From contig NZ_KQ483358.1 of assembly GCF_001432305.1 (NCBI RefSeq), positions 2,603,822 through 2,667,821 on the forward strand: a stretch of DNA of 64,000 nt, given 5' to 3'. The DNA is from Curvibacter sp. PAE-UM. Lineage in GTDB: Bacteria; Pseudomonadota; Gammaproteobacteria; Burkholderiales; Burkholderiaceae_C. A model generated the notes under the pieces. It was given only the letters and a program-made list of their open reading frames with translations, ran no database searches and was not told the origin of the DNA. Position 1 is the stretch's first letter; each line of letters opens with the position of its first letter. The position numbers were made by a program, and so were the translations under genes. Of this stretch, positions 1-64,000 are shown one piece after another.

Positions 1-619
1 CGGGGATGGTGCCGACGATCTTGTCCAGCACGTCCTGGCGGATGGACTTGACCATGTCGGTGCCGATGTAACCCGGGCTCACGGTGTTGACCGTCACGCC
101 CTTGTTGGCCATTTCCTGCGCCAGCGCCATGGTGAAGCCGTGCATGCCGGCCTTGGCGGCCGAGTAGTTGGTCTGGCCGGCCTGGCCCTTCTCGCCGTTG
201 ACCGAGCTGATGTTGATGATGCGACCCCAGCCGCGTTCCACCATATCGCCCACCACCTGCTTGGTGACGTTGAACATGGAGTTGAGGTTGGTCTCGATGA
301 CGGCGTCCCAGTCCTCGCGGGTCATCTTGAGGAACATGCGGTCGCGGGTGATGCCGGCGTTGTTGACCAGCACGTCGATGGGGCCGTGCTCGGCCTTGGT
401 CTTGCTGAAGGCCTCCACGGTGGACTCCCACAGACCGACGTTGCCGACCGAAGCGTAGAAGGTGTAACCCAGGGCCTTCTGCTCGCCCAGCCACTTGTCG
501 AAGTCTCGCGTGGGGCCGCAGCCGGCGATGACCGTGAAACCTTCCTTGTGCAGGCGCTGGCAGATGGCGGTGCCGATGCCACCCATGCCGCCGGTGACGT
601 AGGCTACTTTCTTACTCAT
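1..619 (-). CDS. phaB: acetoacetyl-CoA reductase (PhaB), 3' end cut by window edge
   Basis: NADPH-dependent short-chain dehydrogenase that reduces acetoacetyl-CoA to (R)-3-hydroxybutyryl-CoA, the monomer for polyhydroxybutyrate. 206 residues are visible; about 40 C-terminal residues lie outside the window, judged from the usual length of about 246. The Rossmann motif TGGMGGIG is at residues 9-16, the NNAG motif at 86-89, and the catalytic Ser138/139, Tyr152 and Lys156 are present. The start ATG follows an AGGAGAG ribosome site. It is the third gene of phaC-phaA-phaB, 86 bp after phaA. A fatty-acid FabG is the main alternative, but the strong similarity to PhaB and the operon position make that unlikely. 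Confidence 0.95.
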   Translation of the reverse strand, partial: MSKKVAYVTGGMGGIGTAICQRLHKEGFTVIAGCGPTRDFDKWLGEQKALGYTFYASVGNVGLWESTVEAFSKTKAEHGPIDVLVNNAGITRDRMFLKMTREDWDAVIETNLNSMFNVTKQVVGDMVERGWGRIINISSVNGEKGQAGQTNYSAAKAGMHGFTMALAQEMANKGVTVNTVSPGYIGTDMVKSIRQDVLDKIVGTIP

Positions 620-705
620 GATGCTCTCCTCGTTGAACTCGTTCTCAATCTAAGGGCTGCGCTCTGCCGGCGGCCCTAGGCAAAACCCGCGTGTGGGGCA
701 AACCC

Positions 706-1884
706 TCAGCGCTCGATGGTCAATGCAACCCCCATGCCGCCGCCGATGCAAAGACTGGCGATGCCCTTCTTCGCATTACGACGCTGCATCTCGTGCAGCA
801 GCGTGACCAGGATGCGGCAGCCCGATGCACCAATCGGGTGACCGATGGCAATGGCACCACCGTTGACGTTGACCTTGCTGGTGTCCCAGCCCATCTCCTT
901 GTTGACAGCGCAGGCCTGGGCCGCGAAGGCTTCGTTGATCTCCAGCAGGTCCAGATCAGCCGCCTTCCAGCCGGCGCGTTGCAGGGCCTTGGTGGAAGCC
1001 GGCACCGGGCCCATGCCCATGGTGGCCGGGTCCAGGCCGCTGGTGGCGTAGCTGGCGATGCGGCCCAGGGGCTTGAGCCCCAGCGCGGCAGCCTTCTTCG
1101 CCGTCATGACCATCACGGCGGCGGCACCGTCGTTGATGCCCGAGGCATTGCCCGCCGTCACGCCGCCGGCCTTGTCGAAGGCCGGGCGCAGGCTGGCCAG
1201 GGCTTCGGCATTGGTCTTGCGGTTGATGAACTCGTCGGCGTCGAACACCAGCGGGTCGCCCTTTTTCTGCGGCAACAGCACCGGCACGATCTCGTCCTTG
1301 AAGCGGCCGGCATCCTGCGCGGCGGCAGCCTTCTGCTGGCTGGCCAGGGCCAGCGCGTCCTGCATCTCGCGGGTGATGCCGTACTGCTTGGCTACGTTCT
1401 CGGCCGTGATGCCCATGTGGTACTGGTTGTAGACGTCCCACAGGCCGTCGACGATCATGGTGTCGATCAGCTTCCAGTCGCCCATGCGCTGGCCGTCGCG
1501 CGAGCCCGGCAGCACGTGGGGCGCCAGGCTCATGTTCTCCTGGCCGCCGGCGATGACGATGTCGCTGTCGCCCGTGGCCACGGACTGGGCCGCCAGCATC
1601 ACGGCCTTGAGGCCGGAGCCGCAGACGGCGTTGATGGTGAGCGCCGGAATTTCCTTGGGCAAGCCGCTTTTCATGAGCGCCTGGCGCGCCGGGTTCTGGC
1701 CGGCGCCGGCGGCAAGCACCTGGCCCAGGATGACTTCTCCGATCTGCCCCACATCCACCTTGCTGCGCTCCAGCAGGGCCTTGATGACGATGGCGCCGAG
1801 TTCGGTGGCCGGCATTTTGGCCAGGCCGCCGCCGAACTTGCCAACCGCGGTGCGTGCCGCGGCAACGATGACGATGTCTTCCAT
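706..1884 (-). CDS. phaA: acetyl-CoA acetyltransferase (beta-ketothiolase, PhaA)
   Basis: Condenses two acetyl-CoA to acetoacetyl-CoA, the first step of polyhydroxybutyrate synthesis. At 392 residues it has the normal thiolase length. The acylated cysteine is Cys88 in AVCGSGLKAV. Near the C-terminus the GHPIGASG motif supplies the histidine, and the second catalytic cysteine lies in SLCIGGGMG. It starts 10 bp after the phaC stop, so the two are cotranscribed and probably share translation. The same enzyme could also serve beta-oxidation of short acyl-CoAs, but its position between the synthase and the reductase assigns it to PHA synthesis. Confidence 0.95.
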   Translation of the reverse strand: MEDIVIVAAARTAVGKFGGGLAKMPATELGAIVIKALLERSKVDVGQIGEVILGQVLAAGAGQNPARQALMKSGLPKEIPALTINAVCGSGLKAVMLAAQSVATGDSDIVIAGGQENMSLAPHVLPGSRDGQRMGDWKLIDTMIVDGLWDVYNQYHMGITAENVAKQYGITREMQDALALASQQKAAAAQDAGRFKDEIVPVLLPQKKGDPLVFDADEFINRKTNAEALASLRPAFDKAGGVTAGNASGINDGAAAVMVMTAKKAAALGLKPLGRIASYATSGLDPATMGMGPVPASTKALQRAGWKAADLDLLEINEAFAAQACAVNKEMGWDTSKVNVNGGAIAIGHPIGASGCRILVTLLHEMQRRNAKKGIASLCIGGGMGVALTIER

Positions 1885-1894
1885 GATGTGTCTC

Positions 1895-3610
1895 CTATGC
1901 TTTCTGTTTCACATAACGGCCCGGGGCCGCTTCGATCACCTTGTATTTGCTGCCCTTGCCATACTTTTTCGGTGCAGCAATTTGCTTGCCAGCCTGTTTC
2001 TCCAGCCAGGCGGCCCAGTCGGTCCACCAACTGCCGGCGTGTTCGTCGGCGCCTTCGAACCAGGCGTCGAAGCTCTTGGGCAGCTTGCCGTCGGCGCGGA
2101 TCCAGTGGCTGCGCTTCTTTTTCTCGGGCGGGTTGATGACACCCGCGATGTGTCCGGAAGCGCCCATGACAAAACGCTTCTTGCCCGGCAGCACCTGGGT
2201 GCTGGCGTAGGCGCCGGGAATGGGCACGATGTGGTCTTCGCGCGAGCCGTAGATGTAGACGGGCACGTCCACCTTGCGCAAGTCCACCTTTTCGCCGCAG
2301 ACGGTGAGCCTGCCCGGCTTGACCAGGTTGTTTTCGAGGTAGGTGTTGCGCAGGTACCAGGCGTAGAAGGGACCGGGCAGGTTGGTGCTGTCGCTGTTCC
2401 AGTAGAGCAGGTCGAAGGGCGGCGGGGTTTCGCCCTTGAGGTAGTTGCCCACCACGTAGTTCCAGACCAGGTCGTTGGGGCGCAGGAAGCTGAAGGTGGA
2501 GCCCAGGTCGCGCCCGGCCATCAGGCCGCCCTGCCCCATCTGCTGCTCGCGCAGGCGCACCGAGTTCTCGTCGATGAAGACGTCGAGGATGCCGGTGTCG
2601 CTGAAGTCGAGGAAGGTGGTGAGCAGGGTGAGGCTGTGCACGGGTTGCTCGCCGCGCGCGGCCAGCACGGCCAGGGCCGTGCCCAGGATGGTGCCGCCCA
2701 CGCAGAAACCCAGGGCGTTGATCTGTTCGGCGCCGCTGATCTCCTGCACCACGTGGATGGCCTGGATGGCGGCGTCCTCGATGTAGTCGTCCCAGGTCTT
2801 GTGGCCCAGGCTCTCATCCGGGTTGCGCCAGCTCACCACGAAGGTGCGGTGCCCTTGCGCCACGGCGTAGCGGATCAGCGAGTTCTCGGGCTGCAGGTCC
2901 AGGATGTAGTACTTGTTGATGCAGGGCGGCACCAGCAGGAAGGGCCGCTCGTAGACCTTCTCGGTGAGCGGCTTGTATTCGATGAGCTGGAAGAGCTCGT
3001 TCTCGTAGACCACGGCGCCTTCGCTGGTGGCCACGTTCTTGCCGACCTCGAAGCGGCTTTCGTCGGTCATGCTCACATGGCCCTGGCCGAGGTCGTGCAG
3101 CATGTTCTGCATGCCCCTGGCAATGCTCTCGCCCTTGGTCTCGATGGCCTTCTTCTGGGCCTCGGCATTGAAGGCCAGGTAGTTGCTGGGCGCGCTGGCC
3201 GCCACCCACTGTTCCACGCCAAAGCGGATGCGCGCGCGCGTCTTGGCGTCGGCCTGCACGGCATCGGCCATCTCCATCAGCAGGCGGGCATTGAGCAGGT
3301 AGGTGGAGGCCGTCATGGCCGCCAGCGGGTTCTCGCCCCAGGCCGGCGCGGCGAAACGCCGGTCGCCGCTCACGGCCGCACTGGCGCCCTGCTGCATGAG
3401 TTGCGTGAGGTCCTGCACATACTGCTGCTGCAGTGCCTGCAGCTTGTCGGGCGGGATGCTCACCGGATGCTCCATCGCCGGGAGTGCGGCGGGGCCCTGG
3501 CCGGGATGCGCGCCCTGGAAGGACTGGAAGAGCTTGAGCCAGCTGTCACCGTAGGCCTGCTGGAACTGCTGCGCCGCTTGCGCCCAAAATTCGGGGGTAT
3601 CCTGTGTCAC
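1895..3610 (-). CDS. phaC: class I poly(3-hydroxyalkanoate) synthase (PhaC)
   Basis: Polymerises 3-hydroxyacyl-CoA into PHA on the granule surface. At 571 residues it is close to the usual class I length of about 590. The lipase-like box reads GFCVGG with nucleophile Cys303. Downstream are the Asp of YGSREDH and the His of GASGHIAG, completing the Cys-Asp-His triad. The N-terminal ~200 residues correspond to the synthase N-domain. The start is GTG, chosen because GAAGGA sits at ribosome-binding distance and the MTQDTPEFWAQAAQQ opening fits the family. It is the first gene of the operon. No phasin gene or phaR is visible in the window. Confidence 0.96.
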   Translation of the reverse strand: MTQDTPEFWAQAAQQFQQAYGDSWLKLFQSFQGAHPGQGPAALPAMEHPVSIPPDKLQALQQQYVQDLTQLMQQGASAAVSGDRRFAAPAWGENPLAAMTASTYLLNARLLMEMADAVQADAKTRARIRFGVEQWVAASAPSNYLAFNAEAQKKAIETKGESIARGMQNMLHDLGQGHVSMTDESRFEVGKNVATSEGAVVYENELFQLIEYKPLTEKVYERPFLLVPPCINKYYILDLQPENSLIRYAVAQGHRTFVVSWRNPDESLGHKTWDDYIEDAAIQAIHVVQEISGAEQINALGFCVGGTILGTALAVLAARGEQPVHSLTLLTTFLDFSDTGILDVFIDENSVRLREQQMGQGGLMAGRDLGSTFSFLRPNDLVWNYVVGNYLKGETPPPFDLLYWNSDSTNLPGPFYAWYLRNTYLENNLVKPGRLTVCGEKVDLRKVDVPVYIYGSREDHIVPIPGAYASTQVLPGKKRFVMGASGHIAGVINPPEKKKRSHWIRADGKLPKSFDAWFEGADEHAGSWWTDWAAWLEKQAGKQIAAPKKYGKGSKYKVIEAAPGRYVKQKA

Positions 3611-3625
3611 GCTGGGTCCTTCGTG

Positions 3626-3643
3626 CTGGAAATACGCTTCCAG
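3626..3643. promoter_or_regulatory. inverted repeat upstream of phaC
   Basis: CTGGAA and TTCCAG arms separated by 6 bp, ending 16 bp upstream of the phaC GTG. On the phaC strand it precedes the GAAGGA ribosome site, so it could be a protein-binding site or a small leader hairpin. Arms are only 6 bp; chance is possible. Confidence 0.3.
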
Positions 3644-3690
3644 TATGTCAGGCTTGGACCTTCGTTATCCTGACAAAACCGAAATTACCC

Positions 3691-3999
3691 ATGTTCCTGA
3701 TACTGATAGCCATCGGCTGGCTTTACGTTGCGCTGATGATGGCCGTGGCCGAGGCCACCAGCCCCATCGGTACCGTGCTGGGCGCGATCATCACCTTCCT
3801 GCTGTATGGCGTGGGGCCGGTGGCCCTGCTGCTCTACATCCTGGGCACGCCGGCGCGCAAAAAGATGCGCAAACAGCGCGAGGCCGATGAAGTGGCGGCC
3901 TGGCAGCAGGCCCAGGATGCGCAGACCGGTTCAGCCCAGCCAGATGCAGGCAGCGAGGCGGCCGCTGACGCGGTCGCGCCGGTGCGAAAAGAACCGTGA
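3691..3999 (+). CDS. small membrane protein of unknown function
   Basis: 102 residues. I do not recognise the family. Residues 1-22 (MFLILIAIGWLYVALMMAV) and roughly 30-52 form two hydrophobic segments, with the basic run RKKMRKQRE just after the second, so the C-terminus is probably cytoplasmic. The rest is an Ala/Gln/Asp-rich tail. The ATG at 3691 is preferred over upstream in-frame starts because the hydrophobic segment begins there. It is divergent from phaC, and its last 69 bp overlap the 3' end of pgeF on the other strand; both frames look genuine, so this is a convergent overlap. Confidence 0.65.
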   Translation: MFLILIAIGWLYVALMMAVAEATSPIGTVLGAIITFLLYGVGPVALLLYILGTPARKKMRKQREADEVAAWQQAQDAQTGSAQPDAGSEAAADAVAPVRKEP

Positions 4000-4689
4000 T
4001 GGATTCGTGACGGTGCACCACGATGGTGAGCTGTCGTTGCCGTAGACCTGCCCGATCCCCAGCGCTGCCAGACGCCGTCTTGCCAGGGCCGGCAGGTCGG
4101 CCAGCCATTTGCCGGGCGCGGTCGCCGGATGGAAACAACTGGTCGCCCGCGGGCTCCAGACCTCGAAAGCTGCCTTCACCTCGGGGCCGACCTCGAAGGC
4201 CTGCGGGCCGATGCAGGGACCCAGCCAGACCATGAGCTCGCGTGCGTCGACCTGCAGGGCAGCGTGCAGGGTTTCGATCACACCCACCCCGCCCTCGCCC
4301 GCCAGGCCACGCCAGCCGGCGTGGGCAGCAGCGACAAAGCTGCCTCGGTTGTCAGTGAAGAGCAGCGGCAGGCAGTCGGCCACCATGATGGTGCAGGCCA
4401 CGCCGCGCTCACGCGTGAGGCAGGCATCGGCCTCGGTGCCCTGGGGCGTGTGCGCATCCAGCGCCACCACGCCCCTGCCATGCACCTGTTTCAGAAAGAC
4501 CGGATGCGCGGCCAGGGCCTGGGCCAGCAGGGCACGATTGGTGCCCACAGCCAGCGGGTCGTCGCCCACGTGGTCACCGAGATTGAGACTGTCGTAAGGC
4601 GGCTGCGAGCGGCCACCGGCGCGCGTGGTGCAGACCGCGCGCACCCGCTCCGGCGCGGGCCACTTCGGGATCAGCCAATCCGGATGCAT
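3931..4689 (-). CDS. pgeF: peptidoglycan editing factor PgeF (YfiH, laccase-domain family)
   Basis: 252 residues, the usual length for the YfiH/DUF152 family. Members have a copper/zinc-binding multicopper-oxidase-like fold, were first called polyphenol oxidases, and in E. coli remove mis-incorporated L-serine from UDP-MurNAc. Family motifs seen are TMVADCLPLLFTD, AAHAGWRGL and the metal-ligand histidine region SCFHPAT. The C-terminus RRDRVSGRLAACIWLG matches the usual family ending, so the overlap with the gene on the other strand is not a frameshift artefact. Its ATG overlaps the stop of the isomerase gene upstream by one base (TGATG), so the two are translationally coupled. Confidence 0.9.
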   Translation of the reverse strand: MHPDWLIPKWPAPERVRAVCTTRAGGRSQPPYDSLNLGDHVGDDPLAVGTNRALLAQALAAHPVFLKQVHGRGVVALDAHTPQGTEADACLTRERGVACTIMVADCLPLLFTDNRGSFVAAAHAGWRGLAGEGGVGVIETLHAALQVDARELMVWLGPCIGPQAFEVGPEVKAAFEVWSPRATSCFHPATAPGKWLADLPALARRRLAALGIGQVYGNDSSPSWCTVTNPSRFFSHRRDRVSGRLAACIWLG

Positions 4690-5354
4690 CAGGGTTCGTT
4701 GTCGGGGCAGCTGGAGGGCTGCGCCTGCTGGAAGGCCGGCAGTTGCATGCAGGCGTTGAAAGCGCCCATGGTCAGCGGCAGGCCGTCGAGGTTCACGTCG
4801 AAGCGCTGGCCGTTGAAGATCTGCGGCACCAGGCAGCAGTCGGCCAGGGTGGGCGTGCCGCCCCAGCAGTAGACCGAGGGCGGCAGGCCGGCCTGCTGGC
4901 GCAACGCGGCCAGGGTGGCCAGTTGGCGCTCGAAGCTCTCCAGGCCCTCACGCACCCAGTGGCGGTACCAGGTGTTCTTGGCGTCCTCGCTGACCTTGAG
5001 CTCACGCACCAGGTACTTGAGCACCCGCAGGTTGTTGAGCGGATGGATCTCGCAGGCGATGGACTGGGCCAGCGCGCGCACCCTGGCACGGCCGGCCGCG
5101 TCGGCAGGCAGCAGCGGCGGCTGGGGATGGGTCTCGTCCAGGTACTCGATGATGGCCATCGACTGGGAAAAGCGCTCGCCGTCGACTTCGAGCAGCGGCA
5201 CCAGGCGGTCGGCCGAGACCTCGGCGTAACCCGGGAGCTTGTGGTCGCCGCGCGCCAGATGGACGGGGATGTAGTCGTAGGCCAGGCCCTTGAGCGCCAG
5301 CGCGATGCGCACGCGAAAAGAGGCGGAGGAGCGGAAATAGTTGTGCAGCTTCAT
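4689..5354 (-). CDS. maiA: zeta-class GST: maleylacetoacetate/maleylpyruvate isomerase
   Basis: 221 residues with the zeta GST active-site motif SSASFRVR at residues 9-16, an N-terminal thioredoxin fold and a C-terminal helical domain. The enzyme uses glutathione to isomerise maleylacetoacetate (tyrosine and homogentisate breakdown) or maleylpyruvate (gentisate pathway) from cis to trans. No homogentisate genes are in the window, whereas gentisate dioxygenase and fumarylpyruvate hydrolase lie 3-5 kb away, so the maleylpyruvate role is plausible. That is inference: sequence alone does not separate the two substrates. It is the first gene of a two-gene unit with pgeF. Confidence 0.85.
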   Translation of the reverse strand: MKLHNYFRSSASFRVRIALALKGLAYDYIPVHLARGDHKLPGYAEVSADRLVPLLEVDGERFSQSMAIIEYLDETHPQPPLLPADAAGRARVRALAQSIACEIHPLNNLRVLKYLVRELKVSEDAKNTWYRHWVREGLESFERQLATLAALRQQAGLPPSVYCWGGTPTLADCCLVPQIFNGQRFDVNLDGLPLTMGAFNACMQLPAFQQAQPSSCPDNEP

Positions 5355-5468
5355 GCCAACGAGGATAAACCGGAAATAGTTCCCTTTTTGCTGCTTGTTG
5401 GCTCAACCAAGGGGTGATGCATCGACCTAAAATCGGACCATTCTTATTTAATAAACTAGGTCGTTGGA

Positions 5469-7388
5469 ATGGACCGTCGGACACCGGGCTTACAGGCCCC
5501 CATCCGCACACGCTTCGCACAGAGTGGCCGTCAGCCCCTGCCTATGCAACTGCTCTGGCTTGGCGCCCTGCTGCTTGCGCTGATCTGGAGCACCGTGCTG
5601 TGGGAGTCGCGGCGCATCCACCAGGACCACCTGGACAAATTCCGCAGCGAACTCGTACATCTGTCCGAAGTACTCGATGTCGCCCTGGTGCGGCAGATCG
5701 AAAGTCTGGACAACGCCCTGCTGTTCCTGCGCGCCGAATACCTGGACCATCCCGAAGACATCAACCGCACGATACGCCTGCTGCGTGAGGGCCCCTTCCG
5801 GGATTTCGAAGTCCACGTCACCGTCATCGGCACGGATGGTTACCCGAAATTCACCGACGTACCGGGCCAACCGGCACCTGCGTATCTCGGTGACCGCGCA
5901 CATTTCCGCGTCTTTGCCGACGGTGGTCCGGACCAGCTGTACATCAGCGACCCGGTCATGGGGCGCCTGACCAAGCGCTGGGGCTTGCAGCTGGCACGTC
6001 CGCTGCTGGGCAAGGACGGGCGCTTTCTTGGCGTCATGGTCGTCTTCCTGCCACCCGAGCAGTTGACCCGCTTCATCCAGACCCTGAATGTCGGCACCGA
6101 CACCATCATGTCGGTGCTGTCGGCACGCGGCGCACTGATCAGCCGCTCGGTCGATCTGGAGAAATACCGGGACAGCCGGATGGATGCCGCACAGCTGGCC
6201 GAGTACCAGAGCCAGCGCACGGGTTACTCCCTGCGCCACTCGATACTCGACCAGGTCGAACGCGGCATTGCCCATCGCTGGGTCAGCACCTACCCGCTGC
6301 TGCTGGTGGTGTCGCGTTCGCCGGAAACCGCCCATACGGAGATCCGCGGACTCAAGGAAGTGCTGTTCTTGCTGGGCGGCATGATCAGCCTGGTCGTGAT
6401 CGGCGCCCTGTGGCTGCTGGGCCGGGCCATGCAGCAGCACCGCAAGGACGACGTCGAGTTGCGGATTGCCGCGAAAGCTTTCCAGACCCAGGAAGGCATG
6501 TTCGTCACCGACGAGAACGGCGTCATTCTGCGCATCAACAGCGCCTTCACGGAGATCACCGGCTTTACCGCCGGTGACATCGTGGGCAAGAACCCGCGCC
6601 TGCGCAGTTCCGGCCGCCACGACGCCGCCTTCTACAGCGCCATGTGGGCGCGCATCAGGGCAACCGGTAGCTGGAAGGGCGAGATCTGGAACCGGCGCAA
6701 GAACGGGGAGATCTATCCCGAGTCGGTCACCATCACGGCGGTCAGGGGCGCGGATGAGGCGGTCACGCATTACGTGGCGACGATGCACGACATCAGCGAA
6801 CGCAAGGCGGCCGAGGAGCAGACACACACCCTGGCCTTCTATGACGCCCTGACCCAGTTGCCCAACCGTCGGCTGCTGCATGACCGCTTGCAGCAGACCA
6901 TGCTGGCCTCGATGCGCAGCGGGCACCACGGCGCCCTGCTGTTCATCGATCTGGACCGGTTCAAGCAGCTCAACGACACCCTGGGACACGATTACGGCGA
7001 CCTGCTGCTGCAACAGGTGGCGCAGCGCCTGAAAGAGTGCGTGCGACAGGCCGATACCGTGGCACGCCTGGGCGGTGACGAATTCGTGGTCCTGCTCGAA
7101 GAGCTCAACCCCGATGCACTCGTTGCCCAGGAGGAAACCATCGCCGTCGGCCAGAAAATCCTGGCCAGCCTGAACCGCCCTTACGATCTGAACGGCCATT
7201 CACACCCCAGCACACCCAGCATCGGCGCCACCATCTTCTGCGGCCTGCAGAACAGCCGCGAAGAACTGATCAAGCAGGCCGATCTGGCCATGTACAAGGC
7301 CAAGAGCGCCGGCCGCAATACGCTGTGCTTCTTCGACCCCGCCATGCTGCAACAGGATGGTGAGGCCACGTCCGCCGGTCGCTTGTAG
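5469..7388 (+). CDS. membrane diguanylate cyclase with periplasmic sensor, PAS and GGDEF domains
   Basis: 639 residues. A transmembrane helix at about 26-44 and a second near 295-318 bracket a ~250-residue periplasmic sensor region of Cache type. A PAS domain with FVTDENGVILRIN follows at roughly 335-445, then a GGDEF domain. The catalytic GGDEF is intact at 535-539, so cyclic di-GMP synthesis from GTP is expected. The product-inhibition site RxxD (RQAD, 526-529) lies exactly five residues before it, so feedback control is also expected. There is no EAL domain. The gene is divergent from the isomerase/pgeF pair, and the ATG at 5469 follows an AT-rich stretch (5440-5460). Signal sensed is unknown. 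Confidence 0.9.
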   Translation: MDRRTPGLQAPIRTRFAQSGRQPLPMQLLWLGALLLALIWSTVLWESRRIHQDHLDKFRSELVHLSEVLDVALVRQIESLDNALLFLRAEYLDHPEDINRTIRLLREGPFRDFEVHVTVIGTDGYPKFTDVPGQPAPAYLGDRAHFRVFADGGPDQLYISDPVMGRLTKRWGLQLARPLLGKDGRFLGVMVVFLPPEQLTRFIQTLNVGTDTIMSVLSARGALISRSVDLEKYRDSRMDAAQLAEYQSQRTGYSLRHSILDQVERGIAHRWVSTYPLLLVVSRSPETAHTEIRGLKEVLFLLGGMISLVVIGALWLLGRAMQQHRKDDVELRIAAKAFQTQEGMFVTDENGVILRINSAFTEITGFTAGDIVGKNPRLRSSGRHDAAFYSAMWARIRATGSWKGEIWNRRKNGEIYPESVTITAVRGADEAVTHYVATMHDISERKAAEEQTHTLAFYDALTQLPNRRLLHDRLQQTMLASMRSGHHGALLFIDLDRFKQLNDTLGHDYGDLLLQQVAQRLKECVRQADTVARLGGDEFVVLLEELNPDALVAQEETIAVGQKILASLNRPYDLNGHSHPSTPSIGATIFCGLQNSREELIKQADLAMYKAKSAGRNTLCFFDPAMLQQDGEATSAGRL

Positions 7389-7426
7389 ACTTGCGACCTG
7401 CCCAGCACCCGTATCAGGAGACCCGC

Positions 7427-7726
7427 ATGATTCTTGAAATTGCCGACATCCGCATCCACGCCGATCAGCAGACCGCCTTTGACGAAGCCATCCAGCGCGG
7501 CCTGGCCACGGTCATCAGCAAGGCCCGGGGTTACCGCGGTTTCAAGGTCAACAAGGGGGTCGAGCACCCGGACCGTTATGTGCTGATGATCTTCTGGGAC
7601 ACGCTGGAAGACCACACCGTGCATTTCCGCCAGTCCCCGGCCTTTGCCGAGTGGCGCGCCATCGTGGGCCCCTTCTTCGCGGCGCCGCCACAGGTGGAGC
7701 ACTTCACACTGCTTGCGAAATCGTGA
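7427..7726 (+). CDS. antibiotic biosynthesis monooxygenase (ABM)-fold protein
   Basis: 99 residues with the dimeric ferredoxin-like ABM pattern: an N-terminal strand ILEIADIRI, a helix, GYRGFKVNKG, then a strand ending in MIFWDTLEDH and a helix FRQSPAFAEWRAIVGPFF. The ATG at 7427 is chosen because CAGGAG precedes it by six bases and the fold begins there. Family members are small oxygenases or quinol-handling proteins; no substrate can be assigned from sequence. It follows the cyclase by 38 bp on the same strand and may be cotranscribed. Confidence 0.8.
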   Translation: MILEIADIRIHADQQTAFDEAIQRGLATVISKARGYRGFKVNKGVEHPDRYVLMIFWDTLEDHTVHFRQSPAFAEWRAIVGPFFAAPPQVEHFTLLAKS

Positions 7727-7786
7727 AGCACCCCCGTTGACAGTTCACTTCGTGTAACTGCCCGGGGACCGCGCCAGAGGCTCGGT

Positions 7787-7864
7787 CTCTTCGGTCTGTC
7801 CGAACCTGCACAGGCAGGTTCAGAGCCGCAGACCTCAGCCCCTCAAGGGGGCAACGCCAGTGGC
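7787..7864. repeat. Comamonad-type intergenic hairpin repeat, copy A
   Basis: Non-coding 204-bp gap between the ABM gene and marR. It contains hairpin arms GAACCTG (7802-7808) and CAGGTTC (7815-7821), then a second hairpin GCCCC/GGGGC at 7838-7852. The block aligns with 10901-10985 (copy B), sharing TCTTCG, GTCC, AGCCGC, CTCAGCCCC and GTGGC in the same order. The stem bases differ between copies but stay paired. Another short hairpin lies at 7741-7760 (CAGTTCAC/GTGTAACTG). The element class resembles repeats I recall between Comamonadaceae genes; this was not searched. Confidence 0.7.
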
Positions 7865-7930
7865 CCGGCAAAGCCGGTTCCACGGCGTTCCGCGACGAAG
7901 ACAGGACACAGCCTGACGTCCGCCCGGAAA

Positions 7931-8368
7931 TCAATCCTTGGCGTGGCCGGCCACGAGCTTGCTCAGCAGGCGCATCATCTGCTCGCGCTCGGTGGCATTG
8001 AGTGGCCCCAGGATGCGGGTCTGCACCCGCGCCACGGCGCGTTTCATCTGCTGCACGGTCGACTCGCCCTCAGGCGTGATCCAGAGCAGCTTTCGGCGGC
8101 GGTCGTTCTGGTCGGCCTCGCGCCGCACCCAGCCCTTGGCCTCCAGACGACCGATCACCGAACCCGAGGTGGCGGGATCGAAAGCCACGCGTGCAGCCAG
8201 CGTGACCTGGTCCGCCCCCGGGGTGTCCATGAGCGCATTGAGCAGAGCGAACTGCACGGGTGTGACGTCGTAGCTGGCCGTCTCCTCCATGAAGGCGGCC
8301 ACCGAAACCTGGTGGGCCCGGCGGATCAGGTGACCCGGGGCGTGGGGAAAGTCGTAGCTCTTGCTCAT
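7931..8368 (-). CDS. MarR-family transcriptional regulator
   Basis: 145 residues. The winged-helix core contains VTPVQFALLNALMDTPG, a recognition helix around DPATSGSVIGRLEAKGW, and the wing VRREADQNDRRRKLLWITPEG, all typical of MarR repressors. The start MSKSYDFPH at 8368 fits family N-termini; an upstream in-frame start would add 27 basic, proline-rich residues without homology. It is divergent from gentisate dioxygenase across 220 bp. MarR proteins in this arrangement commonly repress aromatic-acid catabolic genes and are released by a pathway compound. Control of the gentisate and TRAP genes is therefore likely, but inferred. Confidence 0.9.
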   Translation of the reverse strand: MSKSYDFPHAPGHLIRRAHQVSVAAFMEETASYDVTPVQFALLNALMDTPGADQVTLAARVAFDPATSGSVIGRLEAKGWVRREADQNDRRRKLLWITPEGESTVQQMKRAVARVQTRILGPLNATEREQMMRLLSKLVAGHAKD

Positions 8369-8588
8369 GGGGTTCGTCTTCCTGGTGGTCGGCAAGTGTA
8401 TTCGCCCGGCGCAGGGAGTCGGCCGCCCCCGGGAAAACCCGGGCGGCACCCTGGCTTACTGATATGTATGCTTATTAAATGACAATCACCTGGTACACCC
8501 TGATGACCGGGCCCGTACCCGACCCATTCTTGCCCCGGCGCGAAACGTGCGTGGCATTACCATCGGCAGTCACCGTCAGGAACCGGCC
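8369..8588. promoter_or_regulatory. divergent marR / gentisate dioxygenase control region
   Basis: 220 bp without a gene. A strong hairpin at 8422-8447 (GCCGCCC..GGG, AAAA loop, CCCGGGCGGC, two-base bulge) lies on the marR side. An AT-rich block at 8458-8484 (ATATGTATGCTTATTAAATG) in otherwise GC-rich DNA is the best place for the divergent promoters and the MarR operator. No perfect palindrome is visible in that block, so the exact operator is not assigned. Confidence 0.4.
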
Positions 8589-9644
8589 ATGAACGCCCCC
8601 CACCCTTCTGCCACCGCCCGCCAGTCGCTCTACCGCGACATGTCGCTGCTGAACCTGAGCCCGCTGTGGGAGGTGCTGCACGCGCTGGTGCCACTGCAGC
8701 CGGCCTCGCCCTGCGTGCCGGCCCACTGGAAATACGAGCAGCTCCGCCCCTATCTGCAACGCGCCGGCGAAGTCATCACCGCCGAGGAGGCCGTGCGCCG
8801 CGTGCTGATCCTCGAGAACCCGGCGCTGCGCGGCCAGTCCGCCGTGACGCAGTCGCTCTACGCCGGGCTGCAGCTGATCCTGCCGGGCGAGGTGGCGCCC
8901 AGCCACCGCCACACGCAGAGTGCGCTGCGTTTCATCGTGGAAGGCACCGGCGCCTACACGGCCGTGGACGGCGAGCGCAGCACCATGCACCCGGGCGACT
9001 TCATCATCACGCCCAGCTGGACCTGGCACGACCATGGCAACGAGGTGGACGAGCCGGTGGTCTGGCTCGACGGCCTGGACATCCCCATGATCCGCTTCTT
9101 CGACGCCGGTTTCGCGGAAAACGGCACGACCCGCTCGCAGCCGGTCACGCGCCCCGAAGGCGCCAGCTTCGCGCGCTACGGCCACAACATGGCGCCGGTG
9201 CGCGGCAACGCGCCCTTCGGTGCCACCTCGCCCATCTTCAGCTACCCCTACGAGCGCAGCCGCGAGGCCCTGCACCAGCTGGAGCGGTGCGCACCGATCG
9301 ACGCCAGCGACGGCTACAAGCTGCGCTACATCAACCCGCTGACCGGCGGCACACCCATGCCCACCCTGCAGCCTTTCCTGCAGCGCCTGCCTGCGGGCTT
9401 CGAAGGCCAGGGCTGGCGCCAGACCGATGGCGCGGTCTACAGCGTGGTGGAGGGTACGGGTACTGCTTACATCGAAGGCCCGCAGGGCCCGGTACGATTC
9501 GATTTCGAAGCCCGCGACCATTTTGTCGTGCCCTCCTGGCAGGCGCTGCGCCTGCAGTCGACGGCCGGTTGCGTGCTCTTCAGTTTTTCAGACCGCCCGG
9601 TGCAAGAGGCCCTGGGCATCCACAAGGAAGAAAGGCTCGCATGA
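8589..9644 (+). CDS. gtdA: gentisate 1,2-dioxygenase
   Basis: 351 residues, a bicupin. The Fe(II)-binding histidines are in SHRH (His106, His108) and WHDHG (His147, His149) of the N-terminal cupin. A second cupin without those ligands occupies the C-terminal half. The enzyme opens the gentisate (2,5-dihydroxybenzoate) ring to maleylpyruvate. The ATG at 8589 follows CAGGAACC; the upstream in-frame start at 8547 would add 14 residues without family similarity. The stop overlaps the next gene's ATG (ATGA). Salicylate 1,2-dioxygenase is a closely related alternative. The neighbouring fumarylpyruvate hydrolase supports gentisate. Confidence 0.9.
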
Positions 9645-10336
9645 GTTTCGTCATCACCGCCCCGGCCCCCGTCTCAGTGCCCGTGGTCGGCAGCAAGGAC
9701 CGTTTCCCCGTCGGCCGCATCTACTGCGTCGGCCGCAACTACGTGGCCCACGCCCAGGAGATGGGCTTCACCGGCCGTGAACCGCCCTTCTTTTTCATCA
9801 AGCCGGCCGACAACTGCCTGGTCATCGAGCCGGGCCAGACCCCTGATCTGCACTACCCGAGCCTGACCAAGGACTTCCACCACGAGATCGAGCTGGTGGC
9901 CTGCATCGGCACGGGCGGCAAGAACATCAAGGCCGCCGACGCGAAGAAACACATCTGGGGCTACGCCGTGGGCCTGGACATGACCCGGCGCGACCTGCAG
10001 GGCGAGCAGAAGAAGCTGGGCCGCCCCTGGTGCATCGGCAAGACCTTCGACGAAGCCTGCCCCATCGGCGCCATCACGCCAGCCGCGCAAGCCGGCGACG
10101 TGGAGAAGGCCGGGATCTGGCTGCAGGTCAACGGCCAGGACCGCCAGCGCAGCGACGTCACCAAGCTGATCTGGAACATCGGCGAGATCATCGAGCACCT
10201 CAGCACCGCCTGGGAATTGCGCCCCGGCGACCTGATCTACACCGGCACCCCCGAGGGCGTGGCGGCCGTGGTGCCGGGCGACGTGATGGAAGGCGGCGTT
10301 GCAGGGTTGACCCCTATCCGCCTCAAGGTGGTCTGA
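9641..10336 (+). CDS. nagK: fumarylpyruvate hydrolase (FAH family)
   Basis: 231 residues of the fumarylacetoacetase C-terminal fold. It shows [16 protein letters not shown] near the start, the metal-binding [32 protein letters not shown] and IYTGTPEGV. It splits fumarylpyruvate into fumarate and pyruvate, the last step of the gentisate route. The ATGA overlap with gentisate dioxygenase shows translational coupling. FAH proteins also include oxaloacetate decarboxylases and other acylpyruvases, so substrate assignment rests on the neighbour. Confidence 0.88.
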
Positions 10337-10364
10337 ACCGGGAGCACCCCTACAATCGCGGCCC

Positions 10365-10847
10365 ATGATCTACAAGATGTTGGGAACACTGGCCAAGGCC
10401 TGCGCCATCCTGGCCGGTGTGCTGCTGACGGTCATCACGCTGATGACCTGCCTCAGCGTGATGGGGCGCAACACCACCGGCACCACGCTGGTCGGTGATT
10501 TCGAGCTCACGGGCGTGGCCGCCGGTGCGGCGATCGCCCTCTTCCTGCCCTGGTGCCAGCTGCGCCGCGGCAACATCATCGTGGACTTCTTCACAGCCCG
10601 CGCCAGCGAGCGCACCACCGCCGCGCTGGACCGCATCGGCGCCTTCGTGCTGGGCCTGTGCATGGCCCTGCTGGCCTGGCGCACCGTGCTCGGCGGCCTG
10701 AGCGCCTGGAGCACGCAGTCGGCCACCATGATGCTGGGTTTTCCCGAGTGGATCGTCTACACGCTGATGGTGCCGCCCCTGATCCTCACGGCCCTCATCG
10801 GCCTGAGCCAGGGCCTGCTGGGCTTTGACCCGGAGGTCCAGGCATGA
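10365..10847 (+). CDS. dctQ: TRAP transporter small permease subunit (DctQ)
   Basis: 160 residues with four predicted membrane helices: about 9-32, 45-64, 85-107 and 124-147. It carries the DctQ signature around LPWCQLRRGNIIVDFF. DctQ joins the large permease to form a sodium-driven importer fed by a periplasmic binding protein. It begins 29 bp after the fumarylpyruvate hydrolase stop, which ties the transporter to gentisate breakdown. DctQ is normally adjacent to or overlapping DctM; here a 157-bp repeat separates them. Confidence 0.9.
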   Translation: MIYKMLGTLAKACAILAGVLLTVITLMTCLSVMGRNTTGTTLVGDFELTGVAAGAAIALFLPWCQLRRGNIIVDFFTARASERTTAALDRIGAFVLGLCMALLAWRTVLGGLSAWSTQSATMMLGFPEWIVYTLMVPPLILTALIGLSQGLLGFDPEVQA

Positions 10848-11004
10848 GCGCCGCCGGGCCGTCCCAAGGCGCGAAACGTGGCGTGGCGAGACGCCAGCGC
10901 CTCTTCGTCCCGTCCAAGCCTGCGCAGGCAGGCTTGGAGCCGCGGGACTCAGCCCCCTCGGGGGGCAGCGCAGCACACACAGTGGCAAGCGTGGGGGCCA
11001 GCAT
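10848..11004. repeat. intergenic hairpin repeat, copy B, between dctQ and dctM
   Basis: 157 bp with no reading frame of its own worth calling. Core 10901-10985 aligns with 7787-7864. Arms CAAGCCTG (10915-10922) and CAGGCTTG (10929-10936) form an 8-bp stem, and GCCCCC/GGGGGC (10952-10966) a second. The element runs to GTGGGGGCC just before the dctM start, so its GGGGG may act as dctM's ribosome-binding site. It splits two genes that are usually contiguous, so it looks inserted. Confidence 0.75.
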
Positions 11005-12324
11005 ATGACCCCCGTGACCCTGACCCTGATGATCTTCGGCATCATGCTGCTGCTGATGGCGGTACGCATCCCGATTGCGATCGCCATGTTCGTGGCCGGG
11101 GCCATCGGCTACGTGACCCAGGCCGGCTGGCTGCCGCTGTCCAATTTCCTCAATACCCAGGCCTTCGCGCGTTTTGCCAGCTACGACCTGTCGGTGATCC
11201 CGCTGTTCATCCTGATGGGGCATTTCGCCACCCAGGGCGGCATTTCCAAGGCCCTGTTCGGTTTTGCCAGCGCCGTGATGTCGCGCCTCAAGGGCGGCCT
11301 GGCCATGGCCGCCGTCCTGGCCAGCGCGGCCTTCGGTGCCATCTGCGGCTCCTCGGTGGCCACGGCAGCCACCATCACCTCGGTGGCCCTGCCCGAGCTC
11401 AAGCGCCACGGCTATTCCGGCCGCCTGTCCACCGGCACCCTGGCCGCCGGCGGCACGCTGGGCATCCTGATCCCGCCCTCCGTCCCGCTGGTGATCTACG
11501 CCATCCTGACCGAGCAGAACATCGCCAAGCTCTTTGCCGCGGCCATGGTGCCGGGCCTCATCGCCATGACCGGCTACATGATCGCCATCGCGGTCTACGT
11601 GCGCCTGGTGCCGGGCCAGGCACCGGAAAAGGACGTGGTCACTGAAAAGATCACGCTGCAGTCGCTCAAGGGGGTCATCCCCATCGCGCTGATCTTCCTG
11701 ATCGTCTTCGGCGGCATCTATGGCGGCATCTTCACGCCCACCGAGGGTGCGGCGGTCGGCGCAGCGGCCACCTTCGTGATGGCCCTGGCCTTGCGCGAGC
11801 TGACGCTCAAGAAGCTGGCGCACTGCTTCTACGCCACGGCGGAGAGCTCGGCCATGATCTTCATGATCTTCATCGGCGCCGACCTGATGAACTCTGCGCT
11901 CACGCTCACGCAGGTACCGGCCCAGCTGGCCAGCGTGGTCGGCGGCTGGGGCCTGCCGCCGCTGATGGTGGTGTCCGCCATCCTGCTGCTCTACGTGGTG
12001 CTGGGCGCAGTCATGGACGAACTGTCCATGATCCTGCTGACCATCCCGATCTTCTTCCCCATGGTCATGGGCCTGGATTTCGGCATGCCCCCTGAATCGG
12101 TGGCCATCTGGTTCGGCATCATGGTGCTGATGACGGTGGGCTTCGGCCTGCTGGCGCCACCCGTGGGCCTGAACGTCTACGTGGTCAACGGCATGGCCAA
12201 GGACGTGCCCATCAGCGAGAGCTACCGCGGCGTGATGCCCTTCCTCATCAGCGACGTGCTGCGCACGCTGCTGCTGCTGTTCTTCCCGGCCGTTTCCCTG
12301 TGGCTGGTGAAGTACGTGGGCTAG
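11005..12324 (+). CDS. dctM: TRAP transporter large permease (DctM)
   Basis: 439 residues, about 12 membrane segments, the usual DctM length. Family signatures seen are ICGSSVATAATITSVALPE, GGTLGILIPPSVPLVIY and FTPTEGAAVGA. DctM is the translocating subunit. The ATG at 11005 is chosen because hydrophobic sequence starts there; reading further upstream runs into the repeat and gives a basic, non-homologous extension of 60 residues. The likely cargo is an aromatic acid or related organic acid, inferred from the gentisate genes upstream. Confidence 0.92.
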   Translation: MTPVTLTLMIFGIMLLLMAVRIPIAIAMFVAGAIGYVTQAGWLPLSNFLNTQAFARFASYDLSVIPLFILMGHFATQGGISKALFGFASAVMSRLKGGLAMAAVLASAAFGAICGSSVATAATITSVALPELKRHGYSGRLSTGTLAAGGTLGILIPPSVPLVIYAILTEQNIAKLFAAAMVPGLIAMTGYMIAIAVYVRLVPGQAPEKDVVTEKITLQSLKGVIPIALIFLIVFGGIYGGIFTPTEGAAVGAAATFVMALALRELTLKKLAHCFYATAESSAMIFMIFIGADLMNSALTLTQVPAQLASVVGGWGLPPLMVVSAILLLYVVLGAVMDELSMILLTIPIFFPMVMGLDFGMPPESVAIWFGIMVLMTVGFGLLAPPVGLNVYVVNGMAKDVPISESYRGVMPFLISDVLRTLLLLFFPAVSLWLVKYVG

Positions 12325-12357
12325 CCGCTGCGAACGCACGCCAGCGGCATAACAGCC

Positions 12358-12630
12358 AGGGACCCTCTGCAGAACTCCCGTCATGCGCGTTCGAGTCCAA
12401 AACGGGATGATTTGGCCGCCAACACCACGCAGCGTGTGCTCCAGCACACGCAAGGGGTTTGGTGGGCAAAGGGCCCGTTTTGGTTCGAACCCGAAGGGGC
12501 GTGGTTTTGCGGGCGATCCGTAGCGTTGCAAAACCAGGCAAGCCGTTCAGGCTTGCCTTGGGTTTTGCGCCTTGCGGCTCATCCCGCAAAATCCACGCCG
12601 CGCGCAACGCGAGTTCTGCAGAGGGTCCCT
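12358..12630. mobile_element. MITE-like element, 273 bp, perfect 20-bp terminal inverted repeats
   Basis: The left end AGGGACCCTCTGCAGAACTC (12358-12377) is the exact reverse complement of the right end (12611-12630). Inside are two large imperfect hairpins. The left one has arms GTTCGAGTCCAAAACGGG (about 12389-12406) and CCCGTTTTGGTTCGAAC (about 12474-12490). The right one has arms starting GGCGTGGTTTTGCGGG (about 12498) and ending CCCGCAAAATCCACGCC (about 12599), with apex GGCAAGCC-GTTCA-GGCTTGCC at 12537-12557. A smaller hairpin GCGTGTGC-TCCA-GCACACGC lies at 12433-12452. No transposase is encoded and no clear target duplication is visible. It occupies most of the 386-bp gap between dctM and dctP. 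Confidence 0.85.
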
Positions 12631-12710
12631 AGATTTGAGGGAAAGCCCCAGCACGGGCCAATGTGAATTTCGGCTAAGGTGCAGTCTGAACCCTCAAGAG
12701 GAGACAGACC

Positions 12711-13751
12711 ATGATCCAGCGCCGTACCCTGCTCAAATCCACCGCTGCAGCTGCAGCACTCGGTGTCCCGACCCTGGGCCTGGCCCAGCAGAGCGTGACG
12801 CTCAAGTTCCACACCTTCATGTCCCCCATGTCGGCCGTCTGGAACACCATGCACAAGCCGTGGATGGACAAGGTCGAGAAGGAATCGGGTGGCCGCATCA
12901 AGTTCGAGGCCTATCCGGCCATGCAGCTGGGCGGCACGCCGGTGCAGCTCTACGACCAAGCCCGCGACGGCGTGGTCGACGTGGTCTGGACACTGCCGGG
13001 CAACACCGCCGGGCGCTTCCCGCGCATCGAGGTGTTCGAGCTGCCCTTCATGCTCAACAACGCCGAGGCCACCTCCAAGGCCTATTGGGAATACGTGCAG
13101 ACCGTGGCGGTCGACGAATTCAAGGACACACACCCGATCGCCCTGCACGTGCACGGCCCCGGCATGTTCCATACCAAGGCCAAGCAGATCAAGACCCCGG
13201 ACGACCTCAAGGGCCTGAAGATGCGCGGCCCGACCCGCCAGGTCACCAAGCTGCTGCAGGCCGTGGGCGCCACGCCGGTAGGCATGCCGCTGCCGCAGAT
13301 CCCGGACGCGCTGTCCAAGGGCACGATCGATGGCTGCGTGATCCCCTGGGAAGTGGTGCCGGCCGTCAAGGTGCACGAGCTCACCAAGTTCCACACCGAG
13401 TTCCCGGCCGGCCACACGGGCCTGTACACCACGACCTTCGTCATGACCATGAACAAGGCCAAGTACGAGTCGCTGGCACCGGACCTCAAGAAGGTCATCG
13501 ACAACAACTCCGGCCTGGCCACCTCGGGCTGGCTGGGCAAGCAGCAGCAGGCCAGCGACATCCCGGGCCGCAAGCCGGCAGTCGAGCGCGGCAACACCAT
13601 CTACACGCTGAGCAATGCCGAGGCGCAGGAGTTTGTCAAGCGCTCCAGCGAAGTGGACAACGAGTGGGTGGCCGACATGAACAAGCGCGGCTTCGACGGC
13701 AAGAAACTGCTGCAAAGCGCCAAGGACCTGATCGCCAAACACGGCAAATAG
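12711..13751 (+). CDS. dctP: TRAP transporter periplasmic solute-binding protein (DctP)
   Basis: 346 residues. The signal peptide has an RRTLLK twin-arginine-like motif, then an Ala-rich core ending in LGLAQQ. The mature DctP domain contains VTLKFHTFMSPMS, FELPFML and the ligand-site region LKGLKMRGPTRQVTKLLQAVG with the conserved arginine that binds carboxylates. It delivers substrate to DctQM. It is on the same strand as dctQM but separated from them by the MITE-like element; AAGAGGAGA precedes the ATG. A terminator follows, so this ends the gentisate/TRAP transcription unit if readthrough across the elements occurs. Confidence 0.92.
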   Translation: MIQRRTLLKSTAAAAALGVPTLGLAQQSVTLKFHTFMSPMSAVWNTMHKPWMDKVEKESGGRIKFEAYPAMQLGGTPVQLYDQARDGVVDVVWTLPGNTAGRFPRIEVFELPFMLNNAEATSKAYWEYVQTVAVDEFKDTHPIALHVHGPGMFHTKAKQIKTPDDLKGLKMRGPTRQVTKLLQAVGATPVGMPLPQIPDALSKGTIDGCVIPWEVVPAVKVHELTKFHTEFPAGHTGLYTTTFVMTMNKAKYESLAPDLKKVIDNNSGLATSGWLGKQQQASDIPGRKPAVERGNTIYTLSNAEAQEFVKRSSEVDNEWVADMNKRGFDGKKLLQSAKDLIAKHGK

Positions 13752-13768
13752 TCCTCTTCAGCCTTAAG

Positions 13769-13799
13769 CAAAAAGCGCCCATGAGGGCGCTTTTGTTTT
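13769..13799 (+). terminator. rho-independent terminator after dctP
   Basis: Stem AAAAGCGCCC / GGGCGCTTTT (13771-13780 and 13785-13794) with ATGA loop and a following TTTTGTTTTC tract. Confidence 0.9.
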
Positions 13800-13839
13800 C
13801 TCGCCTCCGAGCTTGCGCTTGACGATCAGCGTACCGGAC

Positions 13840-14970
13840 TCAGTTCGTGCTGCCCATCGCCGCCTGGGAACTGAGTTCGAGCAGCGCCAAATTGCGATCA
13901 AATCCTGTGTATGCCTGCTGCGCATAAGCCTTGGACCAAGTGACCTGCGTCGCAAGGCCGACCGGCTGGTTCCCCGGCAAACCACAGGCCGGGCGGCCCC
14001 GCTGAGCCTCCGTGCAATCGAGTCGAGTGATGCGCATATAGGCGCCATACCGGTCCACTAAGTAGAGCTCCAACTCAGTATTGAAAGCCCCCAACTGCCC
14101 TCCGAGCTTGTCCAAGTTCTGGTTGATCTCCTTGCGGTGTGCCGGCACAAAAACGGCCTGAATACCCCCATTGGGCTCATGGCGGAGTTGTACGCAAAGA
14201 TTTAGGCTTCTGCTGCTTTGGATATGGTGGTATTCGGGGTTTTGGGCCTGATCAGCCGCAGCGCACTGCTCAGCGCCTTTCCAGCTGAAACGGGGCATAT
14301 CGTTCACTATGCGATTGAACGTCGCAACAAGCAAGGATTTGGCTGTTGTCCCCTCGAACTGGGCCAGCGTCAGCGTTGTCAGTTTGACCGCACCAGGACC
14401 ACTTGAGGTCGAGGTTGTCGTATATCTGGGCTGAGTATCGCTGTCATGATCTGTCGCTGCGACCACCACCCACTCCCCTTCGGGAATGGGCAGTTGTTTC
14501 CTGGCACCCAAGCGACCTACCGTGATCACCCCTGGCCCCCGGACCCTGTGGCCAGCACCAAGAGGTATGGCCCCGGAAGCTGGCTCGGCCCATGCGTTGA
14601 GCCTGCCTGCGGCAGTAGAGACCTGGGGCTGCGTGATGGTGGCCGCCACTGCGGGCGCACTGATTCCCAATGTTGGGGTCACTGGAGCTGTACTGGCGAT
14701 CGTGGGCTGTACGTTGCCAGATGAACGCTTCATCGCTAACCGTGCGAGGAGGGCAAAACGCCCGTTAGGATAAGCATCCAGATACGCTGCGTACGCATCG
14801 GCTGTGTCCATGCGCTCCACAGATTTCCAGAAATCCACTTCGACCGCGGCCCTGTCTGCCGTGGACGGGGCCTTGTTCTGACTCACGGGCTGGGCGATGG
14901 TCCCAGTTGCTGTCCCCAGCGACACAAAAAATATCAGACTGAGTTTGGAAATGAATATGGAAATATTCAT
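13840..14970 (-). CDS. secreted protein of unknown function with caspase-neighbour-type repeat
   Basis: 376 residues. Residues 1-26 look like a signal peptide (ISKLSLIFFVSLGTATGTIAQ). Residues about 47-80 read FWKSVERMDTADAYAAYLDAYP then NGRFALLARLAMKR, a short helical module I associate with bacterial caspase-like and SPOR-type envelope proteins. A Pro/Thr/Ala linker follows, then a C-terminal region (about 160-376) I do not recognise, with two cysteine pairs (QCAAADQ/NLCVQL and DCTEAQRGRPACG) that could form disulfides. DNA here is visibly richer in A and T than the neighbours, which may indicate transfer. The neighbouring secreted gene is 290 bp upstream on the same strand. Confidence 0.7.
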   Translation of the reverse strand: MNISIFISKLSLIFFVSLGTATGTIAQPVSQNKAPSTADRAAVEVDFWKSVERMDTADAYAAYLDAYPNGRFALLARLAMKRSSGNVQPTIASTAPVTPTLGISAPAVAATITQPQVSTAAGRLNAWAEPASGAIPLGAGHRVRGPGVITVGRLGARKQLPIPEGEWVVVAATDHDSDTQPRYTTTSTSSGPGAVKLTTLTLAQFEGTTAKSLLVATFNRIVNDMPRFSWKGAEQCAAADQAQNPEYHHIQSSRSLNLCVQLRHEPNGGIQAVFVPAHRKEINQNLDKLGGQLGAFNTELELYLVDRYGAYMRITRLDCTEAQRGRPACGLPGNQPVGLATQVTWSKAYAQQAYTGFDRNLALLELSSQAAMGSTN

Positions 14971-15260
14971 GATGTCTCGTTGCTCCCCTATCTAGTTAGT
15001 TGACGGATATATCCTATAGCGCAGGTCTAGGAATCCGCGCCGGCCCGGCCAAATCCAACCCGAGTTACCACCTGCCATGTGACATTCAGACCACAGATAT
15101 GCCCATGCAAATTGAGGCTCCAAATGCAAGGCAGCCCCAAACGATCGCTGTAGCCCGCGGCCTGCGCCCCATGGGTCGCCAGCAGAAAACCAGCAAAAAC
15201 CCGACCCGGATTGCGCGCGCCAAGTTTGCCGGAGGAGCCTCCCGCCGAAAACGTATTGGC

Positions 15261-15809
15261 TCAGAACTGTGGTCGCACCAGCCGGACCACCAGCGGCGTG
15301 CGCCGACCCACATCGCCACGCGCCTCGCCAGTGCCCATGTGCACCGCCCAGCCCTGCTGGACACCCAGGTTGTCCTGAGTGCCCCCGCGTCCCTGCTGGA
15401 TGTTGCCGTAATGGTAGGGGTTGGACTGCGTGGTATCGATGCGTGAGGTGCTGGTCCAGTACCAGTCCTGCGGTGCGGCCGGGAACAAGTCCTTGCCCTG
15501 CTCGCTGGCGGCCCAGCGTCGCAGCTCCGTCAGGCGCGGCAAGCGCCAGGCCACCCCCTCGGCCTTGAAGCGTGCCGTGGCCAGGGCCACGGCCTCGCCA
15601 TACGTCATCTCACGCGGCTGCCCGGTACAGGTCTTCCCGTTCCAGGCCATGCCCTCCACACAGCGGGGCCAGGCCAGCTTGCTGCGCGGATCGACCACAT
15701 AGCTGCCATCGGCCGTCGGGGCCGGGCTGGCTGCCGCCGGGGGCGTGGCCTGCGCGGCGGCGCTGCCAGCCAGCAGCACGAACAGACCTGCCGATAGAAC
15801 ACGTTTCAT
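15261..15809 (-). CDS. secreted DUF1566 (Lcl-type) domain protein
   Basis: 182 residues. The start MKRVLSAGLFVLLAGSAAAQ is a clear signal peptide; five residues upstream of this ATG are ignored. The DUF1566 pattern follows: SYVVDPRSKLAWPRCVEGM, MTYGEAVALATARF, WRLPRLTELRRWA, DWYWTSTSRI and a closing VVRLVR. This C-type-lectin-like fold occurs in surface proteins, including the Legionella collagen-like adhesin. Binding partner unknown. The 290 bp between this gene and the next one downstream on the strand holds no supported gene. Confidence 0.8.
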   Translation of the reverse strand: MKRVLSAGLFVLLAGSAAAQATPPAAASPAPTADGSYVVDPRSKLAWPRCVEGMAWNGKTCTGQPREMTYGEAVALATARFKAEGVAWRLPRLTELRRWAASEQGKDLFPAAPQDWYWTSTSRIDTTQSNPYHYGNIQQGRGGTQDNLGVQQGWAVHMGTGEARGDVGRRTPLVVRLVRPQF

Positions 15810-15834
15810 GATCCGCCTTTGCACACGCCGGGCA

Positions 15835-16458
15835 TCAGGCGCCCGCCTTCACCACCTGGAGCACGTCCGCGAACGCCGGATGCTCGGCCGAGCGCAGCCA
15901 CTCGAAGGCCACCATCTCGGTCGTCACCAGTTCGGCACCGGCACCGGCCAGGCGGTCGAAGGCCGCATCACGGTTGCGCTCGCTGCGCGAACCGCAGGCG
16001 TCGGTCACGACCCAGACCTCGAACTCGTCGTCCAGCAGGTCCAGCGCCGTCTGCAACAGGCAGACGTGCGCCTCGCAACCGGCCAGAACAATGGTGTTGC
16101 GCCCATCTGCCGGCTGGGCCGGCTTCTGCAGATGTTTGGGCAGGCTGCGCGCGTTGCCTTGCGGCGCACGCGCCGGCGGACGCAGCAGTTCGGCCAAGCC
16201 ATCGGCCACGCCGCTGAAGGACATCTTGGGAAAGGTCTTGCCGCCGGCCTGGGCGATCAGGGCCTGCAGCGCGGGCACGGTGGGCCCCAGGCCTGCGGGG
16301 TTCTCTTCGGTGGCGAAAACCGGTACCTTGAGCAGGCGCGCCATCTGCGCCAGGCGACTGGCGTTGGCCAGCACGGCCAGGCCCTCATGGATGGCGGGCA
16401 TCAGCTTGCCCTGGTAGTCCACCAGCAGCAGCTGGGAATCATCGAGTTCGAGCAGCAT
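15835..16458 (-). CDS. isochorismatase-like cysteine hydrolase
   Basis: 207 residues. The catalytic triad of the family is visible: Asp in LLVDYQGKL, Lys in TFPKMSFSG, and Cys in LAGCEAHVCLLQT. Members hydrolyse amides or isochorismate; this shorter form is closest to the YcaC/nicotinamidase-related group of unknown substrate. ATG at 16458 (MLLELDD) is preferred since the fold starts immediately; an upstream in-frame start lies inside acuI. It begins 10 bp after the acuI stop on the same strand, so the two form an operon. Confidence 0.85.
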   Translation of the reverse strand: MLLELDDSQLLLVDYQGKLMPAIHEGLAVLANASRLAQMARLLKVPVFATEENPAGLGPTVPALQALIAQAGGKTFPKMSFSGVADGLAELLRPPARAPQGNARSLPKHLQKPAQPADGRNTIVLAGCEAHVCLLQTALDLLDDEFEVWVVTDACGSRSERNRDAAFDRLAGAGAELVTTEMVAFEWLRSAEHPAFADVLQVVKAGA

Positions 16459-16468
16459 CTTGTCTCCT

Positions 16469-17446
16469 TCAGGCGATGCGGACCACCACACGGCCGCGCA
16501 CCTGGCCAGCCATGAGTTGCTGGGCCTTGGCGATCGCGTCCTCCAGCGGCACTTCCTCGACCATGCGCTCCAGCAATGCAGGGTCAAGGTCACGCGCCAG
16601 GCGGTCCCAGGCGCGCTGGCGTTTGGGCAAAGGGGCCATCACGGAATCGATGCCGGCCAGCGTGACGCCACGCAGGATGAAAGGCATCACCGTGGTGGGC
16701 AGGTCCATGCCCTGGGCCAGGCCGCAGGCCGCCACCACGCCGCCGTAGCGCGTCTGCGCCAACGCATTGGCCAGGGTGTGCGAGCCCACGGCATCGACCA
16801 CCGCGGCCCAGCGTTCCTTCTGGAAAGGCTTGCCGGGCTTGGCCAGTTCTTCGCGGTCGATGATGGCGCTGGCGCCCAGCGCTTTCAGATAGTCGGCCTC
16901 GGCCGCCTTGCCAGTGGCGGCCACCACCTGGTAACCGAGCTTGCCCAGCAGGGCGATGGCCACGCTGCCCACGCCGCCGGTGGCGCCGGTGACCAGCACC
17001 TCGCCTGTGCCGGGCTTGACGCCATGGTCTTCCAGTGCCAGCACGCAGAGCATGGCGGTGTAGCCGGCCGTGCCGATGGCCATGGCCAGTCTTGGCGTGA
17101 AGGCGGCTGGCAGCTTGACCAGCCAGTCACCCTTGAGCCGGGCCTTCTCGGCCAGGCAACCCCAGTGCGTCTCGCCCACGCCCCAGCCGTTGTGCACAAA
17201 AGCGTCACCCGCCTTCCAGGCCGGGTGGCTGGATTCGAGCACGGTGCCGGCGCCGTCGATGCCGGCCACCATGGGCCAGTTGCGCACCACCGGCCCCTTG
17301 TTGCAGATGGCCAGGCCGTCCTTGAAGTTGAGCGTGGAGTACTGCACCGCCACCGTCACCTCGCCGGCCGGTAGCCTGGCTTCGTCGATCTGCTGCAGGG
17401 AGGCCGTGAATCCGTTGGCATTGTCCAACACGAGCGCTTTGAACAT
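16469..17446 (-). CDS. acuI: acrylyl-CoA reductase-type MDR oxidoreductase (AcuI/YhdH)
   Basis: 325 residues of the zinc-independent MDR superfamily. It shows STLNFKDGLAI, the family-typical WPMVAGIDGAGTV, the nucleotide-binding VTGATGGVGSVA and the terminal QLMAGQVRGRVVV. AcuI reduces toxic acryloyl-CoA to propionyl-CoA with NADPH. First gene of a two-gene unit with the isochorismatase-like hydrolase, divergent from the C40 peptidase across 104 bp. Some YhdH-type members act on quinones or other enoyl compounds. Confidence 0.85.
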   Translation of the reverse strand: MFKALVLDNANGFTASLQQIDEARLPAGEVTVAVQYSTLNFKDGLAICNKGPVVRNWPMVAGIDGAGTVLESSHPAWKAGDAFVHNGWGVGETHWGCLAEKARLKGDWLVKLPAAFTPRLAMAIGTAGYTAMLCVLALEDHGVKPGTGEVLVTGATGGVGSVAIALLGKLGYQVVAATGKAAEADYLKALGASAIIDREELAKPGKPFQKERWAAVVDAVGSHTLANALAQTRYGGVVAACGLAQGMDLPTTVMPFILRGVTLAGIDSVMAPLPKRQRAWDRLARDLDPALLERMVEEVPLEDAIAKAQQLMAGQVRGRVVVRIA

Positions 17447-17514
17447 GAAGGAGTTCTCGATGAATATCTATTTAAAATCAGTCACTTAGGCTGTTTTTGA
17501 TGAAAAAGCTTTAA

Positions 17515-17550
17515 TTGACACCGACACTGGCACCGCACTATGCTAACCGC
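17515..17550 (+). promoter_or_regulatory. sigma-70 promoter predicting a leaderless C40 peptidase mRNA
   Basis: A consensus -35 TTGACA (17515-17520), an 18-bp spacer and -10 TATGCT (17539-17544). Transcription would start about seven bases after the -10, at or next to the ATG at 17551. No Shine-Dalgarno-like sequence lies between the -10 and the ATG. Confidence 0.7.
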
Positions 17551-18216
17551 ATGCGTACCGTTTGTATCGCCCTGCTGCTGAGTCTGCTTGCCTGTGCACC
17601 TGCCGGCGCCAGCGGCGCGGGCGATGATGAACTGGACCGCTTCCTCAATGCACGCGGTCTGGTGGACGCCCCGGCGCGTGGCATCCCGGCACCGGCACAA
17701 GCTGGCCCGGCGCCGGTGCGCACCGAGCCGCCCCCGGCCAGCACGACTTATCCCGCCAGCGCGAACCAGCCGATGGACCGCATGTCCGAGCTGGTGGTGG
17801 CGGCCATGGGCGCACTGGGCGTGCCCTACCGCCGCGGCGGCAACACCTACGACTCGGGCTTCGACTGCAGTGGTTTCGTGCGGGCCGTGGTCGGGCAGAC
17901 GCTGGGCCTGATGCTGCCGCGCAATGCGGCGCAACAGGCGGCCGCCACGCATCAGATCGAGCGCACCGAGCTCCAGCCTGGCGACCTGGTCTTCTTCAAC
18001 ACCCTGCGCCGCACCTACAGCCATGTGGGCATCTACGTCGGCGACCACAAGTTCATCCACTCCCCCAAACCGGGCGCGGCCGTGCGCATCGAGGACATGC
18101 GCGTGAACTACTGGGACCGGCGCTTTGATGGCGCCCGGCGTGTCACGGGCCAGGCCCCCGCTCGCGCGCCCACTCAGGCCGCAACGATGCCGGCTCACGT
18201 CTATACCAACTACTGA
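17551..18216 (+). CDS. secreted C40 (NlpC/P60) cell-wall peptidase
   Basis: 221 residues. Signal peptide MRTVCIALLLSLLACAPAGA is followed by a Pro/Ala-rich linker and the NlpC/P60 domain at about 78-190. Catalytic residues are Cys106 (FDCSGFV), His158 (YSHVGIYVG) and His170 (FIHSPKPG). It should cleave gamma-D-glutamyl-meso-diaminopimelate bonds in peptidoglycan. There is no lipobox-compatible Cys followed by a clear lipoprotein start, though LLACA could be weakly lipobox-like. The start is fixed by the signal peptide. Confidence 0.88.
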   Translation: MRTVCIALLLSLLACAPAGASGAGDDELDRFLNARGLVDAPARGIPAPAQAGPAPVRTEPPPASTTYPASANQPMDRMSELVVAAMGALGVPYRRGGNTYDSGFDCSGFVRAVVGQTLGLMLPRNAAQQAAATHQIERTELQPGDLVFFNTLRRTYSHVGIYVGDHKFIHSPKPGAAVRIEDMRVNYWDRRFDGARRVTGQAPARAPTQAATMPAHVYTNY

Positions 18217-18307
18217 GTCAGCACCACGCTGCGGAGGCAGGATTCGCATACCTCCGGGGGAATCCGGCACAATGCCTTTTCCCTGCTAACCTCCATGAGG
18301 AATTTCC

Positions 18308-18691
18308 ATGTTCTATACCGTTGACACCGCCAAATCCTTCGAACAGGCCGCCGCCGATCTGGACGCTGCCGTCAAGCGCCATGGCTTCGGCGTGCTGCAC
18401 GTGCACGACATCGGCAACACCCTGCGCAGCAAGGGCCTGAGCTTCACCGAGAACTGCCGCGTCTTCGAGGTCTGCAATCCGGCCCAGGCTGCCAAGGTGC
18501 TGGCCGCCGACATGCAGATGAACATGGCCTTGCCCTGCCGCATTTCGGTCTACACCGAAAAAGGCAAGACCAGGATCGGCATGATCAAGCCCACCGACAT
18601 GCTGGCCATGCTCTCCCAGGATCCGGCCCTGGGCCAGGTGGCCCGGGAAGTCGACGAGAAAACCACCCTGATGATCAACGAGGCGAAATGA
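18308..18691 (+). CDS. DUF302 family protein
   Basis: 127 residues covering the DUF302 domain: MFYTVDTAKSFEQAAADLDAAVKR, GFGVLHVHDI, FEVCNPAQAAKVLAADMQMNM, LPCRISVYTE, IGMIKPTDML. DUF302 proteins are small, often dimeric, with a conserved Cys-Asn-Pro that may bind a metal or thiol ligand; function is unknown. GAGGAA precedes the ATG. The stop overlaps the start of the alpha/beta hydrolase (ATGA), so the two are coupled. Confidence 0.88.
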   Translation: MFYTVDTAKSFEQAAADLDAAVKRHGFGVLHVHDIGNTLRSKGLSFTENCRVFEVCNPAQAAKVLAADMQMNMALPCRISVYTEKGKTRIGMIKPTDMLAMLSQDPALGQVAREVDEKTTLMINEAK

Positions 18692-19725
18692 TGCGACCTG
18701 CCCTGCACCGACTCCTGCGCCAGACCGCGACCCTGCTGCTGGCCGGCAGCAGCCTCTGGGCCCTGGCCCAGGAAGCCAGCCAGCCCACCTACGCCGGCGC
18801 AGAGCCGCTGGGCGCGGCCATGGAGAACTGGGCCTATCCCTATCCGGTGCAGATGTTGCAGTTCGAGGTGGAGGGCCGGCCGGTGCGCATGGCCTATATG
18901 GACGTCAAGCCGCAGAATCCCAACGGCCAGACCATCGTTCTCCTGCACGGCAAGAACTTCGGCTCGGACTACTGGGCCAACACCCTGCGCGCCATGTCGA
19001 CCTACGGCTTTCGCGTGATCGCCCCGGACCAGATCGGCTTCGGCAAGTCGTCCAAGCCCGAGATGCGCTACACCTTCGGCATGCTGGCCGAGAACACCGC
19101 ACGCCTGCTGGACCACCTCAAGCTCAACCGGGTCACGGTCATCGCCAACAGCATGGGTGGCATGCTGGGTGTGCATTTCGCGCGTCGTTACCCGGACCGC
19201 GTGATCGCCCTGGTGCTGGAAAACCCGCTGGGCCTGGAAGACTACGTGGCCAGCATCCCGCCCCAGCAGACACCCAACCTCGTGAAGCTGGAGATGGCAC
19301 AGACGCCGGCGAGCTACCGCAACTTCGTCAAGGGCTACTTCCCGGTCTGGAAACCCGAGTTCGAGCGTTTCGTGGAGCAGTTCGCGCGCGTGCAATTCAG
19401 CGGGGACTACCCGCACTTCGCCCTCGTCTCGGCCCTGACCTACCAGATGATCTACGACGGGCCGATCTACAACGAGCTGCCCCAGCTCAAGGTGCCGACC
19501 CTGCTGGTCATCGGCCAGAACGACCGCACGGTCTTCGGCCGCCGGTTCGCGCCGCCCGAGGTGGTCAAGCCCATGGGCAACTTCCCCCTGATGGGACGTA
19601 ACGCACAGCAGCGCATCCCGGGCGCGGTACTCAAGGAATTCAACGGCGTGGGCCACGTGCCGCATCTGGAACAGCCCGAGCGTTTCCACGCGGTGGTCAT
19701 GGACTTCATCTACGGCAAAAAATAA
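18688..19725 (+). CDS. exported alpha/beta hydrolase
   Basis: 345 residues with an N-terminal signal sequence (LLLAGSSLWALAQ). The fold shows the oxyanion HGKNFGS region, nucleophile Ser in ANSMGGMLG, an Asp in IGQNDRTVFG and a His in GVGHVPHLEQPERF. This pattern is that of soluble epoxide hydrolase/haloalkane-type enzymes acting as periplasmic esterases; substrate unknown. It is translationally coupled to the DUF302 gene. Confidence 0.87.
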   Translation: MMRPALHRLLRQTATLLLAGSSLWALAQEASQPTYAGAEPLGAAMENWAYPYPVQMLQFEVEGRPVRMAYMDVKPQNPNGQTIVLLHGKNFGSDYWANTLRAMSTYGFRVIAPDQIGFGKSSKPEMRYTFGMLAENTARLLDHLKLNRVTVIANSMGGMLGVHFARRYPDRVIALVLENPLGLEDYVASIPPQQTPNLVKLEMAQTPASYRNFVKGYFPVWKPEFERFVEQFARVQFSGDYPHFALVSALTYQMIYDGPIYNELPQLKVPTLLVIGQNDRTVFGRRFAPPEVVKPMGNFPLMGRNAQQRIPGAVLKEFNGVGHVPHLEQPERFHAVVMDFIYGKK

Positions 19726-19752
19726 ACCCTGAGGGCTGACGCCCTCAGGGTT
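19725..19752 (-). terminator. terminator between convergent genes
   Basis: Perfect 12-bp stem AACCCTGAGGGC / GCCCTCAGGGTT with a four-base loop, directly after the hydrolase stop. Read on the minus strand it is followed by TATTTTTTG, so it clearly ends the small secreted-protein gene. On the plus strand it has no T tract but could still stop the hydrolase transcript. Confidence 0.85.
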
Positions 19753-19774
19753 GCGCGCGGCGTGTGACGGCGGC

Positions 19775-20050
19775 TTATTTGTCCGCCGGTTTCTCCGCAC
19801 TGCCCTTCTTGTTGACCTTGTTCTGGATCCAGGTGTCGGCAGGCTTGAGCACCTTCTCGTTGACGGTGCCAAAGGCTTTGCCCACCCCCTTGTCAGCGGC
19901 GGACGCGCCTTTCTGGATGCCTTGCTCGGCCACCTCGCCGGTTTTCTTGGTCGTACGCGCGGCCTTGTCGACGAAACGCTCTTCCTCGGCATGCACCGCC
20001 GGCCAGGCCAGAGCGACCAGCAGGCCACAACACCATCCCAGTTTTTTCAT
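19775..20050 (-). CDS. small secreted protein of unknown function
   Basis: 91 residues from ATG at 20050 (a GTG one codon upstream is possible). Signal peptide KKLGWCCGLLVALAWPAVHA, then a highly charged Lys/Ala/Glu sequence without hydrophobic segments, containing VDKAARTTKKTGEVAEQGIQ that looks amphipathic-helical, like small periplasmic stress or LEA-like proteins. I do not recognise a family. It lies between the alpha/beta hydrolase and tpsA, with its own terminator. Confidence 0.7.
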   Translation of the reverse strand: MKKLGWCCGLLVALAWPAVHAEEERFVDKAARTTKKTGEVAEQGIQKGASAADKGVGKAFGTVNEKVLKPADTWIQNKVNKKGSAEKPADK

Positions 20051-20156
20051 CACGATCTCACTCCAGTATCAAGAGGTCAGGTCAACAGGGACCCTGTTGC
20101 GAAATCTAGCATCATTGGACTCGCACGCCAAGCCACGACTGTTGGAGTGGTCGGGG

Positions 20157-23100
20157 CTACTTTGGTTCCTTCTCATTTCCGGGTGACAGGTCGATCTCCA
20201 CCGACTGGCCACGGTCGATCGCACCACCAGCCTGCGACGGCGCGCTGCGTGCCATCTGCACGCCCTCCAGCAGGGCAAAGACGCCGCCACCGGGCCGCGC
20301 GTTGTCCACCGCCGTGTCGGACGACACATTGCCCGTGACCGATGAGCGATCGGGCACCACGCGGTTGATACCGGTGTTGTCCGCCAGGCTCAGGCCGACC
20401 TCCGGCCGGCCATTGACGGTGAAGACCCCGTCACCGGCATTGCTGACCTGGCTGAAATTGCCGCTGACGCTGCCGCCGGGCGCGTCCAGGCTGAGGTTGG
20501 ACGAGCCGCCGGACAGATTGACCGGCCCATCGGCATGCACCGTGGCCGTCTGGGTATTCAGCGTCAGCTGAACCCCACCGCCCGAATCGACCACCGCCGC
20601 CGGTGCGCTGACGGAGCCGACCACGGAGTCACCGCTCAGGGTGGCCGTCTGCGTCGCCACGACGTCCACGTTCGCACTCCCCTGCGCCGTCACGGCCACG
20701 TCCGCACCCGAAATCGTGCCCGTGATGTTGTTGCCGGCCACTGTTGCATCACCGCCGGCGCTGACATTGGCCGAAACATCGCCGCTGCTCTGCACTGCCA
20801 CATTGCCCAGGCTGATGGTGCTGCCCGTCACGTCGCCGCTGGTGGTGAGCGTGTTGTTGCCCGCGACATCCAGGGCGCGCAGGGTATGGTTGCTGAGCGC
20901 CACCAGGCCCAGGGCGTTGATCTGGTAGCGCTGGACCCACAGGGTGTCGCTCAGGCTGTAGCGGTTGGCACTGACGTCGAATTGTTCCAGCGGGCTGCTT
21001 TCCGTGCCACCGCTGCGCATGCTCACGTTGCCGCGGTTGCTGCCCGAGCCCGCGGCCAGCGTCAGGCTGTAGGCCCCGCCAGCGGCATTGCTGATGTGGC
21101 CGTCGAGCTGGATGTCGGCGCCGGTCGTGGCCAGCCGGGTGTCGGCCAGCAACCGGACCGGTGCCTGGAAACGGATGCCGCCCGCCCCCTGGGCCGTCAC
21201 CTGGCCGCCGATGCCGGAGTCGGCCGCACCGGCCTGAAGCTCCAGCCCCTGCACGGTGGCATCGGCAAAGCTGAGGTTGCGCCGGCTGTCGAGGCTCACG
21301 GTTTCGCTGTAGCTGCCGGGCCCGATCGTGATCCGGGCGCCGCTGCCGGACTGGCTGATCGCAGTCGCAATCGACATGGCCTGCGTGCCGCCACCGACCA
21401 GGTAACCGACGCCGACTTCGAAGTTCTGCGTGCGGGAGCTGCCATCCCAGCCCTGGATGGTGCTGGAAGACACCCCTGGCACATTGACGGCGAAGTCGTA
21501 GGCATTTTGCTGCGTGGCCTGCAGCCAGGTGTACTGGCTGCTGCCGGCACTGGCCGCATTGCGCACGGCGTAGCCGAAGCCGGTTATGTTCAGCGTGCCG
21601 AAATCATGCAGCGCCGACTCGTCCTGCAGGTACACCGGGTTGACTTCATTGAACTGGTTGTTGCCTTCGATGCTGATGTTGTTGGCCCGCTGGTTGTAGC
21701 TGCGGTTGGCCTGGTACAGCGCCACCCCGCCCCAGGCGTTGTTCAGCGTGGCGCTGTAGCGCACCGTCACGTTGGCGCTGTCGGTAATCTGCAATCCCGC
21801 CCCCTGGCTGCTGCCGGCGTCGTTGCCGACCGGCGCGCCGTTGAGGGTGACATGGTCGATGAGGGCGCCATCGACCCCGTTGAGGTCGAGTTCGGCCTTG
21901 CCGGCGCCGCGGCTGGTGACGTTCATGATGGTGAAGTTGCGCAGGCGCGCTTCGGCACCTCCACCGGGTGAGACCTTGATGCCGTAGGCCGAAGGATAGA
22001 AAGCCGAGGGCCCGTAAAAAGTGAAGTCGCGCAGGGTGACGTTATCGGCACTGACGGACATGCCATAAGGGGTCGTGATCCCGCTGGCATCGATGGTCGT
22101 CGTTGCCTCACCGGCACCGATCAGCGTCAAGGGCTTGTTGACATTCAGCGTCGAGGCCTGCGTGTAGCTTCCCGAGGCCACCTTGACCGTGCCGCCGCTG
22201 ACCACCGCGTTGATGCCGCTCTGGACGGTGTTGACCGGCGTGAGCCGGCTGCCCTGGTTGCTGGCCGACCCGCTGCCTGCGACCTGCACCTGCGTGCGGT
22301 TGGACGCGGTGTAGGCCTGGTCCTGCACTGCCCAACCGCCGTTGGCGCTGCTCAGGCCCAGCAGGCTTTGTTGCCAGCTCAGGGTGGGCGCGGCGGCGAT
22401 GGGCGTGCTGTTGCTGATGATCGTGCCGCCCACGATGTGACCGTTGAGGTGCAGGTTCAGGCCCCACTCGTTGCCGACCGTTCCCTCGCTGTTGCCGGTG
22501 ATGGCGATGCCGCTGGCGTCGGTGTACTGCACCGAGATGCCGCTCTTGGTGTTCTCGATGCGGTTGCCGCTGACGCTGCCCGTGCTGTTGCGGCCATGGA
22601 TCAGGATGCCGGTGCGCAGATCGTGCAGGTTGTTGTTGCGAATCGTGAAGCCGGTGATGCCATCGGCCACCACGATGCCGCGGCTGATGTTGGGCCGCGA
22701 GGTGGCGTAGTAATCGTAGTACGGCTGGTTCAGCGGCCCGACGACTTCCAGGTTTTCCACGGCCACGTTGGCGGCGCTGAGGGTGATGCCGTTGACCTCG
22801 GCCACATCGGGCACCAACAGCCTGGCGCCGGTCTCCCCCAACAAGCTCAGGTTCGCCTTGTTCAGCGCGACTTGCTCGGTATGGTCGCCGGCCTTGAGGA
22901 CCACCGTCGCACCGGCACCGGGTGTACCGGTCTTGGCGATGCTGACCGCGTCGCGCACGCGCGCCCCCGGGCTGACCTCGATGCGATTCGAGCTGCCGCT
23001 GACCGTGGGCGCATCCAGCGCAGACTTGAGCAGCACCACGTCGCCGTTGACCACCAGGGTGCTGCTGGCCTGCTGCACCCCCTCCAGGTTGATGACACCG

Positions 23101-23906
23101 GACAGGAGGTTGGCGGCGTCGCCGGTGGTCATCAGCAGCTGCGCCCCCACCAGGCTGGCGCCGGCGTCGTTGGACACGCTGGTACCGATCGCGCCGGTTG
23201 GCAGGGCGAACTCAAAGAGGCCACCGTTGAGTGTCACCGTGGCCCGGTCGGTCCCGGACAGGGCGATCCGCCCCCCGGTGGCCGTGATGTTGCCGTGGTT
23301 CACTACCGAAGGCGCCACCAGGGCCACCAGGCCCGCGTTGTTGGCGGTGATGCTGCCCTCGTTGCGCACGCTGCCGGTGGCGCCGGTGATGGTGATGACG
23401 CCGCTGTTGACATCGTCCATGAAGGGGCTGACGCTGACCGTTCCCGTGGACGCGATCAGGGAGCCGACGTTGATCGTCGCCCCGTTGCCGAACAGCACGC
23501 CGTTCGGGTTCATCAGCAGCACCATGCCATTGGCAGACAAGGTGCCATAGATCTCGGACAAACCGGCGCTGGCCGAGACTCGGTTCAGTACGGCCGCGCT
23601 GGCACTGGGTTGCACGAACTCGACCGTTTTCCCCGCGTTGATATTGAAGGATGTCCAATCGATGATCGCCCGGTTGCCGGTCTGGGTCAGGGTGAGCTTG
23701 TTGCCCGTCAGGTCACTGGCCACACTGCCCGCGGCCACCGTGCCGCCCATGGGCAGGCCGGCGATGGACGGGTTGATGTCGGCCCGGCCCGGCGTGCAGA
23801 AGCACAAGGCCACGGCCAGTGGCAGGGTCTTGAGGGTCATGCCCGCAGGCATACCACGACGCGTGCGCCGCCCGTGGGCAAGGGAGTGAAATCGTTGGCT
23901 CGTCAT
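20157..23906 (-). CDS. two-partner secretion exoprotein (TpsA, FHA N-terminal domain plus beta-helix)
   Basis: 1249 residues. A long basic N-terminus and hydrophobic stretch end near residue 42 (CTPGRADINPS). The TPS secretion domain follows with NRAIIDWTSFNIN, a VNP-type strand and NPNGVLFG at 133-140. From about 280 to 870 are parallel beta-helix repeats of pectin-lyase/NosD type with Asn/Gly/Val turns such as IRNNNLHDLRTGILI and ITGNSEGTV. The C-terminal 250 residues are low-complexity Gly/Ser/Val beta repeats ending in a charged tail. No toxin or RGD-type module is recognised. It is the secreted partner of the TpsB encoded 58 bp upstream. AAAGG precedes the ATG. Confidence 0.88.
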   Translation of the reverse strand: MTSQRFHSLAHGRRTRRGMPAGMTLKTLPLAVALCFCTPGRADINPSIAGLPMGGTVAAGSVASDLTGNKLTLTQTGNRAIIDWTSFNINAGKTVEFVQPSASAAVLNRVSASAGLSEIYGTLSANGMVLLMNPNGVLFGNGATINVGSLIASTGTVSVSPFMDDVNSGVITITGATGSVRNEGSITANNAGLVALVAPSVVNHGNITATGGRIALSGTDRATVTLNGGLFEFALPTGAIGTSVSNDAGASLVGAQLLMTTGDAANLLSGVINLEGVQQASSTLVVNGDVVLLKSALDAPTVSGSSNRIEVSPGARVRDAVSIAKTGTPGAGATVVLKAGDHTEQVALNKANLSLLGETGARLLVPDVAEVNGITLSAANVAVENLEVVGPLNQPYYDYYATSRPNISRGIVVADGITGFTIRNNNLHDLRTGILIHGRNSTGSVSGNRIENTKSGISVQYTDASGIAITGNSEGTVGNEWGLNLHLNGHIVGGTIISNSTPIAAAPTLSWQQSLLGLSSANGGWAVQDQAYTASNRTQVQVAGSGSASNQGSRLTPVNTVQSGINAVVSGGTVKVASGSYTQASTLNVNKPLTLIGAGEATTTIDASGITTPYGMSVSADNVTLRDFTFYGPSAFYPSAYGIKVSPGGGAEARLRNFTIMNVTSRGAGKAELDLNGVDGALIDHVTLNGAPVGNDAGSSQGAGLQITDSANVTVRYSATLNNAWGGVALYQANRSYNQRANNISIEGNNQFNEVNPVYLQDESALHDFGTLNITGFGYAVRNAASAGSSQYTWLQATQQNAYDFAVNVPGVSSSTIQGWDGSSRTQNFEVGVGYLVGGGTQAMSIATAISQSGSGARITIGPGSYSETVSLDSRRNLSFADATVQGLELQAGAADSGIGGQVTAQGAGGIRFQAPVRLLADTRLATTGADIQLDGHISNAAGGAYSLTLAAGSGSNRGNVSMRSGGTESSPLEQFDVSANRYSLSDTLWVQRYQINALGLVALSNHTLRALDVAGNNTLTTSGDVTGSTISLGNVAVQSSGDVSANVSAGGDATVAGNNITGTISGADVAVTAQGSANVDVVATQTATLSGDSVVGSVSAPAAVVDSGGGVQLTLNTQTATVHADGPVNLSGGSSNLSLDAPGGSVSGNFSQVSNAGDGVFTVNGRPEVGLSLADNTGINRVVPDRSSVTGNVSSDTAVDNARPGGGVFALLEGVQMARSAPSQAGGAIDRGQSVEIDLSPGNEKEPK

Positions 23907-23964
23907 CGTGAACCTTTCAGGAGTTGGTTCGCAAGCACGGTCCGTTGGCTAGACCTGGATCAGG

Positions 23965-25641
23965 CTAGAACTGGATCAGTAGTGAGGCCAGCAGGCGCAC
24001 GGCCTTGCCGCCATCCGGGAGACTGGCGACCGGTTTGGTCAGGGGCCAGGCGGCTTCAAACTGGGCCGTCGCCGGCCCGGCCATGAAAAGACGGGTGCCG
24101 AACCCGGCCGACGCCAGGCTCTGGCTGACCGGGGTGCTGGCAGACTGGTTGCCGACCTTGGAGACCTCGCCGATGTCGTAGAAGCTGAACAGGTGATAAG
24201 AGCGCAGCCCGCTGCCACCCACCGGCACGGCATAACGCGGCTCCAACCGCAAGGCCAGCCCCCGATCCCCCACCAGTTCTGCGGCCTCGTAGGCACGGCC
24301 ATAACGGCGCCCACCCAGGGCAAACTGCTCGGAGGACAGCAGCGGCGTATCCGCGGTCCACTGCCCGGCCAGTCCCGTGGTGAGGCCCCAACGGCCCCCC
24401 AGCGGCTGGTAACGCGCATAGTCGAAGGTCAGCTTGCTGAAATGCCCATCTGCGCCGACGCGGCTCTTGAGCACATCACCCCCCTGCGTCCCGCCCAGAC
24501 CCCGGCTGAAGTCGACATCGAGACTGTTCTGCCCATCGAGCGCGTCCAGCCGGCGCCAGGTCAGCCCGGTGCGCAGGGCGCGTATCTTGTCGTCGCTCAC
24601 GCGCGCGCCCAGGATCTCGCTGCGGATATCGGCCTGGTCGTAGGTCACGCGCGCCAGCAGACTGTGGTTGCGGGTGCGCAGCCAGGGTGAGCTCAGTGTC
24701 AGTGCCATGGCATCCGAGTAGCCACGGACATCGAAGGCACGCAGGGTGTCGCCCGGCTGGGTGCGTGCCTGCGAGGCCGACAGCCCCAGCGCCAGCCCCT
24801 CCCCATTCAGCACCTGGCTGTAGGAGAGCTGGGCAAAGGACATCTGCGTATTGCCCGTACCCGCGCCGATGAAACGCCACTGGTCGTTGACACCGAGCAA
24901 CTGGTTGCCGGTGACGCCCACCGTGGCCTGGTTGGGCCCCAGGTAGCGGGTGCCGTAGTTGTCGATCGAGGCAAAACCTTCCACCTCCTTCACGCTGGCG
25001 ATCAGCGTCAGATCGGCAGCCCCCACCGTCTGCGATGGCGACAGCACGCTGCGCAGCCGCACGCCGGGGAAATCGTTGGCGATCAGCAGGTAACGCTCCA
25101 GCACCTGGGCCGACAGCGGCCGGGAGGCCTGGATCTTCGCGGCGATCTCCTCCAGCTGCGGACGCACGCGCGGGTCGCCTTCGATCCGCACGCTGGCCAC
25201 GTAACCCTCGACCGCGCGCAGGGTGAGCGTGCCCTCGGCCAGCGACTGCGGCGGCACGATCACCACCGACAGGAAATAGCCGTCGTTGCGGTATTGCACC
25301 GTCAGGGCCTGCGCCAGGGCAAAGATGTCGCTGCCACTGATTTCGCGCTCGAGGTAGGGGCCGGTATGCACCTGCCATTGCGCCGGTGTGTACACCGTAC
25401 TGCCCTCGACCCGGATCGTGCGCAGCGTGACGCGCAAGGCCTTCACGGCCTCTGGCAACACCGCGTCAGTGGCCCCTTTGAGTTCGGGCAGTCGGGTTTC
25501 CGTCGATGCCGCCGCCGGTGCGTCGAATCGCTCGCGCAGGCGGCCAGGCTCGGCCGTCGCCGGCGGAACCACCGTTTGTGCCTGCACACCACAAGCCGAC
25601 AGGAGCAGTGCGCCTGCCAACATCCAACGTACGTATCTCAT
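23965..25641 (-). CDS. two-partner secretion outer-membrane transporter (TpsB, ShlB/FhaC family)
   Basis: 558 residues. Signal peptide MRYVRWMLAGALLLSACGVQAQ. Two POTRA domains follow (LRVTLRTIRVEGSTVYTPAQ and GTLTLRAVEGYVASVRIEGD), then a 16-strand barrel with the motif region VGVTGNQLLG and a terminal strand ending in Phe (LLASLLIQF), typical of Omp85/TpsB proteins. It moves the unfolded TpsA across the outer membrane. It is the first gene of a tpsB-tpsA operon. The upstream region carries a periodic hexamer array that may control it. Confidence 0.92.
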   Translation of the reverse strand: MRYVRWMLAGALLLSACGVQAQTVVPPATAEPGRLRERFDAPAAASTETRLPELKGATDAVLPEAVKALRVTLRTIRVEGSTVYTPAQWQVHTGPYLEREISGSDIFALAQALTVQYRNDGYFLSVVIVPPQSLAEGTLTLRAVEGYVASVRIEGDPRVRPQLEEIAAKIQASRPLSAQVLERYLLIANDFPGVRLRSVLSPSQTVGAADLTLIASVKEVEGFASIDNYGTRYLGPNQATVGVTGNQLLGVNDQWRFIGAGTGNTQMSFAQLSYSQVLNGEGLALGLSASQARTQPGDTLRAFDVRGYSDAMALTLSSPWLRTRNHSLLARVTYDQADIRSEILGARVSDDKIRALRTGLTWRRLDALDGQNSLDVDFSRGLGGTQGGDVLKSRVGADGHFSKLTFDYARYQPLGGRWGLTTGLAGQWTADTPLLSSEQFALGGRRYGRAYEAAELVGDRGLALRLEPRYAVPVGGSGLRSYHLFSFYDIGEVSKVGNQSASTPVSQSLASAGFGTRLFMAGPATAQFEAAWPLTKPVASLPDGGKAVRLLASLLIQF

Positions 25642-25729
25642 TTTTCCCCTTCAGGTCAGCTCTTCGAGAGCGCCTTCTTCACGTTTCGCAGTTCATGAAA
25701 CCGGGTCGCCCTTTTCACACTCCACTATT

Positions 25730-25765
25730 TGTAACTCGATGTAATCCAGTGTAACCTTTTGTAAC
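25730..25765. promoter_or_regulatory. four TGTAAC-type hexamers with exact 10-bp period upstream of tpsB
   Basis: TGTAAC 25730-25735, TGTAAT 25740-25745, TGTAAC 25750-25755 and TGTAAC 25760-25765, each separated by four unrelated bases. On the tpsB strand they read GTTACA/ATTACA and end 89 bp before its ATG. Tandem half-sites one helical turn apart on the same DNA face are the layout bound by OmpR/PhoB-family response regulators. No such regulator is in the window. Confidence 0.7.
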
Positions 25766-26284
25766 ATAAAAAGCAGGATCATGGCCAACCCCCAGGGGCA
25801 TGGCCTCCAGGGGGATGGACAGTAAAAAAAGGCGCTACAAGACGCCCGAGTTCTTGAAGGCGAAAAGATCTGGCGGTGGGTCGATGCTCTGGCCCAGCGT
25901 GGGGCTACCGGTGCTCTTGCCGCAGTCAGCGGCGTCCCCGCTTCCTGTCACCTGTGCGGCTCATTCAATGTATCGGCCCCGGACTCAATTCACTGTTCGA
26001 CAGCGCACATAGGGCATGGCCGTCACATGCACGTTGAGGGCCACGTCACGCAATTCGAAGGCCTGCTTGGCCGATAGCGAGGAAGAAGCCCGCCAACGCT
26101 TTCGTCACTGGCCATGTTTCGCAACGAGCGACCGGCTTGTTTGCGTGTTGGTAAACACGTCGGTGCAAAACCACGCGCCACTCCGCCACCACAGAAGTCC
26201 ACTCTGGCAGATGGGACAGCCGGACGAATCTTTACTTGTACACTTTGTACGATTGATCTATCAACGCCCGGGGTGCTGCGTACC
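25766..26284. other. 519-bp region without a supported gene
   Basis: No reading frame here has a credible start, ribosome site or known domain. On the minus strand a short GC stem at 25831-25846 is followed by seven Ts (25824-25830), a weak terminator-like signal. Upstream of it are hairpin-capable sequences: GCCGC-AGTCA-GCGGC at 25918-25932 and CTGT-TCG-ACAG near 25992-26002. A small RNA or leader on that strand is possible but unproven. The plus-strand stretch 26230-26250 (TTTACTTGTACACTTTGTAC) is AT-rich and is the best place for the promoter of the DUF4124 gene. Confidence 0.4.
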
Positions 26285-26680
26285 ATGTCTTCTAAGTTCA
26301 TGTGGATCATCGGTCTGGCCATGGCGCTTCCGGTCGCGTCACACGCAGCCGCATACAAGTGCACCGATGCCAAGGGCAGGGTATCTTTTTCCGACATCCC
26401 CTGCCCTACAAGCGCCGCCACGGCAGAAAAGGTAATGGGCCGCGGCGCAGGCTACAACCCTTTGTCGGACGAAGAGAAAAGCGAATTCAAAAGGGGTGTG
26501 ATGATGAGCTGCACCGGGCCGCGCAATGTGTGCGAATGCTTTGGCGAAACTCTGGCCAACACCCTGACCTACGAGGAGGTTCAGCAGGCCATGAAAAACC
26601 GCAACCAGCCAACGCCCTTCATCGAAGAGAAGTCGAAAAAAGCCATGCGCTCCTGTCAGGCTACGGAGTCCAGGCGTTGA
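26285..26680 (+). CDS. secreted DUF4124 domain protein
   Basis: 131 residues. Signal peptide FMWIIGLAMALPVASHAA is followed by the DUF4124 pattern YKCTDAKGRVSFSDIPCP at 24-41. A cysteine-containing helical C-terminus (MMSCTGPRNVCECFGETLANTL ... MRSCQ) is probably disulfide-bonded. DUF4124 is a small periplasmic beta module common in proteobacteria, function unknown. The start at 26285 is set by the signal peptide. The stop TGA overlaps the TTG start of the next gene, so the two are coupled. Confidence 0.8.
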   Translation: MSSKFMWIIGLAMALPVASHAAAYKCTDAKGRVSFSDIPCPTSAATAEKVMGRGAGYNPLSDEEKSEFKRGVMMSCTGPRNVCECFGETLANTLTYEEVQQAMKNRNQPTPFIEEKSKKAMRSCQATESRR

Positions 26681-27660
26681 CACGTGATCTGTATGCCTTG
26701 CTGGGCGTAACGCCCGAGGAAAACGCAGAGACCATTGCCGCGGTGTGCGCCAGGAAGCTGGATGAGGCCCTAGATCACAACACCAAAGTCGTCTTGCGCC
26801 ATGCACGTGAAGTGCTGTGCAACCCTGTCTCCCGCGCCGCCTATGACACCAGGCAACGCGAGAAAAGTGCACCGTTGGACTCGTGGCAACTCCCCGTTGA
26901 ACAGTCCAGTGGGGGTTTGAGGCACGTCAGACTTGTACTGACGTTGCTGATCGGCCTTCTGGCTCTGGGCATCAGCGCCTGGCTATTGGCAAAAAAGGCC
27001 AAGACCACTGCGGCCCCGGCGAAACGCCCCACCTACGTCGTCGTCGAGCAGACCGTCCCGGTACCAGCCACACCCGCCCCGAACCTGCCGAGCACGGCAG
27101 CGAATGCTGTCAACCCCGAAACGCTGTATGCGGCAGCAGCACCCAGCGTGGTCGTGGTCGAATCCATGAATGCAAACGGCCAGCCCTACAGTCGTGGCAG
27201 TGGGGTCGTGATCGGCCAGCAGACCGTGATCACCAATTGCCATGTGATCGATCGCGCCATCACCGTCAAAGTCAAATCTGGCGCCTCCGAGTTCAGCGCC
27301 TCCAGTGGCACCTCGGATACTTACCTGGATCTGTGCATCCTGCAGGTGGAGGGTTTGTCCGTGCCTGAGGTCAGGCGTGGCAGCACGAAAACCCTGCAGG
27401 TGGGGCAGACGGTCTATGCGATCGGTGCTCCGCAGGGGCTCGACCGAACACTGAGTCAGGGGCTGATCTCGGCACTGCGCGAGACACCCGATGGCACCGT
27501 GATTCAGACCTCTGCAGCCATTTCGCCGGGATCATCCGGGGGTGGCTTGTTCGATGCCGAGGGGCGTCTCATCGGCATCACCACGTTCCAGACCAAGCTG
27601 GGGCAAAACCTCAACTTTGCGCTTCCGGTGGATTGGCTGGAGACCATGCGCACCCGCTAG
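26677..27660 (+). CDS. J-like domain / membrane helix / trypsin-like serine protease fusion
   Basis: 327 residues from TTG at 26677; GGAG lies eight bases upstream and the TTG overlaps the previous stop (TTGA). Residues 3-60 resemble a DnaJ domain: DLYALLGVTPEEN at the start and LRHAREVLCNPVSRAAYDTRQ at the end. The HPD loop that activates Hsp70 is missing (DHNT at that place). A membrane helix spans 87-104, followed by a Pro/Ala linker. Residues 150-322 form a trypsin-like protease of the Deg/HtrA type without PDZ: His189 (TNCHVID), Asp218 (YLDLCIL), Ser287 (PGSSGGGLF). Topology would put the J-like part in the cytoplasm and the protease in the periplasm. Confidence 0.82.
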   Translation: MTRDLYALLGVTPEENAETIAAVCARKLDEALDHNTKVVLRHAREVLCNPVSRAAYDTRQREKSAPLDSWQLPVEQSSGGLRHVRLVLTLLIGLLALGISAWLLAKKAKTTAAPAKRPTYVVVEQTVPVPATPAPNLPSTAANAVNPETLYAAAAPSVVVVESMNANGQPYSRGSGVVIGQQTVITNCHVIDRAITVKVKSGASEFSASSGTSDTYLDLCILQVEGLSVPEVRRGSTKTLQVGQTVYAIGAPQGLDRTLSQGLISALRETPDGTVIQTSAAISPGSSGGGLFDAEGRLIGITTFQTKLGQNLNFALPVDWLETMRTR

Positions 27661-27746
27661 GCCATGCGCCGCATGACGATGGCGCCCATGGCGGCATCGG
27701 ATAAGCCAGACGAGCCTTGCGCGTCTGGTTCTGCGACAACAGCCGT

Positions 27747-29555
27747 CTACTTGCGCGCCGGAGGCACGTCGGTGCAGGAACCGTGTGCCACTTCCGCCGC
27801 CATGCCGATGCTTTCGCCCAGCGTGGGGTGCGGGTGGATGGTCTTGCCGATGTCCACGGCGTCGGCACCCATCTCGATGGCCAGCGCGATCTCGCCGATC
27901 ATGTCGCCCGCATGCGTGCCCACGATGCCGCCACCGACGATGCGGTGCGTCTCCTCGTCGAACAGCAGCTTGGTGAAGCCTTCGTCGCGGCCGTTGGCGA
28001 TGGCGCGGCCCGAAGCCGTCCAGGGGAACAGGCCCTTCTTGACCTTCACCCCTTGCGCCTTGGCCTGCTCCTCGGTCAGGCCCACCCAGGCCACTTCCGG
28101 ATCGGTGTAGGCCACGCTGGGGATCACACGGGCGTTGAAGGCGGCCGAGGCCAGTTCCTTGTTGCCCTGCAGTTCGCCGGCAATCACCTCGGCCGCCACG
28201 TGCGCCTCGTGCACTGCCTTGTGCGCCAGCATGGGCTGGCCCACGATGTCGCCGATGGCGAAGATGTGCGGCACATTGGTGCGCATCTGGATGTCCACCG
28301 GAATGAAACCGCGGTCGGTCACGGACACGCCGGCCTTCTCGGCGGCGATCTTCTTGCCGTTGGGCGTGCGGCCGACGGCCTGGAGCACCAGGTCGTAGGT
28401 CTGGGGTGGCGGAACCGCCCCACCCGGCTCGGCGCTTTCAAACGTCACCTCGATGCCCTGGGGCGTGGCCTTGGCGCCCACCGTCTTGGTCTTGAGCATG
28501 ATGTTGTCGAAACGCGGCGCGTTCATCTTCTGCCAGACCTTGACCAGGTCGCGGTCGGCACCCTGCATCAGGCCGTCCATCATCTCCACCACGTCCAGGC
28601 GCGCGCCCAGGGTGCTGTAGACCGTGCCCATTTCCAGGCCGATGATGCCGCCGCCCAGGATGAGCATGCGTTTGGGGACTTCCTTGAGCGCCAGCGCGCC
28701 GGTGCTGTCGACCACCCGCGGATCGTCCGGCATGAAGGGCAGGCGCACGGCCTGCGAACCGGCCGCAATGATGGCCTTCTTGAAGGCGATGACCTGTTTC
28801 TTGCCGGTCTTGTCCTGCGCCGTGCCGCTGGTCTCTTCCACTTCCACGTGGTTGGGGCCAACAAAGGCGCCGTAACCCCGCACGATGGTGACCTTGCGCA
28901 TCTTGGCCATGGCGGCCAGGCCACCGGTGAGCTTGCCCACCACTTTTTCCTTGTGCCCACGCAGCTTGTCGATGTTCAGCACCGGCTTGCCGAAGTCCAC
29001 GCCCAGCGCACTCATGTGGCTGACTTCGTCCATCACGGCGGCCACGTGCAACAGGGCCTTGGACGGGATGCAGCCTACATTGAGGCAGACGCCGCCCAGC
29101 GAGGCATAACGCTCGACCAGCACGACTTTCAGGCCGAGATCGGCCGCGCGGAAGGCGGCCGAGTAACCGCCGGGGCCGGCACCGAGCACGAGCAGATCGC
29201 AGTCCAGGTCGGCGCTGCCGCCGAAGCTGGCCGCCGCAGGCGCGGATGTCGCGGCCTTGGGGGCGGCGGGCGCTGCAGCAGCAGGCGCCGCTGCGACGGG
29301 AGCCGGTGCGGCAGCCGCAGACGACTCAAGCAGCAGGACCACCGAACCTTCAGCAACCTTGTCGCCGATCTTGACCTTGAGCTCCTTGACCACACCGCCC
29401 TGGCTGGCCGGGATCTCCATGGAGGCCTTGTCGGACTCCACGGTGATCAGGCTCTGCTCGGGCTTGATGGTGTCGCCGGGCTTGACCAGCAGCTCGATCA
29501 CGGAGACCGATTCGAAGTCACCGATGTCCGGGACCTTGATTTCTATGAGTGCCAT
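27747..29555 (-). CDS. lpdA: dihydrolipoamide dehydrogenase (E3) with N-terminal lipoyl domain
   Basis: 602 residues. Residues 1-78 are a lipoyl domain with lipoyl lysine in VESDKASMEI (Lys43). An Ala/Pro-rich linker runs to about 115. The rest is the flavoprotein disulfide reductase: FAD-binding LVLGAGPGGYSAAFRAADLG, redox pair in GGVCLNVGCIPSKALLH, and C-terminal dimerisation domain with HPHPTLGES containing the active-site His. It reoxidises lipoyl groups of the pyruvate dehydrogenase complex. The added lipoyl domain is known in Ralstonia and Neisseria E3 proteins. It is last in aceE-aceF-lpdA, 9 bp after aceF. First 200 bp are nearly identical to aceF. Confidence 0.96.
   Translation of the reverse strand: MALIEIKVPDIGDFESVSVIELLVKPGDTIKPEQSLITVESDKASMEIPASQGGVVKELKVKIGDKVAEGSVVLLLESSAAAAPAPVAAAPAAAAPAAPKAATSAPAAASFGGSADLDCDLLVLGAGPGGYSAAFRAADLGLKVVLVERYASLGGVCLNVGCIPSKALLHVAAVMDEVSHMSALGVDFGKPVLNIDKLRGHKEKVVGKLTGGLAAMAKMRKVTIVRGYGAFVGPNHVEVEETSGTAQDKTGKKQVIAFKKAIIAAGSQAVRLPFMPDDPRVVDSTGALALKEVPKRMLILGGGIIGLEMGTVYSTLGARLDVVEMMDGLMQGADRDLVKVWQKMNAPRFDNIMLKTKTVGAKATPQGIEVTFESAEPGGAVPPPQTYDLVLQAVGRTPNGKKIAAEKAGVSVTDRGFIPVDIQMRTNVPHIFAIGDIVGQPMLAHKAVHEAHVAAEVIAGELQGNKELASAAFNARVIPSVAYTDPEVAWVGLTEEQAKAQGVKVKKGLFPWTASGRAIANGRDEGFTKLLFDEETHRIVGGGIVGTHAGDMIGEIALAIEMGADAVDIGKTIHPHPTLGESIGMAAEVAHGSCTDVPPARK
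29356..29555 (-). repeat. lipoyl-domain DNA repeat (lpdA copy; partner 30694-30893)
   Basis: The last 200 bp as given on the plus strand (start of lpdA) align without gaps to 30694-30893 (start of aceF). By hand count 182 of 200 positions match, with identical runs of 44 bp at the start codons and 42 bp at the other end. This exceeds what protein constraint alone requires. Confidence 0.85.
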
Positions 29556-29564
29556 CGGTTTTCC

Positions 29565-30893
29565 TTACAGCATGACACGGCGGAAATCGCCGAGCACCTG
29601 GGCCAGGTAGGCGTTGAAACGTGCGCCCGCAGCGCCATCGATCACACGATGGTCATACGACAGCGAGAGCGGCAGCATCAGACGCGGCTGGAAGGCCTGG
29701 CCGTCCCAGACCGGCTTCATCGCGCTCTTGGACAGGCCCAGGATGGCCACTTCCGGCGCGTTGATCAGCGGCGTGAAGTAGGTGGTGCCGATGCCACCCA
29801 GCGAGGAGATCGAGAAGGTGCCGCCCTGCATGTCGGCAGCGCTCAGCTTGCCATCGCGCGCCTTCTTGGAGAGTTCGGCCATCTCGGCAGAGATCTCCAG
29901 CAGGCCCTTCTGGTCGGCGTTCTTGAGCACGGGCACCACCAGGCCATTGGGCGTGTCGGCCGCAAAGCCGATGTTCCAGTAGTTCTTCAGGACCAGCTGC
30001 TCGCCGTCGAGACTGGCATTGACCTCGGGGAATTTCTTGAGCGCTGCCACCGCCGCCTTGATGACAAAAGCCAGCATCGTGACCTTGATGCCCGCCTTCT
30101 CATTCTCCTTGTTGAGCTGCACACGCAGGGCTTCCAGCTCGGTGATGTCGGCGTCCTCGTAGCTGTTGACGTGCGGGATCATGACCCAATTGCGGTGCAG
30201 GTTGGCGCCGCTGATCTTCTTGATGCGCGACAGCTCCTTGCGCTCGATCGGGCCGAACTTGGCGTAGTCGACCTTGGGCCAGGGCAGCAAGCCCAGGCCG
30301 GCACCATCACCACCACCGGACGAAGCCGTGCCCATGGCCTGGGTCCGCGCCGCGCCGCTCATCACGGATTGGGTGAAGCGCTTGACGTCTTCGTCGACGA
30401 TGCGGCCCTTGGGGCCGCTGCCTTTTACCTCTTCCAGCGGCACGCCGAGTTCGCGCGCGAACTTGCGCACCGAGGGGCTGGCGTGCGGCAACTGGCCCTT
30501 AGGGGCCGAGGGGTCGTGGGCGGGTACGACGAGAGAGGCCACGGGCGCGGGGGCCGCGGCGGGTTTTGCCGCCACCGGTGCGGCGGCAGGTGCGGCCACG
30601 GCGGGCGCCGCTGCAGGCGCCGGGGCTGCCGCGGGTGCCGCGCTGGCGCCCGCATCGGCCGACTCCAGCATCAGCACCACGGAACCCATGGCGACCTTGT
30701 CGCCGATCTTGACCTTGAGCTCCTTGACCACACCGGCGTGGCTGGAAGGAATCTCCATGGAGGCCTTGTCGGACTCGACCGTGATGAGGGACTGCTCGGC
30801 CTTGACGGTGTCGCCGGGCTTGACCAGCAGTTCGATGACTGCAACCGACTCGAAGTCACCGATGTCCGGGACCTTGATTTCTATGAGTGCCAT
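29565..30893 (-). CDS. aceF: pyruvate dehydrogenase E2, dihydrolipoamide acetyltransferase
   Basis: 442 residues with one lipoyl domain (Lys43 in VESDKASMEI), an Ala/Pro-rich mobile linker at about 80-130, a peripheral subunit-binding domain around ASPSVRKFARELGVPLEEVKG, and the catalytic acetyltransferase domain ending with SLSYDHRVIDGAAGARF, whose His and Asp are catalytic. It transfers the acetyl group to CoA and forms the complex core. ATG at 30893 (MALIEIKVPD) is the family start; an upstream in-frame start adds 21 unrelated residues. Many relatives have two or three lipoyl domains; here one is in E2 and one in E3. Confidence 0.95.
   Translation of the reverse strand: MALIEIKVPDIGDFESVAVIELLVKPGDTVKAEQSLITVESDKASMEIPSSHAGVVKELKVKIGDKVAMGSVVLMLESADAGASAAPAAAPAPAAAPAVAAPAAAPVAAKPAAAPAPVASLVVPAHDPSAPKGQLPHASPSVRKFARELGVPLEEVKGSGPKGRIVDEDVKRFTQSVMSGAARTQAMGTASSGGGDGAGLGLLPWPKVDYAKFGPIERKELSRIKKISGANLHRNWVMIPHVNSYEDADITELEALRVQLNKENEKAGIKVTMLAFVIKAAVAALKKFPEVNASLDGEQLVLKNYWNIGFAADTPNGLVVPVLKNADQKGLLEISAEMAELSKKARDGKLSAADMQGGTFSISSLGGIGTTYFTPLINAPEVAILGLSKSAMKPVWDGQAFQPRLMLPLSLSYDHRVIDGAAGARFNAYLAQVLGDFRRVML
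30694..30893 (-). repeat. lipoyl-domain DNA repeat (aceF copy; partner 29356-29555)
   Basis: Counterpart of the lpdA copy, same length and orientation, 18 differences in 200 positions by hand count. The pair encodes the lipoyl domains of E2 and E3. Confidence 0.85.
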
Positions 30894-30990
30894 GTTTGTT
30901 CTTCCTTGTTGAGCCGGGACGACTTCGCGGCATGGGCTTTCATCGTTGCACGACAAAAGCCTTCACTGCCCAGTGCATCCCGTTCTGCGC

Positions 30991-33714
30991 TCAGGCGTAA
31001 AGGGGATTCACTTTGTCTGTCTTGATCTTGTACTTGGCGATGGCCTCGGCCACCTTCTCCATCGGCACCGTACCCTCTTCGACCAGCGACCTGAGGGCCG
31101 CCACCACAATGTAGTGGCGGTTGACCTCGAAGTGCTCACGCAGCTTGCTGCGGAAATCGCTGCGACCGAAGCCGTCGGTGCCCAGCACCTTGTAGGTCCG
31201 GCCCTTGGGAATGTAGGGGCGGATCTGCTCGGAGAAGGTCTTCACGTAGTCGGTCGAGGCGATCACCGGGCCGGCATGCGGCTCGAGTTGCTGCGTGACG
31301 AAGGCGACACGCTGCTTCGCTGTCGGGTGCAGCAGGTTCCAGCGCTCGACGTCCTGGCCGTCGCGCGCCAGTTCGTTGAAGCTCGGGCAGCTCCAGACGT
31401 TGGCGGTCACGCCCCAGTCTTTCTCGAGCAGCTCCTTGGCGAACATGGATTCGCGCAGGATGGTGCCCGAACCCAGCAGGTTGACCTGCGGGGTCTTCTT
31501 GCCGGCCTTGGCTTCCTGCAGCAGGTACATGCCCTTGATGATCTGCTCTTCGGTGCCGGCCTTGAGCCCGGGCATGGCGTAGTTCTCGTTGAGCAGGGTC
31601 AGGTAGAAGAAGACGTTGTCCTGCTTCTCCACCATGCGCTTCAAGCCATGGTGCAGGATGATGCCCACTTCGTGCGCGAAGGTCGGGTCGTAGCTCACGC
31701 AGTTCGGGATGGTGCTGGCCAGGACCTGGCTGTGGCCGTCCTCGTGCTGCAGGCCTTCGCCGTTGAGCGTGGTGCGCCCGGAGGTGCCGCCCAGCAGGAA
31801 ACCGCGCGCCTGCATGTCGCCAGCCGCCCAGGCCAGGTCGCCCACGCGCTGCAGGCCGAACATCGAGTAATAGATGTAGAACGGGATCATGATGCGGTTG
31901 TTCGTCGAATACGACGTTGCCGCGGCGATCCAGCTGCAGATGCCGCCCGCCTCGTTGATGCCTTCCTGCAGGATCTGGCCGGCCTTGTCTTCCTTGTAGT
32001 ACATGACCTGGTCCTTGTCGACCGGGGTGTACTTCTGCCCTTCGGGGTTGTAGATGCCGATCTGGCGGAACAGGCCTTCCATGCCGAAGGTGCGCGCCTC
32101 GTCCACCAGGATGGGCACCACACGCGGGCCCAGGGCCTGGTCACGCAGCAGCTGCGTGAGGAAACGCACATAGGCCTGCGTGGTGGAAATCTCGCGACCC
32201 TCGGCCGTGGGCTCCAGCACCGACTTGAAGGTCTCCAGCGACGGCACGGTGAAGCTCTCGCTCGACACGGTACGACGCTTGGGCAGGTAACCGCCCAAGG
32301 CCTGGCGGCGCTCGTGCAGGTACTTCATCTCCGGCGTGTCGTCGGCCGGCTTGTAGAACGGGATCTTGGGCAGCTCGCTGTCAGGGATCGGGATGTTGAA
32401 GCGGTCGCGCATGTAGCGGATGTCGTCATCGCCGAGCTTCTTGGTCTGGTGCGCGGTGTTCTTGCCCTCGCCGGCCTTGCCCATGCCCCAGCCCTTGACG
32501 GTCTTGACCAGCAGCACGGTGGGGCCGCCCTGGGAGTTGTGGGCCTTGTGGAAGGCGGCATAGACCTTCTGCGCGTCGTGACCGCCGCGGCGCAGGCCCC
32601 AGACTTCCTGGTCGCTCATCTTGGACACCATCTCCAGCGTGCGCGGATCGCGGCCGAAGAAGTTCTTGCGCACGAAGGCACCGTCATTGGCCTTGAAGGC
32701 CTGGTAGTCGCCGTCCAGCGTGTCCATCATGATCTTGCGCAGCGCACCGTCCTTGTCGCGCGCCAGCAGGCCGTCCCACTCCTTGCCCCAGATCAGCTTG
32801 ATGACGTTCCAGCCGGCACCACGGAACTCGCCCTCGAGCTCCTGGATGATCTTGCCGTTGCCGCGCACCGGGCCGTCCAGGCGCTGCAGGTTGCAGTTGA
32901 CCACGAAGACCAGGTTGTCGAGCTTCTCGCGCGCGGCCAGGCCGATGGCACCCAGGCTTTCGGGTTCGTCCATCTCGCCGTCACCGCAGAAGACCCAGAC
33001 CTTGCGCTGGCTGGTGTCGGCCAGGCCGCGGGCGTGCAGGTACTTGAGAAAACGCGCCTGGTAGATCGACATGATGGGCCCCAGGCCCATGGACACGGTA
33101 GGGAACTGCCAGAAACCGGGCATCAGCTTGGGATGCGGGTAGCTGGACAGGCCCTTGCCGTCGACTTCCTGGCGGAAGTTCAGCATCTGCTCTTCGCTGA
33201 TACGGCCTTCCAGGAAGGCGCGGGCATAGATGCCGGGCGAGGAATGGCCCTGGATGTAGAGCAGGTCGCCACCATGGGTGCCGCCCTCGTCGGTGTTGTC
33301 GGCGTGCCAGAAGTGGTTGAAGCCGGCGGCGAACATGTGCGCCAGCGACTGGAAGGAACTGATGTGGCCACCCAGGTCGCCACCGTCGGCCGGGTCCAGG
33401 CGGTTGGCCTTGACCACCATGGCCATGGCGTTCCAGCGCATATAGGCGCGCAAGCGGCCTTCGAGGTCCAGGTTACCGGGGCTGTGCGCCTCCTGGTCCG
33501 GCTCGATGGTGTTGGTGTAGCCGGTGGTGGCCGAGAACGGCAGGTCGATGCTGTGCTCGCGCGCATGTTCCAGCAGTTGTTCCAGCAGGAAATGGGCACG
33601 TTCCGGGCCCTCCTGCGCAATCACGGCTTCCAGGGCGTGCTTCCATTCAAGGGTTTCCTGGCTGTCGATATCTTGGGCTTCGATTCCCGACAGGTTCTGG
33701 GGCAGGGCTGACAT
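30991..33714 (-). CDS. aceE: pyruvate dehydrogenase E1 component (homodimeric AceE)
   Basis: 907 residues, the usual size of the single-chain thiamine-diphosphate E1 of Gram-negative bacteria. Visible family segments include DGGDLGGHISSF, the thiamine-diphosphate binding motif beginning WVFCGDGEMDEPES (GDG...N type, with VFVVNCNLQRLDGPVRGN), and EAGGICSWIAAATSY. It decarboxylates pyruvate and acetylates the lipoyl group of E2. First gene of the operon, 97 bp before aceF and divergent from the sensor kinase gene. The leader contains a perfect 8-bp inverted repeat. Confidence 0.96.
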   Translation of the reverse strand: MSALPQNLSGIEAQDIDSQETLEWKHALEAVIAQEGPERAHFLLEQLLEHAREHSIDLPFSATTGYTNTIEPDQEAHSPGNLDLEGRLRAYMRWNAMAMVVKANRLDPADGGDLGGHISSFQSLAHMFAAGFNHFWHADNTDEGGTHGGDLLYIQGHSSPGIYARAFLEGRISEEQMLNFRQEVDGKGLSSYPHPKLMPGFWQFPTVSMGLGPIMSIYQARFLKYLHARGLADTSQRKVWVFCGDGEMDEPESLGAIGLAAREKLDNLVFVVNCNLQRLDGPVRGNGKIIQELEGEFRGAGWNVIKLIWGKEWDGLLARDKDGALRKIMMDTLDGDYQAFKANDGAFVRKNFFGRDPRTLEMVSKMSDQEVWGLRRGGHDAQKVYAAFHKAHNSQGGPTVLLVKTVKGWGMGKAGEGKNTAHQTKKLGDDDIRYMRDRFNIPIPDSELPKIPFYKPADDTPEMKYLHERRQALGGYLPKRRTVSSESFTVPSLETFKSVLEPTAEGREISTTQAYVRFLTQLLRDQALGPRVVPILVDEARTFGMEGLFRQIGIYNPEGQKYTPVDKDQVMYYKEDKAGQILQEGINEAGGICSWIAAATSYSTNNRIMIPFYIYYSMFGLQRVGDLAWAAGDMQARGFLLGGTSGRTTLNGEGLQHEDGHSQVLASTIPNCVSYDPTFAHEVGIILHHGLKRMVEKQDNVFFYLTLLNENYAMPGLKAGTEEQIIKGMYLLQEAKAGKKTPQVNLLGSGTILRESMFAKELLEKDWGVTANVWSCPSFNELARDGQDVERWNLLHPTAKQRVAFVTQQLEPHAGPVIASTDYVKTFSEQIRPYIPKGRTYKVLGTDGFGRSDFRSKLREHFEVNRHYIVVAALRSLVEEGTVPMEKVAEAIAKYKIKTDKVNPLYA

Positions 33715-33741
33715 GCTTGGCTCCTCTTGGTTTTAGGCACG

Positions 33742-33763
33742 GAACTTGTTCGCAGACAAGTTC
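33742..33763. promoter_or_regulatory. perfect inverted repeat in the aceE leader
   Basis: GAACTTGT - TCGCAG - ACAAGTTC, 8-bp arms, ending 28 bp upstream of the aceE ATG. It could be an operator or, on the aceE strand, a leader hairpin close to the ribosome site (GAGGAGCC). It does not match the AATTGGT/ACCAATT form of E. coli PdhR. Confidence 0.5.
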
Positions 33764-33890
33764 TTCAGTCAATGTAGAACGATCTAGGAGTTTCTCATAA
33801 TTTTTTGCCTATTTCAAGGCGTGCTTGTCTATTTCACATTATGGATTTCACGCAGACCCCGGAAGGTCATACGGAATACACTTGGCACAC

Positions 33891-36452
33891 ATGCAAACAC
33901 GACTGAGCCAGCTGCTGCCTTACCTGCGCGAACTGCCCGCGCTGGTGCGACTTCGGCAGTGGTGGCGCCGGCAGTCCCCCCACCGCCAGGACCGTTACGC
34001 CATGCTGGCGCCGCTGGTGGCCGTCCTGCTGTTTCTGGCCGCCATCGTGGCCGCCTTTGGCTATTTGCGCCTGGAGGAGATGGAGCGGGAACAGGAAGCG
34101 GTTCGGCGCGACGTGGAATACGCCCAGCAGCGCATGCGCCTGCGATTGCTGGAGCGTCAGGAGGAACTGGTGCGCCTCGCCCAGGAAGTCTCCAGCCAGG
34201 AGCTGGACGCCGACCAGTTCCGCAACCGTGCCAACGTGCTGCTCAACCAGTACCCCGAACTCCAGGGGCTGAGCTGGATCGACGAACGCCGCCGCCTGCG
34301 CGTCGCCCATGGCAATCCCAGTCTGGCGCACAGCCTGGTCAACAGCCCCGTCCGCAGCGGCGTGCTGCCGGAAAAACCCAGCGAGACCGAGAACGCCTTT
34401 GCCCTGGCGCGTGAACTGCGCCAGCCCATCTATGTGCAGCGCAGCGCCACGCCGGATGGCACCGCGCTGCTGGAGCTGCACCTGCCCTTGCACAGCCGAA
34501 CCCGCTTCGCTGGTGTGCTGCTGGCCGAGTACTCGCTGGACACGCTCTACCGCTATGGCGTCCCCTCGGAAGTCTCGGCGCGTTATGCCGTCTCCCTGCG
34601 CGATTCCCGCGGCGAGGTGCTGGCCGGCAGCAGCGCCCCCAAGCGCAACCGGGCGGGCCAGTGGCTGGGCTGGGCCTCACATGCGAACGAATATGAAGTG
34701 CCGGTCTCGCCCGTGGGCAACGGTCTGGTGCTGCACGCCCAGGCCTATCGCGCTTCGCTGGGCGTGGTGGGCAGCGGCCTGTTCTGGCTGGTCGGCACGC
34801 TCAGCGTGATGACGGCCTGGATGCTGATCGCCAACTGGCGCCACACCCGCCGGCGCATGCAGGCGCAGCAGGCCCTGGTGCTGGAGACCAATTTCCGCCG
34901 CGCCATGGAGAACTCCATGCCCACGGGCATGCGCGCGCTCGACCTGCAAGGCCACATCACCTACGTCAACGCCGCCTTCTGCCAGATGACGGGCTGGAGC
35001 GAACGCGAACTGGTCGGCTGCACGGCCCCCTTCCCCTACTGGCCCGAGGAAGACCGCGACATGCTGATGGGCCGGCTGGAAGACGAGCTGACCGGCCGTG
35101 TGACCCCAGGCGGCTTCCAGGTGCGCGTCAAGCGCAAGGACGGCACCCTGTTCGATGCCCGCATCTACGTCTCGCCGCTGATCGACGCACGCGGCCTGCA
35201 GACCGGCTGGATGACCTCGATGACCGACATCACCGAGCCCAACCGCGTACGCGAGCAGCTTTATGCCTCCTACGAGCGCTTCACCACGGTGCTGGAGGCG
35301 CTGGACGCCTCGGTCTCGGTCGCGCCGCTGGGCGCCGACGAGCTGCTGTTCGCGAACAAGCTGTACCGGCTCTGGTTCCATGAACAGAGCAACGGCCATG
35401 TGCGCCTGTCCACCCAGGCCGGCCTGCCGGCGCGGGTGAGCACCGAGGACAGCCAGGACAGCGTGGATGGCCTGGTCGGCATGCCCACCAGCGCCCTGCC
35501 CGACGCCGACGCCGAGAACGCCGAGGTCTACGTCGAGGAACTCGGCAAGTGGCTGGAGGTGCGCACCCGTTACCTGACCTGGGTGGACGGGCGCCTGGCG
35601 CAGATGGTGATCGCCACCGACATCACGCCGCGCCGCCTGGCCGAGGCCCAGTCCGCCGCCCAGGCCGAGCGCGCCCAGACTGCCAGCCGCCTGATCACCA
35701 TGGGCGAGATGGCCTCCAGCGTGGCCCACGAACTGAACCAGCCGCTGACCGCCATCAACAACTACTGCAACGGCATGGTCTCGCGCATCAAGGCGCAGCA
35801 GATCTCCGAGGAGGACCTGCTGGGCGCGCTGGAAAAAACCGCCAAGCAGGCCCAGCGCGCCGGCCAGATCATCCAGCGCATCCGCGCCTTCGTGAAACGC
35901 AGTGAGCCGAACCGCACGCTCTCCGAAGTGGCCGTCATGGTCAACGAGGCCGTGGAACTGGCCGAGATCGAACTGCGCCGCTACAACGTGCGCCTGAGCT
36001 ACTTCATGGCCGACCTGCCGCCGGTGCTGGTCGACCCCATCCTGATCGAGCAGGTACTGGTCAACCTGCTGAAAAACGCCGCCGAGTCCATCGTCCATGC
36101 GCAACGCCCGCCACCGCATCGCCGCGTGGAACTGCACGTGCTGCCCGCCACCGTCGAGGGCAAGCCGGTGGTGGAGTTCACCGTGACCGACACCGGCCGT
36201 GGCATCGCCCCGGAGGTCATGGCACGCCTGTACGAGGCCTTCCACACGACCAAGGCGGAAGGCATGGGCATCGGTCTGTCCCTGTGCCGTTCCATCGTCG
36301 AGTCGCACCAGGGCCGGATGAAAGCCGAGAACCTCTACAATGGCTCCGAAGTCACCGGCTGCCGTTTCACCTTCTGGCTGCCCGTGGACGGACCAGCGGC
36401 TGCGTCAGCCCCTCCACAACTGCAAGCAGAAAAACCTCAGGTTAGAGCATGA
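33891..36452 (+). CDS. membrane PAS sensor histidine kinase
   Basis: 853 residues. Membrane helices at about 38-58 and 293-314 enclose a ~230-residue periplasmic sensor region. A PAS domain follows (FRRAMENSMPTGMRALDLQG ... ITYVNAAFCQMTGW) and a second PAS-like stretch. The HisKA domain has phosphoacceptor His613 in SSVAHELNQPLTAINN, and the ATPase has the N box LVNLLKNAAESI and G boxes DTGRGIAPE and GMGIGLSLCRSI. The HELNQPLTAINNYC form is typical of DctB/FixL-type kinases. ATG at 33891 is preferred to one 22 codons upstream. Its stop overlaps the regulator gene (ATGA). Ligand unknown. Confidence 0.88.
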   Translation: MQTRLSQLLPYLRELPALVRLRQWWRRQSPHRQDRYAMLAPLVAVLLFLAAIVAAFGYLRLEEMEREQEAVRRDVEYAQQRMRLRLLERQEELVRLAQEVSSQELDADQFRNRANVLLNQYPELQGLSWIDERRRLRVAHGNPSLAHSLVNSPVRSGVLPEKPSETENAFALARELRQPIYVQRSATPDGTALLELHLPLHSRTRFAGVLLAEYSLDTLYRYGVPSEVSARYAVSLRDSRGEVLAGSSAPKRNRAGQWLGWASHANEYEVPVSPVGNGLVLHAQAYRASLGVVGSGLFWLVGTLSVMTAWMLIANWRHTRRRMQAQQALVLETNFRRAMENSMPTGMRALDLQGHITYVNAAFCQMTGWSERELVGCTAPFPYWPEEDRDMLMGRLEDELTGRVTPGGFQVRVKRKDGTLFDARIYVSPLIDARGLQTGWMTSMTDITEPNRVREQLYASYERFTTVLEALDASVSVAPLGADELLFANKLYRLWFHEQSNGHVRLSTQAGLPARVSTEDSQDSVDGLVGMPTSALPDADAENAEVYVEELGKWLEVRTRYLTWVDGRLAQMVIATDITPRRLAEAQSAAQAERAQTASRLITMGEMASSVAHELNQPLTAINNYCNGMVSRIKAQQISEEDLLGALEKTAKQAQRAGQIIQRIRAFVKRSEPNRTLSEVAVMVNEAVELAEIELRRYNVRLSYFMADLPPVLVDPILIEQVLVNLLKNAAESIVHAQRPPPHRRVELHVLPATVEGKPVVEFTVTDTGRGIAPEVMARLYEAFHTTKAEGMGIGLSLCRSIVESHQGRMKAENLYNGSEVTGCRFTFWLPVDGPAAASAPPQLQAEKPQVRA

Positions 36453-37072
36453 GTCTGATTCCGAAAAAAGGCACGGTCTATGTGGTCGACGACGACGAGG
36501 CCGTACGCGATTCGCTGCAATGGTTGCTCGAGGGCAAGGACTACCGGGTGCGCTGCTTCGACTCGGCCGAGTCCTTCCTCAATCGCTACGACCCGCGCGA
36601 GGTGGCCTGCCTGATCGTCGACATCCGCATGGAAGGCATGACCGGGCTGGAACTGCAGAACCGCCTGCTCGAAGGCCACTCGCCCCTGCCCGTCGTGTTC
36701 ATCACCGGCCACGGCGACGTGCCCATGGCCGTGGACACCATGAAAAAGGGCGCCATGGATTTCATCCAGAAGCCCTTCAAGGAAGACCAGCTGGTGACCC
36801 TGGTCGAGCGCATGCTTGATCGCGCCCGCGAAACCTTCAGCGTGCACCAGCAGGCCGCCAGCCGTGAAGCCCTGCTGGCGAAGCTCACGCTGCGCGAAAG
36901 CCAGGTGCTGGAGCGCATCGTCGCCGGCCGCCTGAACAAGCAGATCGCCGACGACCTGGGCATCAGCATCAAGACGGTGGAGGCGCACCGCGCCAACATC
37001 ATGGAAAAGCTCAACGCCAACACCGTCGCTGACCTGCTGAAGATCGCCCTGGGACAAGCCGCCAAAGCCTGA
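36449..37072 (+). CDS. FixJ/LuxR-type response regulator
   Basis: 207 residues. Receiver domain 1-125 with acidic pocket Asp14/15, phosphoacceptor Asp58 ([10 protein letters not shown]), Thr in [12 protein letters not shown] and Lys in IQKPFKEDQ. The C-terminal LuxR-type HTH ([20 protein letters not shown] ... [17 protein letters not shown]) binds DNA. It is the partner of the kinase that overlaps it by four bases. The target genes are unknown; the divergent pyruvate dehydrogenase operon is an obvious candidate. A terminator follows. Confidence 0.92.
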
Positions 37073-37091
37073 CCGCCCCCTCGCCCCTGCG

Positions 37092-37124
37092 ACGCCCGCC
37101 TCGTTCGTTCCAGCGGGCGTTTTT
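37092..37124 (+). terminator. rho-independent terminator after the response regulator
   Basis: Stem ACGCCCGC (37092-37099) / GCGGGCGT (37113-37120) with a 13-base loop and TTTTT, ending 22 bp before the folD ATG. Confidence 0.85.
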
Positions 37125-37146
37125 ACTTGACCGACGGAAACACACC

Positions 37147-38010
37147 ATGACGCAGACCACCGGCCGACTGATCGACGGCAATGCACTCTCCAAACAACTG
37201 CGCGGCGACGTTGCCCAGCGCGCCGCCGCCCTCAAGGCCCGCGGCATCACGCCCGGCCTGGCCGTGGTCCTGGTCGGCGAGAACCCGGCCTCCCAGGTTT
37301 ACGTGCGCAACAAGGTCAAGGCCTGCGAAGACAGCGGCCTGCACTCGGTACTTGAGAAGTACGAGGCTTCCATGACCGAAGCCCAGCTGCTGGCGCGCAT
37401 TGAGGCCCTCAACAAGGACCCTGCCATCCACGGCATCCTGGTGCAGTTGCCCCTGCCCGCGCACATCGACGCGCACAAGGTGATCGAAGCCATCTCCCCG
37501 GCCAAGGACGTGGACGGTTTCCACGTCGCCAGCGCCGGCGCGCTGATGGTCGGCCAGCCCGGCTTCTGGCCCTGCACCCCCTACGGCTGCATGAAGATGC
37601 TGGAATCGATCAACTATGACCTCAAGGGCAAGCACGCCGTGGTCATCGGCCGCTCCAATATCGTGGGCAAGCCCATGGCCCTGATGCTGCTGCAGCAGAA
37701 TGCCACCGTGACGATCTGCCACAGCGCTACCCCGGACCTCAAGGCCATGACCCTGCAGGCCGACGTGATCGTCGCCGCCGTGGGCAAGCGCAAGGTGCTG
37801 ACCGCCGACATGGTGAAACCCGGCGCCGTGGTGATCGACGTCGGCATGAACCGCAATGACGAAGGCAAACTCTGCGGCGACGTGGATTTCGAAGGCGTGA
37901 AGCAGGTTGCGGGCTGGATCACCCCGGTGCCCGGCGGCGTCGGCCCCATGACCATCACCATGCTGCTGGTCAACACCCTGGAAGCCGCCGAACGCGTGGC
38001 GGCGGGCTGA
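37147..38010 (+). CDS. folD: bifunctional methylenetetrahydrofolate dehydrogenase/cyclohydrolase
   Basis: 287 residues, the FolD length. Motifs: [19 protein letters not shown], with the conserved Tyr and Lys of the cyclohydrolase site; [16 protein letters not shown]; the NADP-binding [15 protein letters not shown]; and [15 protein letters not shown] near the end. It interconverts 5,10-methylene- and 10-formyl-tetrahydrofolate in the cytoplasm. It sits between a terminator and prlC, 69 bp upstream of the latter. Confidence 0.97.
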
Positions 38011-38079
38011 TCGGGAACATCAGCAAAAGCTATGGGGACATGGCTTGAATCCGGCCCCGCTGACCGCACAATGCTGAAC

Positions 38080-40116
38080 ATGAGCAACCCCCTTCTCGAC
38101 GTCTCCGACCTGCCCCTCTTCGACCGCATCCGCCCGGAACACGTGGCCCCGGCCATGGATGCGCTGCTGCAGACCTGCGACGCCGCTCTGCAGCGCGTCA
38201 CCGCAAGCGACTTCCCGCCCGACTGGTCCGCCATCGCCCGCGAACTGGATGTGGCCACCGAACAACTGGGCCGGGCCTGGGGCGCGGTCAGCCATCTCAA
38301 CAGCGTGGCCGACACCCCCGAGTTGCGCGCCGCCTACAACGAGGCCCTGCCGCGCGTGACCGAGTTCTGGACCCGTCTGGGCGCCGACGAGCGCCTGTAC
38401 GCCAAGTACAAGGCCATCGATCCGTCCCGGCTGAATGCCGAGCAGCGCCAGGCACACCAGAACGCCCTGCGCAACTTCGTGCTGGGTGGGGCCGACCTGC
38501 GCGGCGCGGCCAAGGAACGCTTTGCCCAGATCCAGGAGCGCCAGGCCGAACTGAGCCAGAAGTTCAGCGAGAACACGCTGGACGCGACCGACGCCTGGTC
38601 CTACTACGCAACGCCGAGCGAACTCGAAGGCGTGCCCACCGACGTGCAGCAGGCCGCGCGTGCGGCCGCCGAGGCCGAGAGCAAGGACGGTCACAAGCTC
38701 ACGCTCAAGATGCCCTGTTACCTGCCGGTCATGCAGTTTGCGAAAAGCAGCGACCTGCGCCACAAGCTCTACCGTGCCTACACCACGCGCGCCTCCGACC
38801 AGGCCGAGGGCGAAGGCAGCAAGTTCGACAACAGCGCGCTGATCCGCGAGATCCTGGCCTTGCGCCAGGAGGAAGCCCAACTGCTGGGCTACCTGAATTT
38901 CGGCGAGGTCTCGGTGGTGCCGAAGATGGCCGAATCCCCCCAGCAGGTGGTGCGTTTCCTGCGCGACCTGGCGGTCAAGGCCCGCCCCTACGCCGAGCAG
39001 GACGTGGCCGACCTGCGCGCCTTTGCACGGGACGAGTTGCACATGGCCGATCCCCAGCCCTGGGACTGGCCCTACATAGCCGAGCGCCTGAAGGAGGCGC
39101 GCTACGCCTTCAGCGAACAGGAGGTCAAGCAGTACTTCACGGCACCGCGCGTACTGGCCGGCCTGTTCAAGATCATCGAGACCCTGTTCGAGGTCTCGAT
39201 CCGGCCTGACACGGCCCCGGTCTGGCACCCGGCGGTGGCTTTCTACCGGATTGAGCGCGGCGGCCATCTGGTCGGCCAGTTCTACCTGGACCAGCCGGCC
39301 CGCCCCGGCAAACGCGGCGGTGCCTGGATGGACGATGTGCGTTCACGCTGGCTGCGCCCGGACGACGGCCGCCTGCAGATGCCCGTGGCCCACCTGGTCT
39401 GCAACTTTGCCGATGGCGTGGGCGGTAAGCCGCCGCTGCTCACGCACGATGACGTCATCACCCTCTTCCACGAGTTCGGCCACGGCCTGCACCACCTGCT
39501 GACCCAGGTCAACGAGCGCGATGTCTCCGGCATCAGCGGCGTGGAATGGGATGCGGTGGAACTGCCCAGCCAGTTCATGGAAAACTTCTGCTGGGAATGG
39601 GACGTGCTCAAGCACATGACATCCCATGTCGAGACCGGCGAGCCATTGCCGCGCGCCCTTTTCGAGAAGATGGTCGCCGCCAAGAACTTCCAGAGCGGCA
39701 TGCAGACCCTGCGCCAGATCGAGTTCGCCCTGTTCGACATGCTGCTGCACACTGAACACGACCCGCAGCAGGACTTCATGCCCCTGCTGGACTTGGTGCG
39801 CACCGAGGTCGCCGTGCTGCAACCGCCGGCCTGGAGCCGCACGGCCCACACCTTCAGCCACATCTTCGCCGGTGGTTACGCGGCCGGCTACTACAGCTAC
39901 AAATGGGCTGAGGTGCTCAGTGCCGACGCCTACGCCGCCTTCGAGGAAACCCCGGGGCCGGAGGGCTTGCCGAATGTGCAAACCGGGCGAAAATATCGCC
40001 AGGCCATCCTGGAGGCCGGCGGCAGCCGCCCGGCCCTTGAATCCTTCAAGGCGTTCCGCGGGCGCGAGCCCAGCCTGGACGCCCTTTTGCGGCACCAGGG
40101 CATGGCCCGTTCCTAG
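38080..40116 (+). CDS. prlC: oligopeptidase A (M3 family metallopeptidase)
   Basis: 678 residues, the normal size. The zinc-binding motif HEFGH begins at His464 (LFHEFGHGLHHLL) with the downstream Glu in WDAVELPSQFMENF. It degrades short peptides, including cleaved signal peptides, in the cytoplasm. ATG at 38080 (MSNPLLDVSDLP) is chosen because relatives start this way; an ATG three codons upstream (38071) is equally possible and neither has a strong ribosome site. Confidence 0.95.
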   Translation: MSNPLLDVSDLPLFDRIRPEHVAPAMDALLQTCDAALQRVTASDFPPDWSAIARELDVATEQLGRAWGAVSHLNSVADTPELRAAYNEALPRVTEFWTRLGADERLYAKYKAIDPSRLNAEQRQAHQNALRNFVLGGADLRGAAKERFAQIQERQAELSQKFSENTLDATDAWSYYATPSELEGVPTDVQQAARAAAEAESKDGHKLTLKMPCYLPVMQFAKSSDLRHKLYRAYTTRASDQAEGEGSKFDNSALIREILALRQEEAQLLGYLNFGEVSVVPKMAESPQQVVRFLRDLAVKARPYAEQDVADLRAFARDELHMADPQPWDWPYIAERLKEARYAFSEQEVKQYFTAPRVLAGLFKIIETLFEVSIRPDTAPVWHPAVAFYRIERGGHLVGQFYLDQPARPGKRGGAWMDDVRSRWLRPDDGRLQMPVAHLVCNFADGVGGKPPLLTHDDVITLFHEFGHGLHHLLTQVNERDVSGISGVEWDAVELPSQFMENFCWEWDVLKHMTSHVETGEPLPRALFEKMVAAKNFQSGMQTLRQIEFALFDMLLHTEHDPQQDFMPLLDLVRTEVAVLQPPAWSRTAHTFSHIFAGGYAAGYYSYKWAEVLSADAYAAFEETPGPEGLPNVQTGRKYRQAILEAGGSRPALESFKAFRGREPSLDALLRHQGMARS

Positions 40117-40137
40117 GGAACCTTCACTTGAGGAATA

Positions 40138-40797
40138 ATGAGGCGCATGAAGACCACCTACCGTCCCCGCCACGCCGCCCTGCTGGCTGCGGCTGTCATA
40201 CTGGCCCTGCTCCCTGTTTTGGCTTCTGCCCAGGGCATCTACCGCATCGTCGGCCCGGACGGTCGGGTCACCTTTTCCGACAAGCCGCCCACCAGCAGCG
40301 AAAAAGCCACGGCACTGAGCCCGAGCGGCCGCTCCAGCGAGAGCGGCGGTGCCAGTGAACTGCCCTTCGAACTGCGCGAGGCCATGAACCGCTACCCGGT
40401 CACGCTCTATAGCGGAAAAAACTGCGAGCCCTGCAATGCAGCGCGCAGCCTGCTGAACTCACGCGGGATACCCCATACCGAGCGCACCGTCACGACGTCA
40501 CAAGATGTCGAAGCGCTCAAGCGCCTGGGCATTGAGGCCACGGTGCCCACGGCCACCATTGGCGGCCAGCGCCTCAAGGGCTTTTCCGAGGGGGAGTGGA
40601 GCGACTTCCTGGACGCCGCGGGTTATCCCAAGAGCTCCCGCTTGCCCTCTGGCTACCGCAACCCGCCGATTGCCCCCCTGGTACCACTCCAGGAAGCTGC
40701 TCCCGCGTCCGCCGAACGCCCAGCAGCGCCACCGGTAACGCCCAGCGCCCCGGCACCCGGGCCGACGCCGGACAATCCGACCGGCATCGTGTTCTGA
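40138..40797 (+). CDS. exported DUF4124 plus glutaredoxin-like protein
   Basis: 219 residues. Signal sequence with core AALLAAAVILALLPVLASAQ, then a DUF4124 module (GIYRIVGPDGRVTFSDKPP). A glutaredoxin-like domain follows at about 84-165 with redox pair CEPC in TLYSGKNCEPCNAARSLL and the cis-Pro region EATVPTATIGG. The C-terminus is Pro/Ala-rich and disordered. It would act as a periplasmic thiol-disulfide protein. AGGA precedes the ATG at 40138; a second in-frame ATG at 40147 is possible. Follows prlC by 21 bp on the same strand. Confidence 0.83.
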   Translation: MRRMKTTYRPRHAALLAAAVILALLPVLASAQGIYRIVGPDGRVTFSDKPPTSSEKATALSPSGRSSESGGASELPFELREAMNRYPVTLYSGKNCEPCNAARSLLNSRGIPHTERTVTTSQDVEALKRLGIEATVPTATIGGQRLKGFSEGEWSDFLDAAGYPKSSRLPSGYRNPPIAPLVPLQEAAPASAERPAAPPVTPSAPAPGPTPDNPTGIVF

Positions 40798-40801
40798 CCA
40801 G

Positions 40802-40825
40802 CAAGGGGCCTCAGCAGGCCCCTTG
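40802..40825. terminator. hairpin between convergent genes
   Basis: Perfect 10-bp stem CAAGGGGCCT / AGGCCCCTTG with CAGC loop, between the glutaredoxin-like gene and rpiA. Neither strand has a T tract, so termination is likely but not certain. Confidence 0.6.
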
Positions 40826-40830
40826 TGCAT

Positions 40831-41505
40831 TCAGTACGTCAGCGTCTTCACGCCGCTGGCCGTTCCCAGCAGGCAGACCTGGGCGCGCTGGTGCGCGAAC
40901 ACGCCCACCGTCACCACGCCCGGCCACTGGTTGACCTCGGACTCGAAGGCCAGCGGATCCTTGATCTGAAGGCCGGTCACGTCCAGGATGTGCTGGCCGT
41001 TATCGGTCACCAGGGGCTCGGCCCCTTTCATGCGCACCCTGGCCGTGCCGCCCAGGGCGGTGAACTGGCGGATCAGGCGCTGGCTGGCCATGGGGATCAC
41101 CTCCACCGGCAGCGGAAACTTGCCCAGCACGGTCACCTGCTTGGATTCGTCGGCAATGCAGACGAAGCGGCGCGACTGCGCGGCCACGATCTTCTCGCGC
41201 GTCAGCGCGGCGCCGCCGCCCTTGATCATGTAGCCTTTGTGGTCGATCTCGTCGGCGCCATCGATGTAGACCGACAGTTCGCCGACCTCGTTGGCGTCGA
41301 ACACCGGGATGCCCAGGGCCAGCAGGCGCTCGGTGCTGGCGACCGAACTCGACACGGCCCCCTTGATCTGGCCTTTCATCGAGGCCAGGGCATCGATGAA
41401 CTTGTTGACCGTGGAGCCGGTCCCGACCCCGACGATTTCGCCGGGAACCACGTAGTGCAGGGCGGCCTGGCCGACCAGGGTCTTGAGTTCGTCTTGGGTG
41501 AGCAT
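40831..41505 (-). CDS. rpiA: ribose-5-phosphate isomerase A
   Basis: 224 residues. Family motifs: [16 protein letters not shown] for phosphate binding, [25 protein letters not shown] with catalytic acid, [14 protein letters not shown], and VEVIPMA. Converts ribose 5-phosphate to ribulose 5-phosphate in the pentose phosphate pathway. Divergent from pyrD, with 61 bp between start codons; that link joins two nucleotide-precursor genes. Confidence 0.97.
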
Positions 41506-41566
41506 GTCGCGATCTATAAAGTGAGGTGGTTGATCTGGGAAAATACGGGAACAACGGAATTATGCG

Positions 41567-42625
41567 ATGTCCCTGATCCCCTACGCCCTCTCCCGCGCCA
41601 TGCTGTTCCGCCTCGACCCCGAGGCCGCGCACGAGCTCACGATCGACATGCTGGCGCGCACGCAGAACACCCCCCTGGCCTGCGCCTACAGCCAGACCCG
41701 GGTCGAGGACCCCATCACCCTGGCCGGCCTGCAGTTCCCGAACCGCGTGGGCATGGCCGCCGGCCTGGACAAGAACGCGCGCTGCATCGATGGCCTGGGC
41801 GCCATGGGTTTCGGTTTCGTCGAAGTCGGTACCGTGACCCCCTTGGCCCAGCCTGGCAACCCGAAACCGCGCATGTTTCGCCTGCCCGCCGGGAACGCAC
41901 TGATCAATCGCATGGGCTTCAACAACGACGGCCTGGACGCCTTCCTGGCCAACGTGCAGCGCGCCACCTTCCGCCGCAAGAGCGGGACGCCCCTGCTGCT
42001 GGGCCTCAACATCGGCAAAAACGCCGCCACGCCGATCGAACGTGCCACGGATGACTATCTGATCGGCCTGGCCGGCGTCTATCCGCACGCCGACTACGTC
42101 ACCATCAACATTTCCAGCCCCAACACCAAGAACCTGCGTGCACTGCAGAGCGACGAGGCGCTGGACGGGCTGCTCGGAGCCATCGCGACCCGGCGCGAGC
42201 AACTGGCGCAGCAGCATGGCAAACGGGTACCCGTGTTCGTCAAGATCGCCCCGGACCTGGACGAAGAACAGGTCAAGGTGATTGCCGCCACCCTGCAACG
42301 CCACGGCATGGACGGCGTGATCGCCACCAACACCACGCTCAGCCGCGAAGCGGTGCAAGGTCTGCCACATGCCGAGGAAACCGGCGGACTCTCGGGCGCA
42401 CCGGTGCTGGAGGCCAGCAACCGCGTGATCCGCCAGTTGCGCGCGGCCCTGGGCCAGGGCTACCCCATCATCGGCGTGGGTGGCATCCTGAACGCCGCCG
42501 ATGCCGTGAGCAAGATCGAGGCTGGTGCCGACCTGGTGCAGATCTACACCGGCCTGATCTACCAGGGTCCGGAACTGGTGCAGCAGTCTGCACGGGCGAT
42601 CAAGGCCTTGCGCCAGGCATCCTGA
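41567..42625 (+). CDS. pyrD: dihydroorotate dehydrogenase (quinone), class 2
   Basis: 352 residues. The N-terminal helical membrane-associating segment ([25 protein letters not shown]) marks class 2. FMN-site motifs are [41 protein letters not shown] with the catalytic Ser region [11 protein letters not shown], and [18 protein letters not shown]. It oxidises dihydroorotate to orotate using ubiquinone, the fourth step of pyrimidine synthesis, at the inner membrane. Divergent from rpiA. Confidence 0.97.
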
Positions 42626-42643
42626 AGCGCGCCCCGTGCGGGT

Positions 42644-43600
42644 TCAGGCCCCCAGCCTGGAACTGCGGCTTTCCTTGCCGGGAGGCGGCGTAAGCAGCGG
42701 CTGGTCCCAAGAGGGTTCGTCCGCAAAGCGCTCGGCGAGGAACTGGACGAAATTGCGCAAACGCTCCGGCAGCCGACGATCCGGCAGGAACACGGCGTAC
42801 AACGTGCTCTCGGGCAAGGTGTACTCCGGAAACAGCTGGACCAGGCGTCCTGCCACGATGTGTTCACTGGCCGCGAAAGACGGCAGCACGGCAATGCCCA
42901 CGCCGGCCACGGCAGCATCGACCAGGCCCTCGGCCACATTCGCACGCAGATTGCCCGACACATTGACGGTCAGTTCACCGTCGCGTCCACGGAAACGCCA
43001 TTCGTTGCCCTTGGGCCGGTCATAGACCAGGCAGTTGCAGGCCAGCAGGTCGCGCGGGGTGCGCGGGGTGGCGTTGGCAGCCAGGTAGGCCGGCGAAGCC
43101 ACCACGATCCAGCGGCAAGGCGCCAGGCGACGCGCCACGAGATTGCTCAGGCGCGGCTCTTCCGCCAGCCGGACCACCAGATCAGCATTGCCCGAGATCA
43201 GGTCGGCGAAGCGCTCGGACAAGGTGACGTCGATCTGGATGGATCGATTCAGCGCGAGAAATTCGCTCACGGCCGGCAGCAGGTGCAGGCGGCCGAAGGT
43301 GATGGCCGTGCTGATGCGGATCAAACCGTGCGAGCCCCGCGAGAGCTCCTCGACATCGCGTACAGCATCGCCGGCATCGGCGACGATGCGCGCGCAGCGC
43401 TCGTAGAAACGTTCGCCCGCCAGGGTCAGGCCCAGCTTGCGGGTGCTGCGATTGAGCAGCTTCACACCCAGTGACTCCTCGAGTTCCTGGATATGACGAC
43501 TGGCCAGGGCCTTGGAAATGCCGCAGCGATCGGCGGCAACGGTGAAACTGCCGGCATCCACGACCGCCACGAAGGTGGCCAGGGCGTTCAGGTCGCGCAT
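42644..43600 (-). CDS. LysR-family transcriptional regulator
   Basis: 318 residues. N-terminal winged HTH (LATFVAVVDAGSFTVAADRC ... SRHIQELEESLGVKLLNRSTRK) and a periplasmic-binding-protein-like effector domain. Of the CrgA-type subgroup by the RDLNALATF start and the PxxLPESTLYAVF-type end. ATG at 43600 is the family start; a frame open upstream adds 52 unrelated residues. It is divergent from the hydrolase/Bug operon across 157 bp and probably controls it. Confidence 0.92.
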   Translation of the reverse strand: MRDLNALATFVAVVDAGSFTVAADRCGISKALASRHIQELEESLGVKLLNRSTRKLGLTLAGERFYERCARIVADAGDAVRDVEELSRGSHGLIRISTAITFGRLHLLPAVSEFLALNRSIQIDVTLSERFADLISGNADLVVRLAEEPRLSNLVARRLAPCRWIVVASPAYLAANATPRTPRDLLACNCLVYDRPKGNEWRFRGRDGELTVNVSGNLRANVAEGLVDAAVAGVGIAVLPSFAASEHIVAGRLVQLFPEYTLPESTLYAVFLPDRRLPERLRNFVQFLAERFADEPSWDQPLLTPPPGKESRSSRLGA

Positions 43601-43650
43601 GGAGGAACCCTCGGCGCAACTCCCGTAAACAATGAATTCACAAAATCCCG

Positions 43651-43679
43651 TTTCATAGACGATGGCTTGAAAGTATATT
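43651..43679. promoter_or_regulatory. possible LysR operator / hydrolase promoter
   Basis: In the 157-bp divergent region, TTTCA (43651-43655) and TGAAA (43668-43672) form an inverted repeat with a 12-bp spacer, followed by TATATT (43674-43679), a possible -10. This is the size and form of a LysR recognition site, but the dyad is only 5 bp per arm. Confidence 0.35.
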
Positions 43680-43757
43680 GTCCTGTTGACCCAGCGTGCA
43701 TGCGGCATCACCCGGTGCGGGCGCGCTGCCCCTCTCTCGAATTGAAAGACCGCCATC

Positions 43758-44651
43758 GTGATCTGGAGTGAAGAACATTTTGTGACCCGTGAGGGCGTGC
43801 AACTCTATGTGTACCGCAAGCGCGCCAAGGCACCCGTGCCCGGCGAAGCGCCGCTGCCGGTGCTGATGCTGGTGCACGGCTCCACCGTCTCGGGTCGCAA
43901 CACCTACGACCTGCAGGTGCCCGGCGGCAAGGACTACTCGGTGATGGACTACTTTGCCGAACGCGGCTACGACGTCTGGACCCTGGACCACGAAGGCTAC
44001 GGCCGCTCGGGCTGGTCGGGCCGCGGCAACAGCGACATCAAGACCGGCGCCCTCGACCTGGCCGCCGCCATCCCCTTCATCCTGCAGAAAACCGGCGCGC
44101 AGAAGCTCAACCTGTTCGGCTCCTCCTCCGGCGCACTGCGCTCCTGCCTGTACACCGCCGCGCACCCTGATACGGTCGAGCGGCTGGGCCTCTCGGCCCT
44201 GGTCTACACCGGCGCCGGCTCCCCCACGCTGGAGCAGCGCCGCAAGAAGCTGCCCGAGTACTCGGCCAGCCCGCGCCGCAAGGTGGACCTGGCCTTTTAT
44301 GAGGGCATGTTCAACCGCGACAAACCCGGCAGCAGCGAGGACATCGTGCCCAAGGCCATCGCCGCGGCGGAACTGCCGCTGGTGAGCGAAGTGCCGACCG
44401 GCACCTATGTGGACATGTGCGCCAACCTGCCGGTGGCCACGCCCGAGGCCATCCCCTGCCCGACCCTGGTGATCCGCGGCGAATACGACGGCATCGCCGC
44501 CGAGCCGGACCTGCTGGACTTCTTCGCACGCCTGCCCACCAAGGACAAGGAGTTCGTCGTGCTCTCCGGCATTGCGCACAACCCGATGATGGGCGTGCAG
44601 CGCTACAAATTCCACTACGCGCTCGAGACCTTCCTGCGCCGGCCCGTCTGA
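43758..44651 (+). CDS. alpha/beta hydrolase, first of two paralogues
   Basis: 297 residues from a GTG start (MIWSEEHFV). The fold shows MLVHGSTVSGRNTYDLQVPG (oxyanion region), LDHEGYGRS, the nucleophile elbow NLFGSSSGALRS with Ser, and an Asp/His pair in IRGEYDGIA and SGIAHNPMMG. No signal peptide: cytoplasmic. Paralogous to the next gene, with shared GAGSPTL..RRKKLPE and FNRD.PG segments. Likely an esterase or C-C/amide hydrolase acting on a compound imported through the Bug system; substrate unknown. First gene of the LysR-controlled unit. Confidence 0.85.
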   Translation: MIWSEEHFVTREGVQLYVYRKRAKAPVPGEAPLPVLMLVHGSTVSGRNTYDLQVPGGKDYSVMDYFAERGYDVWTLDHEGYGRSGWSGRGNSDIKTGALDLAAAIPFILQKTGAQKLNLFGSSSGALRSCLYTAAHPDTVERLGLSALVYTGAGSPTLEQRRKKLPEYSASPRRKVDLAFYEGMFNRDKPGSSEDIVPKAIAAAELPLVSEVPTGTYVDMCANLPVATPEAIPCPTLVIRGEYDGIAAEPDLLDFFARLPTKDKEFVVLSGIAHNPMMGVQRYKFHYALETFLRRPV

Positions 44652-44680
44652 GCATCGATCACACCCAAGGAAACAAGACC

Positions 44681-45595
44681 ATGGCACATGTGCAGTGGAC
44701 CGGTGGCATCGAGCACTGGACCCATAAGGGCGACATCAAGCTCTTTCTCTGGCAGAAACCGGCCCAACCCAAGGTGCCCTACGCCGGCACCATCCTCTTT
44801 GTCCATGGTTCTTCCATGGCCTCGCAGCCGACCTTCGACCTCACGGTCCCCGGCCGGCCGCATTCCTCGGTCATGGACTGGTTCGCCGAGCGCGGCTTCG
44901 ACACCTGGTGTTTGGACAACGAAGGCTATGGCCGCTCCGACAAGCACCGGCCCATCAACTTCGACATCAGCAACGGTGCCGACGACCTGGCTGCCGGCAG
45001 CGAGTACATCCTGAAGACCACCGGTGTGGGCCAGCTGATGGTGTACGGCATCTCCTCTGGCGCGCTCAAGGCCGCGCTGTTTGCCGAGCGCCACCCCGAG
45101 CGCGTCGCCCGGCTGGCCCTCGATGCCTTCGTCTGGACCGGCGCAGGCAGCCCCACCCTGGCCGAGCGCCGGAAGAAGCTGCCGGAATTCCTGGCCAGGA
45201 ACCAGCGCCCGATCGACCGCGCCTTCGTGCACAGCATCTTCAACCGCGACCATCCGGGCTGCGCCGACGAGGCCACCAAGGAAGCTTTTGCAGATGCCAT
45301 CCTGACGCTGGACAGCGCCATGCCCACCGGCACCTACGTCGACATGTGCTCGAAGCTGCCGGTCGTCGAACCGCGCAACATCAAGGCGGCCACGCTCATC
45401 ATGCGCGGCGAGTTCGACGGCATCGCCAGCCTGGACGACCTGCTGAAGTTCTACGAGTTGCTGCCTTGCACCAACAAGCAGTTCAGCATCATGCAGGGTA
45501 TCTCCCATGCCAGCTTCCAGCAGAAGAATTATTTAATGGTCTACGCCATCCTGCACGGCTTCTTTGCCATGCCCGAACCTAGCTACAAGGGGTAA
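44681..45595 (+). CDS. alpha/beta hydrolase, second paralogue
   Basis: 304 residues. Start MAHVQWTGGIEHW, preceded by CAAGGAAAC. Motifs: ILFVHGSSMASQPTFDLTVPG, LDNEGYGRSDKH, nucleophile elbow VYGISSGALKA, acid in MRGEFDGIA and His in MQGISHASF. It keeps GAGSPTLAERRKKLPE and FNRDHPG shared with the gene upstream, 29 bp away, so a tandem duplication followed by divergence. Both copies keep their catalytic residues, suggesting different substrates or consecutive steps rather than decay. Substrate unknown. Confidence 0.86.
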   Translation: MAHVQWTGGIEHWTHKGDIKLFLWQKPAQPKVPYAGTILFVHGSSMASQPTFDLTVPGRPHSSVMDWFAERGFDTWCLDNEGYGRSDKHRPINFDISNGADDLAAGSEYILKTTGVGQLMVYGISSGALKAALFAERHPERVARLALDAFVWTGAGSPTLAERRKKLPEFLARNQRPIDRAFVHSIFNRDHPGCADEATKEAFADAILTLDSAMPTGTYVDMCSKLPVVEPRNIKAATLIMRGEFDGIASLDDLLKFYELLPCTNKQFSIMQGISHASFQQKNYLMVYAILHGFFAMPEPSYKG

Positions 45596-45600
45596 TCATC

Positions 45601-46578
45601 ATGACTGCACGCTTCTCCATCCGTCGTCTTTTCCTGGGCTCGCTGCTCGTGCTGGCAGCCGGCAGCGCCGCGGCGCAGGGCTATCCGAACCGCCCCGTGA
45701 AGATCATCGTGCCCTTCGGGCCCGGCGGCTTCACCGACGTGGTCGCGCGCATCATGGGCCAGAAACTCGGCGCGGCCATGGGCGGCTCCTTCGTGATCGA
45801 GAACAAGCCAGGCGCCGGCTCCACCATCGGCGCCGACCTGGTCGCCAAGGCCGCCCCCGATGGCTACACCTTGGTGATGGTCTCCTCGACCCACACGATC
45901 AGCCCCTCGATCTACAAGACGATCCCCTACGATCACATCAAGAGTTTCACCCCCATCAGCAAGCTGGTGGATTCCGCCTACGTGCTGGTGGTCAACCCGA
46001 GCAAGGTCCCGGCCACCAACGTGAAGGAATTCATCGCGCTGGCCAAGGCCAAGCCCGATACCCTGCGCTACGCCTCTTCGGGCAACGGCAGCACGCAGCA
46101 CCTGATGGGTGGCCTGTTCATCTCCATGACCGATGCCAAGCTCCAGCACATCCCCTACCGCGGCAGCAACCTGGCCATGACCGACCTGATCGGCGGCGTG
46201 GTCGAGAGCAGCTTTGCCGGCATCACCAACGCCCTGCCCCATCTGGCCAGCGGCAAGCTCAAGGCCCTCGCCGTGACCACGGCCACCCGCGCACCGCAAA
46301 TGCCCGACGTGCCCACCCTGCAGGAAGCCGGCGTGCCCGGTTATGACGCCAGCAACTGGCTGGCGCTGCTGGGGCCGGCCGGCATGCCCAAGGAAATCGT
46401 GCAGCGGCTCAACAGCGAGATCGCCAAGCTCATGGCCCAGCCCGACACGCAGAAGGCCCTGTTCGACGCTGGCGTGCAGGTCAGCCTGTCCACCCCCGAA
46501 GGCCTGACCAAGCTCATGCAGGACGAGACCGTCAAGTGGAACAAGATCGTCAAGGATGCCGGCGTCAGCATCGACTGA
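45601..46578 (+). CDS. Bug-family (TctC) periplasmic solute-binding protein
   Basis: 325 residues. The signal peptide includes SIRRLFLGS, twin-arginine-like, and ends AGSAAAQG. Bug signatures: YPNRPVKIIVPFGPGGFTDV, ENKPGAGSTIGADLVAKA, YASSGNGSTQHLMGG, IPYRGSNLAMTDLIGG and QEAGVPGYDASNW. It binds a carboxylate or similar ligand. It starts 5 bp after the hydrolase stop. No TctA/TctB permease is in the window; orphan Bug genes placed with catabolic enzymes are common in Burkholderiales and may use a shared permease or act as sensors. Confidence 0.93.
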   Translation: MTARFSIRRLFLGSLLVLAAGSAAAQGYPNRPVKIIVPFGPGGFTDVVARIMGQKLGAAMGGSFVIENKPGAGSTIGADLVAKAAPDGYTLVMVSSTHTISPSIYKTIPYDHIKSFTPISKLVDSAYVLVVNPSKVPATNVKEFIALAKAKPDTLRYASSGNGSTQHLMGGLFISMTDAKLQHIPYRGSNLAMTDLIGGVVESSFAGITNALPHLASGKLKALAVTTATRAPQMPDVPTLQEAGVPGYDASNWLALLGPAGMPKEIVQRLNSEIAKLMAQPDTQKALFDAGVQVSLSTPEGLTKLMQDETVKWNKIVKDAGVSID

Positions 46579-46584
46579 GCGACT

Positions 46585-47679
46585 TCAGACGAGTTCAGCC
46601 ACCCGGGCAGCGATGGCCAGGCTGCTGGTCAGCCCCGGCGACTCGATGCCAAACAGGTTGACCAGGCCTGGCACCCCGTGCCCGGCCGGCCCCTGAATCA
46701 CGAAGTCGCGTGCGGCCTCTCCCGGGCCGCTGATCTTGGGCCGGATGCCCGCGTAGCCGGCCTGCAGGGCCGCATCGGGCAGGGCCGGCCAGTACTTGCG
46801 CACCTCGGCATAGAAGCCATCACCGCGCGCCGGGTCCACCACCAGATCGTCGGGCGAATCCACCCACTGCACATCGGGGCCGAACTTGGCCTGGCCACCC
46901 AGGTCGATGGTCAGGTGCACGCCGAGGCCGGCCGCCTCGGGCACGGGGTAGATCAGGCGGGAAAACGGCGAGCGGCCAGCCAGCGTGAAGTAGTTGCCTT
47001 TGGCGTAAAACTCGCCGGGAATGTGGCGTGCGTCCAGCCCTTCGAAGCGGCGCGCCAGCCCGGGCGCGTGCACGCCGGCGGCGTTGACCACGGTGCGGGC
47101 TCGCAACTGCGTGCCATCCTCGGCCGTAAGCTCGATACCTTGCGGCGTCACGCGTGCCCGTGCCAGCGGCGAATTGAAGACCACCATGCCACCGGCGTTT
47201 TCGAGATCACCCTGCAGGGACAGCATCAACCCGTGGCTGTCGACGATGCCTGTGCTCGGCGACTGGACGGCCGCCACGCATTCCAGCGCCGGCTCCAGGG
47301 CGCGGGCCTGCTCGCGGGTCAGCAGCACCAGATCATCGACGCCGTTGGCCGCAGCCTTGGCCATGATGCCCTGCAATGCGGGGACCTGCTGCTCGGAGGT
47401 GGCGACGATGAGCTTGCCGCAGCGGCGGTGCCCGATGCCGCGCTCAGCGCAGTAGTCGTACAGCATCTGCCGGCCCTGCACGCACAGCAACGCCTTGAGC
47501 GAGCCCTGGGGGTAATAGATGCCGGCGTGGATGACCTCGCTGTTGCGCGAGCTGGTCTGTGTGCCTATGGCTTCGGCCGCTTCCAGCACCAGCACCTCGC
47601 GTCCGTTCAGCGCCAGCGCGCGCGCCACCGCCAGGCCGACCACACCCGCACCGATCACCACACAATCGACCTGTTCCAC
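46585..47679 (-). CDS. FAD-dependent oxidoreductase, L-2-hydroxyglutarate oxidase-like
   Basis: 364 residues. The N-terminal dinucleotide motif [14 protein letters not shown] binds [24 protein letters not shown] and [12 protein letters not shown] are characteristic of the L-2-hydroxyglutarate dehydrogenase/oxidase (LhgO) subfamily of DAO enzymes; a terminal [15 protein letters not shown] also fits. It likely oxidises a 2-hydroxy or amino acid and passes electrons to quinone or oxygen. It is convergent with the Bug gene and only 6 bp from it, so no functional link is implied. Confidence 0.85.
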
Positions 47680-47725
47680 AGCTCAGCTCCGAAGGGCAAA
47701 GCTGGGAGCATAAGCGAGCTGCCGT

Positions 47726-49120
47726 TCAGCCCTCTTCGCCGCCCAGGGCCTTGTAGAGCTGGGCCGCGGCCGACCACATGGAACGACGCACCTGGATCAG
47801 GCTCTGCTGCACGGCAAAGAGCTGGCGCTGCGCATCCAGCACTTCGAGGAAGCTGCCCACGCCCTGGCGGTAGCGCGCCTGGGCAATGTCGGCTGCGCGT
47901 TGCTGCGAACGCTCCTGAGCCTCCACCGCCTTGAGCTGCTCGGCCAGCTGATCGCGCGCGACCAGCAGATCGGCCACTTCACGGAAGGCCTGTTGCACGG
48001 TGCGCTCGTAGTCGGCCACGGCAATGTTCTTGCGGACCGTGGCCAGGTCCAGGTTGGAGCTGTTGCGGCCGTAGTCGAAGATGGGCAGGCTGATGCTGGG
48101 CGTGAAGCTCCAGGCATCGGATCCGCTCTTGAACAGGCCGTCGATCTCACGGCTGGCCGTGCCGGCCGAAGCGGTCAGCGCGATGCGCGGAAAGAAGGCC
48201 GCACGCGCCGCGCCGATGTTTGCGTTGGCCGCCAGCAGGCGCTGCTCGGCCGCCAGCACGTCGGGGCGGCGCACCAATACCTGCGAAGGCAGATCGGCCT
48301 GCTGGTCCAGGGCGATGCCCTGCTCGGCCAGGGCCTTGCCCGCGGGCAGATCCCTGGGTTCGGTGCCCACCAAAGCGCGCAGGTAGTTGCGCGCTGCCGA
48401 CTGCTGACGCATCAGGGCCGACACCTCGGCACGTGCGCCTTCAAAAGCCGCATCGGCCTGCAGGTAGTCCAGGTCGCCGGCCAGTCCCGCCTGGCGCCGG
48501 CGGTCCACCAGCTCACGTGTCTGGGCCCGGGTCTCCATTGCGGACTGGGCCAGCACCAGACGCTCCTGCGCTTCGCTCAGGGAGAGATAGGCATCGGCCA
48601 CGCTGGACACCAGCGTCAGACGGAAGGCGCGTTCGGCCTGCTCAGTCGCCAGGTAGGAGGCCTTGGCCGCCTCGCTGAGGCTGGCCACGCGCCCCCAGAA
48701 GTCCAGCTCGAAAGACGACAGGCCCACGTTGACGTCGGCCCGCTGACCGATGACGGCGGCACCGGTGCTCGACAGGTCGGCCGGCGTGCGGCTACGCGCC
48801 AGCGAACCGCCGACGGCAACCGTAGGCAGACGGTCGGCCCGCTGGATGCCATAGAGCGCCTGGGCCTCGGCCACACGGGCCGTGGCGATGCGCAGGTCGC
48901 GGTTGTGCTCCAGCGAGAGCTTGATCAGGGCGCGCAGGCGCTCGTCAGGGAAGAAGCTGGCCCAATCCACCGGCTTGCCCGGCGCCGCAGTTGCCTTGAC
49001 GTCGTCGGGCCAGGCATCGGGCACGGAGAGTGCGGGACGCTCGTACGTGGGCGCAAAGGAACAGCCGGCCAGAGCCAGCAAGGCGAGCAGTGCCGCATAA
49101 CGAATTTGTTTAGGCACCAT
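47726..49120 (-). CDS. RND efflux outer-membrane lipoprotein (OprM/NodT family)
   Basis: 464 residues. Lipobox LALAGC with lipidated Cys20 after MVPKQIRYAALLALL. Two OEP repeats follow, each with helical hairpins such as LIKLSLEHNRDLRIATARVAEAQ and YERTVQQAFREVADLLVARDQL, typical of the TolC-like channel. Provides the outer-membrane exit for the pump encoded upstream. The ATG at 49120 overlaps the pump's 3' end by 11 bp; an earlier in-frame start would lack the lipobox context. Last gene of tetR-MFP-RND-OMF. Confidence 0.93.
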   Translation of the reverse strand: MVPKQIRYAALLALLALAGCSFAPTYERPALSVPDAWPDDVKATAAPGKPVDWASFFPDERLRALIKLSLEHNRDLRIATARVAEAQALYGIQRADRLPTVAVGGSLARSRTPADLSSTGAAVIGQRADVNVGLSSFELDFWGRVASLSEAAKASYLATEQAERAFRLTLVSSVADAYLSLSEAQERLVLAQSAMETRAQTRELVDRRRQAGLAGDLDYLQADAAFEGARAEVSALMRQQSAARNYLRALVGTEPRDLPAGKALAEQGIALDQQADLPSQVLVRRPDVLAAEQRLLAANANIGAARAAFFPRIALTASAGTASREIDGLFKSGSDAWSFTPSISLPIFDYGRNSSNLDLATVRKNIAVADYERTVQQAFREVADLLVARDQLAEQLKAVEAQERSQQRAADIAQARYRQGVGSFLEVLDAQRQLFAVQQSLIQVRRSMWSAAAQLYKALGGEEG

Positions 49121-52100
49121 GGTGGCCCTCCTCGCCTGCGGCTGCACCGCGCTGACGGCTGTGACCCGGGAAGAAACGGCTCACGACCAGATAAAACACC
49201 GGCACCAGGAAGATGGCCAGCACGGTGGCTGCGATCATGCCGCCCATCACGCCGGTGCCGATGGCGTGCCGGCTTTGCGCGCCGGCGCCGCTGGAGATGG
49301 CCAGGGGCAGCACCCCCACGATGAAAGCGATCGAGGTCATCAGGATCGGGCGCAAACGCAAGCGACAGGCCTCCAGGATGGCCTCCTTGAGCTCCATGCC
49401 CTTGTCCTGCAGACTGCGCGCGAACTCGATGATCAGGATGGCGTTCTTCGAGGACAGGCCGATGGTCGCGATCAGACCGACCTTGAAGTAGACGTCATTG
49501 GGCAAGCCGCGCATATAAACGGCCAGCAGCGCACCGAAGATGCCCAGCGGCACCACCAGCATGACCGACAGCGGGATGGACCAGCTCTCGTAAAGCGCTG
49601 CCAGGCAGAGGAAAACCACGATCAGCGACACGGCGAACAGCAGGGGGGCCTGCGAGCCCGACAGGCTCTCCTCAAAGGAGGTGCCGGACCAGGCGTAACC
49701 GATGCCCGGGGGCAACTGCCCCGCCACGTCCGCCATGGACTGCATGGCTTCGCCCGTGCTGCGGCCCGGCCCCGGGTTGCCCGAGAGCTTGACCGAAGGC
49801 ACGCCGTTGTAACGATCGAGCTTGGGGGCGCCCACCATCCACAGCGGTTTGACCACTTCGGACAGCGAGACCATGCCGCCGTTGCGGTTGCGCACCTGCA
49901 CCCGCAACATGGCTTCAGGGCTGGTGCGCACCTGCGGCTCGGCCTGCAGCTGCACGCGCAGGATACGGCCCTGCCGCTCGAAGTCGTTGATGTAGGCCAC
50001 GCCGAACAGGGTCTGCAGCGTCTCGTTGAGCGTCGCGATGTCCACACCCAGGGTCTGGGCCTTCTCGCGGTCGATCTGCAGCAGCAGCTGCGGACCCGGC
50101 GCCATGCCCTCCATGCGCACACCGGCCAGGCCCGGGTTGCCACTGGCCAGCTGCACGGCCAGGGCTTGCGCCTCGGCCAGCTTGTCCCGGCCCAGACCAC
50201 CGCGGTCCTGCAGGCGGAAATCGAAACCACCGACGGCGGCCAGTTCAGGAATGGGCGGGGGGTTGACGCTGAAGATGAAGGCCTGCTTGATGCCGAACAG
50301 GGCCATGTTGGCGCGCTGCACCACAGCCGTCGCACTGCTTTCCTTGGCCTTGCGCTCATCCCAGTTCTTCAGGCGCGTGAAGATCAGGCCCGCATTCTGG
50401 CCACGGCCGAAAAAGGAGAAACCGACCACACCGATGGTGTGCTCCACCTCGGGCTGCTGCAGGAAGAACTGCTCGGCCTGGTGGATCACCTCCACCGTAC
50501 GCTCCTGGGTCGCGCCCGGCGGCAGCATCACCATGCTGATGAAATAACCCTGGTCTTCTTCGGGCAGGAAGCTGCCCGGTAGCTTGGCGAACATCCAGAC
50601 CGTGGCCGCCAGGATGGCGCCGTAGACGATGAGCCAGCGGCCCGGGCGGCCCAGCATGCGGGTGACGTTGCGCACGTAGCCGCGTGTGGCGGCCGCAAAA
50701 CCGCGGTTGAACCAGCCAAAGAAGCCCGTCGTGGGCAGCACACCCGCCTCACCTGGCTTGTGCGGTTTGAGCAGCGTGGCACACAGGGCCGGGGTCAGCG
50801 TCAGGGCCATCAGGGCCGAGAACAGCATGGTCAGCACCAGGGTCACGGCGAACTGGCGGTAGATCGCGCCCACCGAGCCCGAGAAGAAGGCCATGGGGAT
50901 GAACACCGCCGACAGCACCACCGTGATGCCGATGATGGCGCCCACAATCTGGTCCATGGCCTTGGCGGTGGCGTCACGCGGCGAGAGGTGCTCCTCGCTC
51001 ATGATGCGCTCGACGTTCTCCACCACCACGATGGCATCGTCCACCACGATGCCGATGGCCAGCACCATGGCGAACAGCGTGAGCACGTTGATCGAATAGC
51101 CCAGCACGTAAAGCCCCAATGCCGCGCCGATCAGCGAGATCGGCACCACGATGGTCGGGATCAGCGTGGCGCGGAAGTTCTCGAGGAAGAGGTACATCAC
51201 GATGAAGACCAGGAACACCGCTTCGAACAGGGTCTTGATCACTTCATTGATCGAGATGTCGATGAAAGGCGTGGTGTCATAGGGCACTTCCCAGGCCACG
51301 CCCTTGGGGAAATAACGCTCGAGCTCATGCATGCGGGCACGCACCGCCTTGGCGGTGTCCAGGGCGTTGGCGCCCGGCGACACCTTGATGCCGACCGCTG
51401 CCGTGGGCTGGCTGTCCATACGGGCGAAGATGGAGTAGTCCTGCGCCCCCAGCTCCACACGCGCCACGTCGCGCACACGCACCAGCGAGCCGTCCGCCTG
51501 GGCCCGCACGACCACGTTGCCGAACTCCTCGGGCGAGGTCAGGCGCCCGCGCGTGATCACGGTGGCCGCGTATTCCATGCCCTTGGGCGAAGGGGGCTGG
51601 TTGATCTCGCCCACGGCCAGCAGCACGTTCTGCGTGCGCACGGCCGCGATCACCTCACCCGGGGTCAGGCGGTAGGCGGTGAGCTTGTCGGGATCGACCC
51701 ACAGGCGCATGGCGTACTCGGAACCGAAGAGCTGCGCCTCGCCCACGCCGGGCACACGCCGCAACTCGTCGATCACGCTGGCGGCCATGTAACTCGCCAG
51801 GTCCACGCCCTTGAGACTCTGGTCCGGCGAGTACAAGGTGATGAACATCAGGAAGTTGCGCCGCGTCTTGGTCACGTTGATACCGAGACGCTTGACCTCA
51901 TCGGGCAGGCGCGCCTCGACGCGCTTGATGCGGTTCTGCGTCTCGACCGAGGCGATCTCGACGTTGGTGCCGGTCTTGAAGGTCAGGTTGATGGTGCCGG
52001 TGCTCTGCTCGGAGGACGAATCCATGTAGAGCAGGTTCTCGATGCCGTTCATCTCCTGCTCGATCAGGGCCACCACCGTGTCCTCGACCACCTTGGCCGA

Positions 52101-52256
52101 AGCCCCGGGGTAGGTCACGTTGATGGCCAGCGCCGGCGGCGCCACCTCGGGGTACTGGGCCACCGGCAACTGGCGCAGGGCGAGTGCGCCGGCCAGGATG
52201 ATGACCAGGGCAATCACCCAGGCAAAAACCGGGCGGTCAATGAAAAATTTGGCCAT
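49110..52256 (-). CDS. RND multidrug efflux pump, inner-membrane subunit (AcrB/MexB type, HAE1)
   Basis: 1048 residues, twelve membrane helices with two large periplasmic loops. Start MAKFFIDRPVFAWVIAL is the HAE1 standard. The proton-relay aspartate pair lies in GIVVDDAIVVVENVERI, and RND duplicates such as VLPLAISSGAGAQSRHAIG are present. It exports hydrophobic drugs, solvents or aromatic compounds using the proton gradient. Located 6 bp after the adaptor gene and overlapping the outer-membrane gene. Confidence 0.96.
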   Translation of the reverse strand: MAKFFIDRPVFAWVIALVIILAGALALRQLPVAQYPEVAPPALAINVTYPGASAKVVEDTVVALIEQEMNGIENLLYMDSSSEQSTGTINLTFKTGTNVEIASVETQNRIKRVEARLPDEVKRLGINVTKTRRNFLMFITLYSPDQSLKGVDLASYMAASVIDELRRVPGVGEAQLFGSEYAMRLWVDPDKLTAYRLTPGEVIAAVRTQNVLLAVGEINQPPSPKGMEYAATVITRGRLTSPEEFGNVVVRAQADGSLVRVRDVARVELGAQDYSIFARMDSQPTAAVGIKVSPGANALDTAKAVRARMHELERYFPKGVAWEVPYDTTPFIDISINEVIKTLFEAVFLVFIVMYLFLENFRATLIPTIVVPISLIGAALGLYVLGYSINVLTLFAMVLAIGIVVDDAIVVVENVERIMSEEHLSPRDATAKAMDQIVGAIIGITVVLSAVFIPMAFFSGSVGAIYRQFAVTLVLTMLFSALMALTLTPALCATLLKPHKPGEAGVLPTTGFFGWFNRGFAAATRGYVRNVTRMLGRPGRWLIVYGAILAATVWMFAKLPGSFLPEEDQGYFISMVMLPPGATQERTVEVIHQAEQFFLQQPEVEHTIGVVGFSFFGRGQNAGLIFTRLKNWDERKAKESSATAVVQRANMALFGIKQAFIFSVNPPPIPELAAVGGFDFRLQDRGGLGRDKLAEAQALAVQLASGNPGLAGVRMEGMAPGPQLLLQIDREKAQTLGVDIATLNETLQTLFGVAYINDFERQGRILRVQLQAEPQVRTSPEAMLRVQVRNRNGGMVSLSEVVKPLWMVGAPKLDRYNGVPSVKLSGNPGPGRSTGEAMQSMADVAGQLPPGIGYAWSGTSFEESLSGSQAPLLFAVSLIVVFLCLAALYESWSIPLSVMLVVPLGIFGALLAVYMRGLPNDVYFKVGLIATIGLSSKNAILIIEFARSLQDKGMELKEAILEACRLRLRPILMTSIAFIVGVLPLAISSGAGAQSRHAIGTGVMGGMIAATVLAIFLVPVFYLVVSRFFPGHSRQRGAAAGEEGHHGA

Positions 52257-52262
52257 GGTCTT

Positions 52263-53405
52263 TTACTTTCCCTGCGTCACGGGCGCGCCGGCGGGTGGTG
52301 CCGGCGTCCAGGGCACGGGCTTGACGACGCTGCCCGGGCGGGCCTTCATATGCCCTTCGACGATCACCTGCTCGCCGCCAGCCAGGCCACTCGTGATGGT
52401 CCAGGTGCTGCCGCTCATGCCACCGAGCTTGACCGGGCGCGGTGCGACCTTGCCCTCGGCGTCCACGATCAGCACCGCAGCGCTGCCCTGGGACAACATC
52501 ACCGCGCGCTGCGGCAGCGTGATCAGCTTGTCGGCCTGGGCCTGCGCATAACGCACGCGCACGAACATGCCGGGCAGCAGTTCCTTCTTCGGATTCGGGA
52601 ACTCGGCGCGCAGCGAGACGGCGCCCGTGCCCGGATCCACCGCCAGGTCCGAGAACAGCAGCTTGCCCGTCAGCGGATAGACGCTCTCGTCCTCCAGCAC
52701 CAGCTCCATGCGCGCCTTGGTGGCACTGCGCCAGCGGCCGCTCTTGATCGCATCACGCAGGGCCAGCAGTTCGGCGCTGCTTTGCGTGAAGTTCACATAG
52801 ATCGGATCGATCTGCTCGATGGTGGCCAGCTGGGTAGCCTCGCCACGGCCGACCAGCGCGCCTTCGGTAACCAGGGTGCGGCCGATGCGGCCCGAGATCG
52901 GAGCCGGCACGGTCGTGTTTTCCAGGTCCAGTTCGGCGCGCGACAAGGCGGCCTCGGTCTGACGCAGCCGCGCTTCGGCGGTATCGAGCTCCTGCTGGCT
53001 CACAGCCTTCATCTCGACCAGGGGGCGGTAGCGGTTCACCACGGCCCGCGCCGCGGCGGTATCGGCCTTGGCGGCCTCGTAGCTGGTGCGGTAGGTCCGC
53101 GCATCGATCCGGTACAGGGGTGCCCCGGCCTTCACGTCCGATCCTTCGACGAACAGACGCTTCTCGACGATGCCTTCCACGCGGGCCCGCACCTGGGCGG
53201 TGCGCCAGGCCTGCAGGCGCCCCGGCAGGTCCTTGGTCAGCAGGGCCTCGCCCTGGCGCGCGATCACCACGGCCACTTCCGAGGGCGGCGGTGCGGCCCC
53301 CGGCCCGGCGGCGGCCGGCTTGGGTGCATCGGATTTGCCGCAGCCGCTGAGCAGCAAGACCACGGCTGTCGAAGCCAGGAGAGAGCGGTAGACAAACGGT
53401 TTCAT
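52263..53405 (-). CDS. RND efflux periplasmic adaptor lipoprotein (AcrA/MexA type)
   Basis: 380 residues. Lipobox LLLSGCGKS after MKPFVYRSLLASTAVVL. The order is membrane-proximal strands, a lipoyl half-motif with RVEGIVEKRLFVEGSDVKAG, a helical hairpin (YEAAKADTAAARAVVNRY ... ELDTAEARLRQTEAALSRA), then ISGRIGRTLVTEGALVG and the beta-barrel. Bridges pump and outer-membrane channel. ATG at 53405 overlaps the tetR stop by four bases (ATGA), so translation is coupled with its repressor. Confidence 0.94.
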   Translation of the reverse strand: MKPFVYRSLLASTAVVLLLSGCGKSDAPKPAAAGPGAAPPPSEVAVVIARQGEALLTKDLPGRLQAWRTAQVRARVEGIVEKRLFVEGSDVKAGAPLYRIDARTYRTSYEAAKADTAAARAVVNRYRPLVEMKAVSQQELDTAEARLRQTEAALSRAELDLENTTVPAPISGRIGRTLVTEGALVGRGEATQLATIEQIDPIYVNFTQSSAELLALRDAIKSGRWRSATKARMELVLEDESVYPLTGKLLFSDLAVDPGTGAVSLRAEFPNPKKELLPGMFVRVRYAQAQADKLITLPQRAVMLSQGSAAVLIVDAEGKVAPRPVKLGGMSGSTWTITSGLAGGEQVIVEGHMKARPGSVVKPVPWTPAPPAGAPVTQGK

Positions 53406-54010
53406 TCTGGGTTCCCTTCGATACGCATGGGCGTGCGCTGGGGCGCGTACGCCTGCAAAAAACATTCGATGATCTGAACCGTCCTGGCGGCCTGCTGCGG
53501 CGCTGTCGGTGCCATGCCGAAGAGGTGCAGATCCCGCTGCGTGCCGGTCAACATGCTCAGCAGCATATCGGCCGCAAAATCAACGTCGCCCTCGCGCAGT
53601 TCGCCACGTGCCATGGCCTCATGCAACAAGCGGGCCAATTCGACCGCAGCGACCTGCCAGGCCTCACAAACCGCACGCGCCAGCTCGGGGAAACGCGGCG
53701 ACTCGGCCACGAGCATGCGGTGCAGGGCCAGCCCCTGCTCGCTCATGGTCTTGGTCTGGAAAGACTCGGCAAAACGCAGCAAGTCCTGGCGCACCGAACC
53801 CGAGCGGGCCACCAGATCGAGCAGCAGTTCATTGACGAGCCCGGTCAGCGCCTCGCGGAACAGGCTGTCCTTGCTGCCGTAGTGGTGGTAAAGCGTCTGC
53901 TTGACGACGCCGGCCCGGCGTGCAATGTCGTCCACGCAGGCGCCATAGCCCTTCTCGCAAAAAATGCTGAGGGCTGCATCGAGAATGCGCGCGCGCGTGT
54001 CCGCTGTCAT
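53402..54010 (-). CDS. TetR-family repressor of the efflux operon
   Basis: 202 residues. N-terminal HTH: TRARILDAALSIFCEKGYGA, DDIARRAGVVKQTLYHHYGSKD. The C-terminal ligand domain is TetR_C-type and should bind a pump substrate. It is the first gene of the operon it probably represses, so control is by autoregulation. A perfect 8-bp inverted repeat in the promoter spacer upstream is the likely operator. Confidence 0.92.
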   Translation of the reverse strand: MTADTRARILDAALSIFCEKGYGACVDDIARRAGVVKQTLYHHYGSKDSLFREALTGLVNELLLDLVARSGSVRQDLLRFAESFQTKTMSEQGLALHRMLVAESPRFPELARAVCEAWQVAAVELARLLHEAMARGELREGDVDFAADMLLSMLTGTQRDLHLFGMAPTAPQQAARTVQIIECFLQAYAPQRTPMRIEGNPE

Positions 54011-54063
54011 GGTGGTTGGGCTGGGAATCCGGCTTGACGAACATCAAGTCTGGAAGGGACCCG

Positions 54064-54088
54064 ATCATACTAGACTGATGAGTCTAGT
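54064..54088 (-). promoter_or_regulatory. TetR operator within the efflux-operon promoter
   Basis: Perfect inverted repeat ACTAGACT-GATG-AGTCTAGT (54069-54088). On the operon strand a good -10, TATGAT, occupies 54069-54064 immediately after it, so the palindrome fills the -35/-10 spacer. The -35 itself is poor. This is the expected place for TetR repression. Confidence 0.75.
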
Positions 54089-54125
54089 GCTTGTCGCGAC
54101 CGTAAAGTACGGTGAAGCCCGCAAA

Positions 54126-54158
54126 GCAAAAAGGGCCACGGCATGTGCGTGACCCTTT
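54126..54158 (-). terminator. terminator after tRNA-Val
   Basis: On the tRNA strand: stem AAAGGGTCACG / CGTGGCCCTTT (one mismatch) with loop CACATGC, followed by TTTGCTTTGC. It begins about eight bases after the tRNA CCA. Confidence 0.8.
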
Positions 54159-54165
54159 GCAAAGA

Positions 54166-54240
54166 TGGTGGGCGATACATGGATCGAACATGTGACCCCT
54201 GCAGTGTGAATGCAGTGCTCTACCGCTGAGCTAATCGCCC
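54166..54240 (-). tRNA. tRNA-Val (anticodon CAC)
   Basis: 75 bases including an encoded CCA. Acceptor stem GGGCGAT/ATCGCCC, D arm GCTC-AGCGGTA-GAGC, anticodon arm CTGCA-TTCACAC-TGCAG giving anticodon CAC, and T arm ACATG-TTCGATC-CATGT. All four stems pair. It reads GTG codons, frequent in this GC-rich genome. A dedicated terminator follows. Confidence 0.96.
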
Positions 54241-54309
54241 TGAATTCGTGCTGAAAGCGCGTGTCTCTTCAGGAAAAAAAAGATTATGCCACAAGTTGCA
54301 TGGAGCTCT

Positions 54310-55011
54310 TCATGCCTGCAGACGCCAGACCGTCTTGCCGCCACTGGCCTTGTCGAGCTGGGCCAGCAGATCCTCGTGCGCCGAGAGTTCCTGCTCGGAC
54401 GCGGCCAGCACCGGCAGTTCAAATCGGCTCAGATCCACCCGCTCGAAACTCCCGGCCGTGCCGGACGTTTCGGCCACGTCGATCAGCAGCGCGTCCTGGC
54501 CCCGCGTGAGGTTGATGTAGACGTCGGCCAGCAGTTCGGCGTCCAGCAGCGCGCCGTGCAGGGTGCGCCCGGAGTTGTCCACACCGAGACGGTCGCACAA
54601 GGCATCCAGGGAGTTGCGCTTGCCCGGGTACATCTCCTTGGCCATGGCCAGGGTGTCGGTCACGCTGGCGACGAACTGGGCGAAGCGCGGCTTGCCGACG
54701 AGCTCCAGTTCCTTGTTGAGGAAACCGACGTCGAAGGCCGCGTTATGGATGATGATCTCGGCGCCCTGCAGATAGGCCAGGATCTCCTCGGCCACTTCGG
54801 CGAACCTGGGTTTGTCGCGCAGGAACTCGTTGCTGATGCCGTGCACACGCAGCGCGTCCTCGTGGCTGTCGCGCCCGGGGTTCAGGTAGAAGTGCAGGTT
54901 GTTGCCGGTGAGCTTGCGGTTGAGCAGCTCCACACAGCCGATTTCGATGATGCGGTCGCCGCCTTCGGCGGACAGGCCCGTGGTTTCCGTGTCGAGAAAG
55001 ATCTGGCGCAT
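54310..55011 (-). CDS. dnaQ: DNA polymerase III epsilon subunit (3'-5' proofreading exonuclease)
   Basis: 233 residues. DEDDh exonuclease motifs are all present: ExoI FLDTETTGL (Asp7, Glu9), ExoII IIHNAAFDVGFL and ExoIII TLHGALLDAELLADV with the catalytic His. The C-terminal region after about 185 links to the alpha subunit. It removes mismatched bases during replication. It lies 23 bp after fdx on the same strand, a neighbourhood that makes cotranscription with the isc operon possible. Confidence 0.96.
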   Translation of the reverse strand: MRQIFLDTETTGLSAEGGDRIIEIGCVELLNRKLTGNNLHFYLNPGRDSHEDALRVHGISNEFLRDKPRFAEVAEEILAYLQGAEIIIHNAAFDVGFLNKELELVGKPRFAQFVASVTDTLAMAKEMYPGKRNSLDALCDRLGVDNSGRTLHGALLDAELLADVYINLTRGQDALLIDVAETSGTAGSFERVDLSRFELPVLAASEQELSAHEDLLAQLDKASGGKTVWRLQA

Positions 55012-55034
55012 GGGTCAGATCATAGCGGCACGAC

Positions 55035-55373
55035 TCAGTGATTTTCCTTCGCGTGGTTGATGGAGTACTTGGGTATTTCCACCACCACATCCTGCTGCGC
55101 CAGGATGGCCTGGCAGCTCAGGCGCGACTGGGGTTCCAGGCCCCAGGCGCGGTCCAGCAGGTCTTCCTCGTTCTCGTCCGGTTCGTTAAGCGAGTCGTAG
55201 CCCTTGCGCACGATGACGTGGCAGGTCGTGCAGGCACAGCTCATGTCGCAGGCGTGCTCGATGTTGATGTGGTTGTCCAGCATGGCCTCGCAGATCGAGG
55301 TGCCGGCGGGCGCCTTGATCTCGGCGCCCTGCGGGCAGTACTCGGGATGGGGCAGGATCTTGATGACGGGCAT
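55035..55373 (-). CDS. fdx: ISC-type [2Fe-2S] ferredoxin
   Basis: 112 residues. Cluster ligands Cys42, Cys48, Cys51 and Cys87 in ACDMSCACTTC and LSCQ, the adrenodoxin-type spacing. It supplies electrons for assembly on IscU. Last gene of iscR-iscS-iscU-iscA-hscB-hscA-fdx; 26 bp after hscA. No iscX follows; dnaQ does. Confidence 0.96.
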   Translation of the reverse strand: MPVIKILPHPEYCPQGAEIKAPAGTSICEAMLDNHINIEHACDMSCACTTCHVIVRKGYDSLNEPDENEEDLLDRAWGLEPQSRLSCQAILAQQDVVVEIPKYSINHAKENH

Positions 55374-55399
55374 ACGGGGTACTCAGGGTAGGGGTCGTA

Positions 55400-57256
55400 T
55401 CAGACGGCTGCGATATTCTTGCCTGCAAGGGCCTGCTGGATGCCACGGTTCATGCGCAGCGCGGCGAAGGCTTCGGTGCCCTTGGCCAGGGCTTCGGTGG
55501 CGGCATCGATGACAGCCGCCTCATCCTGCGTGCGGATGGTCTCCAGCGTGGCCATCAGGCCGTCGAGGGCACTGCGTTCTTCGGTCGAAAGCAGGTCGCC
55601 ATCGGCCGCCAGCGCCGTGCGGGTGGCCATCAGCATGCGGTCAGCCTCGACGCGGGCCTCCACCAGCGCGCGGGCACGCATGTCTTCCTGCGCGGTGCTG
55701 AAACTTTCCTGCAGCATCCTGGCGATCTGCTCGTCACCGAGACCATAGGACGGCTTGACGGTGATGCTGGCCTCCACGCCGCTGGCCTGCTCGCGCGCGC
55801 CGACCTGCAGCAGGCCGTCGGCGTCGATGGTGAAGGTCACGCGGATGCGTGCCGCGCCGGCTGCCATGGGCGGGATGCCGCGCAGTTCGAACCTCGCCAG
55901 GCTGCGACAGTCGGCCACCAGGTCGCGTTCGCCCTGCACCACGTGCAGGGCCAGGGCGGTCTGGCCGTCCTTGTAGGTAGTGAAGTCCTGCGCCATCGCA
56001 GTGGGGATGGTCTGGTTGCGCGGCACGATGCGCTCCACCAGGCCGCCCATGGTCTCGATACCCAGGGACAGCGGAATCACGTCCAGCAGCAGCAGGTCGC
56101 CGCCCGGGTTGTTGCCAGCCAGCTGGTTGGCCTGGATGGCCGCGCCCAGCGCCACCACCTCGTCCGGGTTCAGGTTGATCAGCGGCTCGCGGCTGAAGAA
56201 CTCGCCCACCGTGCGGCGGATCACCGGCATGCGGGTGGAGCCGCCGACCAAAACCACGCCCTGCACTTCGTCCACGGTCAGCTTGGCGTCGCGCAGCACC
56301 TTGCGCACAGCCGTCATGGTGCGCGCAGTCAGCGCCGAGGTGCAGGCCTCGAACTGGTCGCGGTTCAGTGACAGATCCACCGTGCCGCTGGAGAGCTCCA
56401 GTTCGGCGGTGACGATCTCCTCGTCCGACAGGGCTTCCTTGGCCTCGCGGGCCTCGACCATGATGCGGGCCTGGTCTTCGGGGGTATCGGCGCTCAGGCC
56501 GGCTTCCGCGAGCATCCACTCGGCCAGGGCGCGGTCGTAGTCGTCGCCGCCCAGGGCCGAGTCGCCGCCGGTGGCGATGACTTCGAACACGCCCTTGCTC
56601 AGGCGCAGGATGGAGATGTCGAAAGTACCGCCACCCAGGTCGTACACGGCGTAGATGCCCTCGCTGGCATTGTCCAGGCCATAGGCGATGGCGGCGGCCG
56701 TGGGCTCGTTGATCAGGCGCAGCACGTTGAGGCCGGCCAGCTGGGCCGCGTCCTTGGTAGCCTGGCGCTGCGCGTCGTCGAAATAGGCCGGTACCGTGAT
56801 GACCGCACCGTAGAGATCGTCGTTGAAGCTGTCTTCGGCGCGATAGCGCAGTGTGGCCAGGATCTCGGCGCTGACCTCCACCGGGGTCTTCTCGCCATCG
56901 ATCGTGCGCACACGCACCATGCCAGGCGCATCGATCAATGCATAAGGCAGCTTGCCGGGCTGGCTCACATCGGCCAGGCCACGCCCCATCAGGCGCTTGA
57001 CCGAGGCTATGGTATTGCCCGGGTCATTGATCTGCTGTGCCAGCGCATCAAAGCCGATCTGCCGGCCGCCCTGGGGCAGGTAGCGCACCACCGAAGGCAG
57101 GATCACGCGGCCCTGGGCATCGGGCAGGCACTCGGCCACGCCACTGCGCACAGCGGCCACCAGGGAATGGGTGGTACCCAGGTCGATGCCCACCGCGATA
57201 CGCCGCTGGTGCGGGTCGGGTGCCTGGCCGGGTTCGGAAATCTGCAGCAGTGCCAT
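55400..57256 (-). CDS. hscA: Fe-S assembly Hsp70 chaperone HscA
   Basis: 618 residues. Hsp70 nucleotide-binding domain with [62 protein letters not shown] and GGSTRMPVI, followed by a substrate-binding domain with [13 protein letters not shown]. HscA with HscB recognises the LPPVK sequence of IscU and promotes cluster transfer. It lies 30 bp after hscB. Confidence 0.97.
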
Positions 57257-57286
57257 CGTTGTTCTATTCAGGTTCAGGGCGAATTG

Positions 57287-57814
57287 TCACCCGAGCCGGC
57301 TTTCCATCTTCTCGTAGCGGGCTTCGATGTCACGGGCAAAACGCTCGATGAACATCAGCGCCCTCACCTGCGCCACAGCGCCGGCGTAATCCTTGGCCTG
57401 GTCCAGAAGTTGCTCGCAGCGCTGCAGCAAACCCTTGCGACTGCGGCCGACCTCGTCATTCAGGGCATCGAGAGCCGGAATGTCCTGGGCCTCGTCCAGC
57501 GCCTCGCGCCATTCCATCTGCTGCATCAGGAACTCGGCTGGCATGGCCGTGTTGTTCTCGGCGTTCACCGGCGCACCGTGCAGTTCGCAAAGGTAGGCGG
57601 CCCGTCGGAGCGGGTCCTTCAAGCGCTGGTAGGCCTCGTTGATGCGCACCGACCACTGCATGGCCACGCGTTGGGCCGCTGCCCCCTGCGCGGAGAACTT
57701 GTCCGGATGGGCCTCGCGCTGCAGGTCTTTCCACCGCGTATCAATGGCAGCGCGGTCCTGGGTGAACTGCTGCGGCAGGCCGAAGAGTTCGAAGTCGTCG
57801 GACTGGAGATTCAC
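57287..57814 (-). CDS. hscB: Fe-S assembly J-protein HscB
   Basis: 175 residues. J domain 1-75 with the intact HPD motif His36-Pro37-Asp38 in [10 protein letters not shown]. The C-terminal three-helix domain binds IscU. Its stop overlaps the iscA... rather, its ATG end overlaps the iscA stop by four bases (57811-57814), so translation is coupled. It activates HscA. Confidence 0.95.
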
Positions 57815-58134
57815 ACCCGGAACGATTCACCGCATCCGCAACGATCACGCTCGTTCGGATTGTTGAAACGGAAACCCTCGTTCAGGCCTTCGCGCACATA
57901 GTCGAGCTGGGTGCCGTCGATGTAGGACAGGCTCTTGGGATCGATCAGCACCTTGACGCCGTGGTCTTCGAACACGATGTCTTCCGAGGCGATCTCGTCC
58001 ACGTACTCCAGCTTGTAGGCCAGGCCCGAGCAGCCCGTGGTCTTGACACCCAGGCGCACGCCCACACCCTTGCCACGTTTGCTCAGGTAGCGAGTCACAT
58101 GCCGTGCTGCGGCTTCAGTCAGGGATACAGCCAT
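57811..58134 (-). CDS. iscA: Fe-S cluster assembly protein IscA
   Basis: 107 residues. The three conserved cysteines are Cys35 ([10 protein letters not shown]), Cys99 and Cys101 (CGCGESF). A-type carrier that binds iron or clusters for delivery to targets. Start [13 protein letters not shown] at 58134 matches the family. There are 65 bp between the iscU stop and this ATG, containing no separate gene. Confidence 0.96.
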
Positions 58135-58199
58135 GGTTCTTTTCCGTCGTGGGCAGAGGCGCACCCTGCGGTACCGCCCTGCTCCACAAGCTTGCTGGT

Positions 58200-58586
58200 T
58201 TAGTGCGCGTGTTTCTTGCGGTAGTCGTCCACCGCGGCCTTGATGGCGTCTTCGGCCAGGATGGAGCAGTGGATCTTGACCGGCGGCAGGGCCAACTCTT
58301 CGGCGATTTCGCTGTTCTTCAGCGCCGCAGCCTGGTCCAGCGTCTTGCCCTTGACCCATTCCGTCACCAGCGAACTGGAAGCAATGGCCGAACCGCAGCC
58401 GTAGGTCTTGAAGCGCGCATCCTCGATGACACCGGTGCTCGGGTTCACCTTGATCTGCAGCTTCATCACGTCACCGCAGGCGGGCGCGCCCACCATGCCG
58501 GTACCGACCGTGTCATCGCCCTTGTCGAAGGAGCCGACGTTGCGCGGGTTTTCATAGTGATCAACGACTTTTTCAGAATATGCCAT
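58200..58586 (-). CDS. iscU: Fe-S cluster scaffold IscU
   Basis: 128 residues. Cluster ligands Cys37 (GAPACGDVM), Cys64 ([11 protein letters not shown]) and Cys107, with Asp39. The HscA recognition motif LPPVK is at 100-104. Clusters are built here from IscS sulfur and iron, then passed to IscA and other targets. It lies 26 bp after iscS. Confidence 0.97.
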
Positions 58587-58612
58587 GGTCTTGCCTCTTT
58601 AATCAGTCAATC

Positions 58613-59833
58613 TCAATGGGCGGCCCACTGGATGGTGCTCAGGTCCACGCCGTCCTGGAACATCTCCCACAGGGGGCTGAGCTCGCGCAGCTTGGCCACG
58701 TTGTGCTTGATGGTCGTGATGGCGTAATCGATTTCTTCTTCGGTCGTGAAACGGCCGATGGTCATGCGCAGGCTGCTGTGCGCCAGTTCGTCGCTACGGC
58801 CCAGGGCGCGCAGCACATAGCTGGGTTCCAGGCTGGCTGAGGTGCAGGCCGAGCCGCTGGATACTGCCAGCCCCTTGATCCCCATGATCAGCGACTCACC
58901 CTCGACGAAGTTGAAGCTCATGTTCAGGTTCTGCGGCACGCGCTTTTCCAGGCTGCCATTGATATAGACCTGCTCGATGTCCTTCAGGCCGTCGAGCAGG
59001 CGCTGCTGCAGCTTGCGGGCCTTGGCCAGGTCCTGGGCCATCTCGGCCTTGGCGATGCGGAAGGCCTCGCCCATGCCGACAATCTGGTGGGTCGGCAGGG
59101 TGCCCGAGCGCATGCCACGCTCATGGCCGCCGCCGTGGATCTGCGCCTCGATGCGCACGCGCGGCTTGCGACGAACGTAGAGCGCGCCGATGCCCTTGGG
59201 GCCGTAGGTCTTGTGGGCCGTCATGCTCATCAGGTCGATGGGCAGCTTGTTCATGTCGATCTCGACCCGGCCGGTCGCCTGGGCGGCATCCACATGCAGC
59301 AGGATGCCCTTTTCACGGCAATAGGCACCGATGGCGGGAATGTCCTGGATCACACCGATTTCGTTGTTCACGAAAAGGATGCTGATGAGGATGGTGTCGG
59401 GACGGACGGCTGCCTTCAGCGCATCCAGATTCACCAGCCCGTCTTCCTGCACGTCCAGGTAGGTCACGTCGAAACCCTGGCGCTCCAGTTCTCGCATGGT
59501 GTCCAGCACGGCCTTGTGCTCGGTCTTCAGGGTGATCAGGTGCTTGCCCTTGCCCTTGTAGAACTGGGCCGCGCCCTTGAGGGCCAGGTTGATCGATTCG
59601 GTGGCGCCGGAAGTCCAGACGATCTCGCGCGGATCGGCGCCGATGAGTTCGGCCACCTGGACACGCGCCTTTTCCACGGCTTCCTCGGCCTCCCAGCCCC
59701 AGGCGTGGCTGCGCGAAGCCGGGTTGCCGAAATGCTCACGCAACCAGGGAATCATGGCATCCACCACGCGCGGATCGCAAGGCGTGGTGGCACCGTAATC
59801 CATGTAAATCGGAAAGTGGGGCGTCATGTCCAT
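58613..59833 (-). CDS. iscS: cysteine desulfurase IscS
   Basis: 406 residues, the group I NifS/IscS size. PLP lysine Lys208 in [10 protein letters not shown], histidine in [11 protein letters not shown], and the mobile-loop catalytic Cys in [14 protein letters not shown] near 330. It supplies sulfur from cysteine for clusters and tRNA thiolation. ATG at 59833 is used; a second at 59827 (MTPHFPIY) fits relatives equally. 55 bp after iscR. Confidence 0.96.
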
Positions 59834-59888
59834 ACAGGTCTAGAAAAACGAACGGTCAATGAAGTGAAGTGGCGCAGGCGTGGCCGGA

Positions 59889-60425
59889 TCAGGGCTTGGA
59901 AAAGGCATTCCCCAGCGCAAACACCGAATTGGGGGCGTTGACACGCACTGGCTTGACCACCGGGGCGCTGGAAATGGCCCGCTTGACCATGGGCTTGTCT
60001 TCGATGGTGATGCCCTTGGCCAGCTGGTCGTCGACCAGCTTTTGCAGGGTGACCGAGTCCAGGAACTCGACCATGCGGGTGTTCAGGGAAGCCCAGAGCT
60101 CGTGCGTCATGCAACGGCCGCCGTCGCCCAGGCAGTTTTCCTTGCCGCCGCACTGGGTGGCGTCGATGGGCTCGTCCACCGACAGGATGATGTCGGCCAC
60201 GGTGATCTCGGCCGCCTTGCGCGCCAGGGTGTAGCCGCCGCCGGGACCCCGGGTGGATTCGACCAGCTCGTGGCGACGCAGCTTGCCGAAGAGTTGTTCC
60301 AGGTAGGACAGGGAAATCTGCTGCCGCTGGCTGATGGCGGCCAGGGTCACAGGGCCGTTGCTCTGACGCAGGGCCAGATCAATCATGGCGGTGACCGCAA
60401 AGCGGCCTTTGGTCGTGAGGCGCAT
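59889..60425 (-). CDS. iscR: Fe-S regulator IscR (Rrf2 family)
   Basis: 178 residues. The N-terminal winged helix is MRLTTKGRFAVTAMIDLA ... ISLSYLEQLFGKLRRHELVES. Cluster ligands Cys92, Cys98, Cys105 and His108 match the E. coli set. When carrying a [2Fe-2S] cluster it represses its own operon; apo-protein regulates other genes. First gene of the isc operon. AGGAG precedes the ATG by six bases and an IscR-type site overlaps the promoter. Confidence 0.97.
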   Translation of the reverse strand: MRLTTKGRFAVTAMIDLALRQSNGPVTLAAISQRQQISLSYLEQLFGKLRRHELVESTRGPGGGYTLARKAAEITVADIILSVDEPIDATQCGGKENCLGDGGRCMTHELWASLNTRMVEFLDSVTLQKLVDDQLAKGITIEDKPMVKRAISSAPVVKPVRVNAPNSVFALGNAFSKP

Positions 60426-60439
60426 GGCAAGCTCCTATT

Positions 60440-60461
60440 CCGAGTAATGGACTCAAGTTTA
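60440..60461 (-). promoter_or_regulatory. iscR promoter with IscR-type palindrome
   Basis: On the isc strand an extended -10, TGCTAAACT (TAAACT at 60461-60456), is followed by CTTGAGT-CCATT-ACTCGG, an inverted repeat with GAGT/ACTC arms (60442-60445 and 60451-60454). This resembles type 1 IscR sites, which pair an ACT/AGT-type dyad around an AT-rich centre. The start point would fall inside the palindrome, giving a leader of about 24 bases. Confidence 0.65.
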
Positions 60462-60463
60462 GC

Positions 60464-60487
60464 AAAAAACCCAGCTGCGCGCTCGGG
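60464..60487 (-). terminator. terminator after uvrB
   Basis: On the uvrB strand: CCC(G)AGC - GCGCA - GCTGGG, one bulged base, followed by six Ts. It sits directly upstream of the iscR promoter and insulates it from uvrB readthrough. Confidence 0.6.
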
Positions 60488-60536
60488 ATAGCGGCAAAGC
60501 AGCGCAAGTGCTTGTCAACAAAGGGATTTCTCCAGC

Positions 60537-62663
<2,127 letters not shown>

Positions 62664-62729
62664 GTCGACCTGATAGGGACGGTTTCCGGAGCCCGTTAAA
62701 ATTAGGGCTAACCCGAAAGAATACGTCAT

Positions 62730-62758
62730 TCCGGTGCCGGGTGCAGCCCGCTGCCGGA
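62730..62758 (+). other. hairpin in the aminotransferase leader
   Basis: TCCGG (62730-62734) pairs with CCGGA (62754-62758) and CGGG (62738-62741) with CCCG (62747-62750) around a TGCAG loop. It ends 44 bp before the start codon. A ribosome or transcript control element is possible; it is not followed by a T tract, so not a terminator. Confidence 0.4.
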
Positions 62759-62802
62759 GTGGCATGAATCCACCCGCTTCACCACTTTTCCAAGGAACCG
62801 AC

Positions 62803-63999
62803 ATGTCCATGTTCTCCGCCGTCGAAATGGCACCGCGCGACCCCATCCTGGGTCTGAACGAACAGTTCAACGCCGACACCAACCCCAAGAAGGTCAACTT
62901 GGGTGTGGGTGTGTATTTCGACGACAACGGCAAGCTGCCCCTGCTGCAGTGCGTACAGGCCGCCGAGAAGGCCATGATGGACAAACCCACCGCCCGCGGT
63001 TACCTGCCCATCGACGGCATTGCCGCCTATGACGCCGCCGTCAAGGGCCTGGTCTTCGGCGCCGACAGCGAGCCGGTCAAGAGCGGCCGGGTCGCCACCA
63101 TCCAGGGCATCGGCGGTACCGGCGGCCTGAAGATCGGCGCCGACTTCCTCAAGAAGCTCAACCCGAACGCCAAGGTGCTGATCTCCGACCCGAGCTGGGA
63201 AAACCACCGCGCCCTGTTCACCAGCGCCGGCTTCGAAGTCGGCAGCTACCGCTATTACGACGCGGCCAAGCGTGGTGTGGACTTCGCCGGCATGCTGGCC
63301 GACATCCAGGCCGCTCCGGCCGGCACCATCGTGCTGCTGCACGCCTGCTGCCACAACCCCACCGGCTACGACATCACCGCCGCCCAGTGGGACCAGGTGA
63401 TCGCCGCGATCAAGGCCAAGGGCCTGGTGTCCTTCCTCGACATGGCCTACCAGGGCTTCGGCAACGGCATCCAGGAAGACGGCGCCGTGATCGGCAAGTT
63501 CGTCGCCGCCGGCCTGGACTTCTTCGTCTCCACCAGCTTCTCCAAGAGCTTCAGTCTTTATGGCGAGCGCGTCGGCGCCCTGAGCGTGCTGTGTGCCAGC
63601 AAGGATGAAGCCGACCGCGTGCTGAGCCAGCTCAAGATCGTGATCCGCACCAACTACAGCAACCCGCCCACCCATGGCGGCGCCGTGGTAGCTGCCGTGC
63701 TGAACAACCCCGAGCTGCGCGCCCTGTGGGAAAAGGAGCTGGGCGAGATGCGCGTGCGCATCAAGGCCATGCGCCAGACGCTGGTCGACGGCCTCAAGGC
63801 CGCCGGCGTGAAACAGGACATGAGCTTCATCACCACCCAGATCGGCATGTTCAGCTACTCGGGCCTGAGCAAGGAGCAGATGGTGCGCCTGCGCAGCGAG
63901 TTCGGCATCTACGGCACCGACACCGGCCGCATGTGCGTGGCCGCACTCAACAGCAAGAACATCGACTACGTCTGCCAGGCGATTGCCAAGGTGGTGTGA
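62803..63999 (+). CDS. aspartate/aromatic amino acid aminotransferase (class I)
   Basis: 398 residues, complete; the stop is the last codon but one base of the window. PLP lysine is Lys248 in [16 protein letters not shown]. Other class I motifs: [58 protein letters not shown] and the substrate Arg region [10 protein letters not shown]. It transfers amino groups between aspartate or aromatic amino acids and 2-oxoglutarate (AspC/TyrB group). AAGGA sits at ribosome-binding distance from ATG 62803. Whether it prefers aspartate or aromatics cannot be told from sequence. Confidence 0.93.
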
Positions 64000-64000
64000 G

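What the first reader, a model, noticed from the sequence alone, without database searches (positions are those of the whole stretch)
12358..12630. 273-bp MITE-like element with perfect 20-bp ends inside a TRAP operon
The ends AGGGACCCTCTGCAGAACTC are exact inverted repeats. The interior folds into two long imperfect hairpins and one short perfect one, so nearly the whole element can pair. It has no transposase and lies between dctM and dctP, which are normally cotranscribed. A strongly folded RNA there could lower dctP expression relative to, or separate it from, the permease, or protect either mRNA end. Target duplications are not evident.
Basis: seen in the sequence. Interest (0 to 1): 0.7.

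Follow-up and report, generated by a model that had tools for sequence, protein, structure and literature searches.

The report
Folded mobile DNA with swappable ends
A 269-base, protein-free mobile DNA element has inserted between two transporter genes; it belongs to a family in this order of bacteria whose folded core is conserved while its two matching ends differ from copy to copy, which is unusual for such elements.

Summary
Window 12358-12630 has exact 20-bp inverted ends, folds far better than shuffles (z -13.7), and is repeated: 9 A-type full-length copies in the host genome, 14 elements counting relatives with other ends. The dctM-dctP site is empty in 11 of 11 testable congeners. It is a non-autonomous IS5-type MITE, ends GGACCC...GGGTCC, flanks CCAG/CTAG. 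IS5 elements with such ends exist in the genus; none was found in this genome. The family anatomy is unusual. An ~82-bp hairpin module of the core matches in 78 of 300 genomes of the order, own genome included; in 16 of 18 loci with a second hit this is an inverted copy. Several end types bound it; one equals an 849-bp IS5-family element's end. In 26 A copies the core is conserved (0.89), the ends are not (0.65), yet both ends of a copy match (16.65 of 18 against 11.62 permuted, 0 of 10000), and end subtype is scattered on the core tree. Best reading: a cross-mobilised MITE whose ends change as a pair, probably by arm-to-arm DNA copying. No regulatory role at dctM-dctP is shown.

The parts
10365..10847 (+). 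dctQ, small TRAP permease subunit (context)
   Evidence: Pfam DctQ E 4.2e-17
11008..12324 (+). dctM, large TRAP permease subunit (context; start codon inferred)
   Evidence: Pfam DctM E 6.9e-87
12356..12359 (+). left flank CCAG, imperfect 4-bp target duplication
   Evidence: flanks of 26 A copies favour CTAG/YTAR; relatives G005 and G016 have similar sequence up to CCAG
12360..12628 (+). 269-bp IS5-type MITE (A subfamily)
   Evidence: 9 A-type full-length copies in own genome; empty site in 11 of 11 testable relatives
12360..12377 (+). left terminal inverted repeat GGACCCTCTGCAGAACTC
12389..12490 (+). hairpin 1; inferred inverted homologue of hairpin 2
   Evidence: fold; in relatives model R1, built on hairpin 2, hits a second copy on the other strand (16 of 18 loci with a second hit); in the window itself R1 does not detect hairpin 1, so homology here rests on alignment to those relatives
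12491..12498 (+). linker between the two hairpins
12499..12598 (+). hairpin 2; holds the order-wide conserved ~82-bp module (R1 match 12507-12589, 84.7 bits)
12611..12628 (-). right terminal inverted repeat, exact complement of the left
12629..12632 (+). right flank CTAG
12635..12700 (+). native dctM-dctP leader (TTGAGGGAAAGCCCC ... GGCTAAGGT), untouched by the insertion
   Evidence: present in 7 of 7 relatives printed
12711..13751 (+). dctP, TRAP solute-binding protein (context)
   Evidence: Pfam DctP E 8e-44

Best explanation
A non-autonomous miniature transposon (MITE) of IS5 type that inserted between dctM and dctP after this species split from its sequenced congeners. Shown: it is multicopy, its site is empty in relatives, it has IS5-type ends and YTAR-type flanks, it encodes no recognised protein, and part of its core is a hairpin module found across the order with other end types. 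Inferred: an IS5-family transposase acting in trans, not found in this genome, cut at the ends and moved it. Inferred, less sure: the two hairpins of the core are inverted copies of one module, and the two ends change together because the arms of this near-palindrome copy each other at the DNA level (template switching on the folded strand) or are exchanged as a pair, so the conserved core can meet new transposases. At this locus it is most likely a passenger in the dctM-dctP mRNA that adds a strong hairpin; any effect on dctP is unproven.
For: Copies: 9 A-type full-length in the own genome, matches in 13 of 25 congeners, B-type relatives. Empty site in 11 of 11 relatives with both flanks on one contig. 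IS5 elements with the same type of end: G002 1160 bp with GGAAGGTCTGAACAAC at both ends and flanks CTAG/CTAA, G012 with CTAG/CTAG, G008 with CTAA/CTAA; the two G002 proteins match NCBIfam IS5_4 at 357 and 355 bits. The ends of some B copies (e.g. L032) equal over 17 bp those of an 849-bp IS5-family element on Xanthomonas plasmid AP019683 with TTA/TTA flanks; 8 of 21 B copies have exact 3-bp duplications, excess over shuffled pairing p 0.004. Paired ends: with a plain GG boundary 16.65 of 18 matches within a copy against 11.62 when permuted, 0 of 10000 as high; core-anchored 17.7 of 20 against 12.5, 0 of 10000. Ends decoupled from the core: r 0.02; 9 changes of end subtype against 8.4 for shuffled labels, one-clade trees rejected for all three subtypes. 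Covariation of the module stem, 0 of 500 shuffles as high. End-only derivatives exist.
Against: No transposition was observed. The own genome gave no match to PF01609, PF05598 or the G002 transposase, and the three congeners with near-full-length relatives of that transposase (G002, G008, G012) show no A-type copy. Exact 4-bp duplications occur in only 6 of 26 A copies, matching no better than shuffled pairing (p 0.36); the favoured CTAG target is itself a palindrome, which weakens the test. Order-wide, end class mostly follows the core tree (6 changes, minimum 5), so wholesale class switches are few; exchange is seen within class A. One copy, L024, has poorly matched ends (5 of 18). In 2 of 18 loci with a second module hit (L251, L261) it is on the same strand, and R1 does not detect hairpin 1 in the window. 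Core conservation with varied ends could also arise from gene conversion of cores.
Confidence: 0.85

Rival explanations
1. A structured RNA is the selected product: the dumbbell is transcribed, and both the stems and the conserved bulges are kept for an RNA function (processing, stability or protein binding), with mobility as the means of spread.
For: Two-sided base-pair changes are frequent in the module stem (11 of 16 pairs, 0 of 500 shuffles); bases around offset bulges are nearly invariant in the 17 modules chosen for the model; B copies lean to G-U over A-C on the + structure (55:23), not far from the RNase P control (44:12); whole elements are slightly more stable as + strand RNA (20 of 26 A, 14 of 21 B).
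Against: A copies show no G-U excess (30:28) on the + structure; the order-wide single module is more stable on the other strand in most cases (+ better in 13 of 81); no fixed orientation to genes (++ 5, -- 8, convergent 8, divergent 7 among the 28 of 36 with both sides called, heuristic ORFs); no Rfam match in an element.
Confidence: 0.2
2. A selected cis-regulatory insertion at this locus: the hairpin cuts or insulates the dctM-dctP mRNA so that dctP is expressed differently from the permease.
For: It lies between co-directional dctM and dctP, 33 bp after one gene and 80 bp before the next. ERIC and Correia/NEMIS elements are reported to change mRNA fate (passages of PMC2229807).
Against: The site is empty in 11 of 11 testable relatives; copies elsewhere have no preferred orientation; the native leader of dctP is intact; no sigma-70-like promoter and no clear excess of terminator-like sites.
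Confidence: 0.1
3. Ectopic gene conversion keeps cores alike among copies while the ends, near the edge of homology, drift; the ends do not move as units.
For: Core is 0.89 identical and ends 0.65; support inside the A tree is low (3 starred of 23 inner branches).
Against: Own-genome cores do not cluster together but mix with those of other genomes, and drift alone would not keep the left and right end of a copy matched.
Confidence: 0.15

Closest known systems
MITEs of bacteria (Correia/NEMIS, ERIC and others, passages of PMC2229807)
   Same: Short, no recognised gene, inverted ends, target preference, strongly folded if transcribed.
   Different: There the ends define the family (general knowledge, recalled). 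Here the core is the conserved part, ends vary between copies yet match within a copy, and the same core module carries ends of different types.
CIR elements of Caulobacter and Brucella (PMC2229807, passages)
   Same: Two hairpin arms joined by a linker.
   Different: The review's table marks CIRs as without terminal inverted repeats; here a matched terminal stem closes the dumbbell, and the two arms look like inverted homologues.
REPINs / BIMEs (PMC3116915 and PMC2817692, search listings and starts of abstracts only)
   Same: Palindromic units in alternating or inverted orientation.
IS5-family insertion sequences with the same type of end (G002, G008, G012; 849-bp element on AP019683)
   Same: End sequence type and flank type.
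   Different: They carry a transposase; G002, G008 and G012 gave no match to the A element, though G008 has one module hit with the B query.
Stem-loop sequence families of Bordetella and other genomes (PMC2267715, passages; its family tables and supplements were not seen)
   Same: Repeated folded families were reported from bordetellae, which belong to the same order (recalled).
   Different: Whether this family is among them could not be checked.

Membership tests
MITE (non-autonomous DDE-type element) | inverted terminal repeats | tested here: met
   exact 20 bp; outer 18 bp match 16.65 of 18 on average in 26 A copies, lowest 5
MITE (non-autonomous DDE-type element) | multiple dispersed copies and empty sites | tested here: met
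MITE (non-autonomous DDE-type element) | no transposase gene inside | tested here: met
   269 bp; three overlapping mechanical ORFs have no Pfam match
MITE (non-autonomous DDE-type element) | target-site duplication | tested here: inconclusive
   CCAG/CTAG here, 3 of 4; A copies 6 of 26 exact but the target is palindromic; B copies 8 of 21 exact TTA, p 0.004
IS5-mobilised MITE | same ends as an IS5-family element | tested here: met
   similar, not identical, for the window's own subtype: GGACCCTCTGCAGAAC against GGAACCTCTGCACTAC / GGAAGGTCTGCAAAAC in G002; near-identical for the AGGTCTGAACAA subtype
IS5-mobilised MITE | active transposase in the same genome | tested here: not met
   no PF05598, PF01609 or G002-transposase match in G000; this speaks to a present helper, not to the kind of element
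IS5-mobilised MITE | moved by that transposase | not testable with these tools
   needs a transposition assay
REPIN / RAYT-mobilised repeat | a RAYT (Y1) transposase in the genome | not tested
Known structured RNA family (Rfam 15) | score over a curated threshold | tested here: not met
   no hit at E <= 1 in 12200-12800; in 10 other loci, at gathering scores, only a tRNA and an nhaA-I riboswitch, neither inside an element

The most novel reading that the evidence does not exclude
The ~82-bp bulged hairpin module is itself the heritable unit: a structured DNA (or RNA) module that is passed between matched end-pairs of different IS5-family types, so that one core outlives many transposases. Both ends are replaced in one step by copying or grafting at the base of the folded dumbbell, for which end-only hairpins (41 and 60 bp) are the natural donors or left-overs.
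Probability: 0.3. Interest if true: 0.8.

Novelty: new variant of a known kind. Interest (0 to 1): 0.58.

Why it matters
MITE families are usually defined by their ends (general knowledge). Here the ends are the changeable part and the folded core is the constant; its hairpin module matched in 43 of 135 sampled genera of the order (no sample outside the order was searched). If ends really change as matched pairs, that offers a simple answer to how a gene-free element survives the loss of its transposase: it re-equips itself for another. The own genome, with at least 14 elements and no IS5-type transposase found, is a concrete case to test. It also gives a covariance model for a repeat that the Rfam scans did not recognise.

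Tried and rejected
Rfam scans gave no family for the element. Plasmid search with the whole element gave no match. A G-U against A-C strand test was first run on pairs shared by both strand folds; the RNase P control showed that this choice hides the signal even in a true RNA (13:8), so only the strand-specific counts are used, and they do not agree between subfamilies. An early end comparison mis-registered copy L005 by one base; one search shifted boundaries to favour left-right agreement within a copy, a bias, so repeats it with a plain boundary and is the one relied on. The idea that the varied ends are pre-existing host hairpins into which a core jumped is rejected for this copy, because the 11 empty sites show no GGACCCTCTGCA hairpin; it was not tested for copies with private ends such as L004, whose end occurs nowhere else in its genome at up to 3 mismatches. 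A tree of 60 cores showed that end class mostly follows the core, which limits the claim of end switching to within class A. Literature searches listed no paper that I recognised as describing this family; listings and starts of abstracts only, plus passages of PMC2267715, PMC4666352, PMC2229807 and PMC4168063. Subscription papers and supplements are not covered.

Rows dropped or partial: A copies L005, L024, L119 and B copies L033, L069 were left out of the pair counts; L033 and L069 also from flank counts; 8 of 26 A copies with unique ends were unlabelled, whose subtypes I named after seeing the tree; 12 of 41 loci showed no clear outer inverted repeat; gene context was scored for 36 of 49 copies with heuristic ORF calls, of which 15 overlapped a called ORF and 1 lay inside one. 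The alignment was fitted to its own model, which leans towards the structure. One search failed on a script error and was rerun.

Full report
What was checked. The 20-bp ends at 12358-12377 and 12611-12630 are exact inverted repeats and the 273 bases fold to -185.7 kcal/mol, z -13.7 against dinucleotide shuffles. Pfam confirms dctQ, dctM and dctP on the + strand around it; three mechanical ORFs that overlap it have no Pfam match. The mobile unit is better bounded at 12360-12628, with flanks CCAG and CTAG.

It is mobile DNA. The own genome (3.63 Mb, 4 contigs, rated 100% complete) holds nine A-type full-length copies at 86-100% identity, a related element L010 with other ends, four B-type elements (L011 and three more), and a 41-bp end-only palindrome. 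The hairpin model found 15 modules in it, the number scored being capped at 15. Of the 149 genomes, own genome included, 25 have a match at E <= 0.001, the weakest of them possibly chance; in the genus it is 13 of 25 relatives. Hits named by organism include Hylemonella, Curvibacter and Polaromonas. At dctM-dctP, 11 of 11 congeners with both flanks on one contig lack it (G001, G005, G010, G013, G014, G016, G017, G018, G020, G023, G025); G006 has the flanks on two contigs and G012 gave only one adjoining flank, so they do not count, and the other 12 congeners showed no clear orthologous flank. G005 and G016 have similar sequence up to CCAG, then differ.

Who could move it. Ends start GG and flanks favour CTAG/YTAR, as in the IS5 subgroup (subgroup rule recalled, not from a call). 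In the genus, IS5 elements of 1156-1211 bp have such ends: G002 (two), G008, G012; both G002 transposases score 355-357 bits against NF033581, cut-off 140, and those of G008 and G012 are 66% and 61% identical to one of them. The own genome has no match to PF05598, PF01609 or the G002 transposase, and G002, G008 and G012 have no A-type copy. So the helper is inferred to be lost or to act elsewhere.

The core. Hairpin 1 is 12389-12490, hairpin 2 is 12499-12598. Model R1, made from hairpin 2 of 17 elements, gave second hits in 18 of 70 loci searched, about 108 bp away; 16 of the 18 are on the opposite strand (L177 and L198 being one place), 2 (L251, L261) on the same strand. In the window R1 sees hairpin 2 alone, so that the two hairpins here are inverted homologues is inferred from relatives. 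Bases around two offset bulges are nearly invariant in the 17 rows. The 16-pair stem is paired in 95.3% of cells over 81 distinct sequences; 165 cells show two-sided changes against 39.8 for shuffles, 0 of 500 as high. R1 matches 78 of 300 genomes of the order at E <= 1e-4, own genome included, 43 of 135 genera; genomes outside the order were not searched. Of 41 loci examined, 29 had an outer inverted repeat: 8 enclose 159-162 bp, 13 enclose 266-275 bp, 8 other lengths; that these are monomers and dimers of the module is an inference. Central expansions to 340-409 bp carry extra hairpins.

Several end types, one core. Besides A ends, the module is bounded by GAGCCTGTTCACG (B), GGGCTCGTTAATG (D), GAACTTCCCCACCCC (L010), GGCAACGCTGAAC (G049) and others. 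The end of some B copies (L032) is identical over 17 bp to that of an 849-bp IS5-family element on plasmid AP019683 with TTA flanks; the own-genome copy L011 differs from it at 2 of 17. B copies show an excess of 3-bp duplications (45 of 63 bases, p 0.004). On a tree of 60 cores the six end classes need 6 changes, one more than the minimum, so class switches are few and deep; several long branches make it rough.

Ends differ as pairs within class A. Among 26 copies mean column identity is 0.89 in the core and about 0.65 in the ends. With a plain boundary the two ends of a copy match at 16.65 of 18 positions against 11.62 when ends are permuted among copies, 0 of 10000 as high; one copy (L024) has only 5 of 18, the next lowest 15. 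Core and end identity are uncorrelated (r 0.02, over 325 pairs); copies L004 and L005 of the own genome have cores 98.6% identical and ends 64% identical. Three end subtypes need 9 changes on the core tree against 8.4 for shuffled labels, and trees holding each together are rejected (p 2e-88, 0.0007, 0.018). Support in that tree is low, and the subtypes were named after the first tree had been seen.

RNA or DNA. On the + structure G-U to A-C departures are 30:28 in A, 55:23 in B and 44:12 in the RNase P control. Whole elements fold slightly better as + strand, the single module better as - strand (+ better in 13 of 81). There is no consistent strand, so this does not settle it. In the outer helix of the module, cells changed on both sides (147) far outnumber one-sided ones (10; summed), which fits arm-to-arm DNA copying, though selection for pairing is not excluded.

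Verdict. An ordinary kind of object (an IS5-type MITE) at this locus, with an unusual family anatomy: conserved hairpin module, interchangeable matched ends. The regulatory reading for dctP is unproven and not favoured by the comparative data.

Noticed in passing
own genome C1:235957-236233 (L007/L091): One copy of the element lies about 55 bp downstream of the RNase P RNA gene (C1:236289-236618), same strand.
   Followed up: no
own genome C1:1648210-1648250 (L013) and G010:C20:68767-68826 (L088): End-only palindromes of 41 and 60 bp with A-type ends and no core; they look like elements that lost the whole dumbbell.
   Followed up: partly
window 12635-12700: Leader of dctP with TTGAGGGAAAGCCCC and GGCTAAGGT is similar in 7 of 7 relatives printed; may be a native regulatory or processing site.
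   Followed up: partly
L179 (G003) and L181 (G008): The hairpin module sits inside 385-398 bp inverted structures ending CGCACCGGGCCTGCC, unlike the IS5-type ends.
   Followed up: no
L167:631-691: nhaA-I riboswitch match (40.8 bits) near a B-type copy in G042.
   Followed up: no
   Followed up: no
L251 and L261: Second module hit on the same strand rather than inverted.
   Followed up: no
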